Source: Acidobacteria bacterium Mor1 (GTDB lineage: Bacteria > Acidobacteriota > Polarisedimenticolia > Polarisedimenticolales > Polarisedimenticolaceae). Taken from it: DNA of 64,000 nt. The translations under genes and the position numbers were made by a program. The stretch is from the NCBI GenBank assembly GCA_001664505.1, contig CP011806.1, forward strand, positions 5,769,788-5,833,787. Direction: 5' to 3'. The notes below the pieces were generated by a model. It saw nothing but the letters and a program-made list of their open reading frames with translations, was not told where the DNA came from and searched no databases. Shown piece after piece: positions 1 to 64,000 of this stretch; position 1 is the first letter of the stretch, and every line of letters begins with the position of its first letter.

Positions 1-1
1 C

Positions 2-1465
<1,464 letters not shown>

Positions 1466-1494
1466 TTCCGTAGCCGCGGCGCCGGGGAGTCGAG

Positions 1495-2619
1495 ATGAGC
1501 TCGCCCAAGCAACACAAAGAGAAGCTGGACAAGCTGACGATCAAGGCGATCGAAGGGGTCGCCGGGAACGTCGCCGGCAAGATCGGCAAGTTGTCCAAGC
1601 CCGAGGTGGTCTTCCCGGTGCGCTCGCTCTCCAACGTGCGCTACGACCCGAAGAAGGGCTACTTCGAGATCGGGCGGGGCAAGTCGTCCCGCACCCTGAC
1701 CGTCAACACCGCCAAGACCTTCGCCCAGACCCTGAAGATGATGGCGCTCTCCAAGGAGCTGGTGGAGACCAACGACTTCGCCACCAAGCGAGACGCCTAC
1801 TACCAGTCCAAGAACTGGGGGGACGCCAAGTTCGACGAGCAGACCGAGTCGGACACGGTGATGGACGATGTCGAGGCGATGTTCTCGATGCAGGGTGTCA
1901 GCCGCGAGCAGTTGCGCTACGTCCCCGACGAGCACGGCGGAGCCGTGGCCGGCGAGCTGATCGTCTACGACACGGACCTCGAGACCGGCAAGACCGAACG
2001 GATCGACTGCACCCGCTTCGGATCGGGGGCCTATTCGATTCCGTCGCTGGTCGAGCAGCTGACCTTCGAGACCAAGGCCAAGTTCGTGCTCTGCGTCGAG
2101 ACCGGCGGCATGTTTCAGCGCTTGCAGAGCCACAAGTTCTGGAAGAAGGCCAAGTGCATCCTGATCTCGATGGCGGGAGTGCCGACCCGGGCGACCCGGC
2201 GCTTCGTGCGGCGGCTGTCCGAGCAGTGCAACCTTCCGGTCTACGCCTTCGTCGACTGCGATCCCTACGGGGTTTCCAACATCTACCGGACCCTCAAGGT
2301 CGGTTCGGGCAACGCCGCGCACATCAACCGCTTCTTCTGCGTACCCAATGCGCGTTTTCTCGGCGTGACCCCTCAGGACATCGTCGACTACAAGCTGCCG
2401 ACCCATCCGCTCAAGGAGGTCGACATCAAGCGGGCCCGGGATGCGCTGAAGAACGATCCGTTCTTCAAGACCCACAAGCCGTGGATCGCGGCGTTGAACC
2501 AGCTGCTGGAGATGGGCGTGCGCGCCGAGCAGCAGTCGCTGGCCCGCTGGGGGCTCAACTACGTGATCGACGAGTACCTGCCGGCCAAGCTCGCCCAGAC
2601 CAAGAAGTTCTTGCCGTGA
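1495..2619 (+). CDS. top6A: DNA topoisomerase VI subunit A (Spo11/Top6A family)
   Basis: 374 residues, the normal length for Top6A. The N-terminal winged-helix (CAP-like) region contains KRDAYYQSKNW, with the candidate catalytic tyrosine at residue 102 or 103. A Toprim fold follows, with the acidic glutamate in CVETGG (about residue 202) and the metal-binding DxD in VDCDPYG (residues 254-256). In the A2B2 enzyme the A subunit makes the double-strand break and subunit B (GHKL ATPase) drives strand passage. GGGGAG precedes the ATG. Topo VI is mainly archaeal and plant and occurs patchily in bacteria. No B subunit lies in this window; it could be left of the edge, beyond the OPT gene. Confidence 0.93.
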   Translation: MSSPKQHKEKLDKLTIKAIEGVAGNVAGKIGKLSKPEVVFPVRSLSNVRYDPKKGYFEIGRGKSSRTLTVNTAKTFAQTLKMMALSKELVETNDFATKRDAYYQSKNWGDAKFDEQTESDTVMDDVEAMFSMQGVSREQLRYVPDEHGGAVAGELIVYDTDLETGKTERIDCTRFGSGAYSIPSLVEQLTFETKAKFVLCVETGGMFQRLQSHKFWKKAKCILISMAGVPTRATRRFVRRLSEQCNLPVYAFVDCDPYGVSNIYRTLKVGSGNAAHINRFFCVPNARFLGVTPQDIVDYKLPTHPLKEVDIKRARDALKNDPFFKTHKPWIAALNQLLEMGVRAEQQSLARWGLNYVIDEYLPAKLAQTKKFLP

Positions 2620-2666
2620 GTCGCCGGCCCGGCCGTTCTGCGGCCGCCGGGGTGAGTTAGTCCCCT

Positions 2667-3824
2667 ATGGACTGGGGCCTCCTGCTGCCGGCGGCGTTGC
2701 CGGTCCTGTTCTGGATCCTGATCGCCCTCGACCCCGCGCGGCGGTTCCCCAGAGAGTGTGTCTTGCCCCGGGCGGAGGACGAGCCGACCGCCGAGTCCGC
2801 CGGTCCGGTGGTGGCGGTGGTGCCTGCACGGGACGAAGCGGCGATGTTGCCGCGAACCCTGCCGACGCTCCTCTCCCAACGGGCCCTCGACGAGGTGCTG
2901 CTGATCGACGACGGCTCCGGCGACGGAACCGCCGAGACCGCGCGCCGCGTTGCCCGGGAGCTCGCCGGGGAATCGGGAGCCACCGTCCCCCTGACGATCC
3001 ACACACTCGACCGGAAGCCCGAGGGATGGGCCGGCAAGGTCTACGCCATGGCCGAAGGGGAGTCCCTGGCCCGGCGCCGCGGCGCGGGCTGGATCCTGTT
3101 CACCGACGCGGACATCGCCCACCGGCCGGGTTCGGTGGCGTCGCTGCTGCAGCGAACGCACGGAGGCTACGACCTGGTCTCGGTGATGGCCCGGCTCCAG
3201 GTGCAGAGCGTGTGGGAGAAGGCGCTGATCCCGGTGTTCGTCTTCTACTTTCATTTGCTCTACCCGTTCCGCCGGGTCAAGCAGGCCTGGTCGTCGGTGG
3301 CGGCCGCCGCCGGGGGCTGCGTGCTCGTGCGTACCCGGGCACTGGAGAAATCCGGCGGGGTGGCCGCGATCCGCAACGCGCTGATCGACGACGTGGCCCT
3401 GGCGCGCTCGATCAAGGAGGCCGGCTTCGGGACCTGGTTGGGTTTCGACGACGGGATCGTCTCCCAACGTCCCTACGAGACCCTCTCGGAGCTGGGGCGG
3501 ATGATCTCCCGCAGCGCCTTCGTCCAGTTGGATCGCAGGGTCAGCCTCGTGGTGTTGACGGTGCTGGCGCTGGCTTTGCTGGTCGTTTCGCCGCCGGTCT
3601 GGATCGCCCTGTCCTACGCCTGGCCGCCGGGGGCGGCCTGGGGCGCCCTCTCATGGGTATTCCAGGCGGCGTTGCTGCTGCCTTTCGTGCGGCAGCAGCG
3701 TGCCCCCTTGTGGGCGGCCCTAACCCTGCCCTTTGCCTCGGTGTTCTACGGGGCGATGACCGTCGTTTCGGCCTGGAACGATCTCCGGGGCGCCGGAACC
3801 CGCTGGAAGGGCCGCCTCTACTGA
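2667..3824 (+). CDS. HpnB-like family 2 glycosyltransferase
   Basis: 385 residues. There is one N-terminal membrane segment (about 5-21), then a GT-A fold with VVPARDEA (51-58), LIDDGSGDGT (79-88) and the metal-binding DAD in FTDADIAH (147-149). The stretch EGWAGKVYAMAEGE, the later LLYPFRRVKQ and AAAAGGCVLV, and NALIDDVALARSIKEAG all match the hopene-associated glycosyltransferase HpnB as I know it. Two or three C-terminal transmembrane segments follow (about 290-370). HpnB is normally found in hopanoid biosynthesis clusters. No squalene-hopene cyclase or other hpn gene is visible here, so the hopanoid role is inferred from family only. Confidence 0.8.
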   Translation: MDWGLLLPAALPVLFWILIALDPARRFPRECVLPRAEDEPTAESAGPVVAVVPARDEAAMLPRTLPTLLSQRALDEVLLIDDGSGDGTAETARRVARELAGESGATVPLTIHTLDRKPEGWAGKVYAMAEGESLARRRGAGWILFTDADIAHRPGSVASLLQRTHGGYDLVSVMARLQVQSVWEKALIPVFVFYFHLLYPFRRVKQAWSSVAAAAGGCVLVRTRALEKSGGVAAIRNALIDDVALARSIKEAGFGTWLGFDDGIVSQRPYETLSELGRMISRSAFVQLDRRVSLVVLTVLALALLVVSPPVWIALSYAWPPGAAWGALSWVFQAALLLPFVRQQRAPLWAALTLPFASVFYGAMTVVSAWNDLRGAGTRWKGRLY

Positions 3825-3918
3825 AACTGTCGTCCCCCCGGTGGACGGCCCTGGGCGTATGATCTGGGTACGAACAAGGGGCCCGGAGGCCCTTCGGGGC
3901 GCCGGGAAGGGGGGAATC

Positions 3919-4803
3919 ATGCACTCGACCCGCGCCTACCGCTACGTCGTGTGGGCCTTCGTCGCGCTGCTCTGGGCGGGCCAGGGCTGTCACATCAGCG
4001 ACTACGGCCTGATCACCGACAACAACCAGACCGCCGCCGGAGGCGGCCCCCGGGAGATCCGCGACACCCGGGGCAAGGCCAAGCTGATCGTCGGCTCCCA
4101 ATGGGCCTATGTGCAGTCCGGAGAGTCCATCGAGACCCTCAACTTCGTGCGCCAGGACGCATCCGGCGCCCAGACCCTGACCACCTACAACCACATCTCG
4201 GTGGCCGGAAGCGGCGAGGCGACCTTCCATGACGACCTCTACTGCTCGCCGGAGTTCGATACCTGCCGGGGGTTCCGCTCTACCGACAAGGATGCGTCGG
4301 ATCCGAACGAGGATCCGTTCAACATGCGAACGTTCTATGCCGTCTGTCCCAAGGCCTACGCGTCGATTGCGCTGTCGACGGTGCGCTACTACGGGGAGTG
4401 CGGCCGAACCGGACCGCTGTCGCTACGGGATCGTCTGGCGCTCTACAACATGGGCCGGATCTCGACGCGCTACGGCGTCGAGGGGTTGATCTACCGGGCG
4501 GACCGCAACAGCCTGTCGATCACGCTGGACAACAACCGGGGGGTGGTCACTCCCCTCGACGTTCGCGGCGATGCAGAGGTCTGGCTGCGCCCGGGAAGGG
4601 GAGTGCTCGACGGCAGCAATCCGTTGCAGTCGGTGATGTTGCGTTCCTACGCGGCATGGCTGATGCAGCACGGCAGCGACGAGACCACCCTGACCGCCTG
4701 CTACAACGGGATCTGCCGGGACTGGCAGATGCGGGGCGTGGTCGAGGACGACAGCGGGTTCGATCTGGTGCGCAGCGTGTTGCGCTTCGCCGACCGCTAC
4801 TGA
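3919..4803 (+). CDS. Lipoprotein of an unrecognised paralogous family (copy 1, solitary)
   Basis: 294 residues. The ATG is preceded by GGGAAGGGGGG, which decides the start. A signal peptide ends in a lipobox (LLWAGQGC), so the mature protein is a lipoprotein. Immediately after the cysteine comes HISDYGLITDNNQT, then a glycine-rich turn and an EIRDTRGKAKL motif, all shared with four copies at 58.3-62.3 kb. Six further cysteines are in family-conserved contexts: YCSPE, a second C five residues on, VCPKA, YYGECGRT and ACYNGICRDW. The C-terminus is predicted globular, with no other membrane segment. I do not recognise the family. This copy sits alone, 94 nt after the glycosyltransferase and convergent with yqgE. 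Confidence 0.85.
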   Translation: MHSTRAYRYVVWAFVALLWAGQGCHISDYGLITDNNQTAAGGGPREIRDTRGKAKLIVGSQWAYVQSGESIETLNFVRQDASGAQTLTTYNHISVAGSGEATFHDDLYCSPEFDTCRGFRSTDKDASDPNEDPFNMRTFYAVCPKAYASIALSTVRYYGECGRTGPLSLRDRLALYNMGRISTRYGVEGLIYRADRNSLSITLDNNRGVVTPLDVRGDAEVWLRPGRGVLDGSNPLQSVMLRSYAAWLMQHGSDETTLTACYNGICRDWQMRGVVEDDSGFDLVRSVLRFADRY

Positions 4804-4834
4804 GGCTTTCTCGAGAGCGCCGCGGGGAACCGCC

Positions 4835-5383
4835 TCAGGCCTTGGCGCTGCCGCCGGGAACCAACGCGGCGGGGTCGAGACCGTTTTCGGTCAGCACCCG
4901 GCGCCACATCTCCTCGGGCGGGCATTCCAGCACCGTGCGAGCGTCGGCCTCGATGACGATCCAGGCGTGCTCGTCGATCTCCTGCTCCAGTTGGCCCGGT
5001 CCCCATCCGGCGTACCCGGTGTAGCAGTGGAATCGGCCGCCGGGAAGATTGCACAGCCGGCTGAGGGTGCCGGTGGAAGCGCTGACACGCAGGCCGTCCA
5101 TGGCGGGCTGAGCCTCGGGATCCTCGAAGTCGTCTCCGAACATCACCAGGCCTTGCTCGGGCTGCACCGGCCCGCCGACCCGGATGCGCTTGCCGGGATC
5201 TCCCGCGTAGGGGATGTTCTGGGAGCCGCAGAGCTGCTGGAGGTCCAGGTCGCTCTCGCGGTTGACCACGACCCCCATCGCTCCGGCCTCGCTCTGCTCC
5301 AACAGCAGGACGACGGCCTGCTTGAAGTTGGGGTCCATCAACTGGGGCATGGCGATCAGGAAGCTGGGAGCGAGTGTTTCCAT
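4835..5383 (-). CDS. YqgE/AlgH family protein (UPF0301)
   Basis: 182 residues, the usual size for the family. It begins METLAPSFLIAMPQL with the typical following MDPNFKQAVVLLLEQ and GAMGVVVNR segments, and later has a GGPVQPEQGLV-like loop and TGYAGWGPGQLE, all hallmarks of YqgE/AlgH. The family is a soluble, widely conserved protein of unclear biochemical function; AlgH has been linked to alginate regulation in Pseudomonas. It is convergent with lipoprotein copy 1. Upstream lies the tRNA-Cys gene on the other strand, so the region 5384-5533 holds a tRNA promoter and possibly a yqgE promoter. Confidence 0.92.
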   Translation of the reverse strand: METLAPSFLIAMPQLMDPNFKQAVVLLLEQSEAGAMGVVVNRESDLDLQQLCGSQNIPYAGDPGKRIRVGGPVQPEQGLVMFGDDFEDPEAQPAMDGLRVSASTGTLSRLCNLPGGRFHCYTGYAGWGPGQLEQEIDEHAWIVIEADARTVLECPPEEMWRRVLTENGLDPAALVPGGSAKA

Positions 5384-5488
5384 GTATCTATTCTGCCCGA
5401 CCCGGCCAGGGATGCCAGCCGGTCTGTTGCCGGGAAGACGTCAAATCCGCCCTGGGCGCGCCGCGTAACGGGTTTCCGGGGCCGGGGT

Positions 5489-5518
5489 TTGACCCTCCTC
5501 GCGGCCAGACTGTATATT
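5489..5518 (+). promoter_or_regulatory. Sigma-70 type promoter of tRNA-Cys
   Basis: TTGACC at 5489-5494 and TATATT at 5513-5518 are separated by 18 nt. The tRNA begins 15 nt after the -10 box, fitting a short-leader tRNA transcript. Such an AT-rich -10 stands out against the local GC content. Confidence 0.7.
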
Positions 5519-5533
5519 GCGCGCTCCGTGTCT

Positions 5534-5608
5534 GGCGGCGTAGCCAAGTGGTAAGGCAGAGCTCTGCAAAAGCTCCATTCGTCGGTTCGATTCCGACCGC
5601 CGCCTCCA
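5534..5608 (+). tRNA. tRNA-Cys (anticodon GCA), CCA encoded
   Basis: The acceptor stem GGCGGCG (5534-5540) pairs perfectly with CGCCGCC (5598-5604). The anticodon arm is GAGCT-CTGCAAA-AGCTC, giving anticodon GCA (Cys). The T arm is GTCGG-TTCGATT-CCGAC. The discriminator is T at 5605 and the CCA end (5606-5608) is encoded. The variable loop is short. The D arm contains AGCC...GGTAAGGC. Confidence 0.96.
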
Positions 5609-5713
5609 GCGACCCACGGTTCCCGCCCCGCCCCCGATTTCTTCCGTTTCCGACCCGAAAACCCAACGTCCGTCAACCCTTGCGGTCCCGGCGGGACACA
5701 CTACATTAGGCGC

Positions 5714-6805
5714 ATGCTGCGTGCGAAAGAACAGGCTGCTGCAGGTCCGAAACTGTTCGAACGCGTCCTCGAGAGCGGCTGCCGCCGGATCGCCATCCTG
5801 GGACTGCATGCGCGCGCCGGAACCCGCACGGTTCTCGCGACCCTGATCCGTGAACTCCACGAGCAGGACAAGACCGTCGCGGTCACCTCGTTTCCGCGCT
5901 CCAACCTGGCCGATGTGACCCTGCCCGAGCCGACCACCCGGGTCGCTCTGCCTGCAGGGGCCTGGCTGGCCAATTCGGCCGAGACCGGCCGTGGCGAGGC
6001 GGTCGAGCTGGAGTTGAGCGAAGAGACCCGCTTCGAGGGCTCCCGGGGGCCGATCGGCATCAGCCGCGTGACCCAGGGGGGAGAGCTCGAGATCTACGGC
6101 CCGGAAGATGCCGGCGAGATGCGCGACGTGCTCAGCCGCCTGGCCGATGTCGCCGACGGCACGGTGCTGGTCGATGGAGGCTGGGGCCGTCGCGCCTTCG
6201 CCTCGCCCAGCGTGACCGACGGCGTCGTGCTGGTGGTCGGTGCCGGCTACTCGCCGACCCCCGAGCGTTCCGCCGCCGCGGTGCGCTACCTGCTGGACGT
6301 CTTCTCCCTGCCCGAGACGACTCACGAAGCCCGGCTCGCCTGGGAGAACGCCGCCCACAAAAACCAGATCGTGCTGGTCGACGAGAGCGGAGAACCGACG
6401 GCGTCGCTGCCGCCGAGTCTGGCGCCGGGTCCCGCCGCCGATGCGATCGTCGAGCAGGCACCCCGCTGGGTGGTGCTGCCCAGCGGGCTGAACGATGAGT
6501 TGCTGGCGCCGTTGGTGCGCACCGAGTTTCGTTGCACCCTGGTGGTGCGGGACGCGACGAGGGTCAACGGCGCGCCGGTCTACCTCCGGGCGTGGACCAA
6601 GGCCGGGGGAGGGGTCGAGGTGGTCGACGCCACCCGGGTGATCGGCGTGGCGACCAACCCGGTCAACGCCACCGGGCCCGACGCCGACGGCCGGGCGTTC
6701 CACCGGATGGTCTCCGAGCAGCTTCCCGACGTGCCGGTACACGACGTGGTGCTGGAATCGTCGGGCAAGGCCCGCCGTCCGGTCTGGAAGTTCTGGGAGC
6801 GCTAG
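5714..6805 (+). CDS. Degenerate P-loop protein, possibly related to KamB-type reactivase subunits
   Basis: 363 residues, soluble, no signal peptide. Near the N-terminus the segment IAILGLHARAGTRT (about 26-39) sits where a Walker A loop would be but lacks the GK[ST] lysine. Further on are TRVALPAGAWLANSAE, a fold-conserved VLVDGGWGRRAFASPSVTDG (152-170) and VVGAGYSPTPE. This succession resembles, from memory, the KamB family thought to reactivate lysine 5,6-aminomutase in Clostridia, where a normal P-loop is present. No aminomutase gene is in the window, so that function is not supported by context. The gene is convergent with the phosphatase gene and overlaps it by 4 nt. The assignment is tentative. 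Confidence 0.75.
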   Translation: MLRAKEQAAAGPKLFERVLESGCRRIAILGLHARAGTRTVLATLIRELHEQDKTVAVTSFPRSNLADVTLPEPTTRVALPAGAWLANSAETGRGEAVELELSEETRFEGSRGPIGISRVTQGGELEIYGPEDAGEMRDVLSRLADVADGTVLVDGGWGRRAFASPSVTDGVVLVVGAGYSPTPERSAAAVRYLLDVFSLPETTHEARLAWENAAHKNQIVLVDESGEPTASLPPSLAPGPAADAIVEQAPRWVVLPSGLNDELLAPLVRTEFRCTLVVRDATRVNGAPVYLRAWTKAGGGVEVVDATRVIGVATNPVNATGPDADGRAFHRMVSEQLPDVPVHDVVLESSGKARRPVWKFWER

Positions 6806-7959
6806 TTACCGTCGGCCGGATCCGGCGCCTGTTGCGAGCCGTCCTCGGCGTCCACCACCCGTAGCTCGCCCCGAACCCACTCGATCGCCCGGGCCCCGCC
6901 GTCCTTCCACATCGCCACGTCGGCGCGCAGCAGTGCGCCGCCGAAACGTGAGGTCACACGCCCGCTCTCAACCGGTGTGTGGCCGATGACCATGGTGTGG
7001 GCCTCGAGGGTCTCGAGCACCGCGCGCAGGGTGGCCTCGACCTCTGCGGCATCTTTCAGGGCGTAGTCCCGGTGCCACAGCGGTCCGTCGGAGCTCAGGG
7101 CCAGGTATTGCTTGCCTGCGTAAATCGTCTCGGCAGCCTTGGAGACCTCCTCGGAGACCCGCACACCCGGATCCTCGTTGATCCGCCTGGCCAACCCGAG
7201 GATATCGGGGAGCTGCATCAGGGGGTTGACCACGCCCGCCTCTTCAAGCACCGCAAGGGCATCGAGCCATCGCTCGAGCTCTTCCCGGTTGCGGCGGTTC
7301 AACGCGTCCAGGCCCTCGACGGCAAGTGCCGGGGAGATACCCCCGTGGCAGAACACCACCCCGTTGATCTTGACCGCCAGCGGCAACCCCAGCAGCCATT
7401 CACCGATCTCTCCGCCGGCGGACATGGCGCGGCCGCGGGCGAAGAAGCCGGGCGGGAAATTCTCGGCAAACGCGGCCTCGAGTTCCTTGCGCGAACCTTC
7501 ACTCCTGCGGAGCTGCTGGTAGCGCTTGAGCTGCTTCTTGCGTTCCTTCTCGTTGACCCCGCCGGCGAAATCGGCGTAGGCGCCGGCGCTTACGTAGCGC
7601 AGGTCGCGAGTCAGGTTCATGGCCTCGTGGTTCCCCATCAGCACATGGACACGGCCGCCTGCCGCGCGGCTCTGTTCCTGCAGCCGCCGGGCGAGCTCCA
7701 CCGCCTCGCGGCCGTCGTCACCCCGGTCGAGGAGGTCGCCGACAAAGACCAGATGGGTCTTGCCCCCGCTCCAGTTCTCGTCGTCGTCGATCAGGCCGGC
7801 CTCGGCCAGGATCGCGCGTGCCTGGTCCAGGCTGCCGTGGACGTCGCCGACGGCCACGACCCGTTCGACCCCGTCGAAGATCGCCTCGCCGGACCAGGCG
7901 GCCGCCGGCCAGGCGAGCACCAGGATCAAGGCCAGGGCGCGGATCAGGGTTGTCTTCAT
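6802..7959 (-). CDS. Secreted PPP-family metallophosphoesterase
   Basis: 385 residues with an N-terminal signal peptide (about 1-24, cleavage near AWSGEA). The protein phosphatase signature blocks are in order: GDVHG (38-42), GDLLDRG (74-80), GNHE (109-112), then FCHGGIS and VIGHTPV, supplying the usual Asp, His and Asn ligands of a dimetal centre. It resembles bacterial Shewanella-like serine/threonine phosphatases or diadenosine-polyphosphatase relatives; the substrate is unknown. It is the last gene of the glgP operon: its ATG overlaps the histidine-kinase stop by 4 nt, and GGAGGG precedes it. The predicted export places the activity in the periplasm, so it is unlikely to dephosphorylate the neighbouring cytoplasmic regulators. 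Confidence 0.88.
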   Translation of the reverse strand: MKTTLIRALALILVLAWPAAAWSGEAIFDGVERVVAVGDVHGSLDQARAILAEAGLIDDDENWSGGKTHLVFVGDLLDRGDDGREAVELARRLQEQSRAAGGRVHVLMGNHEAMNLTRDLRYVSAGAYADFAGGVNEKERKKQLKRYQQLRRSEGSRKELEAAFAENFPPGFFARGRAMSAGGEIGEWLLGLPLAVKINGVVFCHGGISPALAVEGLDALNRRNREELERWLDALAVLEEAGVVNPLMQLPDILGLARRINEDPGVRVSEEVSKAAETIYAGKQYLALSSDGPLWHRDYALKDAAEVEATLRAVLETLEAHTMVIGHTPVESGRVTSRFGGALLRADVAMWKDGGARAIEWVRGELRVVDAEDGSQQAPDPADGN

Positions 7960-9146
7960 GCCGGCCCTCCGATGGGCAGTCGCACGGTGAAGGTGGTGCC
8001 CGAACCGGGAGTGCTGTCCACTCCGATACTTCCATGATGCGCGGCAATCGTGCGGTGGGCAATCGCCAGGCCCAGCCCGGTACCCACGCCCCGGCCCTTG
8101 GTGGTGAACCCGGGCTCGAACAGTTGCCCCAGGTGTTCCCGGGCGATGCCGCGGCCGCTGTCGCGAAACTCGAGCACCACGTCGTCGGATTCCCGGCGGG
8201 TCACGATCTCGATCCGTCCGGAGCCTTCGATGGCGTCGACGGCGTTTTGCAGCAGGGTCATGAACACCTGGTTCATCGCGTCGGGGCGGCAGCGCACCGG
8301 CGGAAGCTCGCCGTAGTGGCGCACGACGTCGATGGCATCCCGGGTGCGGTGGCCCAGCAGCGCCAGGGCGGCGTCGATGCCTTCGTGCAGTTCGTAGGCC
8401 TCTTCGGCGGCGCGATCCAGGTGGGCGAACATGCGCAGCGAGCGCGCCACGCTGTGGATTCGATCGGCCGCCAGCTGCTGAAGGTCCAGCAACTGCTCGC
8501 AGGCCTCCTGCTGACCCTTGCGCGCCCCGGCGTCATCGGATCCTGCCATCCGCTCGATGGACCGTTTGAGCAGATCCAGATTGGAGATCAGCGCACCGAG
8601 GGGCGTGTGGATCTCGTGGGTCAGGCCTGCGGCGAGGCGGCCCACCGACGCCATCTTCTCGGTATGCACCATCGCCGCCTGGTCCCGCCGCAGATCGCGC
8701 AGGGTGTCGCGCAGGGTCTCGGTGCGGCGGGTCAGGTCGGCCAGCTCCTGGCCCTTGTTCTCGACGTCCGCCTCCAGCTCCTCGGAGTCGGCGATCAACT
8801 GTTGCTGGAGGGTCAGTTCGATGGTGGCGTCCCGGATGACCTCGACCAGCTCCACGACCTCGCCCTCGTCGTCGACGATCGGCGCCACGGTGATCTCGAA
8901 GTATCCGGTGCGGCCGTCCCGGTCCTGGGTCACGTGCCAACGGCCGGGCCGCCGGAAGTCGATCACCTCCTGGACGCTGCAGCCGGGGCAGGGGCTGTCC
9001 CGGTCGAAGTGGGCCCGGTAGCAGGGTTGGCCGATGGTATCGCCGTGGCTCTTCGAGGATGCTCGGTTCTGGCCACGCACCACGAGGTCGACGCCCAATC
9101 GCGCCATCTCCTCGGGGAAGTGGTCAAAAATCGAGTTGTCGCTCAT
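7956..9146 (-). CDS. PAS sensor histidine kinase
   Basis: 396 residues, no membrane segment, so a cytoplasmic sensor. The N-terminal PAS domain (about 10-108) carries a cysteine cluster, C42 and C53-P-G-C56, of the kind seen in redox- or metal-binding PAS domains. A coiled-coil segment (about 108-160) leads to the phosphoacceptor helix, with the H-box reading LTHEIHTPLG (His177). The catalytic ATPase domain shows LLQNAVDAIE (N box), DSGRGI (G1) and GTGLGLAIAH (G2). Its ATG abuts the stop codon of the upstream receiver gene, so the two almost certainly form a pair. No transmembrane sensor suggests an intracellular signal. Confidence 0.93.
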   Translation of the reverse strand: MSDNSIFDHFPEEMARLGVDLVVRGQNRASSKSHGDTIGQPCYRAHFDRDSPCPGCSVQEVIDFRRPGRWHVTQDRDGRTGYFEITVAPIVDDEGEVVELVEVIRDATIELTLQQQLIADSEELEADVENKGQELADLTRRTETLRDTLRDLRRDQAAMVHTEKMASVGRLAAGLTHEIHTPLGALISNLDLLKRSIERMAGSDDAGARKGQQEACEQLLDLQQLAADRIHSVARSLRMFAHLDRAAEEAYELHEGIDAALALLGHRTRDAIDVVRHYGELPPVRCRPDAMNQVFMTLLQNAVDAIEGSGRIEIVTRRESDDVVLEFRDSGRGIAREHLGQLFEPGFTTKGRGVGTGLGLAIAHRTIAAHHGSIGVDSTPGSGTTFTVRLPIGGPA

Positions 9147-9602
9147 TCAGATCAGGAGCTTCCAGATCTGCTCGCGCATGTCGTTGAGCGAGCCGGTTCG
9201 GTCGGCCAGGGAACGCAGCAGGCGGCTCCGCTCCACGGCGTTGCGCAGGATCAACAGCAGGTCGCCGTTGTCCCACGGTTTTTCCAGGTAGTAGAACAGG
9301 CCGACGTCGTTGATCGCCTTGATCGCGCTGTCCTTGTCGGCGTAGCCGGTCAGCAGCAACCGGCTTGCCGTCGGGCGCAGTTCTTTGGCCTTGTTCAGTA
9401 GCTGCAGGCCGTTGAGCCCCGGCATCATGAAGTCCGACAGCACCACGTCGACTTCGTGTTGCTCCAGATGGGCCACGGCGTCTTCGGGTCTGTTGAACAC
9501 CACCGCTTCGTGGGTCGACTCCATCCGCAGCAGCAACTCGAGGTTGCCGGTGACCATCTGCTCGTCATCGACGACGAGGATCGTGCCCCCTTCCTGAGTC
9601 AT
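9147..9602 (-). CDS. Receiver-only response regulator
   Basis: 151 residues made of one CheY-like receiver: acidic pair D12/D13, phosphoacceptor D57 (in VVLSDFMMPG), T85 and K108 (LEKPWD). The roughly 30-residue tail is helical and not a recognisable DNA-binding domain, so output is probably through protein interaction or phosphotransfer. Start and stop overlap or abut both neighbours (4-nt overlap with the transporter gene upstream, direct abutment with the kinase downstream). The YLEKPWD signature resembles receivers found with RpfG-type or hybrid systems, but no effector domain is attached. Confidence 0.93.
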   Translation of the reverse strand: MTQEGGTILVVDDEQMVTGNLELLLRMESTHEAVVFNRPEDAVAHLEQHEVDVVLSDFMMPGLNGLQLLNKAKELRPTASRLLLTGYADKDSAIKAINDVGLFYYLEKPWDNGDLLLILRNAVERSRLLRSLADRTGSLNDMREQIWKLLI

Positions 9603-12600
9603 GCGCTATCCGCCATGCGTCGCAGCCGCTGGATCAACTGCTGGATCAGGGTGCGGGAAATTTCGGGATGTTCTTCGAGCACTTCGTCCAGGGCGAAGCG
9701 GTCGATGCGCAGCAGGGCGGTCTCGCCGGAAGTTTCGGCGCCGACCTGCAGCGGCTCGTCGTCGAACAGGGTCCAGGTGCCGATGGCGTCGCCGGGGCCC
9801 AGGTCCCCGACGTGGTTGCCGCCCCGCCGGATCCGTACCCGGCCGTCGAGCAGGACGAACAGGTCTCCCGGCGGGTCTCCCTCCCGGGCCAGGCAGAAGC
9901 CGTCCTCGACGGTCTCTTCCCGGGAGATCGCGGCGATCAACGCCAGCTGTTCCGGCGGAGACTCGCGGAAGATTTCGACCTTGCGCAGCGCCACGACTTT
10001 CTCGACGACGGTCATGTTTCCTCGTGTCCGGTTCCGGTCGAATCCGTGATCGAGCCCGGCGCGGGCGGTCTCGCGGATCCAGTCGTGGGGGTGGTCGGCC
10101 AGCCGGCGGCACATCGCCTGTTCCCCCTGAAGCCGGGCACGAACCGAGTAGTAGAGCGCCGCGGTCAGGATCCACGGGCCGAACTCGTCTCCCAGCCTCT
10201 CCGCCAGCACGCCGCGAAGCGGCTCGCTGTCGGTCTTCGAACCGCGCTTTCCCTCGTGCTCTTCGGGGTAGAGGATCGGCACCAGCTCGCGCCATAGCCT
10301 ATGCGGCATCAGGTTATCGAGCAACTCCGCCGCGTTGGCCCGCAGCTCCAGGTTGCGGTCCAGCAGGCTGCGCCGGCAGCTCAGGATGTGCCGGGGAGAG
10401 TAGGCCAGGCAAAGGGTGCGGAAGACGACGGTGTGCTGCTGGCGGTAGGCTTCACGGACCGAGTCGATCAGAAGCGCCCGGGCGTCGGGGCAGGGCTCCG
10501 GCGCCGTGCGCTCCAGCGCCTGGAGCAGCCGCCACAGCCGGCCGCAGATCTCCCCCTGTTCCCGGATCATCGCCCGGGCATCCCGGGCCGGCAGCAGCGA
10601 ACGCTCGGGCCGGACCAGGCGGACCCGGTAGAGCGCCTCGCCGGCGGCCTGGACCAGCCGCGGGTCGTCGGCGCGCAGCATCCCGCTCAGCGCCTCGACG
10701 GCGGCTCCGCTGCCGATGGCCGAGAGCACCGAGGGGATCCGCCGGCGAACGTTGTGCGGCAACGACGTGTCGCCGGCCGCCTGGGCCAGCATCGGCACCG
10801 CGGCATCGCCCTGGCTGCGCAGCGCCTGGCGAACCTCGCGGCGCGCCAGCGGCTGGGCCAGCAGCGGAACCAGCGCCCGCAGCGATTCCTCGCCGCCGAT
10901 GGCCGCGCAGGCGCGCACGGCGGCGGCGGATACGGTGCGCTGGGAATCCTCCAGCAGGGGAGGCAGTAGATCTCCCATCCCGCCGCCGTCGGGCAGCAGG
11001 CCGATCGCCGTGGTCGCGACCTCGCGGGCTTCCGAGGGGGAGTCCGGGTGCAGCAGCTCTTCGATCAGGGTGCGGGCCATCGGCTGGAACTCGGGGCCCA
11101 GCCGCCGGACCATCAGCGCGATCCAGGCGCCCCGGGCGGGGCCGCCGGCCCGGTTGAGAATCGCCTCGGCGCGCTTGCGCCGCTCGGCCGGGTCGCTGGC
11201 CAGCTGCAGGTCGATGCACTCGGCCAGCAGCGCCTGGTCCTCCTTGGCGAAGGCCCGGGTCACACCTTCGGGGAGATCCGGGTTCTCGGGCGCCAGCCGA
11301 ATCGCCAGGGCCCGGGCGCGGATCTCCGGAGAGCCGTCCCGGATCAGGGTATCCAGGGCATCGCTCAGGTCCCACTGGGGATTGCGGCCGACCAGATCCA
11401 GCGCGGCGATGACCTCGCTCTCGACGGAGCTGCGCAGGGCGGTGCGCACCGCGTCCAGGGCCTCGGCGCCGGCGACCGCTTCATGCCAGGAGCCGATCTC
11501 GATGTTGCCCTCGACCACCGAGCGTTCGAGCTCGGAGATGTACGAGCGCCGCAGCCGTACCGCGACCAGGATCCAGAGCGCCAGGAACACCAGGTTGACC
11601 AGGGCCATGTGGCGCACGTTGGTCAGGTTGCCGGCGGTCGGCAGGGTCACCAGGGTGATGACCGCCAGCTGCACCAACCCGGCGATGCCGTCGCCCGAGC
11701 GATCGATCACCATGTCGATGGCCGACTTGGCCTGCACCTTGATCGTGCGGCTGACCGGCAGGTAGAGCAGTTCGCGGCTGGAGCGATCGATCGAGTGTTT
11801 GAGGGTCTGGTCGGCACCCTTGGCCAGGGTGGCGGCCTTGAGGGCGAAACCGATGGGCACCACCGGGATCAGCGCCGCCGTGCCGAAGGTCATCAGCAGG
11901 GGGAACAGCAGGATCGCCCCGCCGAGTCCGATGTACATCAAGAGCCGGCTGGTCAGGAACGCCTGGATCAGAAAGCCGACGAAGCCGGTAATCGCGTCAA
12001 AGGCTCCGAAGAACGCGGTGCGGGCGTCGGCGTCCTGGAACGCTTCCTCGGCGACGGCGTTGAACTGCCAGTCGACCATCTTGGTCGCCACTGCGGTGAT
12101 CATGACCAGAGCTGCGACAAGTCGCAGGTGCGGCGAACGGGCGACCAAACGCAGGCTGTCGCTCAACCGGCGCGGCGGCGGCATCTCGTCCCGCCGTGCG
12201 TGGGCCTGCAGTTGATGCCGGGACAACAGCACCACGATGCCGGTGGCCAGCAGCAGCAGGATCGCGCCGGTGGGCAGCAGGTTGGCGGTGCCGATGCGGG
12301 TCGCCAGGGTTCCCGTGATGGCGCCTCCGGAGATCGCGCCGATGATTCCCCCGGCGCCGATCACGCCGAAGACCCGCTTGGCTTCCCGGGTGGTGAACAG
12401 ATCGTTTGCCAGGGTCCAGACCTGGGTCGGCGCGATCACGCCGAACATCCCGACCCAGACGAAGAACACCGGATAGACCCAGCTGACCTGCAGGTGGTCC
12501 AGCCACCAGAAGCCCATCAGGTTGGCCGCGAGGAACAGAAGGGTCGCGACCACGAGCCGGGTCGGGTCCAGCCGCCGGGAGATCCGGATGTAGGCGGCGG

Positions 12601-12790
12601 CGAACAGCCCGACGAAGATGGCGATGAAGATGGTCGCGAGCGGCAGCTTCTTGGCGCCGAAGGCCTCGAGGAAGAGGCTCTTGCTCGCCGACTTGAGCAT
12701 CAGGTAGGCGGCGATGACCAGGTACAGGTAAGCCGCGACCAGGAAAGTCCGCTTTCCCTGGCCCGGCTTCAGCCCGAGTAGACCGATCAC
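9599..12790 (-). CDS. Nucleotide (ATP/ADP, NTT/Npt-type) transporter fused to HEAT repeats and a cyclic-nucleotide-binding domain
   Basis: 1063 residues, start GTG. Residues about 15-430 form a twelve-helix MFS-like domain resembling NTT/Npt nucleotide transporters, with AYLMLKSASKSLFLE near the N-terminus and LLYLPVSRTIKVQAKSAID in the second half. Residues about 440-890 are HEAT/armadillo-like helical repeats (for example ALVPLLAQPLARREVRQAL and AVEALSGMLRADDPRLVQ). The C-terminus (about 930-1055) is a cNMP-binding domain with CLAREGDPPGDLFVLLDGRVRI and ETALLRIDRFALDEVL. Classical NTT proteins of intracellular bacteria lack these tails (about 500 residues). The inferred role is ligand-gated nucleotide transport or sensing. 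The 5' end lies 12 nt after glgP and the stop overlaps the receiver gene. Confidence 0.85.
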   Translation of the reverse strand: MIGLLGLKPGQGKRTFLVAAYLYLVIAAYLMLKSASKSLFLEAFGAKKLPLATIFIAIFVGLFAAAYIRISRRLDPTRLVVATLLFLAANLMGFWWLDHLQVSWVYPVFFVWVGMFGVIAPTQVWTLANDLFTTREAKRVFGVIGAGGIIGAISGGAITGTLATRIGTANLLPTGAILLLLATGIVVLLSRHQLQAHARRDEMPPPRRLSDSLRLVARSPHLRLVAALVMITAVATKMVDWQFNAVAEEAFQDADARTAFFGAFDAITGFVGFLIQAFLTSRLLMYIGLGGAILLFPLLMTFGTAALIPVVPIGFALKAATLAKGADQTLKHSIDRSSRELLYLPVSRTIKVQAKSAIDMVIDRSGDGIAGLVQLAVITLVTLPTAGNLTNVRHMALVNLVFLALWILVAVRLRRSYISELERSVVEGNIEIGSWHEAVAGAEALDAVRTALRSSVESEVIAALDLVGRNPQWDLSDALDTLIRDGSPEIRARALAIRLAPENPDLPEGVTRAFAKEDQALLAECIDLQLASDPAERRKRAEAILNRAGGPARGAWIALMVRRLGPEFQPMARTLIEELLHPDSPSEAREVATTAIGLLPDGGGMGDLLPPLLEDSQRTVSAAAVRACAAIGGEESLRALVPLLAQPLARREVRQALRSQGDAAVPMLAQAAGDTSLPHNVRRRIPSVLSAIGSGAAVEALSGMLRADDPRLVQAAGEALYRVRLVRPERSLLPARDARAMIREQGEICGRLWRLLQALERTAPEPCPDARALLIDSVREAYRQQHTVVFRTLCLAYSPRHILSCRRSLLDRNLELRANAAELLDNLMPHRLWRELVPILYPEEHEGKRGSKTDSEPLRGVLAERLGDEFGPWILTAALYYSVRARLQGEQAMCRRLADHPHDWIRETARAGLDHGFDRNRTRGNMTVVEKVVALRKVEIFRESPPEQLALIAAISREETVEDGFCLAREGDPPGDLFVLLDGRVRIRRGGNHVGDLGPGDAIGTWTLFDDEPLQVGAETSGETALLRIDRFALDEVLEEHPEISRTLIQQLIQRLRRMADSA

Positions 12791-12802
12791 AGGTCGCCCG
12801 GG

Positions 12803-14956
12803 TCAGGACCGGTTTTCGGCCCGGTAGATGTCGGTGACGTAGTCGCAGACCATGCGGTCGGCGCTGAACTGGGGGATCAGCGTGGCCATCGCCTCTTTCA
12901 TCCGGGCGATCCACGCGGTCGGCAGGCCCTGAGAATCCCGCTGGTAGTAGCAGGGCATGACCGAATCGGTCAGCACGTTGTAGAGCGCCTCGGCGTCTTC
13001 GGCGTCCTGATGGGCCTCGTCCTCGTAGCGCTCGGCCGCGCCGATCTGCCAGCCGTGGCTCGGGTCGTAGCCCTCGCACCACCAGCCGTCGAGGATGCTG
13101 CAGTTGAGCCCGCCGTTCATCGCGGCCTTCATGCCGCTGGTGCCGCTGGCCTCCAGGGGGCGGCGCGGGTTGTTCAGCCACAGGTCGACCCCCTGCATCA
13201 GGAAGCGGCCGATCTGCATGTCGTAGTTCTCGAGGAACACCAGCTTGCCGGCGAACTCGGCCTGGTGGGAGACCTCGTTGATCCGGCGGATCAGGTCCTG
13301 CCCCGGCCGGTCGGCGGGATGCGCCTTGCCGGCGAAGAGGAACTGCACCGGGCGGTCCGCATCGGAGACGATGCCCTGCAGGCGGCCCAGGTCGCGCAGC
13401 AACAGGTCCGCGCGCTTGTAGGTGGCGAAGCGGCGGGCGAAGCCGATGGTCAACGCCTCGGGGTTGAACAGGCGGAACGCCGAGCGCAACTCGTCGGGGG
13501 AGCGGCCGTAGCGGGCGTACTGGTGCGCCTGATGGGAGCGGACGAACTGCAGCAGCCGGGTCTTCTGGGTCGAGTGTGCCTGCCAGATCTCGGCGTCGGA
13601 GATCGAGCGCACCGCGTCGGCGAACCCGGGGTCGGCAACCTCGCTCAGGAAGTTGCGGCCGAGCCGTTCGGCCAGCACGGCCTGCATCTCGGGGCCGAGC
13701 CAGGTCGGCACGTGGACGCCGTTGGTGACCGAGCCGACCGGTTGTTCTCCGGCGGACTCGTCCCACAGGTGGCGCCACATGTCGTTGGCCACCTCGCCGT
13801 GAAGCTTGCTGACGCCGTTGGTGTTGCGGCTGGTGCGGATCGCCAGGGCGGTCAGGTTGAAGTCACCCCCCTCGTCGTTGCCGGCACGGCCCATGTTGAG
13901 GAACTCGCCCGAGGGCAGGCCGTGACGCTCGCACCAGGTCCCCATGTACTTTTCGATCAGCCCGTAGTCGAACTGTTCGTTACCGGCGGGGACCGGCGTA
14001 TGGGTTGTGAACACCGAGTCGCTCTTGATCCGCTCGATGGCGTCCCCCCAGGAGCTTCCCTGTCCGACCTCACGGCGCAGCCGTTCGAGGGAGAGGAACG
14101 AAGAGTGCCCCTCGTTCATGTGCCAGACCGCGGGGGTGATGCCCAGGGTTTCCAACGCCCGGGCGCCGCCGATACCCAGCAGGATCTCCTGGCACAGGCG
14201 CATCTCGCGACCGCGCACGTAGAGGATCGACGTGATGCTGCGGTCGGCGAAATCGTTCTCGTCGATGTCGGTGTCGAGCAGCAGCACCGGGATGCGGCCG
14301 ACGTCGGCCTTCCAGATGCGCAGCGCGACCTCCCGGTCGGGCAGGTCCACCTTGACCCGGAGTTCCTCGCCGTCGGGACCGATCAGCGGAAGCACCGGCA
14401 GGCGGCTCAGGTCGTAGTCGGGGTAGAAGTGCTGTTGCTGCCCTTCGGGGTCGACGGTCTGGCGGAAGTAGCCCTGGCGATAGAGCAGGCCGACGCCGAC
14501 CATCGGTACGCCCAGGTCGCTGGCCGACTTGCAGTGGTCGCCCGAGAGAATGCCCAGGCCCCCGGAGTAGGTCTGCACCCCTTCGTGCCAGCCGTACTCG
14601 GCGGAGAAGTAGGCGACCAGCCCTTCGTCGTAGTCCGGGTAGGTGCGGCGGAACCAGCTGTCCGACAGGTCGCCGGTGTAGCGGTCGAAGGCCTCGAGCA
14701 CCTGGTGGTACTGCTCGACGAAGCGGGGGTTGGCGCGGAGTTCCTCCCAGCGGCGGGGATGGACGTTGATCAGGACCTCGACCGGGTTGCGGTACTGCTG
14801 CCAGTGGTCGGAGTCGAGATCGCTGAACAGTTTCTGGGCATCCAGGGACCAGGTCCACCACAGGTTGTAGGCCAGCTCACGCAGGCGGGTGAACTCCTCG
14901 GGCAGCTCCATTTCGGCGCCGGGTCCGGTGCGAATTTTCCTCGTTGGCTCGTCCAT
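12803..14956 (-). CDS. glgP: Alpha-glucan phosphorylase (short GlgP/MalP-like family)
   Basis: 717 residues, matching the shorter bacterial/archaeal alpha-glucan phosphorylase family rather than the roughly 820-residue animal type. It starts with an N-terminal ELAYNLWWTWSLDAQ motif typical of this family, has FSAEYGWHEGVQTYSGGLGILSGDH (opening at about 115; quoted in part as FSAEYGWHE and YSGGLGIL), then THTPVPAGNEQF, and the PLP/phosphate region GTSGMKAAMNGG (605-616). It releases glucose 1-phosphate from glycogen or maltodextrin using phosphate. GAGGGGAAG precedes the ATG. It is the first gene of a five-gene leftward operon. A branching-enzyme gene lies at the right end of the window. Confidence 0.92.
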   Translation of the reverse strand: MDEPTRKIRTGPGAEMELPEEFTRLRELAYNLWWTWSLDAQKLFSDLDSDHWQQYRNPVEVLINVHPRRWEELRANPRFVEQYHQVLEAFDRYTGDLSDSWFRRTYPDYDEGLVAYFSAEYGWHEGVQTYSGGLGILSGDHCKSASDLGVPMVGVGLLYRQGYFRQTVDPEGQQQHFYPDYDLSRLPVLPLIGPDGEELRVKVDLPDREVALRIWKADVGRIPVLLLDTDIDENDFADRSITSILYVRGREMRLCQEILLGIGGARALETLGITPAVWHMNEGHSSFLSLERLRREVGQGSSWGDAIERIKSDSVFTTHTPVPAGNEQFDYGLIEKYMGTWCERHGLPSGEFLNMGRAGNDEGGDFNLTALAIRTSRNTNGVSKLHGEVANDMWRHLWDESAGEQPVGSVTNGVHVPTWLGPEMQAVLAERLGRNFLSEVADPGFADAVRSISDAEIWQAHSTQKTRLLQFVRSHQAHQYARYGRSPDELRSAFRLFNPEALTIGFARRFATYKRADLLLRDLGRLQGIVSDADRPVQFLFAGKAHPADRPGQDLIRRINEVSHQAEFAGKLVFLENYDMQIGRFLMQGVDLWLNNPRRPLEASGTSGMKAAMNGGLNCSILDGWWCEGYDPSHGWQIGAAERYEDEAHQDAEDAEALYNVLTDSVMPCYYQRDSQGLPTAWIARMKEAMATLIPQFSADRMVCDYVTDIYRAENRS

Positions 14957-15038
14957 CTTCCCCTCGGTTTCGTTACGGCGGCTGGTAGCCTATCACCACC
15001 GGTGCGAGGGTGCCGCCGGTGTGGAAAGGGCCTTCGGA

Positions 15039-15827
15039 TTGACGCTTCAACTGCAAAAACCCCTTGCTTTCTTCGATCTGGAAACCACCGGAATCGACCC
15101 GTCCCAGGACCGGATCGTCGAGATCTCGGTGCTGCGCTGGCTGCCCGGCGGTGAGCAGGATGCCCGGACTCGCCGGATCAATCCGGAGCGTCCGATTCCG
15201 CCGGCGTCGACGGCGATTCACGGCATCCGCGACGAGGACGTGCGGGAGGAGCCCCCGTTCCGGCGGATCGCCCGCGGGCTCCTGGATTACCTCGCCGACG
15301 CCGATCTGGCGGGTTTCAACGTCCAGCGCTTCGATATCCCGCTGCTGGAGAACGAGTTCCAGGCTTGCGGCCTGACCCTCGGCCTCGAGAACCGGCGGGT
15401 GATCGACGTGCTCAAGATCTTCAAGCGGATGGAGCGGCGGAATCTCAGCGCCGCCGTCGAGCTGTATCTGGGCCGCGAACACGTGGGGGCTCACGGCGCC
15501 CAGGCGGACACCGAGGCCACCGCCGACGTGTTCCGGGCCCAACTCGAGCGCTACGACGTCCTACCGCGCTCGGTGCCCGAGCTCGCCGAATGGATCTCGC
15601 CGACGGTGCCTGACGCGGTCGATCGCCGGGGGCGGTTCGTCAAGCGGCTGGAAGGGGTCGTGTTCGGCTTCGGGAAGTACCGGAACCGTCCGCTGGCCGA
15701 GGTCGCCCGGGAAGACGCCGACTACCTGGAGTGGCTGCTGGGTCAGGACGATTTCCCCGGCGATGCCCGGCGGTTGGTGCTGGATGCGTTGAAGGACGCC
15801 GGCGGTTCGGCGGGTCAGTCCACGTAG
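15039..15827 (+). CDS. DEDDh 3'-5' exonuclease with C-terminal DUF3820-like module
   Basis: 262 residues from TTG at 15039, chosen because GGAAAGGG lies 8 nt upstream; GTG at 15021 is an alternative. An RNase T/DNA polymerase III epsilon-type nuclease covers residues 9-175: FFDLETTG (Asp13 and Glu15), FNVQRFDIPLLENEF, and HGAQADTEATAD with the His and Asp of the DEDDh set. The tail FGKYRNRPLAEVAREDADYL with an LEWLL motif resembles DUF3820, a small module often fused to such exonucleases. It probably acts in proofreading, repair or RNA trimming. Its 3' end overlaps the convergent sulfatase gene by 13 nt. Confidence 0.88.
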   Translation: MTLQLQKPLAFFDLETTGIDPSQDRIVEISVLRWLPGGEQDARTRRINPERPIPPASTAIHGIRDEDVREEPPFRRIARGLLDYLADADLAGFNVQRFDIPLLENEFQACGLTLGLENRRVIDVLKIFKRMERRNLSAAVELYLGREHVGAHGAQADTEATADVFRAQLERYDVLPRSVPELAEWISPTVPDAVDRRGRFVKRLEGVVFGFGKYRNRPLAEVAREDADYLEWLLGQDDFPGDARRLVLDALKDAGGSAGQST

Positions 15828-17167
15828 CCCAGGGACTTGAGAGCGGCGATGCTCTCCTCGTCGAGCTGCTGGGCGGGGAGGCCCGCCTCGCGGCTCAGCG
15901 CTTCCTTGACCGCGACGTACCACTCGCGGACCCGGGTGGCGATGCCCGGCGCCAGCGGCCGTACCTCTCCCGGATCCTGTTCCAGGTCGAAGGCGCTCAC
16001 CGAGTCCTTCTTGATCGTCAGGATTTCCTTGCGGCCATCTACCAGGGTGGCGACCTGGAGCAAGCCCGCCCGGCGAGCGGTGTCCGAGGCGTGCTTGGCC
16101 AGTACGGCCCCCTTGTGGGCCTCGTAGCGGGTGACCCGACCTACGGGGGCCTCGGCTCCGTCGATCACGGCGGTCCAGTCGAAACCTTCGAACTCGCCGG
16201 GGCGAGGCATGTTGAGCAGGCCCAGCACCGTCGGCGCCAGGTCGGTGATCATCGCCGGAGAGTCGATTTGCCGGGCCGGAACCCGGCCGGCCCAGGTGAG
16301 TCCCATGGGAATGCGCAGGTTGGGTTCGTGAAGGTTGCGGCCGTGGCCCCAGTAGCCGTGCTCGCCGAGGCTCTCACCGTGATCCGAGGCGAACAGGATC
16401 AGGGTGCGCCCGCCGGGTGAAACCGCTTCGACCCGATCGAGCAACCGGCCGATCTCGGCGTCGACGAAAGCGATCTCGGTGTCGTAGCGGTCCCGTTTCT
16501 TCGGCCGCTCGACGCCGTCGAGGATCTCTGCATGGTCCTTCTGGAAGCGGTAGGGCGCGTGGGGCTCGACGTAGTGCACCCAGGCCAGGAAAGGCCTCCA
16601 GTCGTCGTGTTCGACGTGATGCTCGATCCAGCCGGAAGCGATGTCGGTCAGGTCCTCGGCGGTGGCTTCGCTGCGGACCAGGCCGAACCAGCGCCGGCGG
16701 TTGAGCACTTCTTCATAGTGCTCGAAGTGTTCTCCCAGTCCCGAGAGCCGGTCGCGCAGGGTCCAGTTTCCGACGAACGCGCCGGTGCGGTAGCCGTAGT
16801 CCGAGAGCGCCGAGGTCAGCGAACTCAATCCAGGGCGGAGCCGCAGACCGTTGCGGGTGGCGCCGTGGGTGCTCGGCGCCCGGGAGGTCAGCATCGAACA
16901 CATCGCCGGGTTGGTCAGCGGCTCGACGGTGCGGGCGTCGGTGAAGTGTACGCCCCCGTTGAGCAGCCGGTCGATGTTCGGAGAGGTCTCCCGTCCGTAG
17001 CCGTTCACCGAGAGGTGGTCGGCGCGCAGGGTGTCGACGGTCACGATCAGGATGTTCGGGCGCTGGCCCTGACGGGCTGCGGGATCGGCGGATCTCTCGC
17101 TACCCCAGGCGAATGTCCCGGCGAGACCGATCGCCAGGGCGGCAACGGCCCACGCACGCTTCTGCAT
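15815..17167 (-). CDS. Sulfatase-like hydrolase of the alkaline phosphatase superfamily, Thr at the nucleophile position
   Basis: 450 residues; the ATG at 17167 has GGAG 7 nt upstream. A signal peptide (about 1-24) indicates export. Metal-binding blocks are NILIVTVDTLRADHL (38-52) and FASDHGESLGEHGYWGHG. The active-site region reads [18 protein letters not shown] (85-102), which aligns with C/S-x-P-x-R sulfatases with threonine 85 in the nucleophile slot and methionine in place of the motif arginine. It therefore probably does not carry formylglycine and may be a phosphodiesterase or transferase rather than a true sulfatase. It is convergent with the exonuclease. Confidence 0.88.
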   Translation of the reverse strand: MQKRAWAVAALAIGLAGTFAWGSERSADPAARQGQRPNILIVTVDTLRADHLSVNGYGRETSPNIDRLLNGGVHFTDARTVEPLTNPAMCSMLTSRAPSTHGATRNGLRLRPGLSSLTSALSDYGYRTGAFVGNWTLRDRLSGLGEHFEHYEEVLNRRRWFGLVRSEATAEDLTDIASGWIEHHVEHDDWRPFLAWVHYVEPHAPYRFQKDHAEILDGVERPKKRDRYDTEIAFVDAEIGRLLDRVEAVSPGGRTLILFASDHGESLGEHGYWGHGRNLHEPNLRIPMGLTWAGRVPARQIDSPAMITDLAPTVLGLLNMPRPGEFEGFDWTAVIDGAEAPVGRVTRYEAHKGAVLAKHASDTARRAGLLQVATLVDGRKEILTIKKDSVSAFDLEQDPGEVRPLAPGIATRVREWYVAVKEALSREAGLPAQQLDEESIAALKSLGYVD

Positions 17168-17234
17168 CAACGCTCCATGCCCCCAGAACCCCAAAAGACG
17201 CCTTCACTATACAACGCGGCGGCCCGGGATCTGC

Positions 17235-17951
17235 TCAGGCGGGATCGGGCAGCCCCTCGAGCACCCGCCGAGCCAGGTCCCGCTGGAGCTCGGCGGCTTC
17301 CCGCGCCCTGGGGGTGGTCGCGGCCGCCACGCGGGCCGCGGCCTCCTGGTGGCGCCCGGTCCAGAGCCGCCGCATCCGGGGACAGCGGGAGCGCGCCAGG
17401 ATCGGTCCCACCTCGAGCAGCTCGCCGGGGGCCAGGGTCGGGTGGGGTGGTGGAGGCTCCGCGTTTCGCCGGGCCTCCAGCACCAGATAGACCCGGTCGT
17501 GGTCCTCGACCAGCGCCTCGCCGGTCAGGACCCAGTCGTTCCGGGAGATCCAGCCGCGGACCTGTTCCGGGTGGCGCTGGGGTTGGATCAGGAGTTGCCC
17601 GACGCCGAGTGCGTGGGGGGGGCGCCGTTCCAGGCAGTCGGCGATCTGATGCCCCCCGAATCCGGCGAGAACGACCGTGTCGATCCGGTCTGCAGGGGTC
17701 AGCACGTCGAGACCGTCGCCGACCCGGTAGCTCAGGTGATCGGCCACCCCGTCGGGTAGCTTGCGTGCCCGGGAGGCCTGGATCGCCTCTGGGCTGACGT
17801 CGGCGGCCACGCAGAACGAGGCTCGACCCGAGGCCAGCAGGTGGACCGGCAGGCGGGCGTGGTCGGTGCCGATGTCGGCAACCCGCGCGCCGGGGGAGAT
17901 GCGGTGGGCCAGCCAGCCGAGGCGGGTGTCCTGAGGCCATGGTCGGGGCAT
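17235..17951 (-). CDS. trmK: TrmK-like tRNA (adenine22-N1)-methyltransferase
   Basis: 238 residues starting MPRPWPQDTRLGWLAHRI, the N-terminus expected for the TrmK/YqfN family. The SAM-binding motif VADIGTDHARLP lies at 24-35, followed by VAADVSPEAI and later VLAGFGGHQIADCL in the place of the family's GMGG loop. The C-terminal half is helical, also as in TrmK. It would methylate N1 of A22 in tRNA. An in-frame upstream extension to 18071 would overlap the speA promoter and has no ribosome site, so I chose 17951. Downstream on the same strand is the sulfatase gene, 67 nt away. Confidence 0.78.
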   Translation of the reverse strand: MPRPWPQDTRLGWLAHRISPGARVADIGTDHARLPVHLLASGRASFCVAADVSPEAIQASRARKLPDGVADHLSYRVGDGLDVLTPADRIDTVVLAGFGGHQIADCLERRPPHALGVGQLLIQPQRHPEQVRGWISRNDWVLTGEALVEDHDRVYLVLEARRNAEPPPPHPTLAPGELLEVGPILARSRCPRMRRLWTGRHQEAAARVAAATTPRAREAAELQRDLARRVLEGLPDPA

Positions 17952-17985
17952 GGCCCAGAGGGTAGCCCACGGGGTGGCGGGGAAG

Positions 17986-18013
17986 TTGCGGTAGGGGGCG
18001 TAAGCTCTATAAT
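17986..18013 (+). promoter_or_regulatory. Promoter for speA
   Basis: TTGCGG at 17986-17991 and a perfect TATAAT at 18008-18013 are spaced 16 nt apart. The site lies in the divergent gap between trmK and speA and would give a leader of about 75 nt. Confidence 0.65.
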
Positions 18014-18094
18014 CCGCAGGTCTTTGGCATCCAAGGTGCTCTCCCGGGAGAGCGCCGAACGGAACGTCCACCGGCGTCAGCCGTGGAGGGCCGT

Positions 18095-20032
18095 ATGGTC
18101 ATCTCTCCAACCGATCGATACACCAGCCGCCATGCGGTCGAAACCTACGGGCTCGACCGCTGGGGGAACGGCTATCTGGACATCGGCGACGATGGCCGCC
18201 TGCTGGTGACCCCCGGCAAGGATTCTTCCCGGTCCATCGACCTGCTGCAGGTAGTGCAGGAACTGGGCAAGCGGGGTTACGGCACGCCGGCGCTGCTGCG
18301 GTTTCCCCAGTTGCTCGAGGGACAGGTGCGTCAGCTGACCCGGGCCTTCGGCCGGGCCATCGAGGAATTCGAGTACGGCAACGCCTACCGTCCGGTCTTT
18401 CCGGTCAAGGTCAATCAGGCTCGTTCGGTGGTCGAGGGGCTCGTCGCGGCCGGCTGGAACGACGGTCTCGGTCTCGAGGTCGGCAGCCGTCCCGAGCTGC
18501 TGACCGCCATCGCGCTGAATACCCCGCCGGAATCCCTGATCCTGTGCAACGGCTTCAAGGATGCCGAGTACATCTCGTCGGCGATCCTCGCGGCGCGCCT
18601 GGGCAAGAAGGTGGTCGTCGTCATCGAGAAGCCCTTCGAGATCGCGCAGTTCCTCGAAGTGGCCCGGGGCGAAGAGGTGTTGCCGATGCTCGGGTTGCGC
18701 ATCCGCCTCCAGGCCCGGGGCTCGGGGATGTGGGAGAAGTCGGGAGGCTTCGCCTCGAAGTTCGGCCTCTCGACCCTGCAGGTGGTCGAGGCGATGGAGG
18801 CGTTGGAAGCCGCCGGTCTGCAGCAGCAGCTCGCCCTGCTGCACTTCCACATCGGTTCGCAGATCACCGAGATCCGCAAGATCAAGAAGGCGGTCCAGGA
18901 GGCCAGCCGCATTTACGCCAAGGTGCGCCACCAGGGGGTCGACATCCGCTACCTGGATGTCGGCGGCGGACTGGGAATCGACTACGACGGGTCCAAGACC
19001 TCGTCGGACGCATCGGTCAACTACGGCGTGCAGGAGTACGCCAACGACGTGGTGTTCGGCATCAAGGAGGTCTGCGAGCAGGAACACGTCGAGATGCCGA
19101 CCATCGTCAGTGAGTCCGGGCGCATGCTCGCCGCCTACCACGCGGTGCTGGTGGCGGACGTACGGGCGGCGGTCTCCGGTTCTTCCTCGACTCCGCTCCC
19201 GATGACCGGTCGCGAACCTCAGGTGGTGCAGGATCTGGCCGAGGTCGCCCGCAACATCACGGTCAAGAACTATCGCGAGTTCTACCACGACGCCATCGAC
19301 TACCGGGATCAGCTGTTTTCCCTGTTCAACCTGGGCATGCTGGGCCTGCAGGACCGGGCCAAGGGGGAGACCCTGTTCCGCGAGATCGCCGAGAAGGCGG
19401 TGCGCTATTCGAAGTCGGCCAAGTTCGTTGCAGATGAATTCGTCGAGCTCGAGAGTGAGTTGCGCGAGAAGTACATCTGCAACTTCTCGGTGTTCCAGTC
19501 GATACCGGACCACTGGGCGCTGGATCAACTTTTCCCGGTGATGCCGATCCACCGGCTCAACGAGGCGCCGACCCGCCGCGCGACCCTGGCGGACATCACC
19601 TGCGACTCCGACGGCGAGGTCGAGAAGTTCGTCGACCTGAAGGACATCAAGGACAGCCTCGAGCTGCACGAACTCAGGGAGGGGGAGCCCTACTACCTGG
19701 CCTTCCTGTTGATCGGGGCCTACCAGGACACCATGGGGGACATGCACAACCTGTTCGGCCGCGCTCATGAGGCCGAGGTGATGCTGGACCCCCAGGGCAA
19801 GACGGTGATTCGCAGCGTGCGCCGGGGGGATGACGCCCGGGATACGATCCAGTGCTACGGCTACGACGAAGAAGAACTGATCGGGAGCGCCGAGGCGGCC
19901 CTGCGCAAGCGGGTCAACCAGGGCTCGATGGACAGGTCAGAGGCGGACAGTCTGCTCGACGATTACCGGCGCCGCCTGCGCCACTACACCTATCTGGATT
20001 CCCCCGCCGCGCGGGGAGGAGACGCCGAGTGA
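18095..20032 (+). CDS. speA: Biosynthetic arginine decarboxylase
   Basis: 645 residues, typical of SpeA. The PLP lysine is in PVFPVKVNQ (Lys105). The glycine-rich phosphate-binding segment is YLDVGGGLGIDYDG, and the C-terminal half has VQSIPDHWALDQLFPVMP and SFLPVPH-like family blocks (here ADITCDSDGEVEKFVD, with the substrate-binding CDSDG). It converts arginine to agmatine, the first step of the agmatine route to putrescine. GGAGGG lies 4 nt before ATG 18095, favouring it over the GTG at 18083. Its stop overlaps the GTG of the next gene, so the epimerase-like gene is translationally coupled. No agmatinase or spermidine gene is in view. Confidence 0.95.
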   Translation: MVISPTDRYTSRHAVETYGLDRWGNGYLDIGDDGRLLVTPGKDSSRSIDLLQVVQELGKRGYGTPALLRFPQLLEGQVRQLTRAFGRAIEEFEYGNAYRPVFPVKVNQARSVVEGLVAAGWNDGLGLEVGSRPELLTAIALNTPPESLILCNGFKDAEYISSAILAARLGKKVVVVIEKPFEIAQFLEVARGEEVLPMLGLRIRLQARGSGMWEKSGGFASKFGLSTLQVVEAMEALEAAGLQQQLALLHFHIGSQITEIRKIKKAVQEASRIYAKVRHQGVDIRYLDVGGGLGIDYDGSKTSSDASVNYGVQEYANDVVFGIKEVCEQEHVEMPTIVSESGRMLAAYHAVLVADVRAAVSGSSSTPLPMTGREPQVVQDLAEVARNITVKNYREFYHDAIDYRDQLFSLFNLGMLGLQDRAKGETLFREIAEKAVRYSKSAKFVADEFVELESELREKYICNFSVFQSIPDHWALDQLFPVMPIHRLNEAPTRRATLADITCDSDGEVEKFVDLKDIKDSLELHELREGEPYYLAFLLIGAYQDTMGDMHNLFGRAHEAEVMLDPQGKTVIRSVRRGDDARDTIQCYGYDEEELIGSAEAALRKRVNQGSMDRSEADSLLDDYRRRLRHYTYLDSPAARGGDAE

Positions 20033-20565
20033 AATTGACCCCGCGAGCCGAGGACGCCTACAGCCTCCAGTCCTATCAGGGCGGGGCATCGATCGAGGGG
20101 GTCGAAATCGTCGAGTTGCGGCGATTCAACGACGACGCCGGGTCGATGACCGAGTTGGGCCGCCTGCAGGCCGGAATGCTCGACGGAGTCGACGGTTTCG
20201 AAGCCGCCCAGATCAACTTCAGCACCCTGGAAGCCGGTGCGATCAAGGCCTTCCATCTGCATCGCCGCCAGACCGATGTGTGGTACGTGCCGCCGGCGGA
20301 CCGGATCATGCTGGTGCTCTCCGATCAGCGGGAAGGGTCGCCGACCGCCGAGACCACCATGCGCCTGATGATCGGCGACGGCCGCTCGCGGTTGGTGCGG
20401 ATTCCCCCCGGCGTGGCCCACGGGTGTCGTAACATGGGGACGAGCACGGCGAGCATCATCTACTTCTGTGACGTCCAGTTCTCTCCCGAGCCGGAGTCGT
20501 GCGACGAGGGGCGTCTGCCCTGGGATTGGCTGGGGAGCGAAATCTGGGAAATGTCCCGGGAGTAG
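20029..20565 (+). CDS. RmlC-like cupin (dTDP-4-dehydrorhamnose 3,5-epimerase family)
   Basis: 178 residues from GTG, overlapping the speA stop (GTGA) and preceded by GGGGAGGA. A single cupin domain: IKAFHLHRRQTDVWYVPPAD (cited as KAFHLHRRQTDVWY) with the conserved HxxQxD, LSDQREGSPT, and IPPGVAHGCRNMG, the epimerase-family signature containing the active-site histidine region. It is slightly shorter than classic RmlC (about 180-200). No other rhamnose genes are nearby, so the sugar substrate is not established; a role in cell-surface sugar synthesis is the family expectation. Confidence 0.82.
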   Translation: MKLTPRAEDAYSLQSYQGGASIEGVEIVELRRFNDDAGSMTELGRLQAGMLDGVDGFEAAQINFSTLEAGAIKAFHLHRRQTDVWYVPPADRIMLVLSDQREGSPTAETTMRLMIGDGRSRLVRIPPGVAHGCRNMGTSTASIIYFCDVQFSPEPESCDEGRLPWDWLGSEIWEMSRE

Positions 20566-20579
20566 AGGCGTAGCGATAG

Positions 20580-22247
20580 ATGGCCAGAGAAATCGTAATT
20601 CAGGCGCCGGACCACGCCCAGCAGGTGGTGCGCCTCGACGGCGAGCAGTTGTCGCTGGGCCGGGCCCACGGCAACGACGTCAGCTTTCCCGAGGACGCCA
20701 GCCTGTCCCGCCAGCATCTGGTGTTCGAGCACGACACCGATGAGGACTGGACGGTTCGAGACCTGGGCAGCAAGAACGGCACCCTGCTCAACGGCAGCCG
20801 CATTTCCTCGGCCCGCACTCTCAAGCCGGGAGACCGGATCACCGCCGGCCGGCTGAACATCCAGTTCCGGGACCCCGACGCCGCCGAGGAGGGAACCGTC
20901 TTCGTCGCCAGCGACGAGGGGGCGCTCTCGGCCACGGTGATGACCAGTCTCGAGGGGCTGCTGTCGGGAGAGGGGAGTTTCCCCACCGCGCCTCCGCTGC
21001 CGGGACAGGAACCGGAGAAGGTCCCGTCGGACGAGGGGGCCCGGGTTTTCAAGTCTCCGGTGGTCAGCGCCCTGATTCGTGCCGGAAGGGAACTCGCCGG
21101 CCACGATCCGCTCGACGAGCTTTTCCCGCGGATTCTCGACCTCTCGATCGAGGCGGTCGGCGCCGAGCGGGGCATCCTGATGACTTTCGAGGGAACCAAC
21201 CTCAAGGTCCGGGCCCGCCACGGCGAGGGTTTTGCCATCAGCACGGCGGTTCGCGACCGGGTGCTCAACGAGAAGGCGTCGGTGCTGGTGCGCGACGCCC
21301 AGAGCGATCAGGCTTTCCGTGAGCGGCTGTCGATCAGCGAGCAGCAGATCCGCACGATGATGGCGGTGCCGCTGCAGACCGACAAAGAAGTCATCGGCCT
21401 GATCTACGTCGACTCCCGCTTCTTCGTTCGTGACTTCACCCCCGACGACCTCAACCTGCTGACGGTGCTGGCCAACGTGGCCGCCATCCGCATCGAGAAG
21501 TCGCGGCTGGCGGAAGTCGACAAGGAACTGGAGCAGGCGGCCAACATGCAGCGCCGCATCCTGCCCTCCAGGGCGCCCCAGATCGAGGGCTACGAGTTCG
21601 GCGGGCACAACGCGGCGTCGCTGCGGGTCGGTGGGGACTACTACGACTTCCTGACCTATCCCGACGGCCGCATCGGCATCGTGCTGGCCGACGTGGCGGG
21701 CAAGGGCATGTCCGCCGCGCTTCTGATGAGCAACCTCCAGGCCCGGGTTCAGTTCCTGGCTGAGCTACCCCACGACAGCCTGGGCGACATGATGCATAGG
21801 CTCGATCGCAGCATCTCGGTGCACTGCCCGCGCAACCGTTTCATCACCATGTTCATGGGGTTGATCGATCCCGCGACCGGGGTGATGACCTACTGCAATG
21901 CGGGGCACAACCCGCCGGCGCTGGTGCGCGCCGGGGGCGAGGTCGAGTGGCTCAAGGGGGGCGGCACCGTCCTGGGAATCCTGCCCGAGGTGGGCTACAG
22001 CGAGAAGACGGTCACCCTCGAGCAGGGTGACGTGCTGGCGCTGTTCAGCGACGGGGTTACCGAGGCCGCACGGCCCGACGGCGAAGAGTTCGGTGAAGAG
22101 CGGTTGGCGCAGATGGTGCTGGAGCGCCGGGACGTCGCGGTCGACGCGTTGATCGAAGACGTGCGTGAGCGGATCGACGAGTTCACCGAGGGCGCGCCGC
22201 CGGCCGACGACATCACCCTGCTGGTCAGCAAACGCTTGCCGGGTTAA
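20580..22247 (+). CDS. FHA-GAF-SpoIIE serine phosphatase
   Basis: 555 residues. The FHA domain (about 5-100) has LGRAHGND, LSRQHLVFE and SKNGTLLNGSRI, so it should bind phosphothreonine peptides. The GAF domain (about 165-310) contains GIYVDSRFF-type core sequence (here GLIYVDSRFFV). The C-terminal PP2C/SpoIIE phosphatase (about 335-553) opens with EQAANMQRRILP and has GGDYYDFL, LADVAGKGMSAALLMS, YCNAGHNPP and FSDGVTEAA, carrying the metal-binding aspartates. Such proteins usually act on anti-sigma-factor antagonists. The gene lies 14 nt after the epimerase gene and overlaps the next convergent gene by 4 nt. No anti-sigma antagonist is nearby. Confidence 0.92.
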   Translation: MAREIVIQAPDHAQQVVRLDGEQLSLGRAHGNDVSFPEDASLSRQHLVFEHDTDEDWTVRDLGSKNGTLLNGSRISSARTLKPGDRITAGRLNIQFRDPDAAEEGTVFVASDEGALSATVMTSLEGLLSGEGSFPTAPPLPGQEPEKVPSDEGARVFKSPVVSALIRAGRELAGHDPLDELFPRILDLSIEAVGAERGILMTFEGTNLKVRARHGEGFAISTAVRDRVLNEKASVLVRDAQSDQAFRERLSISEQQIRTMMAVPLQTDKEVIGLIYVDSRFFVRDFTPDDLNLLTVLANVAAIRIEKSRLAEVDKELEQAANMQRRILPSRAPQIEGYEFGGHNAASLRVGGDYYDFLTYPDGRIGIVLADVAGKGMSAALLMSNLQARVQFLAELPHDSLGDMMHRLDRSISVHCPRNRFITMFMGLIDPATGVMTYCNAGHNPPALVRAGGEVEWLKGGGTVLGILPEVGYSEKTVTLEQGDVLALFSDGVTEAARPDGEEFGEERLAQMVLERRDVAVDALIEDVRERIDEFTEGAPPADDITLLVSKRLPG

Positions 22248-22525
22248 CCGACCTCGACCTCTTCCTCGCTGGGTGCCTGGGCGGTTTCGTCCTTCAGCGT
22301 CTTGGTGAACGCTTCGGTGGCCGCCTTGGCCGCATCCCGGGAGGCGTTGCGGATGGCGCCGGGCACCTTACCCGCCTTGCCCTGGGCACCCTTGGCCCAG
22401 CCGGCGATCGAGTCGCGGTTTTCGCTTCCGGTCTTGGGGCTGCTCAGCAGCGCCACGGCGGCGCCGGCGGCGGCGCCTGCCAGGAACGCGATCAACAGGT
22501 GAGCTCCCGAGTAATCATCCTTCAT
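22244..22525 (-). CDS. Small YtxH-like membrane-anchored protein
   Basis: 93 residues from ATG 22525, which has AAGGAGA upstream. A single N-terminal membrane segment, LLIAFLAGAAAGAAVALLSSPKTG, is followed by a charged, alanine-rich helical tail ending SEEEVEVG. This is the layout of YtxH-domain proteins, small envelope-stress-associated proteins of unknown biochemical role. Its start overlaps the end of the upstream DUF948-like gene by 11 nt, so the two are probably made together. Confidence 0.8.
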   Translation of the reverse strand: MKDDYSGAHLLIAFLAGAAAGAAVALLSSPKTGSENRDSIAGWAKGAQGKAGKVPGAIRNASRDAAKAATEAFTKTLKDETAQAPSEEEVEVG

Positions 22526-22961
22526 CGTCGTTCTCCTTGGCTTGCTCGGAATTCTCCGGATTGGCTTCCATCGCCGCCGCTTCCGCCTCGGCTTCGGCGG
22601 CTGCCTGCCGCTGGGCGGCAAAGGCGTGGATCGCCGCCGCGACCGCCGGGCCGACGGCGCTGCCCATGGCCGATGCGCTCTGCACCGACTTCCGGAACTT
22701 GCCCAGGGTCCGGGCCAATTCGCCCGATTCCTGGACCAGTTTGCCCAGGTGCTCGGCCCCGCCGTCGAGGTTGTCGGCCAGACGGTTCATCTTGCCGGTG
22801 ACCTGGTGGATTTCGTGGACGGCCATGTCCACCCGGGGGCCGGTGCGGTCCAGCACCTGGCGGGCGCTCCGTAGGGTCAGGAACAACTGGATCAGCACAG
22901 GGATGGCTGCACCGACCAGGATGGCCAGCATCACAATTGCCGCTACGTTCCACGCTTCCAT
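22515..22961 (-). CDS. DUF948-like membrane protein
   Basis: 148 residues from ATG 22961, beginning MEAWNVAAIVMLAILVGAAIP, one membrane helix, followed by a long amphipathic helix (LFLTLRSARQVLDRTGPRVD, then IHQVTGKMNRLADNLDGGAEHL) and an alanine/glutamate-rich tail. This matches DUF948 (YtxG-like) proteins, which commonly sit beside YtxH genes, as here. The start is less certain because the ribosome site is weak. Function is not known. Confidence 0.78.
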   Translation of the reverse strand: MEAWNVAAIVMLAILVGAAIPVLIQLFLTLRSARQVLDRTGPRVDMAVHEIHQVTGKMNRLADNLDGGAEHLGKLVQESGELARTLGKFRKSVQSASAMGSAVGPAVAAAIHAFAAQRQAAAEAEAEAAAMEANPENSEQAKENDDEG

Positions 22962-23118
22962 TTTGTGGCACCCGTGCCGGTGGAAACCCGCGACGTCCGC
23001 TCGCGGCACCGACCGACTCGAAGATATACCCGTCGCCGTGGGCTGCCAAGAGTGATGTTCGACAAGGAGGGTAGCGGGGAACATATTCGCCGCGGGAGTC
23101 TAGGAGGAGGTATCCCGC

Positions 23119-24162
23119 ATGGCTGACATCATCTTGGTGGGTCCGGACCGGTCGTCGGTGGCTATGGTGCGAACGGCCTTGCGCGAGGACGGGCACGGGA
23201 TCCGGGTAGAGGTCCCCGAGACCTGGCGTTCGTCGGAGCTCGAGGAGGCTCCGGACCTGGTGGTCGCGGTCGACGACGGCCGCATGATCGCCCGGGAGCC
23301 CTTCTGCGGCCACGCCGAGTCAGCTCCGCCGGTGTTGTTGCTCGATCCCAGCGGCAACGATCACGACTCGGTCTACTTCGAGGACCGGCTGGTCGACCGG
23401 ATGTCCCTGGACATCGAGCCCGGTTCGCTGCTGGCCCGGGTGGACGCCCTGGTTCGAGCCCATCACATCCTGCGCGAGGTGCGGCGTCCGGAAACCGGGG
23501 AGGAGATGGGCCTGACGGCACGCAATCCCCAGCGCTTCCTGCGCCGGATGGTCGGGCTGTTGGGGACCCGCTTTCCCCGCCATCGCAAGCCGCTGACACC
23601 GTACCTGGAGGTGGCCGCTTCGATCGCCGACTGGGCCGACCACCGGGACGCCTTCGAGCCCGGCCACGCCGAACGGGTCGCCTCCTTCGCCGCGGTCATC
23701 GGCCACTCCATGGGCCTGCCCGACGGGGAGATCAGCGATCTGCTCCACGCCGCGATGCTCCACGACATCGGCAAGGTGGCGCTCCCGATCGAGGTGCTGC
23801 GCCAGCGCGGGCCGTTGGAAGAGGATCAGCGAGAGATGATGCGCACCCACCCCGCCACCGGGGCCCGGCTACTCGAGGCCCTGGACCGGGACGACCGGGT
23901 CGCCGAGACGGTGCTGTACCACCACGAGCAGCCCAGCGGAACCGGCTACTACCACGTCGAGTCCGCGAAGATTCCACGCACCGCGGCGATCCTCGGCGTG
24001 GCCGAAGCCTACGACGCCATGACCTCGACGATGCTGCAGGAGCCGCTTTCGAACCTGGAGGCGCTGGAGGCGCTCCGGTCCAGGCGCGGGGACAAGTGGG
24101 ACGCCGACGCCGTCGACGCCCTCGCCGAAGCGCTGGCCGGGAAGCAGATCGGCAACGCCTGA
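23119..24162 (+). CDS. HD-GYP-family protein with a degenerate receiver-like N-terminus
   Basis: 347 residues, preceded by a strong AGGAGGAGG site. Residues 1-120 have the look of a receiver (MADIILVGPD start, DLVVAVDDG) but lack a clear acidic pair and lysine. The HD-GYP domain (about 160-345) has HAERVASFA, the catalytic HD in MLHDIGKVALP (His215, Asp216), HHE (268-270) and GTGYY (274-278), where the family normally has GxGYP. It probably degrades cyclic di-GMP, or is a degenerate relative acting in signalling. It is convergent with the VWFA protein, ending 12 nt before it. Confidence 0.85.
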   Translation: MADIILVGPDRSSVAMVRTALREDGHGIRVEVPETWRSSELEEAPDLVVAVDDGRMIAREPFCGHAESAPPVLLLDPSGNDHDSVYFEDRLVDRMSLDIEPGSLLARVDALVRAHHILREVRRPETGEEMGLTARNPQRFLRRMVGLLGTRFPRHRKPLTPYLEVAASIADWADHRDAFEPGHAERVASFAAVIGHSMGLPDGEISDLLHAAMLHDIGKVALPIEVLRQRGPLEEDQREMMRTHPATGARLLEALDRDDRVAETVLYHHEQPSGTGYYHVESAKIPRTAAILGVAEAYDAMTSTMLQEPLSNLEALEALRSRRGDKWDADAVDALAEALAGKQIGNA

Positions 24163-24174
24163 CCCACCCGCGGC

Positions 24175-26286
24175 TCAGCGAGCCGCGGTACGGTCGGTGG
24201 CGCCGAACACGATCTTGCCGCTGGCCAACTCCTCGTCGTCGGAGTGCACCTTGACCTCGTAGGTGAACGAACCGGCGGTCATGGTGCCGGGGGCCACCAG
24301 GTCGGCAAAGGTGCGGCAACGCTCGTCGCCGGGCTCCATCTCCATCGGAGGGAAGTCCGCCGAGGAATCGCCGCTCAGGGTGCGGGTGATGCGCAGGGGC
24401 TTTCGCTGCCCCCGGTCCCAGCAGATCATGCCGACGAAGGCGGTGTCTTCATCGGCCTTGACCAGCTCTCCCTGGCCCAGCGCCCGGTTCCCCGACGTGC
24501 GGATCTCGCCGCCGCTGTGGAAGGCGGCTTGCGTGCGCTGCACGATCGAGATCGGGCTGACCGCGACCGGCTGGGCCTTGGGGTTGGGCCAGGTGTTTTC
24601 CACCCGGCGAGAAACGATGTGGTCGCTCTCGGTCTCGTGAGCCACCATCACCACTTCGTAGGAGCCGGGCTTGAAGTAGGCCTCGGTCTCGAGCACCACC
24701 GGAATGTTGGGCTGATCGACCTCGATCCGCCCAGAGGCTTCCAGGGGAACCCGGTCCTCGGCGACGACGCTGGCGCCGACGTCCCACTTGGCGCCGGGCA
24801 GGGGAGAGCCGTCGACGTAGACCTGCAGCCGCGCCTTGAACTTGCCGTCCTCGAAACCCAGCGGCAGCATGCCGGCCCGGATCGGCGAGTTGGCGGAGAT
24901 GCCGGCCTTTTCCTTCTCGGTGGCGCCGAACGCGGCCAGGAGCGCCGACTTGCGCCGGGCCTCCTCGCTTTGCAGCACGATGGTGCCCCGCACCTGGGCC
25001 TTGACCCTGGGCCGCTTGACGTCGAGGCGCACCGGGATCGAGCGATCCAGCGGCATGCCCGTGGGATCGAAGCTGACCAGGTAGAGACAGGAGAGGTCTT
25101 TCTCGATGTTGCGGCGAATGCTCTTGGCGCTGACGCCGCTACTGATGAACGCCTGGCCCCCGGTCTCGATGGCGAGGGATTGCAGACTGCCCTGGGCATC
25201 GCGCAGGCCGCTGCTTGTGGTCGGCGTCGCGCGCAGGGCTCCGGAGCGGTTGGTCTGGACCACCATGCCCTGGGCCTCGACGGCGTAGACCCGGATGCCG
25301 TGGGCCGCGGCTTCCTGGATGACCCGGTCGAAGATCACCGCCGTGACCTGGGAGTCGTTCTCGATGGTTCCCTGGTCTTCGGTCTGCCGGTCCACCAGGT
25401 TCTGGTTGAACAGGTCGAGGTAGTGACGCCCCGGGTTGCGCCGCATGGAATCGGAGAAGTAGATCACCACCTTGGGCTGATCCCGTGTAGCCAGCCGGCC
25501 GAGCACCATCGACAGGCGGTAGAGCGCCTTCTCGGCCCGGTAACGTTCTTCCTTGGCGTAGAAACGAGCCATCGAGATCGCCTGGTCGATCCGGTCGTCG
25601 ACCAGGTAGCGGTTGATGTCGGCGAAGCGGCGTTCCTCGAGCTGGGTCCATTCGTCCCACTGGTTGCGGTCGTACTCCAGCTTTTCGAGAGCCTCGAGCA
25701 GTTCGAACTCGTCCTCGGAGTACTCGGCGAAGGTTTCCACGCCACGGCCCGAGGAGACCACCGACACGGCACCCCCGCTGACCAGCTGAGGCACCAGGTC
25801 CCGGGCCATCTGGAGCGCCCGGCTGCGCCCCGCGAGGGAGAGGTGCACCTGATCGAAGTACATCAGGAAGGTCGCCCGGGGGCCGGCGACCGGGGCGGGC
25901 GTCGCCGCCGGCTCGGCGCCGGACTCGGCAGAGTCATCGACCGGTTCGGAGTCGGGAGCCGGGGTCTCGAACACGCTGCGGCAGACCCGGTCGACGAAGA
26001 ACTCCTCCATGAAGTTGCTGTTGACGACCAGGTCGAAATCTTCGACGCCGAGATCCTTGATGGCGTCCTCGGGACCGGTCACGGTGACGTCGAGCTGGTA
26101 GAGCCGGCCGAGGGCCCGCTCGACGACGTCACTGCGCTGTGGTTCCTGGGTGGCGGCATCGGCGGAGTCCTTGCCTCCGTCCTGTTCCTGCCCGTACACG
26201 GGCAGCTCCGCCGGCAGGGCGACGGCGAAGGTGAAAACCAGGTAAACGAGTCCGGTCCACTGGATGGCGCGCTGGGTCGCGGTCAC
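24175..26286 (-). CDS. Secreted VWFA-related protein (acidobacterial type), copy A
   Basis: 703 residues from GTG 26286, chosen because GGGGAGAA lies just upstream. A signal peptide covers about residues 1-31. A short domain ending VEDFDLVVNSNFMEEFFVDRVC leads into a von Willebrand A-like fold (LMYFDQVHLSLAGRSRALQ, then KVVIYFSDSMRR) and a long beta-rich C-terminal half. The metal-ion-dependent adhesion site is degenerate: FDQVHLS stands where DxSxS is expected. The class (VWFA-related Acidobacterial domain) is strongly enriched in Acidobacteriota; role unknown, probably periplasmic or extracellular. Copy B lies 119 nt upstream on the same strand. Confidence 0.85.
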   Translation of the reverse strand: MTATQRAIQWTGLVYLVFTFAVALPAELPVYGQEQDGGKDSADAATQEPQRSDVVERALGRLYQLDVTVTGPEDAIKDLGVEDFDLVVNSNFMEEFFVDRVCRSVFETPAPDSEPVDDSAESGAEPAATPAPVAGPRATFLMYFDQVHLSLAGRSRALQMARDLVPQLVSGGAVSVVSSGRGVETFAEYSEDEFELLEALEKLEYDRNQWDEWTQLEERRFADINRYLVDDRIDQAISMARFYAKEERYRAEKALYRLSMVLGRLATRDQPKVVIYFSDSMRRNPGRHYLDLFNQNLVDRQTEDQGTIENDSQVTAVIFDRVIQEAAAHGIRVYAVEAQGMVVQTNRSGALRATPTTSSGLRDAQGSLQSLAIETGGQAFISSGVSAKSIRRNIEKDLSCLYLVSFDPTGMPLDRSIPVRLDVKRPRVKAQVRGTIVLQSEEARRKSALLAAFGATEKEKAGISANSPIRAGMLPLGFEDGKFKARLQVYVDGSPLPGAKWDVGASVVAEDRVPLEASGRIEVDQPNIPVVLETEAYFKPGSYEVVMVAHETESDHIVSRRVENTWPNPKAQPVAVSPISIVQRTQAAFHSGGEIRTSGNRALGQGELVKADEDTAFVGMICWDRGQRKPLRITRTLSGDSSADFPPMEMEPGDERCRTFADLVAPGTMTAGSFTYEVKVHSDDEELASGKIVFGATDRTAAR

Positions 26287-26405
26287 GGCGTGTTCTCCCC
26301 TATCCCCCTCGAGACTCCCAAAAGAGCTTCTCAGACCATTGTGCATGGCCGCGCAAGATCTCTCCACCGGACCGGGCGGATGAGGGGTTTTCGTGCTGAA
26401 ACTGA

Positions 26406-28475
26406 TCAGCGGGCGGGAGCGAGGTCTTCGATGCCCACGGTCAGCTCCCGTTCGCTGGTCCCGGCGATCCCGTCCTGGTCCATCAGATCCACCCTGTAGA
26501 CGAACTGACCGGTACCGAGGGTGTCCGACGGAATGATGTCGCGGATCTGGGCGCAACGTTCATCGCCGAAATCGATCTCGAGGGGAGGGAAGGTCACGTC
26601 GCTCTCGCCGATCAGGGTGCGCCGCACCTCGGCCCGCTCCCGGCGGCCGCCGTGGCAGACCAGGCTGACCAGGGCGGTCGGCAGCTCCGCCTGCAGCGGC
26701 TCGCCGGGTGAGCGCAAGACCGAACCGCGGGTCCGGACCGCGCCGTCCCGGGAGAAGATGCCGTCGGCCGGCTGCAGTACCACCACGGGCCCGGCCGTCA
26801 GATCCCCCCGGTCGGGGTTGGGCCAGGAGTGCTGATTGAAGCCGGACACCACCAGGTCGGTGCGGGTCTCGTGGGCCACGTAGATCAGCTCCAGCTCTCC
26901 CGGCGGGAACTCGATCTCTTTTTCCAGCGTCAGCGGCACATCCCGGGCACCGACCGTCAGCCGCCCGGAGGTCTCCGAGCGCACCCGCTCGTCGCTGACC
27001 AGCGACGCACCGAGGTCCCAGGTGGTCTCGGGCAGGGGCATCCCCGGAACCGAGACCTGGACCATCGCCTTGTAGCGGCCCTTGGCATAGCTGGTCGGAA
27101 TCAGTCCGCCGTGGATCGCCGTGCTGTTGCGGGCGGCCCCGGGGGCGGTGAAGGCCGCCAACAGGCGGCTCTTGCGCCGGGTCTTCTCACTCTGCACCAC
27201 CATCTGTCCCCGGCTGCGGATCTCCACCCCGGGATGGTTGACCCGGACCTTGAGGCTGTAGGCGCTGTCGGTGGCGTAGCGGGAGGGGTCGAAACTGATC
27301 ATGAACAGGCAGCTGAAGTCGGACTTGATCTGCCGCGCGACCTGGCGCGCGGGTTCGCCGCGAAGGAAGGCGAAGCCGCCGCTTTCCCGGGCCAGGCTGC
27401 CCATGGATTTGTCGGCGTCGATCACCCGGGTGCGGGAACTGTACGAGGCGCTTCCCGCCCGCTGCGCCCCGCCGATGCTGACCGAGGCTGTTTGCATCTG
27501 GGAGACCAGCCCCTCGGCGCGGACGGTGTAGAACCGCACCCCGTTGGCGATCGCCTGCTTCACCACCGCGTCGAAGGAGGTGCGGGAAGAGAAGGCGTCG
27601 ACGCTCATCCGGTTCAGCACCGGACTCTGCTGAGGCACGAAGCCGCCGAAGAAGCTCATGTAGTGTTCGCCGGCGTTCTGGCGCATCACGTCGGCGAAGT
27701 AGATCACCGCCTTGGGGGCCTCGAGGTCGGCCAGGCGGGCCAGGGTCGTTTCCAGCCGGCGCAGCGCCCGGCCGGTGCGCCAGCTCTCGTCCTTCTGAAA
27801 GTTCCGCGCTCGCGACTCCGCGAGGTCGACCACACGCTGGTTGTTGAGCGCGTCGAACACCTCCTCGACCCGCTGCACCTCGGAGCTGGCCCATGGATCG
27901 AAGTGGCGCGGGTCGTTGTCCATACGGTCGAGGGCGGCCGTCAGGGTTTCGGGATCGTCGGAAAAGTTGGAGAAGGTCTCGAGCTCGCGGCCGTTGGAGA
28001 CCAGCATCACCCGCGAGCCGTCGACCAGCAGCTCCGGCAGCAGCGAGCGGGCCAGTTGCAGCGAACGGTGCCGGCCGGCGATGCTCAGCAGCGCCTGATC
28101 GAAGTACAGCACGTAGCTGGCCGGCCGGGCGGCCAGCAACTGCTCGACGGGATCGACCTGTTCCGCGGTGGCCGACGCCATGGGGCAGACCCGGTCGACC
28201 TCGAATTCGCGGATCTTGCGCAGCCCGACCTGGACCTCGAAGTGCTCGGCGCCCAGGCTGCGGATCGCCTCGGGAGAACCCTGAACGCTGACGTCGATCA
28301 CGGCAATGCGCGAGAGCGAACGTTCGACCAGATCCGACTCGCGAACGTCGTCGCGGCCGCCGCCGCGTTCCGCCTGGGCGTCGGGCTCCTGGCCCGAGGG
28401 CTCCTGGGCGGAGGCGCACAGGGCGAGGAGCAGCCCTGCGGCAAGCCAAACGGTGCGGATCCTGTTCCTTTTCAT
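26406..28475 (-). CDS. Secreted VWFA-related protein (acidobacterial type), copy B
   Basis: 689 residues. Signal peptide MKRNRIRTVWLAAGLLLALC with cleavage near SAQEPS. It is a paralogue of the downstream copy with the same order of parts: RDDVRESDLVERSLSRI, EIREFEVDRVC-like region (REFEVDRVC), YVLYFDQALLSIAGRHRSLQ, KAVIYFADVMRQ, and a C-terminal beta-rich region ending in ELTVGIEDLAPAR. The adhesion-site motif is degenerate in the same way. Both copies keep RR-S-LLAAF (KSRLLAAFTAPGA here), suggesting a recent tandem duplication. The start ATG has no strong ribosome site. Confidence 0.85.
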   Translation of the reverse strand: MKRNRIRTVWLAAGLLLALCASAQEPSGQEPDAQAERGGGRDDVRESDLVERSLSRIAVIDVSVQGSPEAIRSLGAEHFEVQVGLRKIREFEVDRVCPMASATAEQVDPVEQLLAARPASYVLYFDQALLSIAGRHRSLQLARSLLPELLVDGSRVMLVSNGRELETFSNFSDDPETLTAALDRMDNDPRHFDPWASSEVQRVEEVFDALNNQRVVDLAESRARNFQKDESWRTGRALRRLETTLARLADLEAPKAVIYFADVMRQNAGEHYMSFFGGFVPQQSPVLNRMSVDAFSSRTSFDAVVKQAIANGVRFYTVRAEGLVSQMQTASVSIGGAQRAGSASYSSRTRVIDADKSMGSLARESGGFAFLRGEPARQVARQIKSDFSCLFMISFDPSRYATDSAYSLKVRVNHPGVEIRSRGQMVVQSEKTRRKSRLLAAFTAPGAARNSTAIHGGLIPTSYAKGRYKAMVQVSVPGMPLPETTWDLGASLVSDERVRSETSGRLTVGARDVPLTLEKEIEFPPGELELIYVAHETRTDLVVSGFNQHSWPNPDRGDLTAGPVVVLQPADGIFSRDGAVRTRGSVLRSPGEPLQAELPTALVSLVCHGGRRERAEVRRTLIGESDVTFPPLEIDFGDERCAQIRDIIPSDTLGTGQFVYRVDLMDQDGIAGTSERELTVGIEDLAPAR

Positions 28476-28548
28476 CGCCGCTCTCCGTCTGCCCCTCGTC
28501 GAGCGCTTCCCTCGGGCTACCGTCAGCCCCTCCGCCGGTTCCGGGTCG

Positions 28549-29322
28549 TCAGCCTTTGCGGTGGACCGTGGTTGCCGACGCCTGATCGGTCGGCAACAGC
28601 AGGGTCTCGGCCAGCACCACGTGTTCGGGAAGGCTCGCCGCAAAGCGCACGACCTCGGCCACGTCATCGCCGCTCAGCGGCTGCATGCCGCGGTAGACCT
28701 TGCCCGCCTTGTCCCGGTCGCCATGGAACCGGACCTCGCTGAACTCGGTATCGACCATGCCCGGATCGACCGACATCACCCGAACGCCGCTTCCGTTGAC
28801 GTCCAGGCGCAGGCCATCGGTCAACGCCCGCACCGCGTGTTTGCTGGCGCAGTAGACGTTGCCGCCCGGGTAAACCTGCCGCCCGGCGATGGAGCCGATG
28901 TGGATCACCGTACCGCGCTTGCGTTCGACCATGCCGGGCACCACCACCCGGTCGACCCAGAGCAAACCCTTGACGTTGGTGTCGAGCATCTCTTCCCAGT
29001 CGCTGTGCAGTCCGCGATGGAGCGGATCCAGGCCGCGGCTGAGACCGGCGTTGTTGACCAGCACGTCGATGTCGCGCCAGGGCGCGTCCAGGCTTTCGAA
29101 GGTCTCGATGACCGCCTCGCGGTCGCGCACGTCGAGGGCGACGGATCGGATCCCGGCTGCGCCGGCCGCGCGTAGTTCGGACTCCAGCGCCTCCAGCCGC
29201 TCCAGGCGGCGGGCAGCCAGCAGCAGCCGCGAGCCTTCCCGGGCAAAGGTCCGGGCGCAGGCCGCGCCGATACCGCTGCTCGCACCGGTGATGCAGACCA
29301 CCTGTCCGGCGAGACGTGTCAA
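28549..29322 (-). CDS. Short-chain dehydrogenase/reductase (YdfG-like)
   Basis: 257 residues from TTG 29322, preceded by AGGGAG with 6-nt spacing. Classical SDR: TGASSGIG (12-19) for NAD(P), VLVNNAGLSRG, VIHIGSIAGRQVY, and YCASKHAV with the catalytic Tyr and Lys. The organisation VNVYCASKHAVRALTDGLRLD and VDPGMVDTEFS resembles YdfG-type 3-hydroxy acid dehydrogenases. Substrate unknown. The gene stands upstream of VWFA copy B, separated by 73 nt, and is divergent from the small protein gene at 29482. Confidence 0.85.
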   Translation of the reverse strand: MTRLAGQVVCITGASSGIGAACARTFAREGSRLLLAARRLERLEALESELRAAGAAGIRSVALDVRDREAVIETFESLDAPWRDIDVLVNNAGLSRGLDPLHRGLHSDWEEMLDTNVKGLLWVDRVVVPGMVERKRGTVIHIGSIAGRQVYPGGNVYCASKHAVRALTDGLRLDVNGSGVRVMSVDPGMVDTEFSEVRFHGDRDKAGKVYRGMQPLSGDDVAEVVRFAASLPEHVVLAETLLLPTDQASATTVHRKG

Positions 29323-29481
29323 AGGAGACTCCCTGAATCCGCAACCCGACCCCCGCACCAAACATACCCGACTCCCGCTACTTTGGGCGGCCCGGAATCG
29401 GTAGAAACCGGCCTTTTTCGCGTCGGATCGGGCCGATTTCGGCGTACGTTACCCCCTGGACGCTTCATAGGGGGTATTTGC

Positions 29482-29937
29482 ATGAGCTGGATCGCCATCG
29501 GCCTGATGTTGGCCGCGACGGTGGCTCCCGCTCCCACCTCGGTCGAGGGGGAGTGGAGGCTCGTCGAGCAGTTCTACGAAGCCGGCAGTAACAACCTGGC
29601 GCCCGCCGCTCCCGTGCGGCTCGGGTTCGGCGCAGACGGACCGCGTATCTGGGTCGACGGCGAACTGGCCGCAAGCTGGCCGGCCTTCGCCGGTGACGAC
29701 GGCCCGGTGCCCATCGAACTCGTCGCGCGGGTTGCCGCACCCGAGGGGCGGGGCGTGTCCGCCGTCTACCGGGTCTACCCTGAAGGGGGCACCGAGTTCC
29801 ATCTCGACGTCACCGAGAGCTACACCCTCGACGAGGCAGGGGAGCAGCTCGCGGGCCGTCTCGAGGTCCGGTTCGTGCGCCATGGGGAAGCCCGTGGGGC
29901 CTACACCCTGCACCGCCGTTTCGAGCGGGTGCGCTGA
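29482..29937 (+). CDS. Small secreted protein of unknown function
   Basis: 151 residues from ATG 29482, with AGGGGG upstream. The N-terminus MSWIAIGLMLAATVAPAPTS is a signal peptide. The mature part (EGEWRLVEQFYEAG onward) is predominantly beta and has no motif I recognise. Its stop overlaps the ATG of the next gene (TGATG), so it is very probably co-translated with the GDSL hydrolase and may act with it outside the cytoplasm. It resembles small lipocalin-like domain proteins only loosely. Confidence 0.7.
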   Translation: MSWIAIGLMLAATVAPAPTSVEGEWRLVEQFYEAGSNNLAPAAPVRLGFGADGPRIWVDGELAASWPAFAGDDGPVPIELVARVAAPEGRGVSAVYRVYPEGGTEFHLDVTESYTLDEAGEQLAGRLEVRFVRHGEARGAYTLHRRFERVR

Positions 29938-32075
29938 TGCGCGCGCCGAACCGTAACGCGTCCCGTCTACTCCCGGTGGCCGCGGCCGTTCTCCTCGCCG
30001 CAACCCTACCCGCATGGGCTCAGGTTCAAGGCGAGGTCTTCGAGGATCGCAACGCAAACGGCATCCGCGATGCCGGGGAGCCGGCCCTCGAGGGGGTGAC
30101 CATCGAACTCCTCGGTGCGCCCGACGCCGGGGGCAGCGTCGACACGTCGCTGACGACCGCCGCCGACGGGGCGTACTCCTTCGCGCCGGGCAACGGATGC
30201 TACGTGCTGCGGGTGCAGGATCCTCCCGGGTGGCGCCAGGCCGGTCCCCGTTTCGACGGCGTGGCCCTGGGCACTCCCGGATACCAGGCGCCGGTGGGTA
30301 TCCCCCGGGTCTCGACCCTGGACAACGCCATCGATCATCTGCGCGCGGGATCGCTGCGCTACGTGGCCATGGGCGACAGCATCGCCTACAACTGGAACTC
30401 CTGTCTGGATACGTCGGCGTTCTGGTACAGCAATCAGTTCCGCAGTCGGCTCGCCTGCACCGCACCGGGCGCCACCGTGACTCTCGGATCCGACGGCGAG
30501 GCCGCGGTCAAGGGTGAGCATACTGACGACCTGCTGGTCGATCAGACCAACGACTGGAACAACATCTTCCGTATCCTCGATCAGCAGCCGCAGCTGGTCA
30601 CCCTCTCGATGATCGGCAACGACCTGCTGGGCGTGGACGCGGGCAACAACCCGACCCAACCCGAGACCAACCGAGCCGTCGAGGAGGTGCTGGACGCCTA
30701 CGCCAACCTGCAGGAAGTGATCTCGGTGATGCTGACCGAGGTGCCGGGGATCGACATCCAGCTCAACTCGCTCTACGACAACGAAGCCTACGACTGCGGA
30801 TCGACGGCGGTCACCGATTTCCATCGGGAGTGGTTGCCGATCATCGATCACGTGTTGCGGGAAATGGCCTGGGGCCAGGCCCGGCGGGTGGCGATCAACG
30901 AGGTCGCCGCCGAGTTCGCCCGGGAAGATCTGCTGGGCGGTTGCACCGGCTTCGAGAACCGCATCTGCAACGACTTCTTCGGGACCGACGGGATTCATCC
31001 GACCGAGGCCGGCTACGAGATCATCCTCGAAAAGCTGTGGGAAGCGGCCGGGGGCGTGAACCTGGGTAGCCGGGATTCGCTGAACCGCACCTCGATCGAT
31101 CAGGACTACGGCTATCTGCGCCGGGTGCGGCGGCTGTTGCCCAGCAACTCCCAGACCCTGGGGGGCGGGGGAGTCACCTCACCGGAAGCGGCGTTCAACG
31201 ACGATGACGGCGGTGCCAGCGCGTCGATCACCCTGGGAAGCGGCGCCGAGGAAGTGCGCTTCGGCGGATTCCCCGACTGGTTCGACGAGGTTCAGATCGT
31301 GCGTGCCGTGGCCGGCGTCCGTTTCAACACTACCGGTACCGTGGGCGACGACTACTACCGTATGGAGGCCTCCCTGGGCGGGCAGTTCCGTCCCGATGCG
31401 GGGCACGCCTACAGCACCACCGACTGGAGTTATTACACGCCGCTGGTCGGCGCCGGCGGACCGAACAAACCGGATTCCAACGCCGACTACCCCAACGCCC
31501 AGTTGATGGTCGTGCCCAACGCGGCATCCCCTCGTGAGGTCTCGTCGACCCTGATCAAGAACCCGGAGATCCAGGGCAACGACTACGTCTGGCCGACGGT
31601 GACCCACGAAGAGTTGGCTGCGACCCAGGTCCGGGTGCTGTCGGCGCCGGTGGCCAACACGCCGGGGAACGACAACTACCAGGTCGAACTGGATGCTGCC
31701 TGGATCGATCTGTACGGATGGGAGAAGCCCCGGCCCGACGAGGTCCAGGGGCTGCGGGTCGACTTCCGCGCCGACGGCGCGATGCTCGTCTCCTTCGACC
31801 CTCTCGCCGGAGCCGATCGCTACAACCTCTACTTCGGCAGGGTCGATGCCCTGGGCGCTTACGACCATGGCGCCGGCGCTCCGGCGGGTCCGTACTGCGC
31901 GTCGCCGACTCAAGACGCCGGTGGCGGCCGTTTGGAGATCGTCGTTCTGCCCGGCGATCAGCCGCTGGAATCCAGTTACGTGGTCGTAACGGGACATGTC
32001 GACGACGTGGAGTCGCCGGCCGGATTCGCTTCAGACGGCACGGAAATCGACCGGTCGAGATCGGACTGTCGCTGA
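29937..32075 (+). CDS. Secreted SGNH/GDSL hydrolase with N-terminal SdrD-B-like domain
   Basis: 712 residues. Signal peptide ends near PAWAQ. An SdrD B-like collagen-adhesin-type domain covers about 30-110 (GEVFEDRNANGIRDAGEP, with calcium-binding-like Asp/Asn loop and YSFAPGNGCYVLRV). The SGNH hydrolase domain has GDSIAYNW (Ser148), IGNDLL (Asn/Gly blocks) and the Asp-His pair in DGIHPTEAGYEII. A C-terminal beta-rich module (about 390-690) ends in fibronectin-type sequence (LRVDFRADGAMLVSFDP). It probably deacylates an extracellular lipid or polysaccharide ester. It follows the small secreted protein with overlapping codons and is followed by a strong terminator. Confidence 0.85.
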   Translation: MRAPNRNASRLLPVAAAVLLAATLPAWAQVQGEVFEDRNANGIRDAGEPALEGVTIELLGAPDAGGSVDTSLTTAADGAYSFAPGNGCYVLRVQDPPGWRQAGPRFDGVALGTPGYQAPVGIPRVSTLDNAIDHLRAGSLRYVAMGDSIAYNWNSCLDTSAFWYSNQFRSRLACTAPGATVTLGSDGEAAVKGEHTDDLLVDQTNDWNNIFRILDQQPQLVTLSMIGNDLLGVDAGNNPTQPETNRAVEEVLDAYANLQEVISVMLTEVPGIDIQLNSLYDNEAYDCGSTAVTDFHREWLPIIDHVLREMAWGQARRVAINEVAAEFAREDLLGGCTGFENRICNDFFGTDGIHPTEAGYEIILEKLWEAAGGVNLGSRDSLNRTSIDQDYGYLRRVRRLLPSNSQTLGGGGVTSPEAAFNDDDGGASASITLGSGAEEVRFGGFPDWFDEVQIVRAVAGVRFNTTGTVGDDYYRMEASLGGQFRPDAGHAYSTTDWSYYTPLVGAGGPNKPDSNADYPNAQLMVVPNAASPREVSSTLIKNPEIQGNDYVWPTVTHEELAATQVRVLSAPVANTPGNDNYQVELDAAWIDLYGWEKPRPDEVQGLRVDFRADGAMLVSFDPLAGADRYNLYFGRVDALGAYDHGAGAPAGPYCASPTQDAGGGRLEIVVLPGDQPLESSYVVVTGHVDDVESPAGFASDGTEIDRSRSDCR

Positions 32076-32128
32076 ACGGTCGTTACGTTTTCGTGGTCGG
32101 CTCGACGGCCGCCCACCGATGTATGCCG

Positions 32129-32162
32129 AAGGGCCCGTTCTCCCGGAGGACGGGCCCTTTCC
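32129..32162 (+). terminator. Intrinsic terminator after the GDSL hydrolase
   Basis: A long stem (AAGGGCCCGT paired with ACGGGCCCTT) around a short GC-rich loop, followed by a brief T run at 32158-32160. Confidence 0.75.
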
Positions 32163-32233
32163 TCGTTTGCGCGCTTTTCGGCTCAGGCTTAGATTCAAAG
32201 GGTCGCTCCTAATTACTCAGTGAGGCCCTTACC

Positions 32234-34612
32234 GTGAGCCGTTCCCCCCTGTCTCGTCCGGTTCTCGTTCTTGTTCTTTCGCTCTGTCTCGCGCTGCCGG
32301 CGGTTGCCGCCGACACCGTGAACGCGCCGACCGCCGAGTCGGTCCGTGAGGCGGCGGAGCAGATCTACTTCCACGGCATCACGGCGGAAATGGCCGAGCA
32401 ACAGGTCGGCGCGGACGGCGTCGTTCACCTGCTCGATCTCCTGGCCGACCCGGAATTCGAACGCCGGGACAACGTCGTGGCCTATCTCGCCTGGCTCGGT
32501 GCCGGCGAGACCAGCGATGCGTTGGTCAGCTACCTGAGCACGCCTCCGTCGGAGGTCACGCGCCCCGAAGAGGAGCGCGCGTTGATGCTGGCGCCCCAGG
32601 CCCTGGGCCACATCGCCGGCCGTGGTGAACCCCGCGCGCTGGAAGCGTTGCTCGAGATGACCCGGCCGGGTGGCGAGGGCTCGATGCTCGCGTCGGCCGC
32701 GACCGCCGGCTGGTACTCCGAGAGCATGTGTCACGAGTTGATCGGGATGGCGATTCGCGGGCTGGCCCTGTCCGGCCGCCCCGAAGCGACCGAGCGCCTG
32801 AGCGCGCTGTCTCAGCAGCGGGTGATGCCTGTCTCCCAGGCCTCCGATCAAGGGCCGGCGCTCCGCTCGGCGATGAGCATGGTGCGCGAGCGAACCGAGG
32901 CGGCGAAGCTGAAGGCGTCCCGTGGGTTCCGCGGAGGCCGGCTGCCGGTTCGCCGGACCATGCCCCGTCCGCGCTTCGAGGCCTCGACGCTTGACCTGAA
33001 CCTCGACAATGATCTGGACGTGACCGATCCCCAGGATCCGGTGGTGCCCTTCGCCGACGACAGCCAGAGCCGTAGCCACGACACCGGCCTGACCTACTCG
33101 AACCACGTCGACATCAGCAACCCGCTGGACAATGATCGCCTCGACGCCATTCTCGAGGACGCGAGTTACCGGGCGGCTACCGAGGACTTCACCGAAGACG
33201 TCGGCTGCTGCATCCGTCTTTCCCGGCAGGGCAACGCCAACAGTTTCGGCACCGCCGGCGACGGTCTGAACACGATCGATGATTCCTCCGAACTGAACAC
33301 CGTGCTGAGCAACAACTCCGGCCGGGTGAAGGTGGTCACCGCGATCAACTACTGCGGCGGGCCGGGGATGAACATCATCGGCTGTGCTTCGACGCCCGGT
33401 AGCCGGATCGCCGTGGTGCGCTGGAGCACCGTGACCATCGAGTCGATCCTCTGGATCCACGAGTACGGTCACAACACCGGCCTCGGGCACCATCCCGACA
33501 ACCGGCACATCATGTTCGCCTCCAACAACGGTTCGAACAACGGGCTGTCCCAGACCGAGTGCGACGCGTTTCACGTGCCGTCCGGCGCCACCCAGGCCAA
33601 CCCGGTCGACATCGGCGTCTGCCAGGATGACGACAACGACGATATCGCCAGCAGCATGGACAACTGTCCCAACGACGCCAACGCGAACCAGCAGGACAGC
33701 GACGGCGACGGGGTCGGCGATGTCTGCGAAGGCACCACGATCACCGACGTGCTGGAGAGCATCTCGACCCGGGGCCGCACCCTGACCGACGAAGAGGTGG
33801 TGATCGCCGGCTTGATCGTGACCGACGGCACCGCCGACGTGCTGCTCCGCGCCCTCGGGCCGAGCCTGAGCTCGGTCAGTGGCGCCCTGGCGGACCCTGT
33901 GATCGAGCTCTACCAGGGGCAGTCGCTGGTCACCTCCAACGATGACTGGCAGAACGCGCCCAACGCCACGAACATCCAGAACACCGGCCTGGCGCCGAGC
34001 AACCCGGCGGAGTCGGCGATCTTTCGCAACCTGACTGCAGGTAGCTACACCGTGATCGTCCGCGGCGCCGGGGACACCACCGGGGTCGTCGAGATCGAAG
34101 CGCACCAGATCAGCGGCAGCGGCCGTCTGCGCAACCTCTCGACCCGCGGCCCGGTGACCTCGGGTACCGACATGCTGACCACCGACTTCGTGATCGACGG
34201 AAGTTCCCCCAAGACGGTGATCATCCGGGCCCTGGGGCCGACCCTGGGAACCTTCGGCGTGCCCGGCGCCCTGGCCGACCCGAGTCTGACGCTGCGTTCC
34301 GGCGGCAGCACCCTGGCCACCAACGACAACTGGGGCGCCAGTGCCGACTCGACCGAAATCTCGGACACCGGCTTCGCTCCGCCCAACGCCGCCGAGGCCG
34401 CGATTCTCGTGGATCTGGCCCCCGGCAGCTACACCGCCGTGCTCGACGGCGCGGCGAACGGCGTCGCGCTCCTCGAGGTCTACGAGGTCCTGCCCTCGAC
34501 CTCCTCGGGTCCGGTTCCGCCGCCGATGCTGATCGGTAGCACCGGGGACGCCGGTCGCAGTGTCGATCGTCCCCGCACTCCCTTCACCCGCCAGGCGACC
34601 CGTCAGCGCTGA
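32234..34612 (+). CDS. Secreted metzincin-like zinc metalloprotease with TSP3 and duplicated C-terminal domains
   Basis: 792 residues from GTG. Signal peptide ends at about PAVAAD. Residues 30-230 are helical and HEAT-like. The zinc motif HEYGHNTGLGH lies at 409-419 (His409, Glu410, His413, His419), with a plausible Met-turn at Met427 (NRHIMFAS). Asp-rich thrombospondin type-3-like calcium sites follow (DSDGDGVGDVC, about 490-500). Two copies of a roughly 120-residue beta domain (each with a LRALGP core, at about 533 and 660) end the protein. It fits an exported calcium-stabilised protease. The codon use matches its neighbours. A downstream hairpin (34649) probably ends the transcript. Confidence 0.85.
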   Translation: MSRSPLSRPVLVLVLSLCLALPAVAADTVNAPTAESVREAAEQIYFHGITAEMAEQQVGADGVVHLLDLLADPEFERRDNVVAYLAWLGAGETSDALVSYLSTPPSEVTRPEEERALMLAPQALGHIAGRGEPRALEALLEMTRPGGEGSMLASAATAGWYSESMCHELIGMAIRGLALSGRPEATERLSALSQQRVMPVSQASDQGPALRSAMSMVRERTEAAKLKASRGFRGGRLPVRRTMPRPRFEASTLDLNLDNDLDVTDPQDPVVPFADDSQSRSHDTGLTYSNHVDISNPLDNDRLDAILEDASYRAATEDFTEDVGCCIRLSRQGNANSFGTAGDGLNTIDDSSELNTVLSNNSGRVKVVTAINYCGGPGMNIIGCASTPGSRIAVVRWSTVTIESILWIHEYGHNTGLGHHPDNRHIMFASNNGSNNGLSQTECDAFHVPSGATQANPVDIGVCQDDDNDDIASSMDNCPNDANANQQDSDGDGVGDVCEGTTITDVLESISTRGRTLTDEEVVIAGLIVTDGTADVLLRALGPSLSSVSGALADPVIELYQGQSLVTSNDDWQNAPNATNIQNTGLAPSNPAESAIFRNLTAGSYTVIVRGAGDTTGVVEIEAHQISGSGRLRNLSTRGPVTSGTDMLTTDFVIDGSSPKTVIIRALGPTLGTFGVPGALADPSLTLRSGGSTLATNDNWGASADSTEISDTGFAPPNAAEAAILVDLAPGSYTAVLDGAANGVALLEVYEVLPSTSSGPVPPPMLIGSTGDAGRSVDRPRTPFTRQATRQR

Positions 34613-34648
34613 CGGAACCTTCGGCGGTTCTCCGACGTAACTCCTGAA

Positions 34649-34678
34649 GACGGCGGGAAGCAGAGCCTTCCCGCCGTC
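34649..34678 (+). terminator. Strong hairpin after the metalloprotease gene
   Basis: A perfect 12-bp stem (GACGGCGGGAAG / CTTCCCGCCGTC) with a 6-nt loop. It lacks a T tract, so termination efficiency is uncertain. Confidence 0.6.
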
Positions 34679-34830
34679 ACGCCGGGCCGGGGTCCGAGAG
34701 CACCCGGTCGGTGGCATACTGCGCCTGTAGCGGCCCGGATTCTCCGGAGCCCGGGCGCACCCGAATCAGGAACGATCGGCATGGCCCCCTCCCGGGTGAA
34801 GGGTGGGGTGCGATGCGGGCGGGAGAGACC

Positions 34831-35625
34831 ATGACCCAGATGCATGAGGTGGATTTCGACATCTTCGGCGACGACATGCAGTACGTCGAGGTGGAGCTCG
34901 ACCCCAACGAAGGGGCGGTCGCCGAGGCCGGCGGCATGATGTACATGGAAGACGGCATCGAGATGGAGACCATCTTCGGTGACGGCTCCCAGCAGAGCGG
35001 CGGGCTGCTCGGCACGTTGATGGGCGCGGGCAAGCGCCTGGTCACCGGCGAGTCGCTGTTCATGACCGTGTTCGCCAACAAGGGGCAGGGCAAGAAGCGC
35101 GTGGCCTTCGGAGCGCCCTACCCGGGGAAGATCATCCCGATCTATCTACCGGACGTCGGCGGTGAGCTGGTTTGCCAGAAGGACTCGTTCCTCTGTGCCG
35201 CCAAGGGGGTGTCGATCGGCATCGCCTTCCAGAAGAAGATCGGCGCCGGCCTGTTCGGCGGCGAAGGCTTCATCATGCAGCGCCTCAACGGCGACGGCAT
35301 GACCTTCATCCACGCCGGCGGCACCATGCGCGAAAAGACCCTGGCCGCCGGGGAGACCCTGCGCATCGATACCGGTTGTATCGTCGCCTTTCAGCCGACC
35401 GTGGAATACGACGTCAAGTTCGTCGGCGGGATCAAGAGCGCGCTGTTCGGTGGTGAAGGGCTGTTCTTCGCGACCCTCCGCGGCCCGGGCAAGGTCTGGA
35501 TTCAGTCGTTGCCCTTCTCGCGGCTGGCCGACCGAGTTTACGCCGCGGCTCCCCAGACCGGCGGGAAGACCCAGGGTGAGGGCTCGGTCCTCGGCGGGCT
35601 CGGCCGTCTGCTCGACGGCGACTAG
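34831..35625 (+). CDS. AIM24-family protein
   Basis: 264 residues from ATG 34831, preceded by GGGAGAG. It contains [23 protein letters not shown], then glycine-rich loops ([17 protein letters not shown] and [16 protein letters not shown]) that repeat at about 100-residue spacing, typical of the TIGR00266/AIM24 family. Family members are beta-rich and of unknown biochemical function; the mitochondrial homologue organises inner-membrane contact sites. No membrane segment is visible. The gene is convergent with the SDR gene downstream, with a shared hairpin between. Confidence 0.9.
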
Positions 35626-35674
35626 CGATTCGCCTTCCGCGACCGACGAAGCCAAGCTCGCGAACAAGAAACGG

Positions 35675-35702
35675 GCCGGGCGTCCTACGATGGACGCCCG
35701 GC
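35675..35702. terminator. Bidirectional hairpin between AIM24 and SDR genes
   Basis: A perfect 11-bp stem (GCCGGGCGTCC / GGACGCCCGGC) with loop TACGAT, in the 89-nt gap between two convergent genes. Confidence 0.65.
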
Positions 35703-35714
35703 TGCCGTGACTCG

Positions 35715-36464
35715 TCAGACCTGGCTCAATCCGCCGTCTACTTCGAGCTCGGTTCCGTTGACGTAGCTGGCGTCGGCAGAACCGAGGAAGGCCACCGCCG
35801 CGGCGATCTCGTCCGCCTGGCCGAAACGCTTGAGCGGCACCTGCTCCGAGACGTGGGCTCCGAACTCGTCGACCGCTTCCTGAGGCAGCCCCATCTTGCC
35901 GAAGAGCGGCGTCTCGATCGGACCGGGCGAGATGGCGTTGAAGCGGATCTTTCGCTCGGCGAACTCTGCGGCCAGGGTACGGGCGAAGGATCGCACCGCC
36001 GCCTTGGTCGCCGAGTAGAGGCTGGTGTCGGGGAGCCCCAGCTGACCGGCCACCGATGAGTTGAAGATCACCGAGGCGCCGTCGTTGAGCAGGGGAGCGG
36101 CGTTGCGCACGGTGAAGTAGGCGCCCTTGACGTTGGTGCCGAACAGTTCGTCGTAGAGCTCCGGGGTGGAGTCGGCCAGGGGAGCGAAACGGGCCACCCC
36201 GGCATTGACGAACAGGATGTCGATGCCGCCGACCTTGCGCTTGGTCTCGGCGAAGGCCTGCTCCAGTTCGTCCTGCTTGCTGACGTCGGCCCGGATGGCC
36301 AATACGTCTCCATCCAGTTGTTGCAGCGCCTCGTCCAGGCCCTCCTGGCGGCGGCCGACGATCACGACCTTGGCCCCTTCCCGCAGCAGACGCCGGGCGC
36401 TGGCCAGTCCGATACCGCTGTTTCCTCCGGTGACCAGGGCGACTTTTCCTTCGAGTCTCGACAT
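35715..36464 (-). CDS. Short-chain dehydrogenase/reductase controlled by the adjacent TetR
   Basis: 249 residues. TGGNSGIG (12-19), VNAGVARF, SSVAGQLG and YSATKAAV are in order, with C-terminal NGTELEVDGGLSQV. It is a classical NAD(P)-dependent SDR, close to the glucose-dehydrogenase or 3-oxoacyl-ACP reductase-like class; substrate unknown. The ATG is preceded by AAGGAG. Upstream, the 72-nt gap to the tetR stop carries an operator nearly identical to that in front of tetR, so it is very likely repressed by that regulator, as is common for quinone or aldehyde response pairs. Confidence 0.88.
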   Translation of the reverse strand: MSRLEGKVALVTGGNSGIGLASARRLLREGAKVVIVGRRQEGLDEALQQLDGDVLAIRADVSKQDELEQAFAETKRKVGGIDILFVNAGVARFAPLADSTPELYDELFGTNVKGAYFTVRNAAPLLNDGASVIFNSSVAGQLGLPDTSLYSATKAAVRSFARTLAAEFAERKIRFNAISPGPIETPLFGKMGLPQEAVDEFGAHVSEQVPLKRFGQADEIAAAVAFLGSADASYVNGTELEVDGGLSQV

Positions 36465-36497
36465 GCTGTTTCTCCTTGGCGCCGCGGCGCCGGGCTT

Positions 36498-36522
36498 ACA
36501 AACCGACGGGTCGGTCGGTATC
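36498..36522. promoter_or_regulatory. TetR operator in the SDR promoter
   Basis: The 25-bp site ACAAACCGACGGGTCGGTCGGTATC, given by its core ACCGACGGGTCGGT, is an interrupted palindrome. Its reverse complement matches the tetR operator at 37161-37185 at 23 of 25 positions. It lies 34 nt upstream of the SDR start. Confidence 0.75.
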
Positions 36523-36524
36523 TA

Positions 36525-36536
36525 GGTCAAAAAAAA
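36525..36536 (-). promoter_or_regulatory. Putative SDR -35 element with upstream T-tract
   Basis: On the minus strand, eight T residues run into TTGACC (36525-36530), an UP-element-like stretch adjacent to the operator. The -10 is not clear (TTGTAA downstream is poorly spaced). Confidence 0.4.
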
Positions 36537-37148
36537 TCAGTGACTTACAGGGACCTCGAGCCGTTTCAGGTAGTCCAGCAGAGAAGCCATGCTCTCCACG
36601 AATACCTGACGATCCTGGGCGTTCTTGGCCAGGGCGACGGCGCCCTGGAAGGCGGCGACCACCAGGGCCGCGACCCCGGCGGCATCGGCGGCCGGATCCA
36701 TCGAGCCCCCTTGCTGGCTGCGTCGCAGCCCCGCCGTCAGATCGTCCCGCCAGCGGGTGGTGACCTGCTGGAGCCGCTGCCGGAAACCCTCGTCGAGGGC
36801 GGACATCTCCTGCCCGAGGTTGTTCACCGGACAGCCGTTGCAGAGTGTCTCGTCGCAGATCTGCTGGTGAAAGCCGGCCAGGAAGGGGATCAAGGTGCGG
36901 AACACGTCGTCGGCCTCGAGGACAGGCGCCCAGTTGCGCCGGTTCAGGTCGGCGTAGTGCTCCTCGATCACGGCGTAGCCGATCTCGGTCTTGGTGGCGA
37001 AGTGATGGTAGAGCGCTCCCTTGGACAGGCCGGTGGCGGCGAGGATGTCGCCGACGCTGGTCGCCTGGAAGCCCACCTGGTGGATTCGCTCGGCGGCGAC
37101 CTCCAGGATCTTGCGCCGGGTTGCTTCGGGTGTCGTGTTTCTGACCAT
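36537..37148 (-). CDS. TetR/AcrR family repressor
   Basis: 203 residues from ATG 37148 (a GTG one codon earlier, 37151, is also possible). The helix-turn-helix is standard: ATRRKILEVAAERI, GFQATSVGDILAATGLSKGALYHHF and then FATKTEI. The ligand domain has QICDETLCNGCPVNNL, with three cysteines spaced C-x4-C-x2-C, a possible thiol-sensing site. There is no Shine-Dalgarno sequence; the -10 lies only about 8 nt upstream of the start codon, so the message is probably leaderless. Autoregulation is strongly suggested by the operator inside its promoter. Confidence 0.92.
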   Translation of the reverse strand: MVRNTTPEATRRKILEVAAERIHQVGFQATSVGDILAATGLSKGALYHHFATKTEIGYAVIEEHYADLNRRNWAPVLEADDVFRTLIPFLAGFHQQICDETLCNGCPVNNLGQEMSALDEGFRQRLQQVTTRWRDDLTAGLRRSQQGGSMDPAADAAGVAALVVAAFQGAVALAKNAQDRQVFVESMASLLDYLKRLEVPVSH

Positions 37149-37158
37149 CACGCAGGAG

Positions 37159-37188
37159 AAGATACCGACCGACTGGTCGGTTTGTCAA
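37159..37188 (-). promoter_or_regulatory. Promoter and operator of tetR
   Basis: On the minus strand, TTGACA (37183-37188) and TATCTT (37159-37164) are separated by 18 nt filled by ACCGACCAGTCGGT, the palindromic core of the operator (full site 37161-37185). Predicted transcription start falls at about 37151, on the start codon. Confidence 0.78.
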
Positions 37189-37285
37189 GGGTCGGCCAAA
37201 GATTCCTCGATCAAAGGCGGAACCAGGCGGAACTGGGGCTGAGACCCGGGTCCGCTGACGAGCAGCCTGAGTGGAACCCGAAGTC

Positions 37286-38305
37286 CTAGCCGCGATGCCC
37301 CTGAACGGTCTCGACCAACCGCTGGACGTTCTCGGGCGGGGTCGGGGGCAGGATCCCGTGGCCCAGGTTGAAGACGTGGCCGGGAAGGTCCCGCGCGCGC
37401 TCCAGCACCTTGCGCGCCTCCCGTTCAACGGTGTCCGGGGAGGCCAGCAGCACACAGGGGTCCAGGTTGCCCTGCAGCGCGAAGCGATCACCGAGGATGC
37501 CGTGGGCCTTGTCCAGACCGGTGCGCCAGTCGACGCCCAGGGCGTCGGCGCCGCACTCCCGGATCTCCTCCCACAGGTGGGCGGAGTTGAGGGCGAAGTA
37601 GACCCGGGGCACCCCGCGGTCGGCCAGGGCGTCCAGCACCCGGCTTGCGTAGCGTAGGGCGAACTCCCGGTAGGTCTCGGGGGCGAGGATCCCGGCCCAG
37701 GTATCGAAGAGCTGGAAGGCCTGGGCGCCGGCGTCGATCTGGGCGCCGATGTAACGGATCGTCGTTTCGCTGATCTTGTCCAGCAGGGCATGGAGCGCCT
37801 CGGGGGCGTCGAACAGCATGCCCTTGATCTTGTCGAAGTTCTTGGACCCCTGGCCCTCGACCATGTAGACCGCCAGGGTGAACGGGGAGGCGGCGAAGCC
37901 GATCAGCGGCACCTTGCCTTCGAGCTCCCGGCGCAGCATTCGGATCGCCTCGTACACGTAGGGGAGTTCCTGCTCCGGTTCGGGAACCCGCACCCGCTCC
38001 ACGTCGGCGGCGCTGCGCACGGGCCGGTCGATCACCGGCCCCGGGTTGAACTCGATCCCGAAGCCCATCGGCTCCACCGGCACCAGGATGTCCGAAAACA
38101 GGATCGCCGCGTCGAGGCCGTAGCGCCGGATCGGCTGCATGGTGACCTCGGTGGCCAACTCCGGGGTCTTGCACAGGGTCACGAAGTCGACCTTGCTACG
38201 CACCTCACGGTACTCGGGCAGGTAGCGGCCGGCCTGGCGCATGATCCAGATCGGCGTCCGCTCGGTGGGTTCGCGTCGCAGGGCTCGCAGCAGCAGATCG
38301 TTCAC
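37286..38305 (-). CDS. hemE: Uroporphyrinogen decarboxylase
   Basis: 339 residues from GTG 38305, with GGGAG upstream. Begins VNDLLLRALRREPTERTPIWIMRQAGRYLPEYR, which includes the conserved PxWxMRQAGRYLP signature. It then has ILFSDILVPVEPMG, GFAASPFTLAVYMVEG, QLFDTWAGIL and NLGHGILP, all family blocks. It removes four acetate carboxyls of uroporphyrinogen III to give coproporphyrinogen III in haem synthesis. No other hem gene is adjacent. The gap 37189-37285 to tetR's promoter shows nothing else recognisable. Confidence 0.97.
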   Translation of the reverse strand: MNDLLLRALRREPTERTPIWIMRQAGRYLPEYREVRSKVDFVTLCKTPELATEVTMQPIRRYGLDAAILFSDILVPVEPMGFGIEFNPGPVIDRPVRSAADVERVRVPEPEQELPYVYEAIRMLRRELEGKVPLIGFAASPFTLAVYMVEGQGSKNFDKIKGMLFDAPEALHALLDKISETTIRYIGAQIDAGAQAFQLFDTWAGILAPETYREFALRYASRVLDALADRGVPRVYFALNSAHLWEEIRECGADALGVDWRTGLDKAHGILGDRFALQGNLDPCVLLASPDTVEREARKVLERARDLPGHVFNLGHGILPPTPPENVQRLVETVQGHRG

Positions 38306-38472
38306 GGGGGCTCCCGAAAGCGGCCGGTCGCCTCCGGCCGGTGTGAAGAAAGCCAGTAATAGCACAGGAGAGTGCCCTTCACGGCGGGCGGCTGGCGGAG
38401 CCGCGCCGCCATTCATTAAGATTCGGCGTCACCGATAGATCCCTGACTTTCTCTGCTTAGGAGTCGATTCCG

Positions 38473-38973
<501 letters not shown>

Positions 38974-38990
38974 AGCGCTCTCGAAGTGGG

Positions 38991-39017
38991 CCCGGCCGGC
39001 GGCGCGCCGGCCGGGTT
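38991..39017 (+). terminator. Terminator after tpx
   Basis: A perfect 10-bp GC stem (CCCGGCCGGC / GCCGGCCGGG) with a 5-nt loop, followed by TT. Confidence 0.6.
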
Positions 39018-39129
39018 CGCGCCATCCCTTCGGTTGCGGTGGGCCCACCGCGCCAACCGCGTGGGATCCGGGTACGCGGACCGATCCAGCCTAGGCTTGT
39101 ACGTAGCGGGGGCGGCATGGAGGGAATCC

Positions 39130-39831
39130 ATGACGGCAGCTACGTGGCGTCCATCGACGCCGGACACATTCCTTACCGACCGAGATGCTGGGGACAAGGT
39201 TGCGCTGCGCATTGCGCTGGTGATTGCGGCGTTGCTTCACGTCGCCTTTCTGGCGCTGCCGGTGATCCGGTCGGCGCCGGTGATCGTGGCCAAGGAAGGC
39301 AAGCGCATCGAACTTCAGCCGATCTACATCCCGCCGCCGCCTCCCGAGGAGCGGCCGGAGATCGTGCCCACCCAGCTGGACTATCGAGAATCGGTCCCCG
39401 TGCCCTTGCCCGAGGCTCCGGAGCCGGTCTTCGACGAGCCGGTAGCGGAGCCGGTGGATGTTTCGGTGGACGTCCCGGTTTTCGGCGATGAGCTGGCCGA
39501 CGTGGTGCCTCCGGCGCCGCCGTTGCCGGACATCGTCGACGAGGGGCACGCAGACCTGATCCTGCCGGTGCCCATTGAACCCAGGGAAGAGCTGACCTAC
39601 CCGAAGATGGCTCGGATCATTCGCAAGGAAGGGCGGGTGATTCTTCAGGCGGTGATCGACGAACAGGGCCGGGTCACCGACCTCGAGGTGCTCAAGGGGG
39701 TGCTGCCCGATGTCGGGCTGGATGACGAGGCGGTCCGGGCGGTCTCGCTCTGGCGCTACGAGCCCGGCACCCTTCGGGGCCGTCCGGTCAAGGTGCGCAT
39801 GCGAGTCATGGTCGACTTCAGCCTCAACTAG
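39130..39831 (+). CDS. tonB: TonB-like energy transducer
   Basis: 233 residues from ATG 39130, preceded by GGAGGGA. One N-terminal membrane helix (about 26-47, LRIALVIAALLHVAFLALP), a proline-rich periplasmic spacer (from IYIPPPPPEE to about 150) and a C-terminal TonB domain (from PKMARIIRKEGRVILQAVID, ending in RYEPGTLRGRPVKVRMRV). It should transmit proton-motive force from ExbBD to outer-membrane receptors. No exbB/exbD or receptor gene lies in the window. It is upstream of the ABC exporter genes with a gap of 117 nt and looks separately expressed. Confidence 0.9.
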   Translation: MTAATWRPSTPDTFLTDRDAGDKVALRIALVIAALLHVAFLALPVIRSAPVIVAKEGKRIELQPIYIPPPPPEERPEIVPTQLDYRESVPVPLPEAPEPVFDEPVAEPVDVSVDVPVFGDELADVVPPAPPLPDIVDEGHADLILPVPIEPREELTYPKMARIIRKEGRVILQAVIDEQGRVTDLEVLKGVLPDVGLDDEAVRAVSLWRYEPGTLRGRPVKVRMRVMVDFSLN

Positions 39832-39948
39832 CCGCAGCCCAGGGGCCACTCAGACACGCCTTCTCCGGCGGGGCTTGGCCACGGCGGGTCCCCGGGGATA
39901 TCTTGGGCCCGGGCGCGCCTCGGTGGCGCGGCCTCGCCGGAGAAGCGC

Positions 39949-40983
39949 TTGTCCTACGCCGTCGAAGGCCTCGGCATCGAGAAGTCGTTCGTCCGCAAGC
40001 GGTCGTTGGGCCAGCTGCTGCGGGACCCCTTCGGCCGGGCCGAGCGGGTTCACGCCCTGCGCGGCGTCGACCTCCAGGTCGGCGACGGAGAGATCTTCGG
40101 CCTGCTGGGCCCCAACGGGGCGGGGAAGACCACGCTGCTGAAGATCCTCTCCTGCCTCGTCCTGCCCGACAAGGGGCAGGCGCGGATTCTCGGGGTCGAC
40201 ACCGCCGACGAGGACCGGGTCAAACCGCAGCTCGGTCTGGTCACCACCGACGAGCGATCGTTCTACTGGCGGCTCTCGGGCCGGGAGAACATGCGCTTCT
40301 TCTCGATCCTCTACGACGTGCCGTCGGACCGGCGGATGGCGAGGATCGACGAACTGTTGGAGCGGGTCGGGTTGACCGAGGCCGCCGACCAGCGATTCTC
40401 CGACTACTCCGCCGGCATGAAGCAGCGGCTATCCATCGCCCGCTCGCTGCTCCACGACCCGCCGGTGCTGTTGATGGATGAGCCGACCCGCAGCCTCGAC
40501 CCGGCGGCCTCTCTGGAGCTGCGCGCCTTCGTCAAGGATGAGCTCAAGGCGCGGGACAGGAAGACCATCATCCTGGCGACCCACAACCTGCCCGAGGCCG
40601 AGGCGCTCTGCGACCGGCTGGCCATTCTGATCAAGGGCAAGATTCGCCAGGAGGGGAGTGTCGACGCGGTCCGGGCCTTCGGCCTCGAGACCCACGGCTA
40701 CGAGCTGGAGGTCGATCGCTGGCCCGGAGATTTCAGCGGCCCGGCTCAGGTGCACAAGACCGAGTCGATCCCGGACGGGACGTTGGTGCAGCTCTCGCTG
40801 ACCGACGGAGCCGAGCTCGGAGACCTGCTCTCGGCGCTGATGCATGCCGGCGTGGCGGTCCGGCGCTGCGATCGCCACGAGTCCGATCTCGAGGAGGCCT
40901 TCACCCGCATCCTCGACGCCGAAGAACCCGACGACTCCGCGAAACCGGGAGGATCCGGCCGGCAGACAGGGGGCGCCGTATGA
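39949..40983 (+). CDS. ABC transporter ATP-binding protein
   Basis: 344 residues from TTG 39949, preceded by GGAGA. Walker A GPNGAGKTTLL (about 54-64), signature YSAGMKQRLSIAR in place of the more usual LSGGQ, Walker B VLLMDEPTRSLDP and the H-loop ATHNLPEAEALCDRL. The C-terminal extension of about 100 residues is typical of ABC-2 exporters. The next gene begins within its stop codon (ATGA), so this pair forms one exporter. The cargo is not evident. Confidence 0.93.
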   Translation: MSYAVEGLGIEKSFVRKRSLGQLLRDPFGRAERVHALRGVDLQVGDGEIFGLLGPNGAGKTTLLKILSCLVLPDKGQARILGVDTADEDRVKPQLGLVTTDERSFYWRLSGRENMRFFSILYDVPSDRRMARIDELLERVGLTEAADQRFSDYSAGMKQRLSIARSLLHDPPVLLMDEPTRSLDPAASLELRAFVKDELKARDRKTIILATHNLPEAEALCDRLAILIKGKIRQEGSVDAVRAFGLETHGYELEVDRWPGDFSGPAQVHKTESIPDGTLVQLSLTDGAELGDLLSALMHAGVAVRRCDRHESDLEEAFTRILDAEEPDDSAKPGGSGRQTGGAV

Positions 40984-41786
40984 TCCGGCTCCTGCGCAAG
41001 GCCTGGGCCTTCCTCGAGCGGGATCTGCGAGCCGAGACCTCCTACCGGCTGTCCTTTCTGCTGCAGATCGGCGGGATGCTGTTCTCGGTCCTGGCCTTCT
41101 ACTTCATGACCAAGATGATCGACCCCGACACCCCGGGGTTGGACGGCATCCCTCCGTTTCAGTGGATGCTGATCGGGCTGTCGTTCCAGTTCTACTTCTC
41201 GACGGCGCTCTATTCCTTCTCCCAGAAGATCCGCAACGAGCAGATGCTCGGCACGTTGGAGGCGATGTTGGTCTCACCAACGCCGACGGCGATGGTGATC
41301 TTCTCCTCGGCCTCCTGGGACTTCGTCTACGGCGGGTTACGGGTCGGGCTGTACCTGCTGTTCGCCGTCCTGCTGTTCGGCGTCGAGATCCACACCTCGA
41401 GTCTCCCGACGGTGGCGCTGGGGGTGCTCCTGACCCTGCTCTCCTCGGCGGGGCTCGGCATCCTGTCGGCGTCGTTCATCCTGTATTTCAAGCGGGGCGA
41501 CCCGATCAATCTGCTGCTCAGCAGCCTGACCACCTTCTTCGGCTCCGTGTTCTTCCCGGTGGAGAACCTGCCCGAGTCGGTGCGCTTCATCTCCGACTAC
41601 CTGCCGATCACCTGGTCGCTGCGGGTGGTGCGGGGTGCGCTGCTCAAGGGGGAGAGTTTCGCCACGCTGCAGTACGACCTGCTGCAGCTGGGGATCCTGA
41701 CGGCGATCCTGCTGCCGGCGGGGATCTTCTTCTCCCGCTTCGCAATCCGCCGGGCCAAACGCGAAGGCACGCTGGTGCACTACTAG
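40980..41786 (+). CDS. ABC-2 type transporter permease
   Basis: 268 residues with six predicted membrane helices; ABC-2 features include SYRLSFLLQIGGMLFSVLAFY near the N-terminus, LEAMLVSPTPTAMVIFSS and the late FGSVFFPVENLPESVRFISDYLPITWSL. ATG overlaps the stop of the ATPase gene. The two should assemble as a two-subunit exporter. It lies just before a membrane protein gene on the other strand, with 31 nt between. Confidence 0.93.
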   Translation: MIRLLRKAWAFLERDLRAETSYRLSFLLQIGGMLFSVLAFYFMTKMIDPDTPGLDGIPPFQWMLIGLSFQFYFSTALYSFSQKIRNEQMLGTLEAMLVSPTPTAMVIFSSASWDFVYGGLRVGLYLLFAVLLFGVEIHTSSLPTVALGVLLTLLSSAGLGILSASFILYFKRGDPINLLLSSLTTFFGSVFFPVENLPESVRFISDYLPITWSLRVVRGALLKGESFATLQYDLLQLGILTAILLPAGIFFSRFAIRRAKREGTLVHY

Positions 41787-41817
41787 CGACCGTTGCGGGG
41801 GCAGTACCTCCGACGGG

Positions 41818-42594
41818 CTACTCGATTCCCGGCCAGGGCACCATCGGTTTCATTAGCCGGGTGATGAAGTCTTGGTACCACTCGACCCCGCCGATCCAGG
41901 ATGTGCCGATCATCAGCACGCAGACCACCGATGAAGCGACGATCATCGGGTGGGTCGGTTTTCGCAGTTTGAAGCCGACGAACAGGATCACGGCCACGAA
42001 TACCGGGATGGAAACCGCGAGCGCCTTCGTCGTCGACATCTCGATGCCGAATGCGAAGACCGGCATCACGCTCAATCGCAGGAACGCAGGCATGAACCCG
42101 AAGAACACGGTGCCCAACATCCAGATGGCGTGTTCATCGGGAGTCCTGGCCTTGAGCACGGCCATCACGACCGAGACGGCGAATCCGATGATCGCGAGGG
42201 TTTCGGTAAAGGTCAGCCCGAAGAAGAATTCGCCGGGGAATACCGGTGGGAATCCGCCGATCAGGCCGAAGTAGACGTTGGTCGGGGTGATCGTCAGCGA
42301 CGTGGCGACTACGCATCCGGCCACGACCAACCCGAGCATGCCCCAGCGTCTGTGCTCGCGGATGCGGCCGCGGGTCGCCAGATAGGGCTGCGAGATCATG
42401 AGCAGGTACCACGCAATCGCCGAGAGGGCGTGCATGTGGTATCCCCAGGGTTCAGTGGGGAAGGTGGCGAAGTAGATCGGAAAGAAGGCGAGGAGAATGA
42501 CGAAGAGGGGCAGAACCAGCCACTTGTGTGCGCTGGAGTAGAGCGCCAGCGTCTCCCGGGTCCGGTTTGCCTGTTCCGCGCGATCATGATCCAT
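41818..42594 (-). CDS. Polytopic membrane protein of unknown function
   Basis: 258 residues from ATG 42594 (the upstream extension to 42801 is not hydrophobic and lacks family support). Seven predicted membrane segments, starting HKWLVLPLFVILLAFFPIYF. Conserved-looking polar residues are GYHMHALSAIAWYLLM, and a loop with REHRRWGMLGL. The His/Arg pattern is weakly reminiscent of DUF2306-like membrane proteins, but I could not settle the family. It is divergent from icd; the gap holds the icd promoter. Confidence 0.75.
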   Translation of the reverse strand: MDHDRAEQANRTRETLALYSSAHKWLVLPLFVILLAFFPIYFATFPTEPWGYHMHALSAIAWYLLMISQPYLATRGRIREHRRWGMLGLVVAGCVVATSLTITPTNVYFGLIGGFPPVFPGEFFFGLTFTETLAIIGFAVSVVMAVLKARTPDEHAIWMLGTVFFGFMPAFLRLSVMPVFAFGIEMSTTKALAVSIPVFVAVILFVGFKLRKPTHPMIVASSVVCVLMIGTSWIGGVEWYQDFITRLMKPMVPWPGIE

Positions 42595-42751
42595 CGGCTC
42601 GTCCTGTGGAGGGGCTCGCTTTTCCGGGGGCGTCGCGCGCCGTGGCGGCCCACCGAGCAAGCGAGAGTATATTCCGGCGCGATTGATTTGCGCGGGAGTC
42701 TCCCCCTGGGGAAGGGGCCGAATCGTGCCCGTTTCCGGCGGTTTCGGCGGT

Positions 42752-42781
42752 TTGACACTCCGCGAAGGCCGCTGATAAAGT
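42752..42781 (+). promoter_or_regulatory. Promoter for icd
   Basis: Perfect TTGACA (42752-42757), an 18-nt spacer, and TAAAGT (42776-42781); icd starts about 65 nt downstream, after AAGGAGG. Confidence 0.65.
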
Positions 42782-42845
42782 CTCCGTTCCGAAACGCCCA
42801 TTCCTGCAAAACCCGGATTCTATCCACCTCCCAAGGAGGCGCACC

Positions 42846-45052
<2,207 letters not shown>

Positions 45053-45067
45053 TTCGATGATTGCGAT

Positions 45068-45095
45068 AGCCGGGGGAGGGAAACCTCTCCCGGCT
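45068..45095. terminator. Hairpin between mdh and the anti-sigma gene
   Basis: A 12-bp stem (AGCCGGGGGAGG / CCTCTCCCGGCT, one G-T pair) with loop GAAA, between convergent genes. Confidence 0.65.
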
Positions 45096-45118
45096 GCCTC
45101 GGCTCCCGCCGCCGCCCG

Positions 45119-45721
45119 CTAGGGCATCTGGCCTGCCTCCAGTCGCGTGAGCCGCCGGGCCATGTTCCGGTTCTGATCTTCCAGGTCGCCGAGGGTGTCC
45201 CTCAAGGTCTCGACCTGCTCCGTCAGCTCCTGCCGCTGCGCATCCGCCGCGTCCAGCTCGGCCTGAAGATTGATCTGCCTCCACCCCATCCATCCGATCA
45301 CGGCCAGCAGAAGCAACCCCCCTGCGATCCAGGGCGAGCTGTTGGGAAGAGGCCTGTCGGTGGTCGCCGGCGTGACGCGTTCTCCGGCAGCCGCGGCCAC
45401 CGGTTTCGATGGGCGCGAAACTGCGCGTCCTTCCGCCGCGGCTCCTTCGGCCCCGCGCCAGGTCTGGAGCGCCATGGTGGTCTCGGCCATGGTCTGCATC
45501 CGGGGGGAGGTTTCCAGCATCGCCGCGATGCCGCGGCCGGTCGCGTCGTCCAGTTCACCCCGGACGTAGGAGTCGACCAGGTCGCTCTCGATGGCCGACA
45601 GTTCGTCGAACAGGGCATCGTCGTCGAAGGCGGCCCGTTCGAGTTCGTCCCGCTCCTCGTCGCCTAGCTCTCCCGAAAGATGCCGGGCGAAGCGCTGGGG
45701 AAGATCATTCTTCGGACGCAT
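45119..45721 (-). CDS. Anti-sigma factor, non-zinc type
   Basis: 200 residues. The N-terminal cytoplasmic part FARHLSGELGDEERDELERAAFDDDALFDEL, then VDSYVRGELD, is the pattern of anti-sigma factors common in Acidobacteriota and Planctomycetes; the H-x3-C-x2-C zinc motif is absent. One membrane helix (about 129-145, WIAGGLLLLAVIGWMGW) is followed by a periplasmic coiled coil (INLQAELDAADAQRQELTEQ to LTRLEAGQ). Its start overlaps the sigma-factor stop by 17 nt, so the sigma and anti-sigma pair is translated together. Confidence 0.85.
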   Translation of the reverse strand: MRPKNDLPQRFARHLSGELGDEERDELERAAFDDDALFDELSAIESDLVDSYVRGELDDATGRGIAAMLETSPRMQTMAETTMALQTWRGAEGAAAEGRAVSRPSKPVAAAAGERVTPATTDRPLPNSSPWIAGGLLLLAVIGWMGWRQINLQAELDAADAQRQELTEQVETLRDTLGDLEDQNRNMARRLTRLEAGQMP

Positions 45722-46349
45722 GGTGCCCCTCCTCGGAATCGGCTTGCATCGCCGCCTCGATCGCCTTTTCCAGCCGGCTGCGAATGCGGTGGGCGCGGAT
45801 ACGCAGGGTGTTGGGTGCCAGGCCGAGCTCCTCGGCCAGTTCCTTGCGGCGGCGGATCCGTTCGGCGTGATCGCCGGTGTAGTAACGCATGATCAGTTCA
45901 CGGTCCTGTTCGGGGAGTTCCTCGACGCAGCGGTTGAGGCAGTGCAGGCGCAGGTCGGTGGTCTCGTGGATTCCCGGCACGAAGGGGGCCCGCTCGGAGT
46001 CGGCCGCCGAGGGTTTGGCTCGCTTGACCGCCCGCAGGTGTTCCAGATGCACCTTCTGGGCCACGCCGCAGGCGTAGCGCGGGATCTCCTCCGGGCTCAG
46101 CTCGAGGCCGTTGTCCATCAGGCGGATCACCCGGTTGACGGTCTCGTCGGCCAGGTCCTCGGCGAAGACGCAGCGGCGCCATTCGAACAGCCGCACCAGC
46201 TTGAACCGCAGCCGTTCGTACTTGCGGCCGGCCTCTACGATGTCGCGATCGAGCCGGGTCAGAAACCGGCCCAGTGCTTCCGGGTTCAGCGTCCACTCCT
46301 GGGCGGACTTGCCTCCCGCGGCGCTCGATTGAGTCTCCCGGCTATTCAC
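45705..46349 (-). CDS. ECF-type RNA polymerase sigma factor
   Basis: 214 residues from GTG 46349, with GGAGG 5 nt upstream. Region sigma2 includes YERLRFKLVRLFEWRRCVFAEDLADETVNRVI, and sigma4 includes ELPEQDRELIMRYYTGDHAERIRRRKELAEELGLAPNTLRIRAHRIRSRLE (cited as ELAEELGLAPNTLRIRAHR), a clear helix-turn-helix. It belongs to the acidobacterial/planctomycete ECF-like class. It should direct expression of its own cluster and perhaps the kinase gene upstream. The kinase gene ends 75 nt before. Confidence 0.88.
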   Translation of the reverse strand: MNSRETQSSAAGGKSAQEWTLNPEALGRFLTRLDRDIVEAGRKYERLRFKLVRLFEWRRCVFAEDLADETVNRVIRLMDNGLELSPEEIPRYACGVAQKVHLEHLRAVKRAKPSAADSERAPFVPGIHETTDLRLHCLNRCVEELPEQDRELIMRYYTGDHAERIRRRKELAEELGLAPNTLRIRAHRIRSRLEKAIEAAMQADSEEGHHASEE

Positions 46350-46424
46350 GCATCCTCCACCCGGTATGACCCGAGGTGCCGTTCCGTTACCGCTGGGCCT
46401 GTTCCCTGGCGATGGGCCCGGCCG

Positions 46425-49400
46425 CTAGCGTTCGATCAGGGCCCAGCCCCGCTCCTCGGCCTCCCGCCGGTAGACCGCACGGATCGTGTTTGCCCGAGGT
46501 GTATCGCCACTCTCGGCGATGAGGCTGGCCCGTAGTTGGGTCGCCTCGAGCTGGGCCTCGAACAGTCCGTGCTCCTCGGCCTGCTCCTCGATGCGCTTCA
46601 GTTCTGCCTCGAGGGCGGGGGAGGCACCGTCGGCTCGCCAGGCGCACTGCTGTAGCACGATGCGCCCCTGGAGCAGCACGGTCAGGTGCTGAAACCCATC
46701 CATCTGCGACGCCAGCCCGTCGCATGCCTGTCGAATCTCATCGTCGACGCCCTCAGAACGTCCCATGTGCAGTCGCGCCATTTCGGCCTGGGCCAGCGCT
46801 CGCCAGTGGGGCACACCCAGCTCTTCGAAGGTCTGTTCGGCCTGTCGAAGCTGGTCGCGGGCTTCCTCGAAGCGCCCCTGGCGCGCGGCGATGCGCCCCA
46901 GCATCAGCCGCGATTCTCCCTGTTCGACCGGGAGCTCGATCTCTTCGTATTTCCGGATCAGTTCCTCGGCGATGGTCCGAGCGGCGTCGAGGTTGCCTCC
47001 GGCGAACTCGACCCGCATCAGTTCGAAGCGGGCGTTGTGCTCCAGGCCCCCCTCGGGCCGTGTTTTCGCCGCCTCGATCGCCTTCTCGGCGTGGGTCCGG
47101 GCGACGTCCAGTTCGCCGTACTCGATCCAGACCCTGGAGAGGTGATAGGGCGCCCAGGCGATGCCGATCTTGTCGCCGACATCCTCGAACTGTTCGGCGG
47201 CCTCCTCGAAGTGGGCCCGGGCCTGGCGTAGCCGCCCCAGTTTGAGGAACGAGATGCCCAGGTTTTCGAGGGTGATCGCCACCCCCTGGCGGATGTTCCG
47301 CCGGCGGTAGTTGGCCAGCACGCTCTCCTTGAGCGCAACGCCCTCGTCCAGCTTGCCCTGTTGTTCGAGCACGATCCCAAGGGAGGTCTCGGCCCGGGCC
47401 AGCCGGGCGTCGTTGCCGATCTTGCGCGCGAAGCCGACGACCTCCCGGTAGTGCTCCTCGGCGCCGCGAAGGTCGCCCCGGGTCTGCGCCTCCTTGCCCA
47501 TCAGCGACAGGATCGTGACCTGGCCGTTCATGTCGCCGAGCTGGGAGTAGAGCTCGTGGGCCTCGTCGAGGATCTCGCTGAGCGGCTGCTGGGGATCGGC
47601 ATTGCCGCCCCAGGTCAAGGCCTGCCGTTCGAGTCCTCCGGCGATCATCCAGCGGGAGCCCAGCTCCCGGCCGTTCTCGGTGGCGCTCACTGCGGCGCGG
47701 AAGCCCCGGGGGTAGTCGCCGGAGTGGTAGGCCACCATGGCCTCGGCCAGGTCCAGCCGCGGATCGGTGCCCAGCGGCGGGCCCAGGGCGCGGATCGAGT
47801 CGATGGTGCCCAGCGCCTCGTCCAGCCGCCGGCTGCGATCCTGGGACTGCACCAGCAGCAGGCCGTAGCCCAGGTTGTCGGGGAAGAACTCCCAGAGCGC
47901 CCGGCTCAGCTCTTCCGCCCGCTCCCAGTCGTGGGTCGCCATGCGGAAGACCGCCTCGATGCGCAGCTGGGTTTCCCGGGACAGCCCCTTGGAGTTTTCG
48001 AAGGCGCGGGTGGCCTGCTCCCTGGACCGGGCGGAGTAGCCCTTGCCCGACCAGACCTTGTAGAGCATGAAGTGGGTCATCGGTTGACCCGGCTCGATCT
48101 CGAGTGACTGCTCGAGCAGCTGCTGGGCCCTGGCGTAGTCGGAGCTCTGGTAGGCCGCGACCCCTTCGGCGAAGAGGCGCGCGGCCTCGGGGTCGGTGGG
48201 TTGTTCGGCCCGGGCCTGGCCGTCCTGGTCGCCTGTGATCTCGGGCACCTCGAGCCGGTCGCGAAGAAGCCGGCCCGCCTTGGCCACCAGTTCCCAGGGG
48301 TTGTCCGTCTCCGACGAGACGCTCAGTTCGTGCCGGGTCCGCGGATCGTTGGTCGAGGTCAGCCGCAGGTCGGCGATCAATCCGTTGCCGCCGGCAACTT
48401 CGCCCGAGCGGCGCACCGTGCCGGCGAGCATCCAGCCGGCGCCGGAGATGCGGCCGAGTTGATTGATCTGCGCCGGTTTCAGAGCGTGGATGTCGGTGAT
48501 CGCCAGATCGGTCTTGATCGAGGCGACCCGTTCCGGGTCGACGGTGAGGACCTGCTCGCCGGCGGTCAGCGAGGCATGGATGCCGTTGGCCAGGTGGGTC
48601 GCGATCCAATCCTGAGCGGGGTCGCCGGTGCCGTTGGCCATACCCAGGGTCACCACCGAGGGGCGCAGGCCCGCCTGGAGAATCGGCTTGATCCCCGCGG
48701 CGACCCCATGGTCCGGATGGTTCCGCAGCCCGAGCCAGAGCCCGCCGGCCGCGAGGGCCGCGACCAGGGCCAACCCGGCGGCCCATGGAAACCAGGAGGC
48801 CCGGGCCGGCCGGGACGCCGCCGGCCGGGGATCGAGGATGCCGTCGATGGTCTCCAGCAGCGCTTCGGCGGATCCCGGACGGTCGGCCGGGTCCCGTTCG
48901 ATGCAGTGCATCACCAGCGCCTCGACTCGCGGATCCAGGTCGGGCAGGTGTCGGGAGAGCGGCGCCGGGTCCCGCTCGATTCGGGCCAGCGCTGTCGAGA
49001 CCGGGCTGGTGCCGACGAAGGGCCAGTGTCCGGTCAGCATGTAGTACAGCAGGATGCCGAAGCCGTAGAGGTCGGTGGCCTCGGTGATGGCGTCCCCGCG
49101 TACCTGCTCCGGTGCCATGAATAGCGGAGTGCCCTCGAGCCGCGAAGGAGAAGGGCCGGACTCACCGTCGCCATCGGGAGCGGAGACCGCCAGGCCGAAA
49201 TCGGTGACGACGGCACGGGTGGTTCCGTCGGGCCGGTTCGCCAGGAAGACGTTGGAGGCCTTGATGTCCCGGTGGATCACCTGCCGCCGGTGGGCCGCAC
49301 GAATGCCTTGCAGGATCTCCCGGGCGTAGCCGAGCGCCGCCGGCACGTCGAAGGCGCCGTCGCGCCGGATCCGCTCACCGAGGGTCTCGCCGTCCAGCAG

Positions 49401-49808
49401 CTCCATGGTGACGAAGTAGCGGCCGTCATCGGAGGCTTCCCGTCCGAAGTCGAACAGGCGGCAGACATGTTCGTCGGTGACCGTGCGGGCCAGGGCGATC
49501 TCCCGCTTGAACTGCTCCACGGCAGAAGGGGAGGAGGCGAGGTCCGGATGCAGGGTCTTGAGAGCGACCCGCCCGCCGAGTTCCCGGTCTTCGACCTCGT
49601 AGACCTGGCCGACGCCGCCCCGGGAAAGAAAACGTTCGACCCGGTAGCGTCCGGCGACCACCTGACCGGTCTCGAACACCTTTTTGCCGGCGCCCCGGCG
49701 CGCCCCGGAGTCCGAACTCCGTTCCCGCTTGCCGCGCAGCAGCTCCTCGGCCGTCTTACGCGCACGGCCGAAGGTGGATTCTCCTCCGGCATCCGATTCT
49801 CGCGACAT
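46425..49808 (-). CDS. Ser/Thr protein kinase with C-terminal TPR array
   Basis: 1127 residues from ATG 49808, preceded by GAGGGG. Kinase domain about 54-315: glycine loop LSRGGVGQVYEV, VALK with Lys84, HRDIKASN (180-187), DFG (204-206) and APEQ. A membrane helix follows at about 345-362 (WFPWAAGLALVAALAAGGLW). The extracytoplasmic part has a GNN-type domain (about 380-520), then a TPR array to the C-terminus (for example EQQGKLDEGVALKESVLANY and LGRLRQARAHFEEAAEQFED). This is a PknB-like receptor with a protein-interaction sensor. It lies upstream of the ECF sigma gene, on the same strand, and may signal through it. Confidence 0.9.
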   Translation of the reverse strand: MSRESDAGGESTFGRARKTAEELLRGKRERSSDSGARRGAGKKVFETGQVVAGRYRVERFLSRGGVGQVYEVEDRELGGRVALKTLHPDLASSPSAVEQFKREIALARTVTDEHVCRLFDFGREASDDGRYFVTMELLDGETLGERIRRDGAFDVPAALGYAREILQGIRAAHRRQVIHRDIKASNVFLANRPDGTTRAVVTDFGLAVSAPDGDGESGPSPSRLEGTPLFMAPEQVRGDAITEATDLYGFGILLYYMLTGHWPFVGTSPVSTALARIERDPAPLSRHLPDLDPRVEALVMHCIERDPADRPGSAEALLETIDGILDPRPAASRPARASWFPWAAGLALVAALAAGGLWLGLRNHPDHGVAAGIKPILQAGLRPSVVTLGMANGTGDPAQDWIATHLANGIHASLTAGEQVLTVDPERVASIKTDLAITDIHALKPAQINQLGRISGAGWMLAGTVRRSGEVAGGNGLIADLRLTSTNDPRTRHELSVSSETDNPWELVAKAGRLLRDRLEVPEITGDQDGQARAEQPTDPEAARLFAEGVAAYQSSDYARAQQLLEQSLEIEPGQPMTHFMLYKVWSGKGYSARSREQATRAFENSKGLSRETQLRIEAVFRMATHDWERAEELSRALWEFFPDNLGYGLLLVQSQDRSRRLDEALGTIDSIRALGPPLGTDPRLDLAEAMVAYHSGDYPRGFRAAVSATENGRELGSRWMIAGGLERQALTWGGNADPQQPLSEILDEAHELYSQLGDMNGQVTILSLMGKEAQTRGDLRGAEEHYREVVGFARKIGNDARLARAETSLGIVLEQQGKLDEGVALKESVLANYRRRNIRQGVAITLENLGISFLKLGRLRQARAHFEEAAEQFEDVGDKIGIAWAPYHLSRVWIEYGELDVARTHAEKAIEAAKTRPEGGLEHNARFELMRVEFAGGNLDAARTIAEELIRKYEEIELPVEQGESRLMLGRIAARQGRFEEARDQLRQAEQTFEELGVPHWRALAQAEMARLHMGRSEGVDDEIRQACDGLASQMDGFQHLTVLLQGRIVLQQCAWRADGASPALEAELKRIEEQAEEHGLFEAQLEATQLRASLIAESGDTPRANTIRAVYRREAEERGWALIER

Positions 49809-49976
49809 CCCACACCCCTCAGGATCCATGCCCGCGCTAAAGATCCCTCGATGTTATCCCAGCCGCAAGGGGGTTCGTGGCCGGCATCGGCGAGATGCCG
49901 GGTGCAGGGCCGGCGGATGTCCGAGAAATTCGAGACGGGGTGTAACGGAATCCGCGGGTGGGTCATGCAGGGTGTA

Positions 49977-50011
49977 GGCGGCGAGAAGCCGCCCCGGGTT
50001 GAAGGAACCCG
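49977..50011 (+). promoter_or_regulatory. Two tandem hairpins in the leader of the small secreted protein gene
   Basis: GGCGGC-gagaa-GCCGCC (49977-49993) is followed at once by CGGGTT-gaagg-AACCCG (49995-50011), ending 6 nt before AGGAG. Two 5-nt purine loops in series suggest a structured or stabilising leader. Confidence 0.45.
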
Positions 50012-50030
50012 AAACACAGGAGATAGAACG

Positions 50031-50342
50031 ATGAAGAAGAACCTGCTCGCTCTCGTCCTCGCCACCGCCACGCTGGTTTCCGCCGTGGCCTTCATGGCGC
50101 CTGCCGCCTTCGCCATGGGCGATCTCGCCGACGTGACCGTGACCCAGTCCTTCGACCCGGTCGACGGTCGCCGGATGATCGAAGTCGAAGGGATGGTCGA
50201 CGGCGGCAAGAAGAAGATGTGGCTGATGATCTCGGAGAAAAACTACGCGAAGCTGACCAAGTGCTCCCACGGCCGCGGTGCCGGTCCGGCCATCGCGTAC
50301 TCCGAAAAGTCCCGCATGGTCAACGTCGTCATCTGCGACTGA
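50031..50342 (+). CDS. Small secreted protein of unknown function
   Basis: 103 residues from ATG 50031 with an AGGAGA ribosome site. Signal peptide MKKNLLALVLATATLVSAVAF ends near AAFA. The mature part (about 75 residues) is basic, beta-rich, and contains MWLMISEKNYAKLTKCSHG and a final VVICD, giving a cysteine pair that could form a disulfide. I recognise no family. It has its own leader hairpins and its own terminator, which suggests strong, separate expression. Confidence 0.8.
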   Translation: MKKNLLALVLATATLVSAVAFMAPAAFAMGDLADVTVTQSFDPVDGRRMIEVEGMVDGGKKKMWLMISEKNYAKLTKCSHGRGAGPAIAYSEKSRMVNVVICD

Positions 50343-50360
50343 TCCGGGCAAAGGACGTGT

Positions 50361-50387
50361 GGGGTTCGGGGCGCGGCTCCGAACCCC
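50361..50387 (+). terminator. Terminator after the small secreted protein gene
   Basis: A 9-bp stem (GGGGTTCGG / CCGAACCCC) with a 9-nt loop, 18 nt after the stop codon. Confidence 0.65.
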
Positions 50388-50465
50388 GCCTTGTGTTGGG
50401 TCCGCTTCGTGTCTGTAATGGTGGCCTGCGCCGGCCGTGAGGCTTTGACGCCGAGGATGAAGAGC

Positions 50466-52355
50466 ATGCGACAGTTTGCGGGTTGGGCTTTGATCGGGAT
50501 CCTGGTGCTGAGCTGGCTGGCTGCAGTTCCGGCACTCGCGGCGACCGCAGGAGAGGGCGCCGAGGAGAACGGCGCCTTGCGCCGGCTGCTCATCGACTAC
50601 GACTCGTCGAACTCGATGTGGGGAGAGCTCGCCGACAAGACCCGCAAGTACGAGGCGGGCCGCACGGCGCTGGCCGACTTCCTGGCGAGCGAACTGGGGG
50701 AGCGGGAGATCGCTTTCCGCGCCTACGGCCACAGAGACAAGACCGACTGCCGGGACTCGGAGCTGATCGTGCCCTTCTCGGCGCCCGACGAGGCCCGCAC
50801 GAAGATCGCCGAGGCGGTGGCGGGGATTCGGCCCAAGGGCAAGACACCGATCACCTACAGCCTGCGGCAGTCCCTGGAAGATCTCGGCGGTGTGCCCGGC
50901 GACATCCTGTTGATCAGCGACGGCATCGAGACCTGCGACATCGATCCCTGTGAGCTGATGCGCCAGTGGCGGGAAGCCAACGTCGGCATCCGGGTCTTCG
51001 TCGTAGGCGTCGGGTTGACCGATCTCGAACGCCAGGCGATGAACTGCATCGCCGAGGAATCCGGCGGCGCCTACTTCGACGCCGACTCGGCCGACGATTT
51101 CGCCGAGGCCCTTTCGGGGGTCGGCGAGGCGATCGAGACCCCGGCCGAGCCGGCCACCGTCGAACGCGGCGAGACCTACGCGCTGTTGATCAAGACCGCC
51201 GACGCCGAGGGCCGGTCCTACGTCTCCCAGGGGCGGCTGTTGCTCGACGGTGCCGAGGTGGCCCAGGTCGGCACCCACAAGCGCAACGTGCTGGACGGCC
51301 CGGGGGAGTACACCCTGGAGATCGGTCCGCTGCTGGCCGACGACACGACCTTCGAGCCGGTCACCAAGACCGTCTCGATCAGCGAACCGGGAGAGACTAC
51401 CGTGGAGGTGCAGGTGCTGAGTCCCTCCCGGGTCACCTCCCGCTTCGTCGACGGCGGCGAGGAGCAGCACGGCTCGCTGGTCTATGCCTACCTGGACGGC
51501 GAGGAGCGCTTCCGCTTCCGGCCGTCGGACGAGGCGCTGGCCCGTCCGGGAAACTACACCTTCAAGGCGACTCCCAACGACGACAACGAGCTTTCGGTGG
51601 ACGCCGCCCTCACTGCAGGCGAACACACCGAGGTGCTGTTCGAGATGACCTCGACGGTAACCTTCACCATCGTCTACGAACTCCCCGACGGCACCGAGGT
51701 GCGCCGCGGGTCGGAACTGTGGCGGGACGGCGAACGGCTCTACAAGGTCTTCTCGGGCAACCCGACCCGGGTGCGTCCCGGCGTCTATGAACTGCGCTCC
51801 GACGACCAGAACGCACCGCTGAAACCACGGCCGATCGAGATCCGCACCGACGGTGAGGAGTTTCGAATCGCGCTGGCCGCCGGCTTCGTGGTCATCCGCT
51901 ACGCACCGTCGGAGTGGGACTACGTGCGCACGCCGGACCGGGCGTTCCTCGAGTCCATCGACCGGGGCAAGAGCAAGTACGCCAGCCTCGACGTACCGAT
52001 CCCGGTCGCGCCCGGTCGCTACCGGGCCAACCCGCATTCGTCGGTCGGCTTCATGGATCCGGTGGAGGTCACGGTCGGCGAAGGGGAGACCGTCGAGGCG
52101 GTGTTCCAACCGAAGAAGCTGGGCGAGATCGTCGTGGAGTACGCGCCGTCGGACGGCTACAAGAAGACGCCGGACCGGGCCTCGGTCTACGCCCTGGAGG
52201 GGCAACCGATCCTGAAGGGGTTCATGCGCCCGGGCAAGGCCCAGAAGTTCCTGCCGGGCCGCTACAAGGTGGACCCGATGCGCTCCGAGGTGGACCCGGT
52301 GGAGATCGTGGTCAAGCCCCACGAGCGGACGACGGTGACGCTGAAGCCGAGGTAG
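50466..52355 (+). CDS. Secreted von Willebrand factor A domain protein
   Basis: 629 residues from ATG 50466 (GAGGA 8 nt upstream; ATG 50457 is an alternative). Signal peptide MRQFAGWALIGILVLSWLAA. The VWA domain (about 40-225) has a complete adhesion-site motif, D46-S-S-N-S50, with TPITYSL and DILLISDGIETCD as the other parts. The C-terminal 380 residues are beta-rich, with two related modules beginning GFVVIRYAPSEWDYVRTPDRA and GEIVVEYAPSDGYKKTPDRA. It is a plausible exported metal-dependent adhesion protein. It is distinct from the VWFA-related pair at 24-28 kb. Confidence 0.85.
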   Translation: MRQFAGWALIGILVLSWLAAVPALAATAGEGAEENGALRRLLIDYDSSNSMWGELADKTRKYEAGRTALADFLASELGEREIAFRAYGHRDKTDCRDSELIVPFSAPDEARTKIAEAVAGIRPKGKTPITYSLRQSLEDLGGVPGDILLISDGIETCDIDPCELMRQWREANVGIRVFVVGVGLTDLERQAMNCIAEESGGAYFDADSADDFAEALSGVGEAIETPAEPATVERGETYALLIKTADAEGRSYVSQGRLLLDGAEVAQVGTHKRNVLDGPGEYTLEIGPLLADDTTFEPVTKTVSISEPGETTVEVQVLSPSRVTSRFVDGGEEQHGSLVYAYLDGEERFRFRPSDEALARPGNYTFKATPNDDNELSVDAALTAGEHTEVLFEMTSTVTFTIVYELPDGTEVRRGSELWRDGERLYKVFSGNPTRVRPGVYELRSDDQNAPLKPRPIEIRTDGEEFRIALAAGFVVIRYAPSEWDYVRTPDRAFLESIDRGKSKYASLDVPIPVAPGRYRANPHSSVGFMDPVEVTVGEGETVEAVFQPKKLGEIVVEYAPSDGYKKTPDRASVYALEGQPILKGFMRPGKAQKFLPGRYKVDPMRSEVDPVEIVVKPHERTTVTLKPR

Positions 52356-52472
52356 CCGCGAAAGTCGACTCGGCGTGAGGGGATGATTCGGTTTGACCTC
52401 CGGCAGGCTGTGGTGAACCTCGAAGTGTGTACCGTGGTAGGCTTCCTTCAAACAATCAGATAGGAAGCAACC

Positions 52473-53096
52473 TTGGCACCGTTCCGACGATTGTTCGCGC
52501 CGCGAGCCGACTCAGAGGTCAGCGGAATCTGTTCGAATCACCCGCTTTCGAACACCCTTTGGGCAAAGTTGATTCTTGCGCTGTTCGCGAGCGGCCTGTG
52601 TCCGTTCTTGGCGGACGAGTGTCGAGCGTCGAGCTTGGTCGGTTGCAGGATAGAGCAGAGTATTTGCTCCGGGACGACAGCGCATTGGAAGATGCGTCTC
52701 GAGGCAGCGAAGATTGCCAATACCGGTGTTCGAAGGGTGGAACGTTTCGTGTTGGCCGAGAACTGCAACGGGCGTGCGTACATCGGTACCTGGCTTCTAG
52801 TGGATGATCAAGGTGACGGAGTAGTGCTGGAATCCCATGGCAAGCGCTTGAAGAAGAGGAGGCTCTCTCGGAACCGAACGGCATCCCTACTGCGAGAGTT
52901 GTCGGAGTTCGACCTGTCGGCGCTTGCTGACTATGTTCAGAAGGATCCGGTGTCCACTCACGTGCTCGTTGCGCCGGTCTCAGTTTGTGAGAATGGCGTG
53001 TACTACAAAGCGCTGTTTGAGGGCTTCTCCCCTTCTCAGCAGATCGACGGGTGCGGAGTGCTGTGCGACCTGATCCTCTGGGCGCACGAGTGGTGA
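52473..53096 (+). CDS. Orphan protein in a low-GC segment
   Basis: 207 residues from TTG 52473 with GGAAG 5 nt upstream. GC content of the segment is near 55%, well below the roughly two-thirds of its neighbours. A hydrophobic stretch at about 31-47 (WAKLILALFASGLCPFL) could be a late signal or membrane segment; the rest has several cysteines. I recognise no family and see no relevant neighbour. The base composition fits acquisition from elsewhere. Existence as a gene is likely but not certain. Confidence 0.5.
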   Translation: MAPFRRLFAPRADSEVSGICSNHPLSNTLWAKLILALFASGLCPFLADECRASSLVGCRIEQSICSGTTAHWKMRLEAAKIANTGVRRVERFVLAENCNGRAYIGTWLLVDDQGDGVVLESHGKRLKKRRLSRNRTASLLRELSEFDLSALADYVQKDPVSTHVLVAPVSVCENGVYYKALFEGFSPSQQIDGCGVLCDLILWAHEW

Positions 53097-53186
53097 TTCG
53101 CCGCTGATACCCCCGGAATTCCTGTTTGGTCATCAATACCGACAATTCTTGACTCCTGGAATTCCCGACCCTACGTTCCCCTCACG

Positions 53187-53840
53187 ATGAGTGAGCGCAA
53201 GAGACTGGCCGGCCTGGCGCTAACCGTCGGCGGCGGATCGTTTCTCGCCGCCGTCGCGACCCTGCACTTTCTTTACAGGGTCGATCAAGCCACCGGCACC
53301 GACGCCCTGCTGGCGACCTTGTTGATGCTGGGCATCGCCCTGGCCGGGTCGCTGCTGTTTCTCCGTTTCGCCGAACCGGTGGCCGACCGCCTGGAGATTC
53401 AGGAAGATCGTTTGAGCGCGCTGCTCTGGAGCGTCGGCGACGGCATCCTGATCCTCGACGAGCGTGGTGAAGTGCAGTGGGCCAACCCCGCCTCTCAGGA
53501 CATGCACGGGATCGAGCCGGTGCAGTTCGGGAGGATGTCGGTGGCGCATCTGTTCCAGGGCGCCGACGACGCGTTGAACGACTTCCTCGCTTCGGGGGAG
53601 CCCCGGGCGATCACCCTGGTCTCGGCGATTCACGCCGGTGGGCAGCAGACGCCGGTGGAGGTCACCTTCGGCCGCTCGTTCCATCTGGCCCGGCCGCTGA
53701 TCACCGCCATCGTGCGGGACATCAGCGAACGGCCGGACCCCGCCTCGGTGATCCGGCAGCTCGAAGAGAGAATCGTTCCCGCCGCGGCTTCGGCCCACGG
53801 CGCTCGGGAACTCGCGCCGGGGACCGGCGCTTCTCGCTAG
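53187..53840 (+). CDS. Membrane PAS-domain protein without output domain
   Basis: 217 residues. Two N-terminal membrane helices (about 8-28 and 41-60) are followed by a PAS domain (about 76-180; LLWSVGDGILILDERGEVQWANPA, typical PAS core, through ITAIVRDISE). No kinase, cyclase or other effector follows, so it may be a small sensor that recruits a partner, or the remnant of a larger sensor. It abuts the convergent carboxypeptidase gene end to end. Confidence 0.82.
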   Translation: MSERKRLAGLALTVGGGSFLAAVATLHFLYRVDQATGTDALLATLLMLGIALAGSLLFLRFAEPVADRLEIQEDRLSALLWSVGDGILILDERGEVQWANPASQDMHGIEPVQFGRMSVAHLFQGADDALNDFLASGEPRAITLVSAIHAGGQQTPVEVTFGRSFHLARPLITAIVRDISERPDPASVIRQLEERIVPAAASAHGARELAPGTGASR

Positions 53841-56294
53841 CTACGGGCAGCCCCCGCTCCCGCTGCGCGCCGTGCCCCCGCTGGAACTCCCGTAACCGCC
53901 GGTAGAGAACCCGGACTGGAAACGCACCAGGTAGAAGAAGCCCTGGCCGGCTGCCGGTAACGTGGCGTCGCTGGCGGCACGGTCGGCGGAGTCCGCCTCG
54001 ACACAGGTCAACGGGCCCAAAGCGCCCTCGCCGAGGGCCGACAGACCGCCGCGCACCACGTCGAACACCGCATCGGGGGCGCCGGGAACTTCTTCCCAGT
54101 CGAGCTGGGTCACGCCGGATCCGTCCAAGGTCAGGCCGGCGACCTCTCCCTGCACGGCCAGATCGAATCCGCGGACGATCAGGTCGTCGATGGCGGCTTC
54201 GACCACCGTGTCGACGCTGGCGTCCAGGGCGCGGAAGCGGAAACGCACGTCGGCGCCCGGGGTAATCAGGTCATCGAGGCGCACCGCCGGAGAGGGAACC
54301 CAGGCGGGGTCGGCATCGGGCGTCGCCGTGGTGTCGGTCACCGTTTCGAGGGTCTGCCAACTCGATCCTCCGTCGTCGGAGACCTCGGCGACCAGTTGAT
54401 CGGTCGGGTCCTGGGTGCGGAAGAACCAGCGCTGCCAGCTCACCTCGACTCCGTAGCTGCCGCTCAGGTCGTAGGGGGGCGAGGTCAGGGTGGTCGTACC
54501 GTTATCGACATCGTCCTGGTCGGGCGTGGCGGCGGGCGGGTTGCCGGTAACGAAGGCGTTGATTCCTTGACCGGGCGTGCGGTCGAGCTTGGGGGAGATG
54601 CGGGTCAGGTTGCTCTGCACCTGTCCCTGATGGGTGCCCTGGGGCTCGCCCCACTCCCACACCCCTGCGGTGGCGGTGTCGGCGGGATCTCCGATGACCC
54701 AGTTCGCGGCCCGGGCGGGGTCTTCGAAGTCTTCGTGGACCAGCAGACCGGAGCCGGTCGGCGTCAACGCGACCTGCACCGGCTGGAAGCTGCCGGTCAC
54801 GCTCAACGGTACCGTCGCATCGACGTATCCGGGAGCGGAGACTCGCAGGGTGTAGCTGCCGGGGACGACGATGATGTGAAAACGTCCGGTGTCGGAGCGC
54901 GAGGTCAGGCGCTTGCCGTCGGGCAGCAGCATCTCATCGAGATCGACGTCCGCCTCGACCGGCAGGCCGGTGACGGCGTCGGTGACATGGCCGCCGACGG
55001 CGGCGCCGTGGACCCGGTCCAGCAACCACTGCCAGCCCGGGCGCTGTCCTTCGACGGTCGGATCGCGCCAGATCTGATAGTCGGGACGGAAGCCTCCCTC
55101 ACCGGAACTGTTCAGCTCGGTGACGAAGGCGATGGCGCCGTTCTCGTGGTACTGCTGGTCCCGCCCGGTGCCGTCGACCCGGCTGCCGAAGGGGGCGGGG
55201 TCGTAGCCGATGACTCCGTCGGCACGGATGATCTCGCCGGCGTACTCCTCGGCGATGATCCGGCTGATGTTCTGATCGGGGCCGGCGATGGTGGTCAGCT
55301 TGGGGCTGAACAGGTCGGGATCGCAGGAGGTGGCGTAGAACACGTCCTCGCCGAAGCTGTGGTACTCGACGTCGAACACCGGGCGGATGCGGCGGCCCAG
55401 ATCGAGCATCGCCATGGTTTCGGGCTCGGAACCTTCGAAGGGGCCGCGGTAGATGCCGCTGGTGAAGCTGCTGGAGGAGCCGTTGCACTGGTCGCCCCAG
55501 CCCCACTCGTAGTTGCGGTTGAGGTCGACGCCGTCCTGGTTGTTCAGGGTGCCCGAGCCGTCGTTGTCCCGGGTGTTCTTGCGCCAGTTGAAATCCTCTT
55601 CGTGGACCACACGCACGCCGTCGGGGTTGACCATCGGCACGCACCAGATCTGGAGCGTGTCGACCCAGCGGGTCACGTCGGGATCGCTGCCGTAGTTGTC
55701 GGTCAGGTAGTCGATGGTGTCGATCATCACCTCGACGGTCATGACCTCGCGGGCGTGGTGCGCCGCGTTGAACAGCACACTCAGTTCATCTTCGTCGACT
55801 CCGGGGTTGTCGGAGATCAGCAGTCCCCAGATGGTCGCACCGTCATGACTCGTGCCCAGCGCTTCCCTGCGAACCAGGTTCGGATGGTCCAGCACAACCT
55901 GGTCCAGGTACGCCTCGAGTTCATCGGGATCGGTGTAGTTGGTGTCGGGCAGGGGATCGTCGGTGCCCAGCGCCTCGACCTCGGCCAGAGAGAGCCGCTC
56001 GGCGTAGCGGGCCTGTTCGACGAATTCGAACCCCGCCCGGCGCAGCGCTTCGGCTCCCCGCAGGTCGGTGACCACCAGGACACGGTTCCCGGGCAGGTCG
56101 TAGCCGGCGATGTCGAATCCCTGGGCGGTCAGCCAATCCCGCTGAGCCGCGTCGGCGGCGACATCCAGGTGCAGCACCGGGCCTTCCTGGGGCACGAAGA
56201 CTCGATCACCGTGGTCTCCGTGAGCCTGGGCCGGCCCGGCGGCAGCCAGCAGAAGACAGACCGAAATCACCCAGCCGAACCACCGATTGCGCAT
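53841..56294 (-). CDS. Secreted M14 zinc carboxypeptidase
   Basis: 817 residues from ATG 56294 with GGGGGAG upstream. Signal peptide ends near PAQAHG. The peptidase domain has NAAHHAREVMTVE with the H-x-x-E zinc motif, NPDGVRVVHEED, GVDLNRNYEWGWG, the third zinc His in EYHSFGE, and the general-base Glu in FVTELNSSGE. A carboxypeptidase-regulatory-like beta domain (GGHVTDAVTGLPVEADV) follows, then a C-terminal beta domain of about 250 residues. It releases C-terminal residues from peptides outside the cytoplasm. It is downstream of no operon and convergent with the PAS gene. Confidence 0.92.
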   Translation of the reverse strand: MRNRWFGWVISVCLLLAAAGPAQAHGDHGDRVFVPQEGPVLHLDVAADAAQRDWLTAQGFDIAGYDLPGNRVLVVTDLRGAEALRRAGFEFVEQARYAERLSLAEVEALGTDDPLPDTNYTDPDELEAYLDQVVLDHPNLVRREALGTSHDGATIWGLLISDNPGVDEDELSVLFNAAHHAREVMTVEVMIDTIDYLTDNYGSDPDVTRWVDTLQIWCVPMVNPDGVRVVHEEDFNWRKNTRDNDGSGTLNNQDGVDLNRNYEWGWGDQCNGSSSSFTSGIYRGPFEGSEPETMAMLDLGRRIRPVFDVEYHSFGEDVFYATSCDPDLFSPKLTTIAGPDQNISRIIAEEYAGEIIRADGVIGYDPAPFGSRVDGTGRDQQYHENGAIAFVTELNSSGEGGFRPDYQIWRDPTVEGQRPGWQWLLDRVHGAAVGGHVTDAVTGLPVEADVDLDEMLLPDGKRLTSRSDTGRFHIIVVPGSYTLRVSAPGYVDATVPLSVTGSFQPVQVALTPTGSGLLVHEDFEDPARAANWVIGDPADTATAGVWEWGEPQGTHQGQVQSNLTRISPKLDRTPGQGINAFVTGNPPAATPDQDDVDNGTTTLTSPPYDLSGSYGVEVSWQRWFFRTQDPTDQLVAEVSDDGGSSWQTLETVTDTTATPDADPAWVPSPAVRLDDLITPGADVRFRFRALDASVDTVVEAAIDDLIVRGFDLAVQGEVAGLTLDGSGVTQLDWEEVPGAPDAVFDVVRGGLSALGEGALGPLTCVEADSADRAASDATLPAAGQGFFYLVRFQSGFSTGGYGSSSGGTARSGSGGCP

Positions 56295-56471
56295 CAGGAT
56301 CTCCCCCCGGGTATGCGGGCCGCGCCGGGCCGGAGCGGGTCCCGGCGGGCTCGTCGTCGAGGCTGATTGTACGGTGATTTCACCCTGTTTGAGGCGGTTT
56401 CCACTCTCCGCGGGCTCTCGATTGGACATCGCCGCTAGAGTAGGACAGGGGCTCGTTTGGGAGGAGTGCGC

Positions 56472-56753
56472 ATGAAAGCGGTGTGGAATGACGAGGTGCT
56501 TGCCGAGAGCGACGAGACGGTGGTGGTCGAGAGCAACCACTACTTCCCGCCGTCATCCCTCAAGCAGCAGTTTCTGAGGCCGAGCGACACCAGGACTCAC
56601 TGTCCCTGGAAGGGCAACGCCTCCTACTTCCATGTGGAGGTCGAGGGAATGACCCTGCCCGACGCCGCCTGGACCTATCAGGCTCCCAAGGACGCCGCCC
56701 GGGAGATCACCGGACATGTGGCCTTCTGGAAAGGGGTCGAAGTCCGCGAGTAA
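56472..56753 (+). CDS. DUF427 protein
   Basis: 93 residues from ATG with GGGAGGAG upstream. The sequence MKAVWNDEVLAESDETVVVESNHYFPP, THCPWKGNASYF and AWTYQAPKDAA is typical of the compact DUF427 fold. Function unknown. Gene order MOSC-DUF427 is convergent with a 20-nt gap. Confidence 0.93.
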   Translation: MKAVWNDEVLAESDETVVVESNHYFPPSSLKQQFLRPSDTRTHCPWKGNASYFHVEVEGMTLPDAAWTYQAPKDAAREITGHVAFWKGVEVRE

Positions 56754-56773
56754 CCGCCGTACGGATCGCGTGG

Positions 56774-57205
56774 CTATTCCCAGATGAGCTCGTCGCCGAG
56801 TGCGATGAGGCCCCCCTCCAACACCACCCCGAAAGCGCCCCCTCCCCAGTCGTCGAACAGTGCATCCTTGAGCCCGGGCTGAATCTCGTCCATCAGCCGG
56901 CAGGGTTTGGTTTCTCCGCGGATCTCCACCCGGGTGTCCCCGATCCGCAGGATTCGGCCGGTGGTGCGCGCCAACGGGAAGCCACTGACCAGCAGGTTGG
57001 CGCGCCGCACGGCCGGGTCCAGAATGCCGAGCTCGCGGGTACGGTCCTCCCAGACCTCTCGCTCCATCAGGGTCACCTGGCGGCGCCCGCCGAGGCGGGC
57101 GTTCGGATCCAGCCCGCGTCCGGCGATCAGCTCCGCCCGCTCCCGGGCGTCCAGCGGCAGGCCGCGGCCCCGCTTGGTCCAGATTCGCTCCAACACGCCG
57201 TTCAT
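56774..57205 (-). CDS. MOSC-domain protein
   Basis: 143 residues from ATG 57205, preceded by GGAGGAAG. It has VTLMEREVWED and LLVSGFPLARTTGRILRIGD, and RGETKPCRLMDEIQPGL with the cysteine that marks the MOSC fold. MOSC domains bind molybdopterin- or sulfur-carrier-type cofactors. It is shorter than many MOSC proteins and stands alone. Divergent from the glutathionyl-hydroquinone reductase gene. Confidence 0.9.
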   Translation of the reverse strand: MNGVLERIWTKRGRGLPLDARERAELIAGRGLDPNARLGGRRQVTLMEREVWEDRTRELGILDPAVRRANLLVSGFPLARTTGRILRIGDTRVEIRGETKPCRLMDEIQPGLKDALFDDWGGGAFGVVLEGGLIALGDELIWE

Positions 57206-57317
57206 GGCTTCTTCCTCCACCGTACCCGGCGTCCAAGGGGAACCCCCTGGTCCTCGTTGTCCCGGGCGTCCCGTGCGCGGTGCGCTAGTGTAGTCACGAG
57301 GGGGCTGTTCACCACAT

Positions 57318-57344
57318 GCGCATCCCGCCAAAGTCCGGATGCGC
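57318..57344 (+). promoter_or_regulatory. Leader hairpin before the glutathionyl-hydroquinone reductase gene
   Basis: GCGCATCC (57318-57325) pairs with GGATGCGC (57337-57344), 11-nt loop, ending 4 nt before the ribosome site. Confidence 0.35.
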
Positions 57345-57360
57345 CTCGAGGAGCCAGGCC

Positions 57361-58305
57361 GTGAGCCAGCAAAACGCACAGTTCGCCAAGGAGACCGACA
57401 AGAAAGGCGCCTTCGTTCGCCAGCAGAGCGCCTTCCGCAACCACGTCACCGCCGACGGTTCGTCGGGCTACCCGGCCGAGGCCGGGCGCTACCACCTGTA
57501 CGTCTCGCTGGCCTGTCCCTGGGCCCACCGCACGATCATCTACCGCAAGTTGAAAGGTCTCGAGGGCGCCGTCTCACTGTCGGTGGTCGACCCGATTCGC
57601 GACGAGAAGGGCTGGGCCTTCCGCGAGGGCCGGGGCCACGGTGCCGATCCGATCAACGGGTTCGCGTTCCTGAGTGAGGCCTATCGCAAGACCGATCCGA
57701 ATTTCGCCGACCGGGTCACGGTGCCGGTGCTGTGGGACAAACAGCAGGGGCACATCGTGAACAACGAATCGTCGGAACTGATCCGCATGCTGAACAGCGA
57801 ATTCAACGCCTTCGGCAACGCGGAGGTCGATTTCTATCCGGAAACGCTTCGTGGCGAGATCGATGAACTGAACGGCTTCATCTATCCGGCGATCAACGAC
57901 GGCGTCTACAAGTGCGGCTTCGCCGCCAGCCAGGAAGCCTACGACGAGGCCTTCCGCACGCTGTTTGCCGCGCTGGACAAACTCGAGGAGCGGCTGGCGA
58001 CCCGGCGCTTCCTGGCCGGTGCCCGGCAGACCGAGGCGGACTGGCGGTTGTTCACCACCCTGGTGCGCTTCGACGCGGTCTACGTGACCCACTTCAAGAC
58101 CAACCTGCGGCGAATCGCCGACTACCCGAACCTCTGGGGCTACCTGCGCGATCTGTACCAGACCCCCGGAGTTGCCGAGACCGTCGACTTCGATCACATC
58201 AAGCGCCACTACTTCGTGACCCACCGCCGGATCAACCCGCTGGGCATCGTGCCCAACGGTCCGGCGATCGACTTCGACGAACCCCACGGCCGCGAGGGCA
58301 GGTAG
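57361..58305 (+). CDS. Glutathionyl-hydroquinone reductase (GST Xi class)
   Basis: 314 residues from GTG 57361, preceded by GAGGAG. The catalytic cysteine is in LACPWAHR (Cys52), with YPAEAGRYHLYVSLACPWAHRT (part shown) and INDGVYKCGFAASQEAYDEAF, all typical of the YqjG/ECM4 family. These enzymes reduce glutathionyl-hydroquinones. A hairpin (57318-57344) lies just before the ribosome site. It is convergent with lipoprotein copy 2, ending 6 nt away. Confidence 0.94.
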   Translation: MSQQNAQFAKETDKKGAFVRQQSAFRNHVTADGSSGYPAEAGRYHLYVSLACPWAHRTIIYRKLKGLEGAVSLSVVDPIRDEKGWAFREGRGHGADPINGFAFLSEAYRKTDPNFADRVTVPVLWDKQQGHIVNNESSELIRMLNSEFNAFGNAEVDFYPETLRGEIDELNGFIYPAINDGVYKCGFAASQEAYDEAFRTLFAALDKLEERLATRRFLAGARQTEADWRLFTTLVRFDAVYVTHFKTNLRRIADYPNLWGYLRDLYQTPGVAETVDFDHIKRHYFVTHRRINPLGIVPNGPAIDFDEPHGREGR

Positions 58306-58311
58306 GGTCGG

Positions 58312-59214
58312 CTAGTAGGCTCGATGGGCCAGGGAGAGGATGTCCGTCGCCAACGACGGCATCCCTTCCGGGTTGCGGCCGGCTACCGTCCAGTCCCGGC
58401 AGATCCCGTTGAGGCACCCTGTAATGGTGGTCGTGTCGGTCGCGTGGGCGTCAACCCATCCGGCGTAGGACCGCGCCACCTGGCCGATGAGCGGATTGCG
58501 GGCATCAAGCATGCCCGCCCGCCCCGGCCCCGGGCTGAGCCAGACCTCCACATCGCCGGCCAACGGCAGTTGGGAGCGCAGCCCCTGCTCGTTGCTCAGG
58601 TGGATCGATAGTCCCGATCGGTTCGCTCGGTAGTGGAGCGCTTCTCTCCCGGCCAGTTGCACCAGTTCTCCGCTGTTCCAGAGCGACAGGCGATCCTGCA
58701 GGGAGAGCCTGCGCGTGCGGCCGCACTCGCCGTAGTAGCGGTCAGTCGAGAGGGTGGCGCTGAACCAGATCGCCCCCGGGCAGTCCTCGAATCGCCGGAA
58801 ATTGAAGGGATCATCTTCGGGGTCGGCCGCGTTCTTGTCGAAGGACACTCGCCCGGCGCAGCCCTGGCGCTCCGGAGAGCAGTAGAGATCGTCGGAGAAA
58901 GTTGCCTCTCCTTCGACGGAAATGTTCGAGTGCGTGTACAGGGTCTGTGCGCCATCGGTATTCTGGCGCACGTAGTTGAGTTGTTCGATGGTCTCACCGG
59001 CAACCCAGAGAGCCCACTGGCTCCCGTGAACCAGCTTGGCCTTGCCACGGGTGTCTCTGATCTCCCCGGGACCGCCGCCGGCACGCGTCTGGTTGTTGTC
59101 CGTGATCAGGCCGTAGTTGGAGATCTGGCAGCCGGAGGTGGCGAGGCACAAGAGAACCGAGCCGGTGATCAGCACCGAAGCCGACATCTTGCGCGTCTCG
59201 AACGTAATTCGCAT
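58312..59214 (-). CDS. Lipoprotein of the unrecognised family, copy 2 (divergent)
   Basis: 300 residues from ATG 59214 (GGTGA upstream); ATG 59187 is a shorter alternative. Lipobox LLCLATSGC, followed by QISNYGLITDNNQT, EIRDTRGKAKLV, LYCSPERQGC, CPGAIWFS, YYGECGRT and GCLNGICRDW, the family pattern, with all six shared cysteines. The C-terminus differs in the last turn (LATDILSLAHRAY). It lies head to head with the three tandem copies, so the 349-nt region between may serve both directions. Confidence 0.85.
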   Translation of the reverse strand: MRITFETRKMSASVLITGSVLLCLATSGCQISNYGLITDNNQTRAGGGPGEIRDTRGKAKLVHGSQWALWVAGETIEQLNYVRQNTDGAQTLYTHSNISVEGEATFSDDLYCSPERQGCAGRVSFDKNAADPEDDPFNFRRFEDCPGAIWFSATLSTDRYYGECGRTRRLSLQDRLSLWNSGELVQLAGREALHYRANRSGLSIHLSNEQGLRSQLPLAGDVEVWLSPGPGRAGMLDARNPLIGQVARSYAGWVDAHATDTTTITGCLNGICRDWTVAGRNPEGMPSLATDILSLAHRAY

Positions 59215-59563
59215 AGGGTCACCAGTTGTCCTTGGTGCCATGGTTCACCGCCTGGAGAAACAGGTCAAGCCTGGGGCGGTTTTCGGTTTTCTCTTGGGCC
59301 GGTTGTGGCCTGGGCGTATGCTTCCGGCAACGGCATGGCCGGGCGTGAGCCTGGTCGTCGCCCCGCTGCTTTGTGGGGGAGCGATGCATCTGATGGGGCG
59401 CTGGCGGCGCTCCCGAGGTGATGAGCCCTCTCCATGGCGACCTTCTGGGGCGGCGCCCTCTTCGCCCTCGGCATGGCCGCGACCCGTTTCTGGATGGTTG
59501 GTGCTGCGTCGGTCGGCTCTTGATCGACGGTCCGGGAGTCGATCCCGGCGAGAGGGGGGATTC
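59215..59563. other. Divergent intergenic region, no supported gene
   Basis: The stretch lies between lipoprotein copy 2 and copy 3. Short frames exist on both strands (for example 59434-59523, a 29-residue hydrophobic peptide), but none has a convincing ribosome site or recognisable homology. No clear promoter boxes were found by eye. It could carry shared regulatory sites for both directions. Confidence 0.4.
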
Positions 59564-60448
59564 ATGGGGCGCATTCGTGCTCGCCGCACGCGAGGCATCG
59601 GATTCGTTGTCTTGCTGGCCTGTCTCACCGGCTGCCATATCAGCAACTACGGCCTGATCACCGACAACAACCAGACCAGCGCCGGCGGCGGTCCCGGAGA
59701 GGTCCGGAACACCCGGGGCAAGGCCAAGCTCGTGGCCGGGCAACAGGTCGTGTCGTTCACGCCGACAGGGACCGAGGAGTCGCTGAACTTCGTACGGCAA
59801 AACGCCGACGGAGCACAAACCCTCTCAACCTACCGCAACATGTCGGTCGAAGGTGAGGCGACGTTCCTCGATGACCTGTACTGCTCTCCCGAATACGAGG
59901 GTTGCGCCAAACGCAAGTCCTTCGACGTCGATGCGTCGGATCCAAGCGACAACCCCTACAACCAGCGTTTCTTCAGCGAGTGTCCCGGAGTGCCCTCCAG
60001 CTTCACGCTCTCCACGGCGCGCTACTACGGCGAGTGCGGCCGCACCGGGGCGCTTTCCCTGCAGCAGAAGCTTTCGTTGTGGAACATGGGGACGATCGTG
60101 GACTGGCGTGACGGCGAGGCCTTGTACTTCGATCTGGACCGCTCCAATCTGAGCGTCCATCTGGCGAACGATGACGGTTTGACCACACCACTCTCGATCA
60201 CCGGCGACTATCGCAGTTGGGTTCAGGTGCGCGGGCCGAACCGTTGGGTGCTCGATGCCACGAACCCTTTGAGCGCCGTTCTCGCGCGCTCCTACGCTGC
60301 GTGGGTCGAGGACTACGGCACCGAGACAACCACGATTCGCGGCTGCTATCAGGGGATCTGCCGCGAATGGACCGTCGCCGGCAAGGCGGACGGGCAAGGG
60401 GCGCCGGACACCGTCGGCGACATCCTGCGTTTTGCGGCCCGGATGTAG
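59564..60448 (+). CDS. Lipoprotein of the unrecognised family, copy 3
   Basis: 294 residues from ATG 59564, preceded by GAGGGGGGA. Lipobox VLLACLTGC; then HISNYGLITDNNQT, EVRNTRGKAKLV, LYCSPEYEGC, ECPGVPSS, YYGECGRTGAL, GCYQGICREWTVAG and a C-terminal DTVGDILRFAARM. It is the first of three same-direction copies, followed by copy 4 after 30 nt. No other domain is visible. Confidence 0.85.
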   Translation: MGRIRARRTRGIGFVVLLACLTGCHISNYGLITDNNQTSAGGGPGEVRNTRGKAKLVAGQQVVSFTPTGTEESLNFVRQNADGAQTLSTYRNMSVEGEATFLDDLYCSPEYEGCAKRKSFDVDASDPSDNPYNQRFFSECPGVPSSFTLSTARYYGECGRTGALSLQQKLSLWNMGTIVDWRDGEALYFDLDRSNLSVHLANDDGLTTPLSITGDYRSWVQVRGPNRWVLDATNPLSAVLARSYAAWVEDYGTETTTIRGCYQGICREWTVAGKADGQGAPDTVGDILRFAARM

Positions 60449-60478
60449 GGAAACTTCGTCACGACAGGAGGAGGAGTC

Positions 60479-61369
60479 ATGATTCAGGTAATCGCAGCGC
60501 GGCTTTCGCGGATCGCCTTCCTGGCGCTCTTGGTGGCGGGGGCCGGCTGTCACATCAGCGACTACAGCCTGATCACCGACAATAACCAGACCAACGTCGG
60601 CGGTGGACCCGGCGAGATCCGGGATACCCGCGGCCAGGCCAAGCTGGTGCACTCCAGTCAGTGGGCCTACCTGATGGCCGACGGCGCCCACGAGGCGCTC
60701 AACTACGTGCGGCAGAACGCCGACGGTTCCCAGACCCTGACCTCCCACGACAATCTATCGGTGGAAGGGGACGCCACCTTCTCCGACGACCTCTACTGCT
60801 CGCCCGAGCGGGAGGGGTGTGCGACCCGGCGCTCCTTCGACAAGGATCCTACCGATCGCGACGAGGACCCGTTCAACACGAGGGTTCTCTTCGAGTGTCC
60901 GGCGGCCAACACCCTCTGCATGAGCCTTTCGACCTACCGCTACTACGGCGAGTGCGGCCGAACCGGGACGCTGTCGCTGCAGGACAAACTCTCGCTCTGG
61001 AACATGGGAACCCTGGTTCAGGTCGGCGGCGTGGAGGCGCTTCACTACCAGGTGGATCGTTCGAACCTCAGCATCGTTCTGGAAAACGACGAGGGCTTGC
61101 GCACACCGCTCCAGATCTCGGGAGAGATCGAGTCCTGGACGCGGATGGGAGGCGCCGCGAGGGGGATCGTCGATTCGAGCCATCCGCTGATCGGGGTGGT
61201 GGCTCGTTCCTACGCGGCCTGGGTTCAGCAGCACGGCACCAAGGCGACCACGATCACGGGCTGCTACCAGGGTATTTGCCGTGAGTGGACGGTGGCCGGC
61301 GTCTACGAGGAGGGCCGGGATGCACCGGACACCGTCGGCGACATCCTGCGATTTGCGTCGGCGTTCTAG
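60479..61369 (+). CDS. Lipoprotein of the unrecognised family, copy 4
   Basis: 296 residues, with a very strong AGGAGGAGG ribosome site. Lipobox LLVAGAGC (Cys24), then HISDYSLITDNNQT, EIRDTRGQAKLV, the cysteine contexts at 107, 114, 140, 147, 159, 262 and 267, and DTVGDILRFASAF at the end. It carries one cysteine more than copies 1-3 (residue 147, shared with copy 5). Copy 5 starts 2 nt after its stop, so the two are probably translationally coupled. Confidence 0.87.
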   Translation: MIQVIAARLSRIAFLALLVAGAGCHISDYSLITDNNQTNVGGGPGEIRDTRGQAKLVHSSQWAYLMADGAHEALNYVRQNADGSQTLTSHDNLSVEGDATFSDDLYCSPEREGCATRRSFDKDPTDRDEDPFNTRVLFECPAANTLCMSLSTYRYYGECGRTGTLSLQDKLSLWNMGTLVQVGGVEALHYQVDRSNLSIVLENDEGLRTPLQISGEIESWTRMGGAARGIVDSSHPLIGVVARSYAAWVQQHGTKATTITGCYQGICREWTVAGVYEEGRDAPDTVGDILRFASAF

Positions 61370-61371
61370 TC

Positions 61372-62277
61372 GTGGCTGCGGTGCTGCGCACGACGGGGCG
61401 GATCGCGTCAGTGGTCAGTGCGTTGGTGTTTCTCCTGGTGTGGGGAGCCGGCACCGGTTGCCACGTGAGCGACTACGGATTGATCACCGACAACAACCAG
61501 ACCAGCGCCGGGGGCGGTCCCCAGGAGATCCGGGACACAAGGGGTAAGGCCAAGCTGGTGTTTGCGCAAAAGTGGGCGACGCTTCAGGCCGATGGGACCG
61601 ATGAGATCAACACCTTCGTTCGGCAGAACGCCGATGGGGCCCAGACTCTCAGTTCACACAACAACTTCTCGGTCGCCGGGGACGCCACGTTCTCCGATGA
61701 TCTGTACTGTTCTCCGGAAACCGAGGGCTGCGCGGTGCGCAAGTCCTTCGACAAGGATCCAACCGATCCTGAGGAAGATCCGTACGATCGCTACACGTTC
61801 AAGGAATGTCCCGGCGCCCGCTCGATTTGCCTCAGCCTGGCGACTCAGCGCTACTACGGAGAGTGTGGGAGGACGAGCACTCTCAGTCTGCAGGACCGGT
61901 TGACCCTCTGGAACATGGGGCAGATCGTCGCCGTCGGTGGACGTGAGGCACTCTACTTCCAGGCCGATCGCAACAGCCTCTCGGTCACGTTGGCCAATGA
62001 CGAGGGCTTGGTGACGCCGCTGGCGCTCTCCGGAGAGCTGGAAGGCTGGGTCCAGACCGGCGGCTTGGAGCAGGGGTTGGTCGACGCTTCGAACCCGCTG
62101 ATCGGGATGGTCGTGCGCTCATACGCCCGCTGGGTTCATGAACACGCCACCGAGGAGACGACCATCTCCGGTTGCTACCGGGGTATCTGCCGGCAATGGA
62201 CCGTGGCGGGGAACTCGCAGGATCTGAGCGGTGGCGACTCCGTCAGCGAGATTCTGCAGTTCGCAGCCCGTTTCTGA
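61372..62277 (+). CDS. Lipoprotein of the unrecognised family, copy 5
   Basis: 301 residues from GTG 61372, 2 nt after the copy-4 stop; there is no independent ribosome site, which supports coupling. Lipobox LVWGAGTGC, then HVSDYGLITDNNQT, EIRDTRGKAKLV, LYCSPETEGC, ECPGARSICLS, YYGECGRTSTL and GCYRGICRQWTVAG. The seven non-lipid cysteines match copy 4. The C-terminal end is DSVSEILQFAARF. Convergent with the Mpo1-like gene 9 nt away. Confidence 0.85.
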   Translation: MAAVLRTTGRIASVVSALVFLLVWGAGTGCHVSDYGLITDNNQTSAGGGPQEIRDTRGKAKLVFAQKWATLQADGTDEINTFVRQNADGAQTLSSHNNFSVAGDATFSDDLYCSPETEGCAVRKSFDKDPTDPEEDPYDRYTFKECPGARSICLSLATQRYYGECGRTSTLSLQDRLTLWNMGQIVAVGGREALYFQADRNSLSVTLANDEGLVTPLALSGELEGWVQTGGLEQGLVDASNPLIGMVVRSYARWVHEHATEETTISGCYRGICRQWTVAGNSQDLSGGDSVSEILQFAARF

Positions 62278-62286
62278 ACTCGGCCG

Positions 62287-62595
62287 CTAGCGCTTGCCGA
62301 AGGTCTTTCGGGCCCACCAGCGGGTGCCGACCAGCAGGAAGCGCCAGTCCTTGAAAAACTCCGGCGGCTTCTTCTCGAAGTAGTGGCCGACGAACTGGAA
62401 GACCCAGCCGATCACGAACAGGGCACCGGAGAGCGCGAGGAAGCGCAGATCGATGAAGGCCAGGGGGAGCGCGACCAGGGAGATCACGATCATCGGGATG
62501 CCGATGGTGTGGCAGGCCCGGTTGATCGGGTTCTGGTGACTCTCGCCGTACTCGTCGATCCAGTCGTCCCACGACTTCGAGCTGAATAGCGCCAT
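62287..62595 (-). CDS. Mpo1/DUF962-family membrane protein
   Basis: 102 residues from ATG 62595 (GGAGGACACC upstream). It contains SKSWDDWIDEYGESHQNPINRACHTIGIP with the conserved histidines, two membrane helices, and WVFQFVGHYFEKKPPEFF. This matches the yeast Mpo1-like/DUF962 family, which includes 2-hydroxy fatty acid dioxygenase. Bacterial members are of unproven activity. Confidence 0.88.
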   Translation of the reverse strand: MALFSSKSWDDWIDEYGESHQNPINRACHTIGIPMIVISLVALPLAFIDLRFLALSGALFVIGWVFQFVGHYFEKKPPEFFKDWRFLLVGTRWWARKTFGKR

Positions 62596-62708
62596 GGTGT
62601 CCTCCGCTCCCCGGGACGGGGCTGCCCGAAAATGATACCCCAGGCAACTCGCCCGGGCCTGACGGGCGGGTTTCAAACCCTGGGCGCCCGGTGTTAAGCT
62701 CCCCGGCC

Positions 62709-63533
62709 ATGAGCGAAACCAACGGCACGCTGCGCCCCAAATGGCGCAACCGGCTGCACACCATCATTTTCGAGGCCGACACCCCGCTGGGGAAGGCTTT
62801 CGACATCGCGTTGATGGTGCTGATCGTGATCAGCGTGCTGGCCGTGATGCTGGAGAGCGTCAACTCGGTCGCGGCGGTGTTCGGCACCGAGCTGTTCATC
62901 CTCGAGTGGGTGCTGACGATCCTCTTCAGCATCGAGTACGTGCTGCGGTTGCTCTCGGTGCGCAAGCCGATGGGCTACGCCCGCAGCTTCTTCGGGGTCG
63001 TCGATCTGCTGGCGTTGCTTCCGACCTACCTGAGCTTGCTCGTCCCGGGAACCCAGTCGCTGCTGGTCATTCGCGCGCTTCGCCTGCTGCGCGTTTTCCG
63101 GGTATTCAAGCTGGCTCAGTTCGTCGTCGAGGCCCGTTTCCTGCGACGCGCCATGGTCGCCTCGACCCGCAAGATCGTCGTGTTCCTCGGTGTGGTAATG
63201 ACGCTGGTCGTGATCATGGGCTCGCTCATGTATCTGATCGAGGGGGAGGAGAACGGCTTCACCAGTATCCCCCGCGGAGTCTACTGGGCGATCGTGACCG
63301 TGACGACCGTGGGCTATGGCGATATCTCGCCCCAGACCGTGCCCGGCCAGATGTTGGCCTCGGTGCTGATGATCATGGGCTACGCGATTCTCGCGGTACC
63401 CACGGGCATCGTCACCGGCGAGTTGGTCCAGGGAACGTTGCGGCCGGTCTCGACCCAGAATTGCCCGTCCTGCTCCGGGGGTGCCCACGAGTTCGACGCC
63501 AAGCACTGCAAGCACTGCGGGGCGAAGCTCTAG
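62709..63533 (+). CDS. Voltage-gated-type potassium channel with C-terminal zinc ribbon
   Basis: 274 residues. Six membrane helices (about 27-220). The voltage-sensor S4 is RALRLLRVFRVFK (122-134), the selectivity filter TVGYGD (200-205), and pore-helix VYWAIVTVTTVGYG. The C-terminus has CPSCSGGAHEFDAKHCKHCGAKL (cited as CPSC...CKHCG), a four-cysteine zinc ribbon not seen in typical small bacterial Kv channels. It resembles Kch-like ion transporters. The alternative start at 62691 lacks a ribosome site, as does the chosen ATG. Divergent from the Mpo1-like gene. Confidence 0.9.
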   Translation: MSETNGTLRPKWRNRLHTIIFEADTPLGKAFDIALMVLIVISVLAVMLESVNSVAAVFGTELFILEWVLTILFSIEYVLRLLSVRKPMGYARSFFGVVDLLALLPTYLSLLVPGTQSLLVIRALRLLRVFRVFKLAQFVVEARFLRRAMVASTRKIVVFLGVVMTLVVIMGSLMYLIEGEENGFTSIPRGVYWAIVTVTTVGYGDISPQTVPGQMLASVLMIMGYAILAVPTGIVTGELVQGTLRPVSTQNCPSCSGGAHEFDAKHCKHCGAKL

Positions 63534-63556
63534 CCGCCCGGGTCTCCGGCCCGGCT
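63532..63556. terminator. Possible bidirectional hairpin between the channel and glgB
   Basis: AGCCG-c-CCGG-gtct-CCGG-cc-CGGCT forms an interrupted 9-bp stem, overlapping the channel stop, between convergent genes. Confidence 0.35.
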
Positions 63557-63572
63557 CGAACTCAGTCGCCGC

Positions 63573-64000
63573 TTACGATGCTTCGCCGGCGGGATTTCCG
63601 CTTTTGCCGTTTTTTTTTGAGCGAGGCCGTTCGGCCGAGGGCTTGCGCATCGCTTCCCGGGGGCGGGGATCAGCAGAGCCGTCGCCACCGGAAGTCCCGA
63701 CGGCGTCGCTTTCGTCGTCGTCCCCGGCCGGCAGCGCCGGCGCGTCCGGGTCGGGTTCGAAGAACAGCACCGACATCGGAGGCAGGGTCAGCTCCATGCC
63801 GTAGGGGTGTCCGTGAGAGCCGGGCTCCACGGCGTCGACACCTCCCAGATTGCCCTTGCCGCTGCCGCCGTACGCCTCGGCGTCGCTGTTGAGCAGTTCC
63901 TTCCAGCGGCCGCCGTAGGGCACGCCGATGCGGTAGCCGCTCCGCTCGATCGGCGTGAAGTTGCAGGCCACCAGCATCACCGGGGGGCGCGGCGCCTCCT
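63573..64000 (-). CDS. glgB: 1,4-alpha-glucan branching enzyme, C-terminal part (truncated by window)
   Basis: The frame is open to the right edge. Visible residues include PPVMLVACNFTPIERSGYRIGVP, GRWKELLNSDAEAYGGSGKGN, and HPYGMELTLPPMSVLFFEP, the C-terminal beta domain of GlgB. The last 50 residues are low-complexity and charged (AGDDDESDAV and KKNGKSGNPAGEAS), an extension beyond the usual end. A run of nine A residues on the coding strand lies near the stop. It adds alpha-1,6 branches to glycogen. Only about 142 residues are in the window. Confidence 0.92.
   Translation of the reverse strand, partial: EAPRPPVMLVACNFTPIERSGYRIGVPYGGRWKELLNSDAEAYGGSGKGNLGGVDAVEPGSHGHPYGMELTLPPMSVLFFEPDPDAPALPAGDDDESDAVGTSGGDGSADPRPREAMRKPSAERPRSKKNGKSGNPAGEAS

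Follow-up and report, generated by a model that had tools for sequence, protein, structure and literature searches.

A clustered lipoprotein family in the Mor1 genome

What are the cysteine-rich lipoproteins that Acidobacteria bacterium Mor1 encodes side by side, and what might they do in its cell envelope? The window analysed here comprises 64,000 nucleotides (positions 5769788-5833787 of a genome that forms one contig of 5,985,000 bases), and a first-pass annotation had described in it an expanded, cysteine-rich lipoprotein family with one divergent and three tandem copies clustered at 58312-62277. The family is real, and all four genes are present and complete. The divergent copy (58312..59214, minus strand) is lipidated at Cys29 and has six more cysteines in the mature protein. 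The plus-strand trio consists of a first gene (59564..60448, lipidated at Cys24), a second (60479..61369, lipidated at Cys24, with a strong ribosome-binding site, aggaggag) and a third (61372..62277, GTG start, lipidated at Cys30). An open reading frame extending upstream to 59117 is mechanical, and the start at 59564 agrees with the lipobox and with a G-rich ribosome-binding site. Only 30 bases separate the first gene of the trio from the second, and 2 bases the second from the third, so the trio is probably one transcript. Between the trio and the divergent copy lies a 349-bp intergenic region (59215..59563), which presumably holds the promoters of both; no sigma-70-like site turned up in it.

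The count of clustered copies stands at four, and what had been listed as copy 1 is a fifth gene at 3919..4803 (plus strand), flanked by a GT2 glycosyltransferase gene and an AlgH-like gene. A tRNA-Cys gene lies at window 5534-5608, about 0.7 kb from it. The genome total is nine, the four copies outside the window being a tandem pair at 948187-949972, at what we call the ancestral locus, and single genes at 2973048 and 4981874. The window copies are 54-62% identical pairwise in amino acids and match copy 60479 with E values of 1e-112 to 1e-129, far beyond chance. Codon position 3 is the most variable among them (0.43-0.55) and position 2 the least (0.21-0.33), which fits genes under purifying selection.

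An undescribed family restricted to one class

The family is class-restricted and undescribed. None of its members reaches the curated thresholds of Pfam or NCBIfam, PHROGs and PDB sequences gave no matches, PADLOC gave nothing convincing, and literature searches on this lipoprotein family found nothing; the earlier suggestion that the family might be new thus holds against the profile searches. Of 41 class genomes, 18 have members (as do 18 of the 60 genomes searched first), against none of about 355 other Acidobacteriota genomes. A scan of 84,980 species with the sister-family alignment and patterns returned Acidobacteria records only, and a genome-contig scan with a Mor1 protein as query returned no matches. 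A mobile or viral origin was considered and rejected, as viral or plasmid relatives were not found. The expansions are independent in separate lineages.

Family f5, a sister family within the class, has two subfamilies, the long B (YCDPN) and the short A (YCDW), supported in the tree at 99/96 and 98/95, respectively. In its tandem arrays the order is B-A-B-A in 21 of 22 adjacent pairs (binomial p 5e-6, a value that ignores relatedness). This alternation suggests that A and B act together. In the tree the two A copies of genome G027 group together, as do its two B copies, and the same holds for G031, as expected if a B-A unit was duplicated whole.

Conserved blocks, cysteines and predicted fold

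Family proteins are about 260-300 residues long, with conserved cysteines. All aligned complete members have a lipobox preceded by an N-terminal hydrophobic signal, and in most copies the C-terminus is Arg followed by a hydrophobic residue. Across a 39-sequence alignment the invariant columns are the lipobox Cys, Tyr at +6, Asp at +11, an Ala, a Gln, Tyr-Cys, two more Cys and Glu-Cys-Gly. The four clustered copies have in common, besides the lipobox, the blocks C-x-[IV]-S-[ND]-Y-x-LITDNNQT, E[IV]R[DN]TRG[KQ]AKL, YCSPE..GC, YYGECGRT and GICR.W; the lipobox and the EIRDTRGKAKL, YYGECGRT and GICRxW blocks had been noted first.

The cysteine pattern is more variable than the six fixed cysteines and three disulfides initially proposed. 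Copies 58312 and 59564 do have six mature cysteines; copies 60479 and 61372 have a seventh (C147/C153). Only four mature cysteines are invariant across the class, and these likely form two pairs. The third pair, GC....GIC, is found in the seven dispersed Mor1 copies only, being missing from the tandem pair at the ancestral locus (948/949) and from relatives, so that a third disulfide could apply to these seven derived copies alone. In the tree all nine Mor1 copies fall into a single clade (100/99), within which the dispersed seven are a subclade (96/92); with the pair missing at the ancestral locus, it was therefore probably gained after dispersal.

AlphaFold models of a window copy (mean pLDDT 71) and of a sister protein (mean pLDDT 79), both of moderate confidence, agree in combining an N-terminal part that is rich in beta structure and contains cysteines with an alpha/beta part at the C-terminus. 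Foldseek returned nothing at E < 0.001 for the two models. Among the folds listed, the best scores for these moderate-confidence models were Z 4.7 (64 residues, rmsd 3.3) and Z 3.5 (61 residues, rmsd 4.3); the matches to filamin/Ig-like folds (Z up to 4.7) and to OspA (Z about 3) lie within the chance range.

The segment behind the lipidated cysteine

The first-pass annotation had singled out the post-cysteine segment as the most conserved part of the protein. Among the window copies this is so (0.87 identity); class-wide, a 15-residue window beginning at the lipobox reaches at best 3.08 bits per residue and is slightly exceeded by that at YC..GC (3.28; mean 2.07). In the corresponding DNA the copies agree at 78-85% of positions, more than over the remainder of the genes (window 59030-59142 compared with 59628-59740 and 61447-61559), and third-position identity is raised in the block, with an observed/expected ratio, given codon bias, of 1.24 for the window copies and 1.11 for all nine. 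Gene conversion was rejected as the main cause, since codon bias accounts for most of the rise; the remaining synonymous excess is mild, and partial gene conversion is possible.

Could the block be a lipoprotein sorting or export signal, like that of Bacteroidota lipoproteins? Its high conservation and its position, beginning at the anchor, speak for such a role. A pattern search of the Mor1 genome for C-x-[IV]-[ST]-[ND]-Y retrieved nine family genes and one unrelated protein, in which the motif is not at a lipobox, and ITDNN retrieved eight family genes and one unrelated non-lipoprotein. Among Mor1 lipoproteins the block is thus confined to family members, which counts against the proposal that unrelated lipoproteins carry it as a sorting signal. 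The block also lacks the acidic doublet that marks the Bacteroidota signal (PMC5080379), and three short matches that might have been other lipoproteins (L056-L058) turned out to be a contig end and masked chimeric junctions. We consider a sorting signal very unlikely. In the MAG chromosome CP070706.1 (L057 and L058), at about 7001-7200, two family gene starts are joined to unrelated sequence across masked stretches, and these joins are probably assembly chimeras.

In one structure model the first ten mature residues have a pLDDT of about 82 and include a short strand; in the other the post-cysteine segment is disordered. It is plausible from these models that the block is part of the fold and not a linker, and a putative role in partner docking is possible.

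The ancestral locus and a linked subtilase

Simple gene calling and homology searches on neighbourhoods gave a common locus order: pilT, alaS, a lytic (SLT) transglycosylase gene, an optional membrane protein gene and an optional sulfatase gene, the family genes, a subtilase (S8) lipoprotein gene and a gene for a giant FG-GAP/thrombospondin type 3 (TSP3) repeat protein. In Mor1 this ancestral locus houses two basal family copies, the tandem pair. Its subtilase lipoprotein (G000:C1, about 946297-947919; L059:5298-6920; plus strand) has the Asp, His and Ser motifs, and its catalytic triad is apparently intact. The giant secreted repeat protein (G000:C1, about 938870-946363; L158:8871-16364; minus strand) is encoded by a frame of 2497 residues. 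The family genes and the S8 gene are convergent and do not form one operon. The neighbours of the Mor1 window copies are unrelated, and neither partner gene (subtilase, FG-GAP) lies near any of these copies.

The FG-GAP protein ends in a cysteine-containing domain, terminating in CP, that recurs in large proteins of 40 of the 41 class genomes, with 18 matches in Mor1 and no NCBIfam match; it possibly serves as a C-terminal sorting domain throughout the class. A link between this domain and the lipoprotein family was discarded, as the domain is in 40 of 41 genomes regardless of the family. At window 53841-56540 (minus strand), a carboxypeptidase-like secreted protein has a C-terminus (FYLVR..., ending GGCP) that resembles the FG-GAP C-terminal domain by eye, but the two match only weakly when compared directly (E 0.04).

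Synteny of pilT, alaS and the SLT gene is class-wide and persists in genomes without the family, which makes the family-S8-FG-GAP block the variable part of the locus. Of ten family-free genomes examined at this site, nine lack both family and S8, and G008 has S8 alone. Across the 41 genomes, 17 have both, 22 neither, and each occurs alone in one (S8 in G008, the family in G037), giving a Fisher p of 2e-9 that ignores phylogeny. By gene coordinates, the family is within 3 kb of S8 in 13 of the 17 genomes with both. There is one S8 gene at the locus per genome, and the family numbers one to ten copies. This S8 subfamily was not found outside the class among the phylum genomes, where five candidates per genome were scored. 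The phylogenetically independent contrasts number four, of which 3.5 on average agree and none oppose (p 0.125-0.25). With so few, the association is suggestive and not proven, and the link could stem from common descent or from neighbouring genes lost together as a block.

Possible functions of the family

Our tentative proposal, with a probability of roughly 0.35, is that these class-restricted envelope lipoproteins are subunits of a surface assembly served by the linked protease. The proteins would be carried on the outer membrane, the residue at +2 being H, Q, A or W and not Asp; the +2 sorting rule derives from E. coli and may not hold for an acidobacterial host. Their fold, with two disulfides, would begin immediately after the anchor, and they would form surface-assembly subunits together with the secreted FG-GAP repeat protein, as B/A hetero-oligomers where both subfamilies exist. 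The single subtilase at the locus could process or turn over many family partners, and the Mor1 copies that left the locus would have gained a third cysteine pair and diversified. The fuller version, in which the alternating lipoproteins of the arrays associate into hetero-oligomers, a dedicated subtilase lipoprotein matures these and the giant FG-GAP/thrombospondin type 3 protein joins them in the assembly, is a more doubtful proposition.

About as likely as this surface module is an ordinary expansion, specific to the lineage, of envelope lipoproteins that bind ligands or have a protective role, with a neighbourhood kept by descent without a functional link. The class-wide pilT-alaS-SLT synteny, with or without the family, speaks for this reading, as do the unrelated neighbours of the Mor1 window copies and the small number of independent contrasts. 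Set against it are G002, G003, G004, G006 and G023, in which family and S8 are missing together and whose close relatives carry both or one, and G001, G005 and G009, which retain both although the family genes are located elsewhere; in the first two of these, the locus site still has the S8 and FG-GAP genes. Alternatively, the family proteins might inhibit or restrain the linked subtilase, guarding the cell's own envelope, with copies multiplied and dispersed as targets diversified. In favour of an inhibitor, the family co-occurs with, and lies next to, a subtilase that is apparently intact and is also a lipoprotein; yet the copy numbers are unequal, with one protease at the locus facing up to ten family genes, a ratio more in keeping with a processing enzyme that acts on many substrates than with an inhibitor pair. 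Resemblance to known protease inhibitors was not found, and two alternating subfamilies are not expected of an inhibitor, which leaves this explanation improbable.

The lipid-anchored subtilisin-like protease that accompanies the family suggests a cell-surface system that has yet to be studied. Little work has been done on the surface systems of Acidobacteriota, and the family, its apparently dedicated protease and the repeat-protein partner together offer a defined, testable target. Database curators gain a new family, and the chief additions of interest are the linked subtilase module and the alternating B/A arrays, an unusual genomic sign of obligate pairing.

Comparison with known lipoprotein systems

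The Bacteroidota lipoprotein export signal, K-(D/E)2 or Q-A-(D/E)2, is common to unrelated lipoproteins and is defined by two acidic residues after a polar or basic residue, right after Cys+1 (PMC5080379). The Mor1 family resembles these surface lipoproteins in having conserved residues straight after the lipidated cysteine; it differs in that its segment, C-[HQAW]-[IV]-[ST]-[ND]-Y, is family-specific and without an acidic doublet. Four relatives have weak similarity, over the signal peptide and post-cysteine segment, to YgdI/YgdR (NCBIfam NF033216); their top score, 17.2 bits (E 0.0037), falls well short of the curated 42-bit cut-off, and that model spans 71 positions against the family's roughly 260-300 residues. 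Borrelia has tandem paralogous surface lipoproteins that are lineage-specific and beta-rich. The Mor1 family is alike in being a lineage-specific set of tandem beta-rich paralogs, with a weak OspA fold match in the noise range (Z 3.3, 58 residues); no sequence similarity to the Borrelia proteins was found, and the family's relatives are in environmental metagenome genomes.
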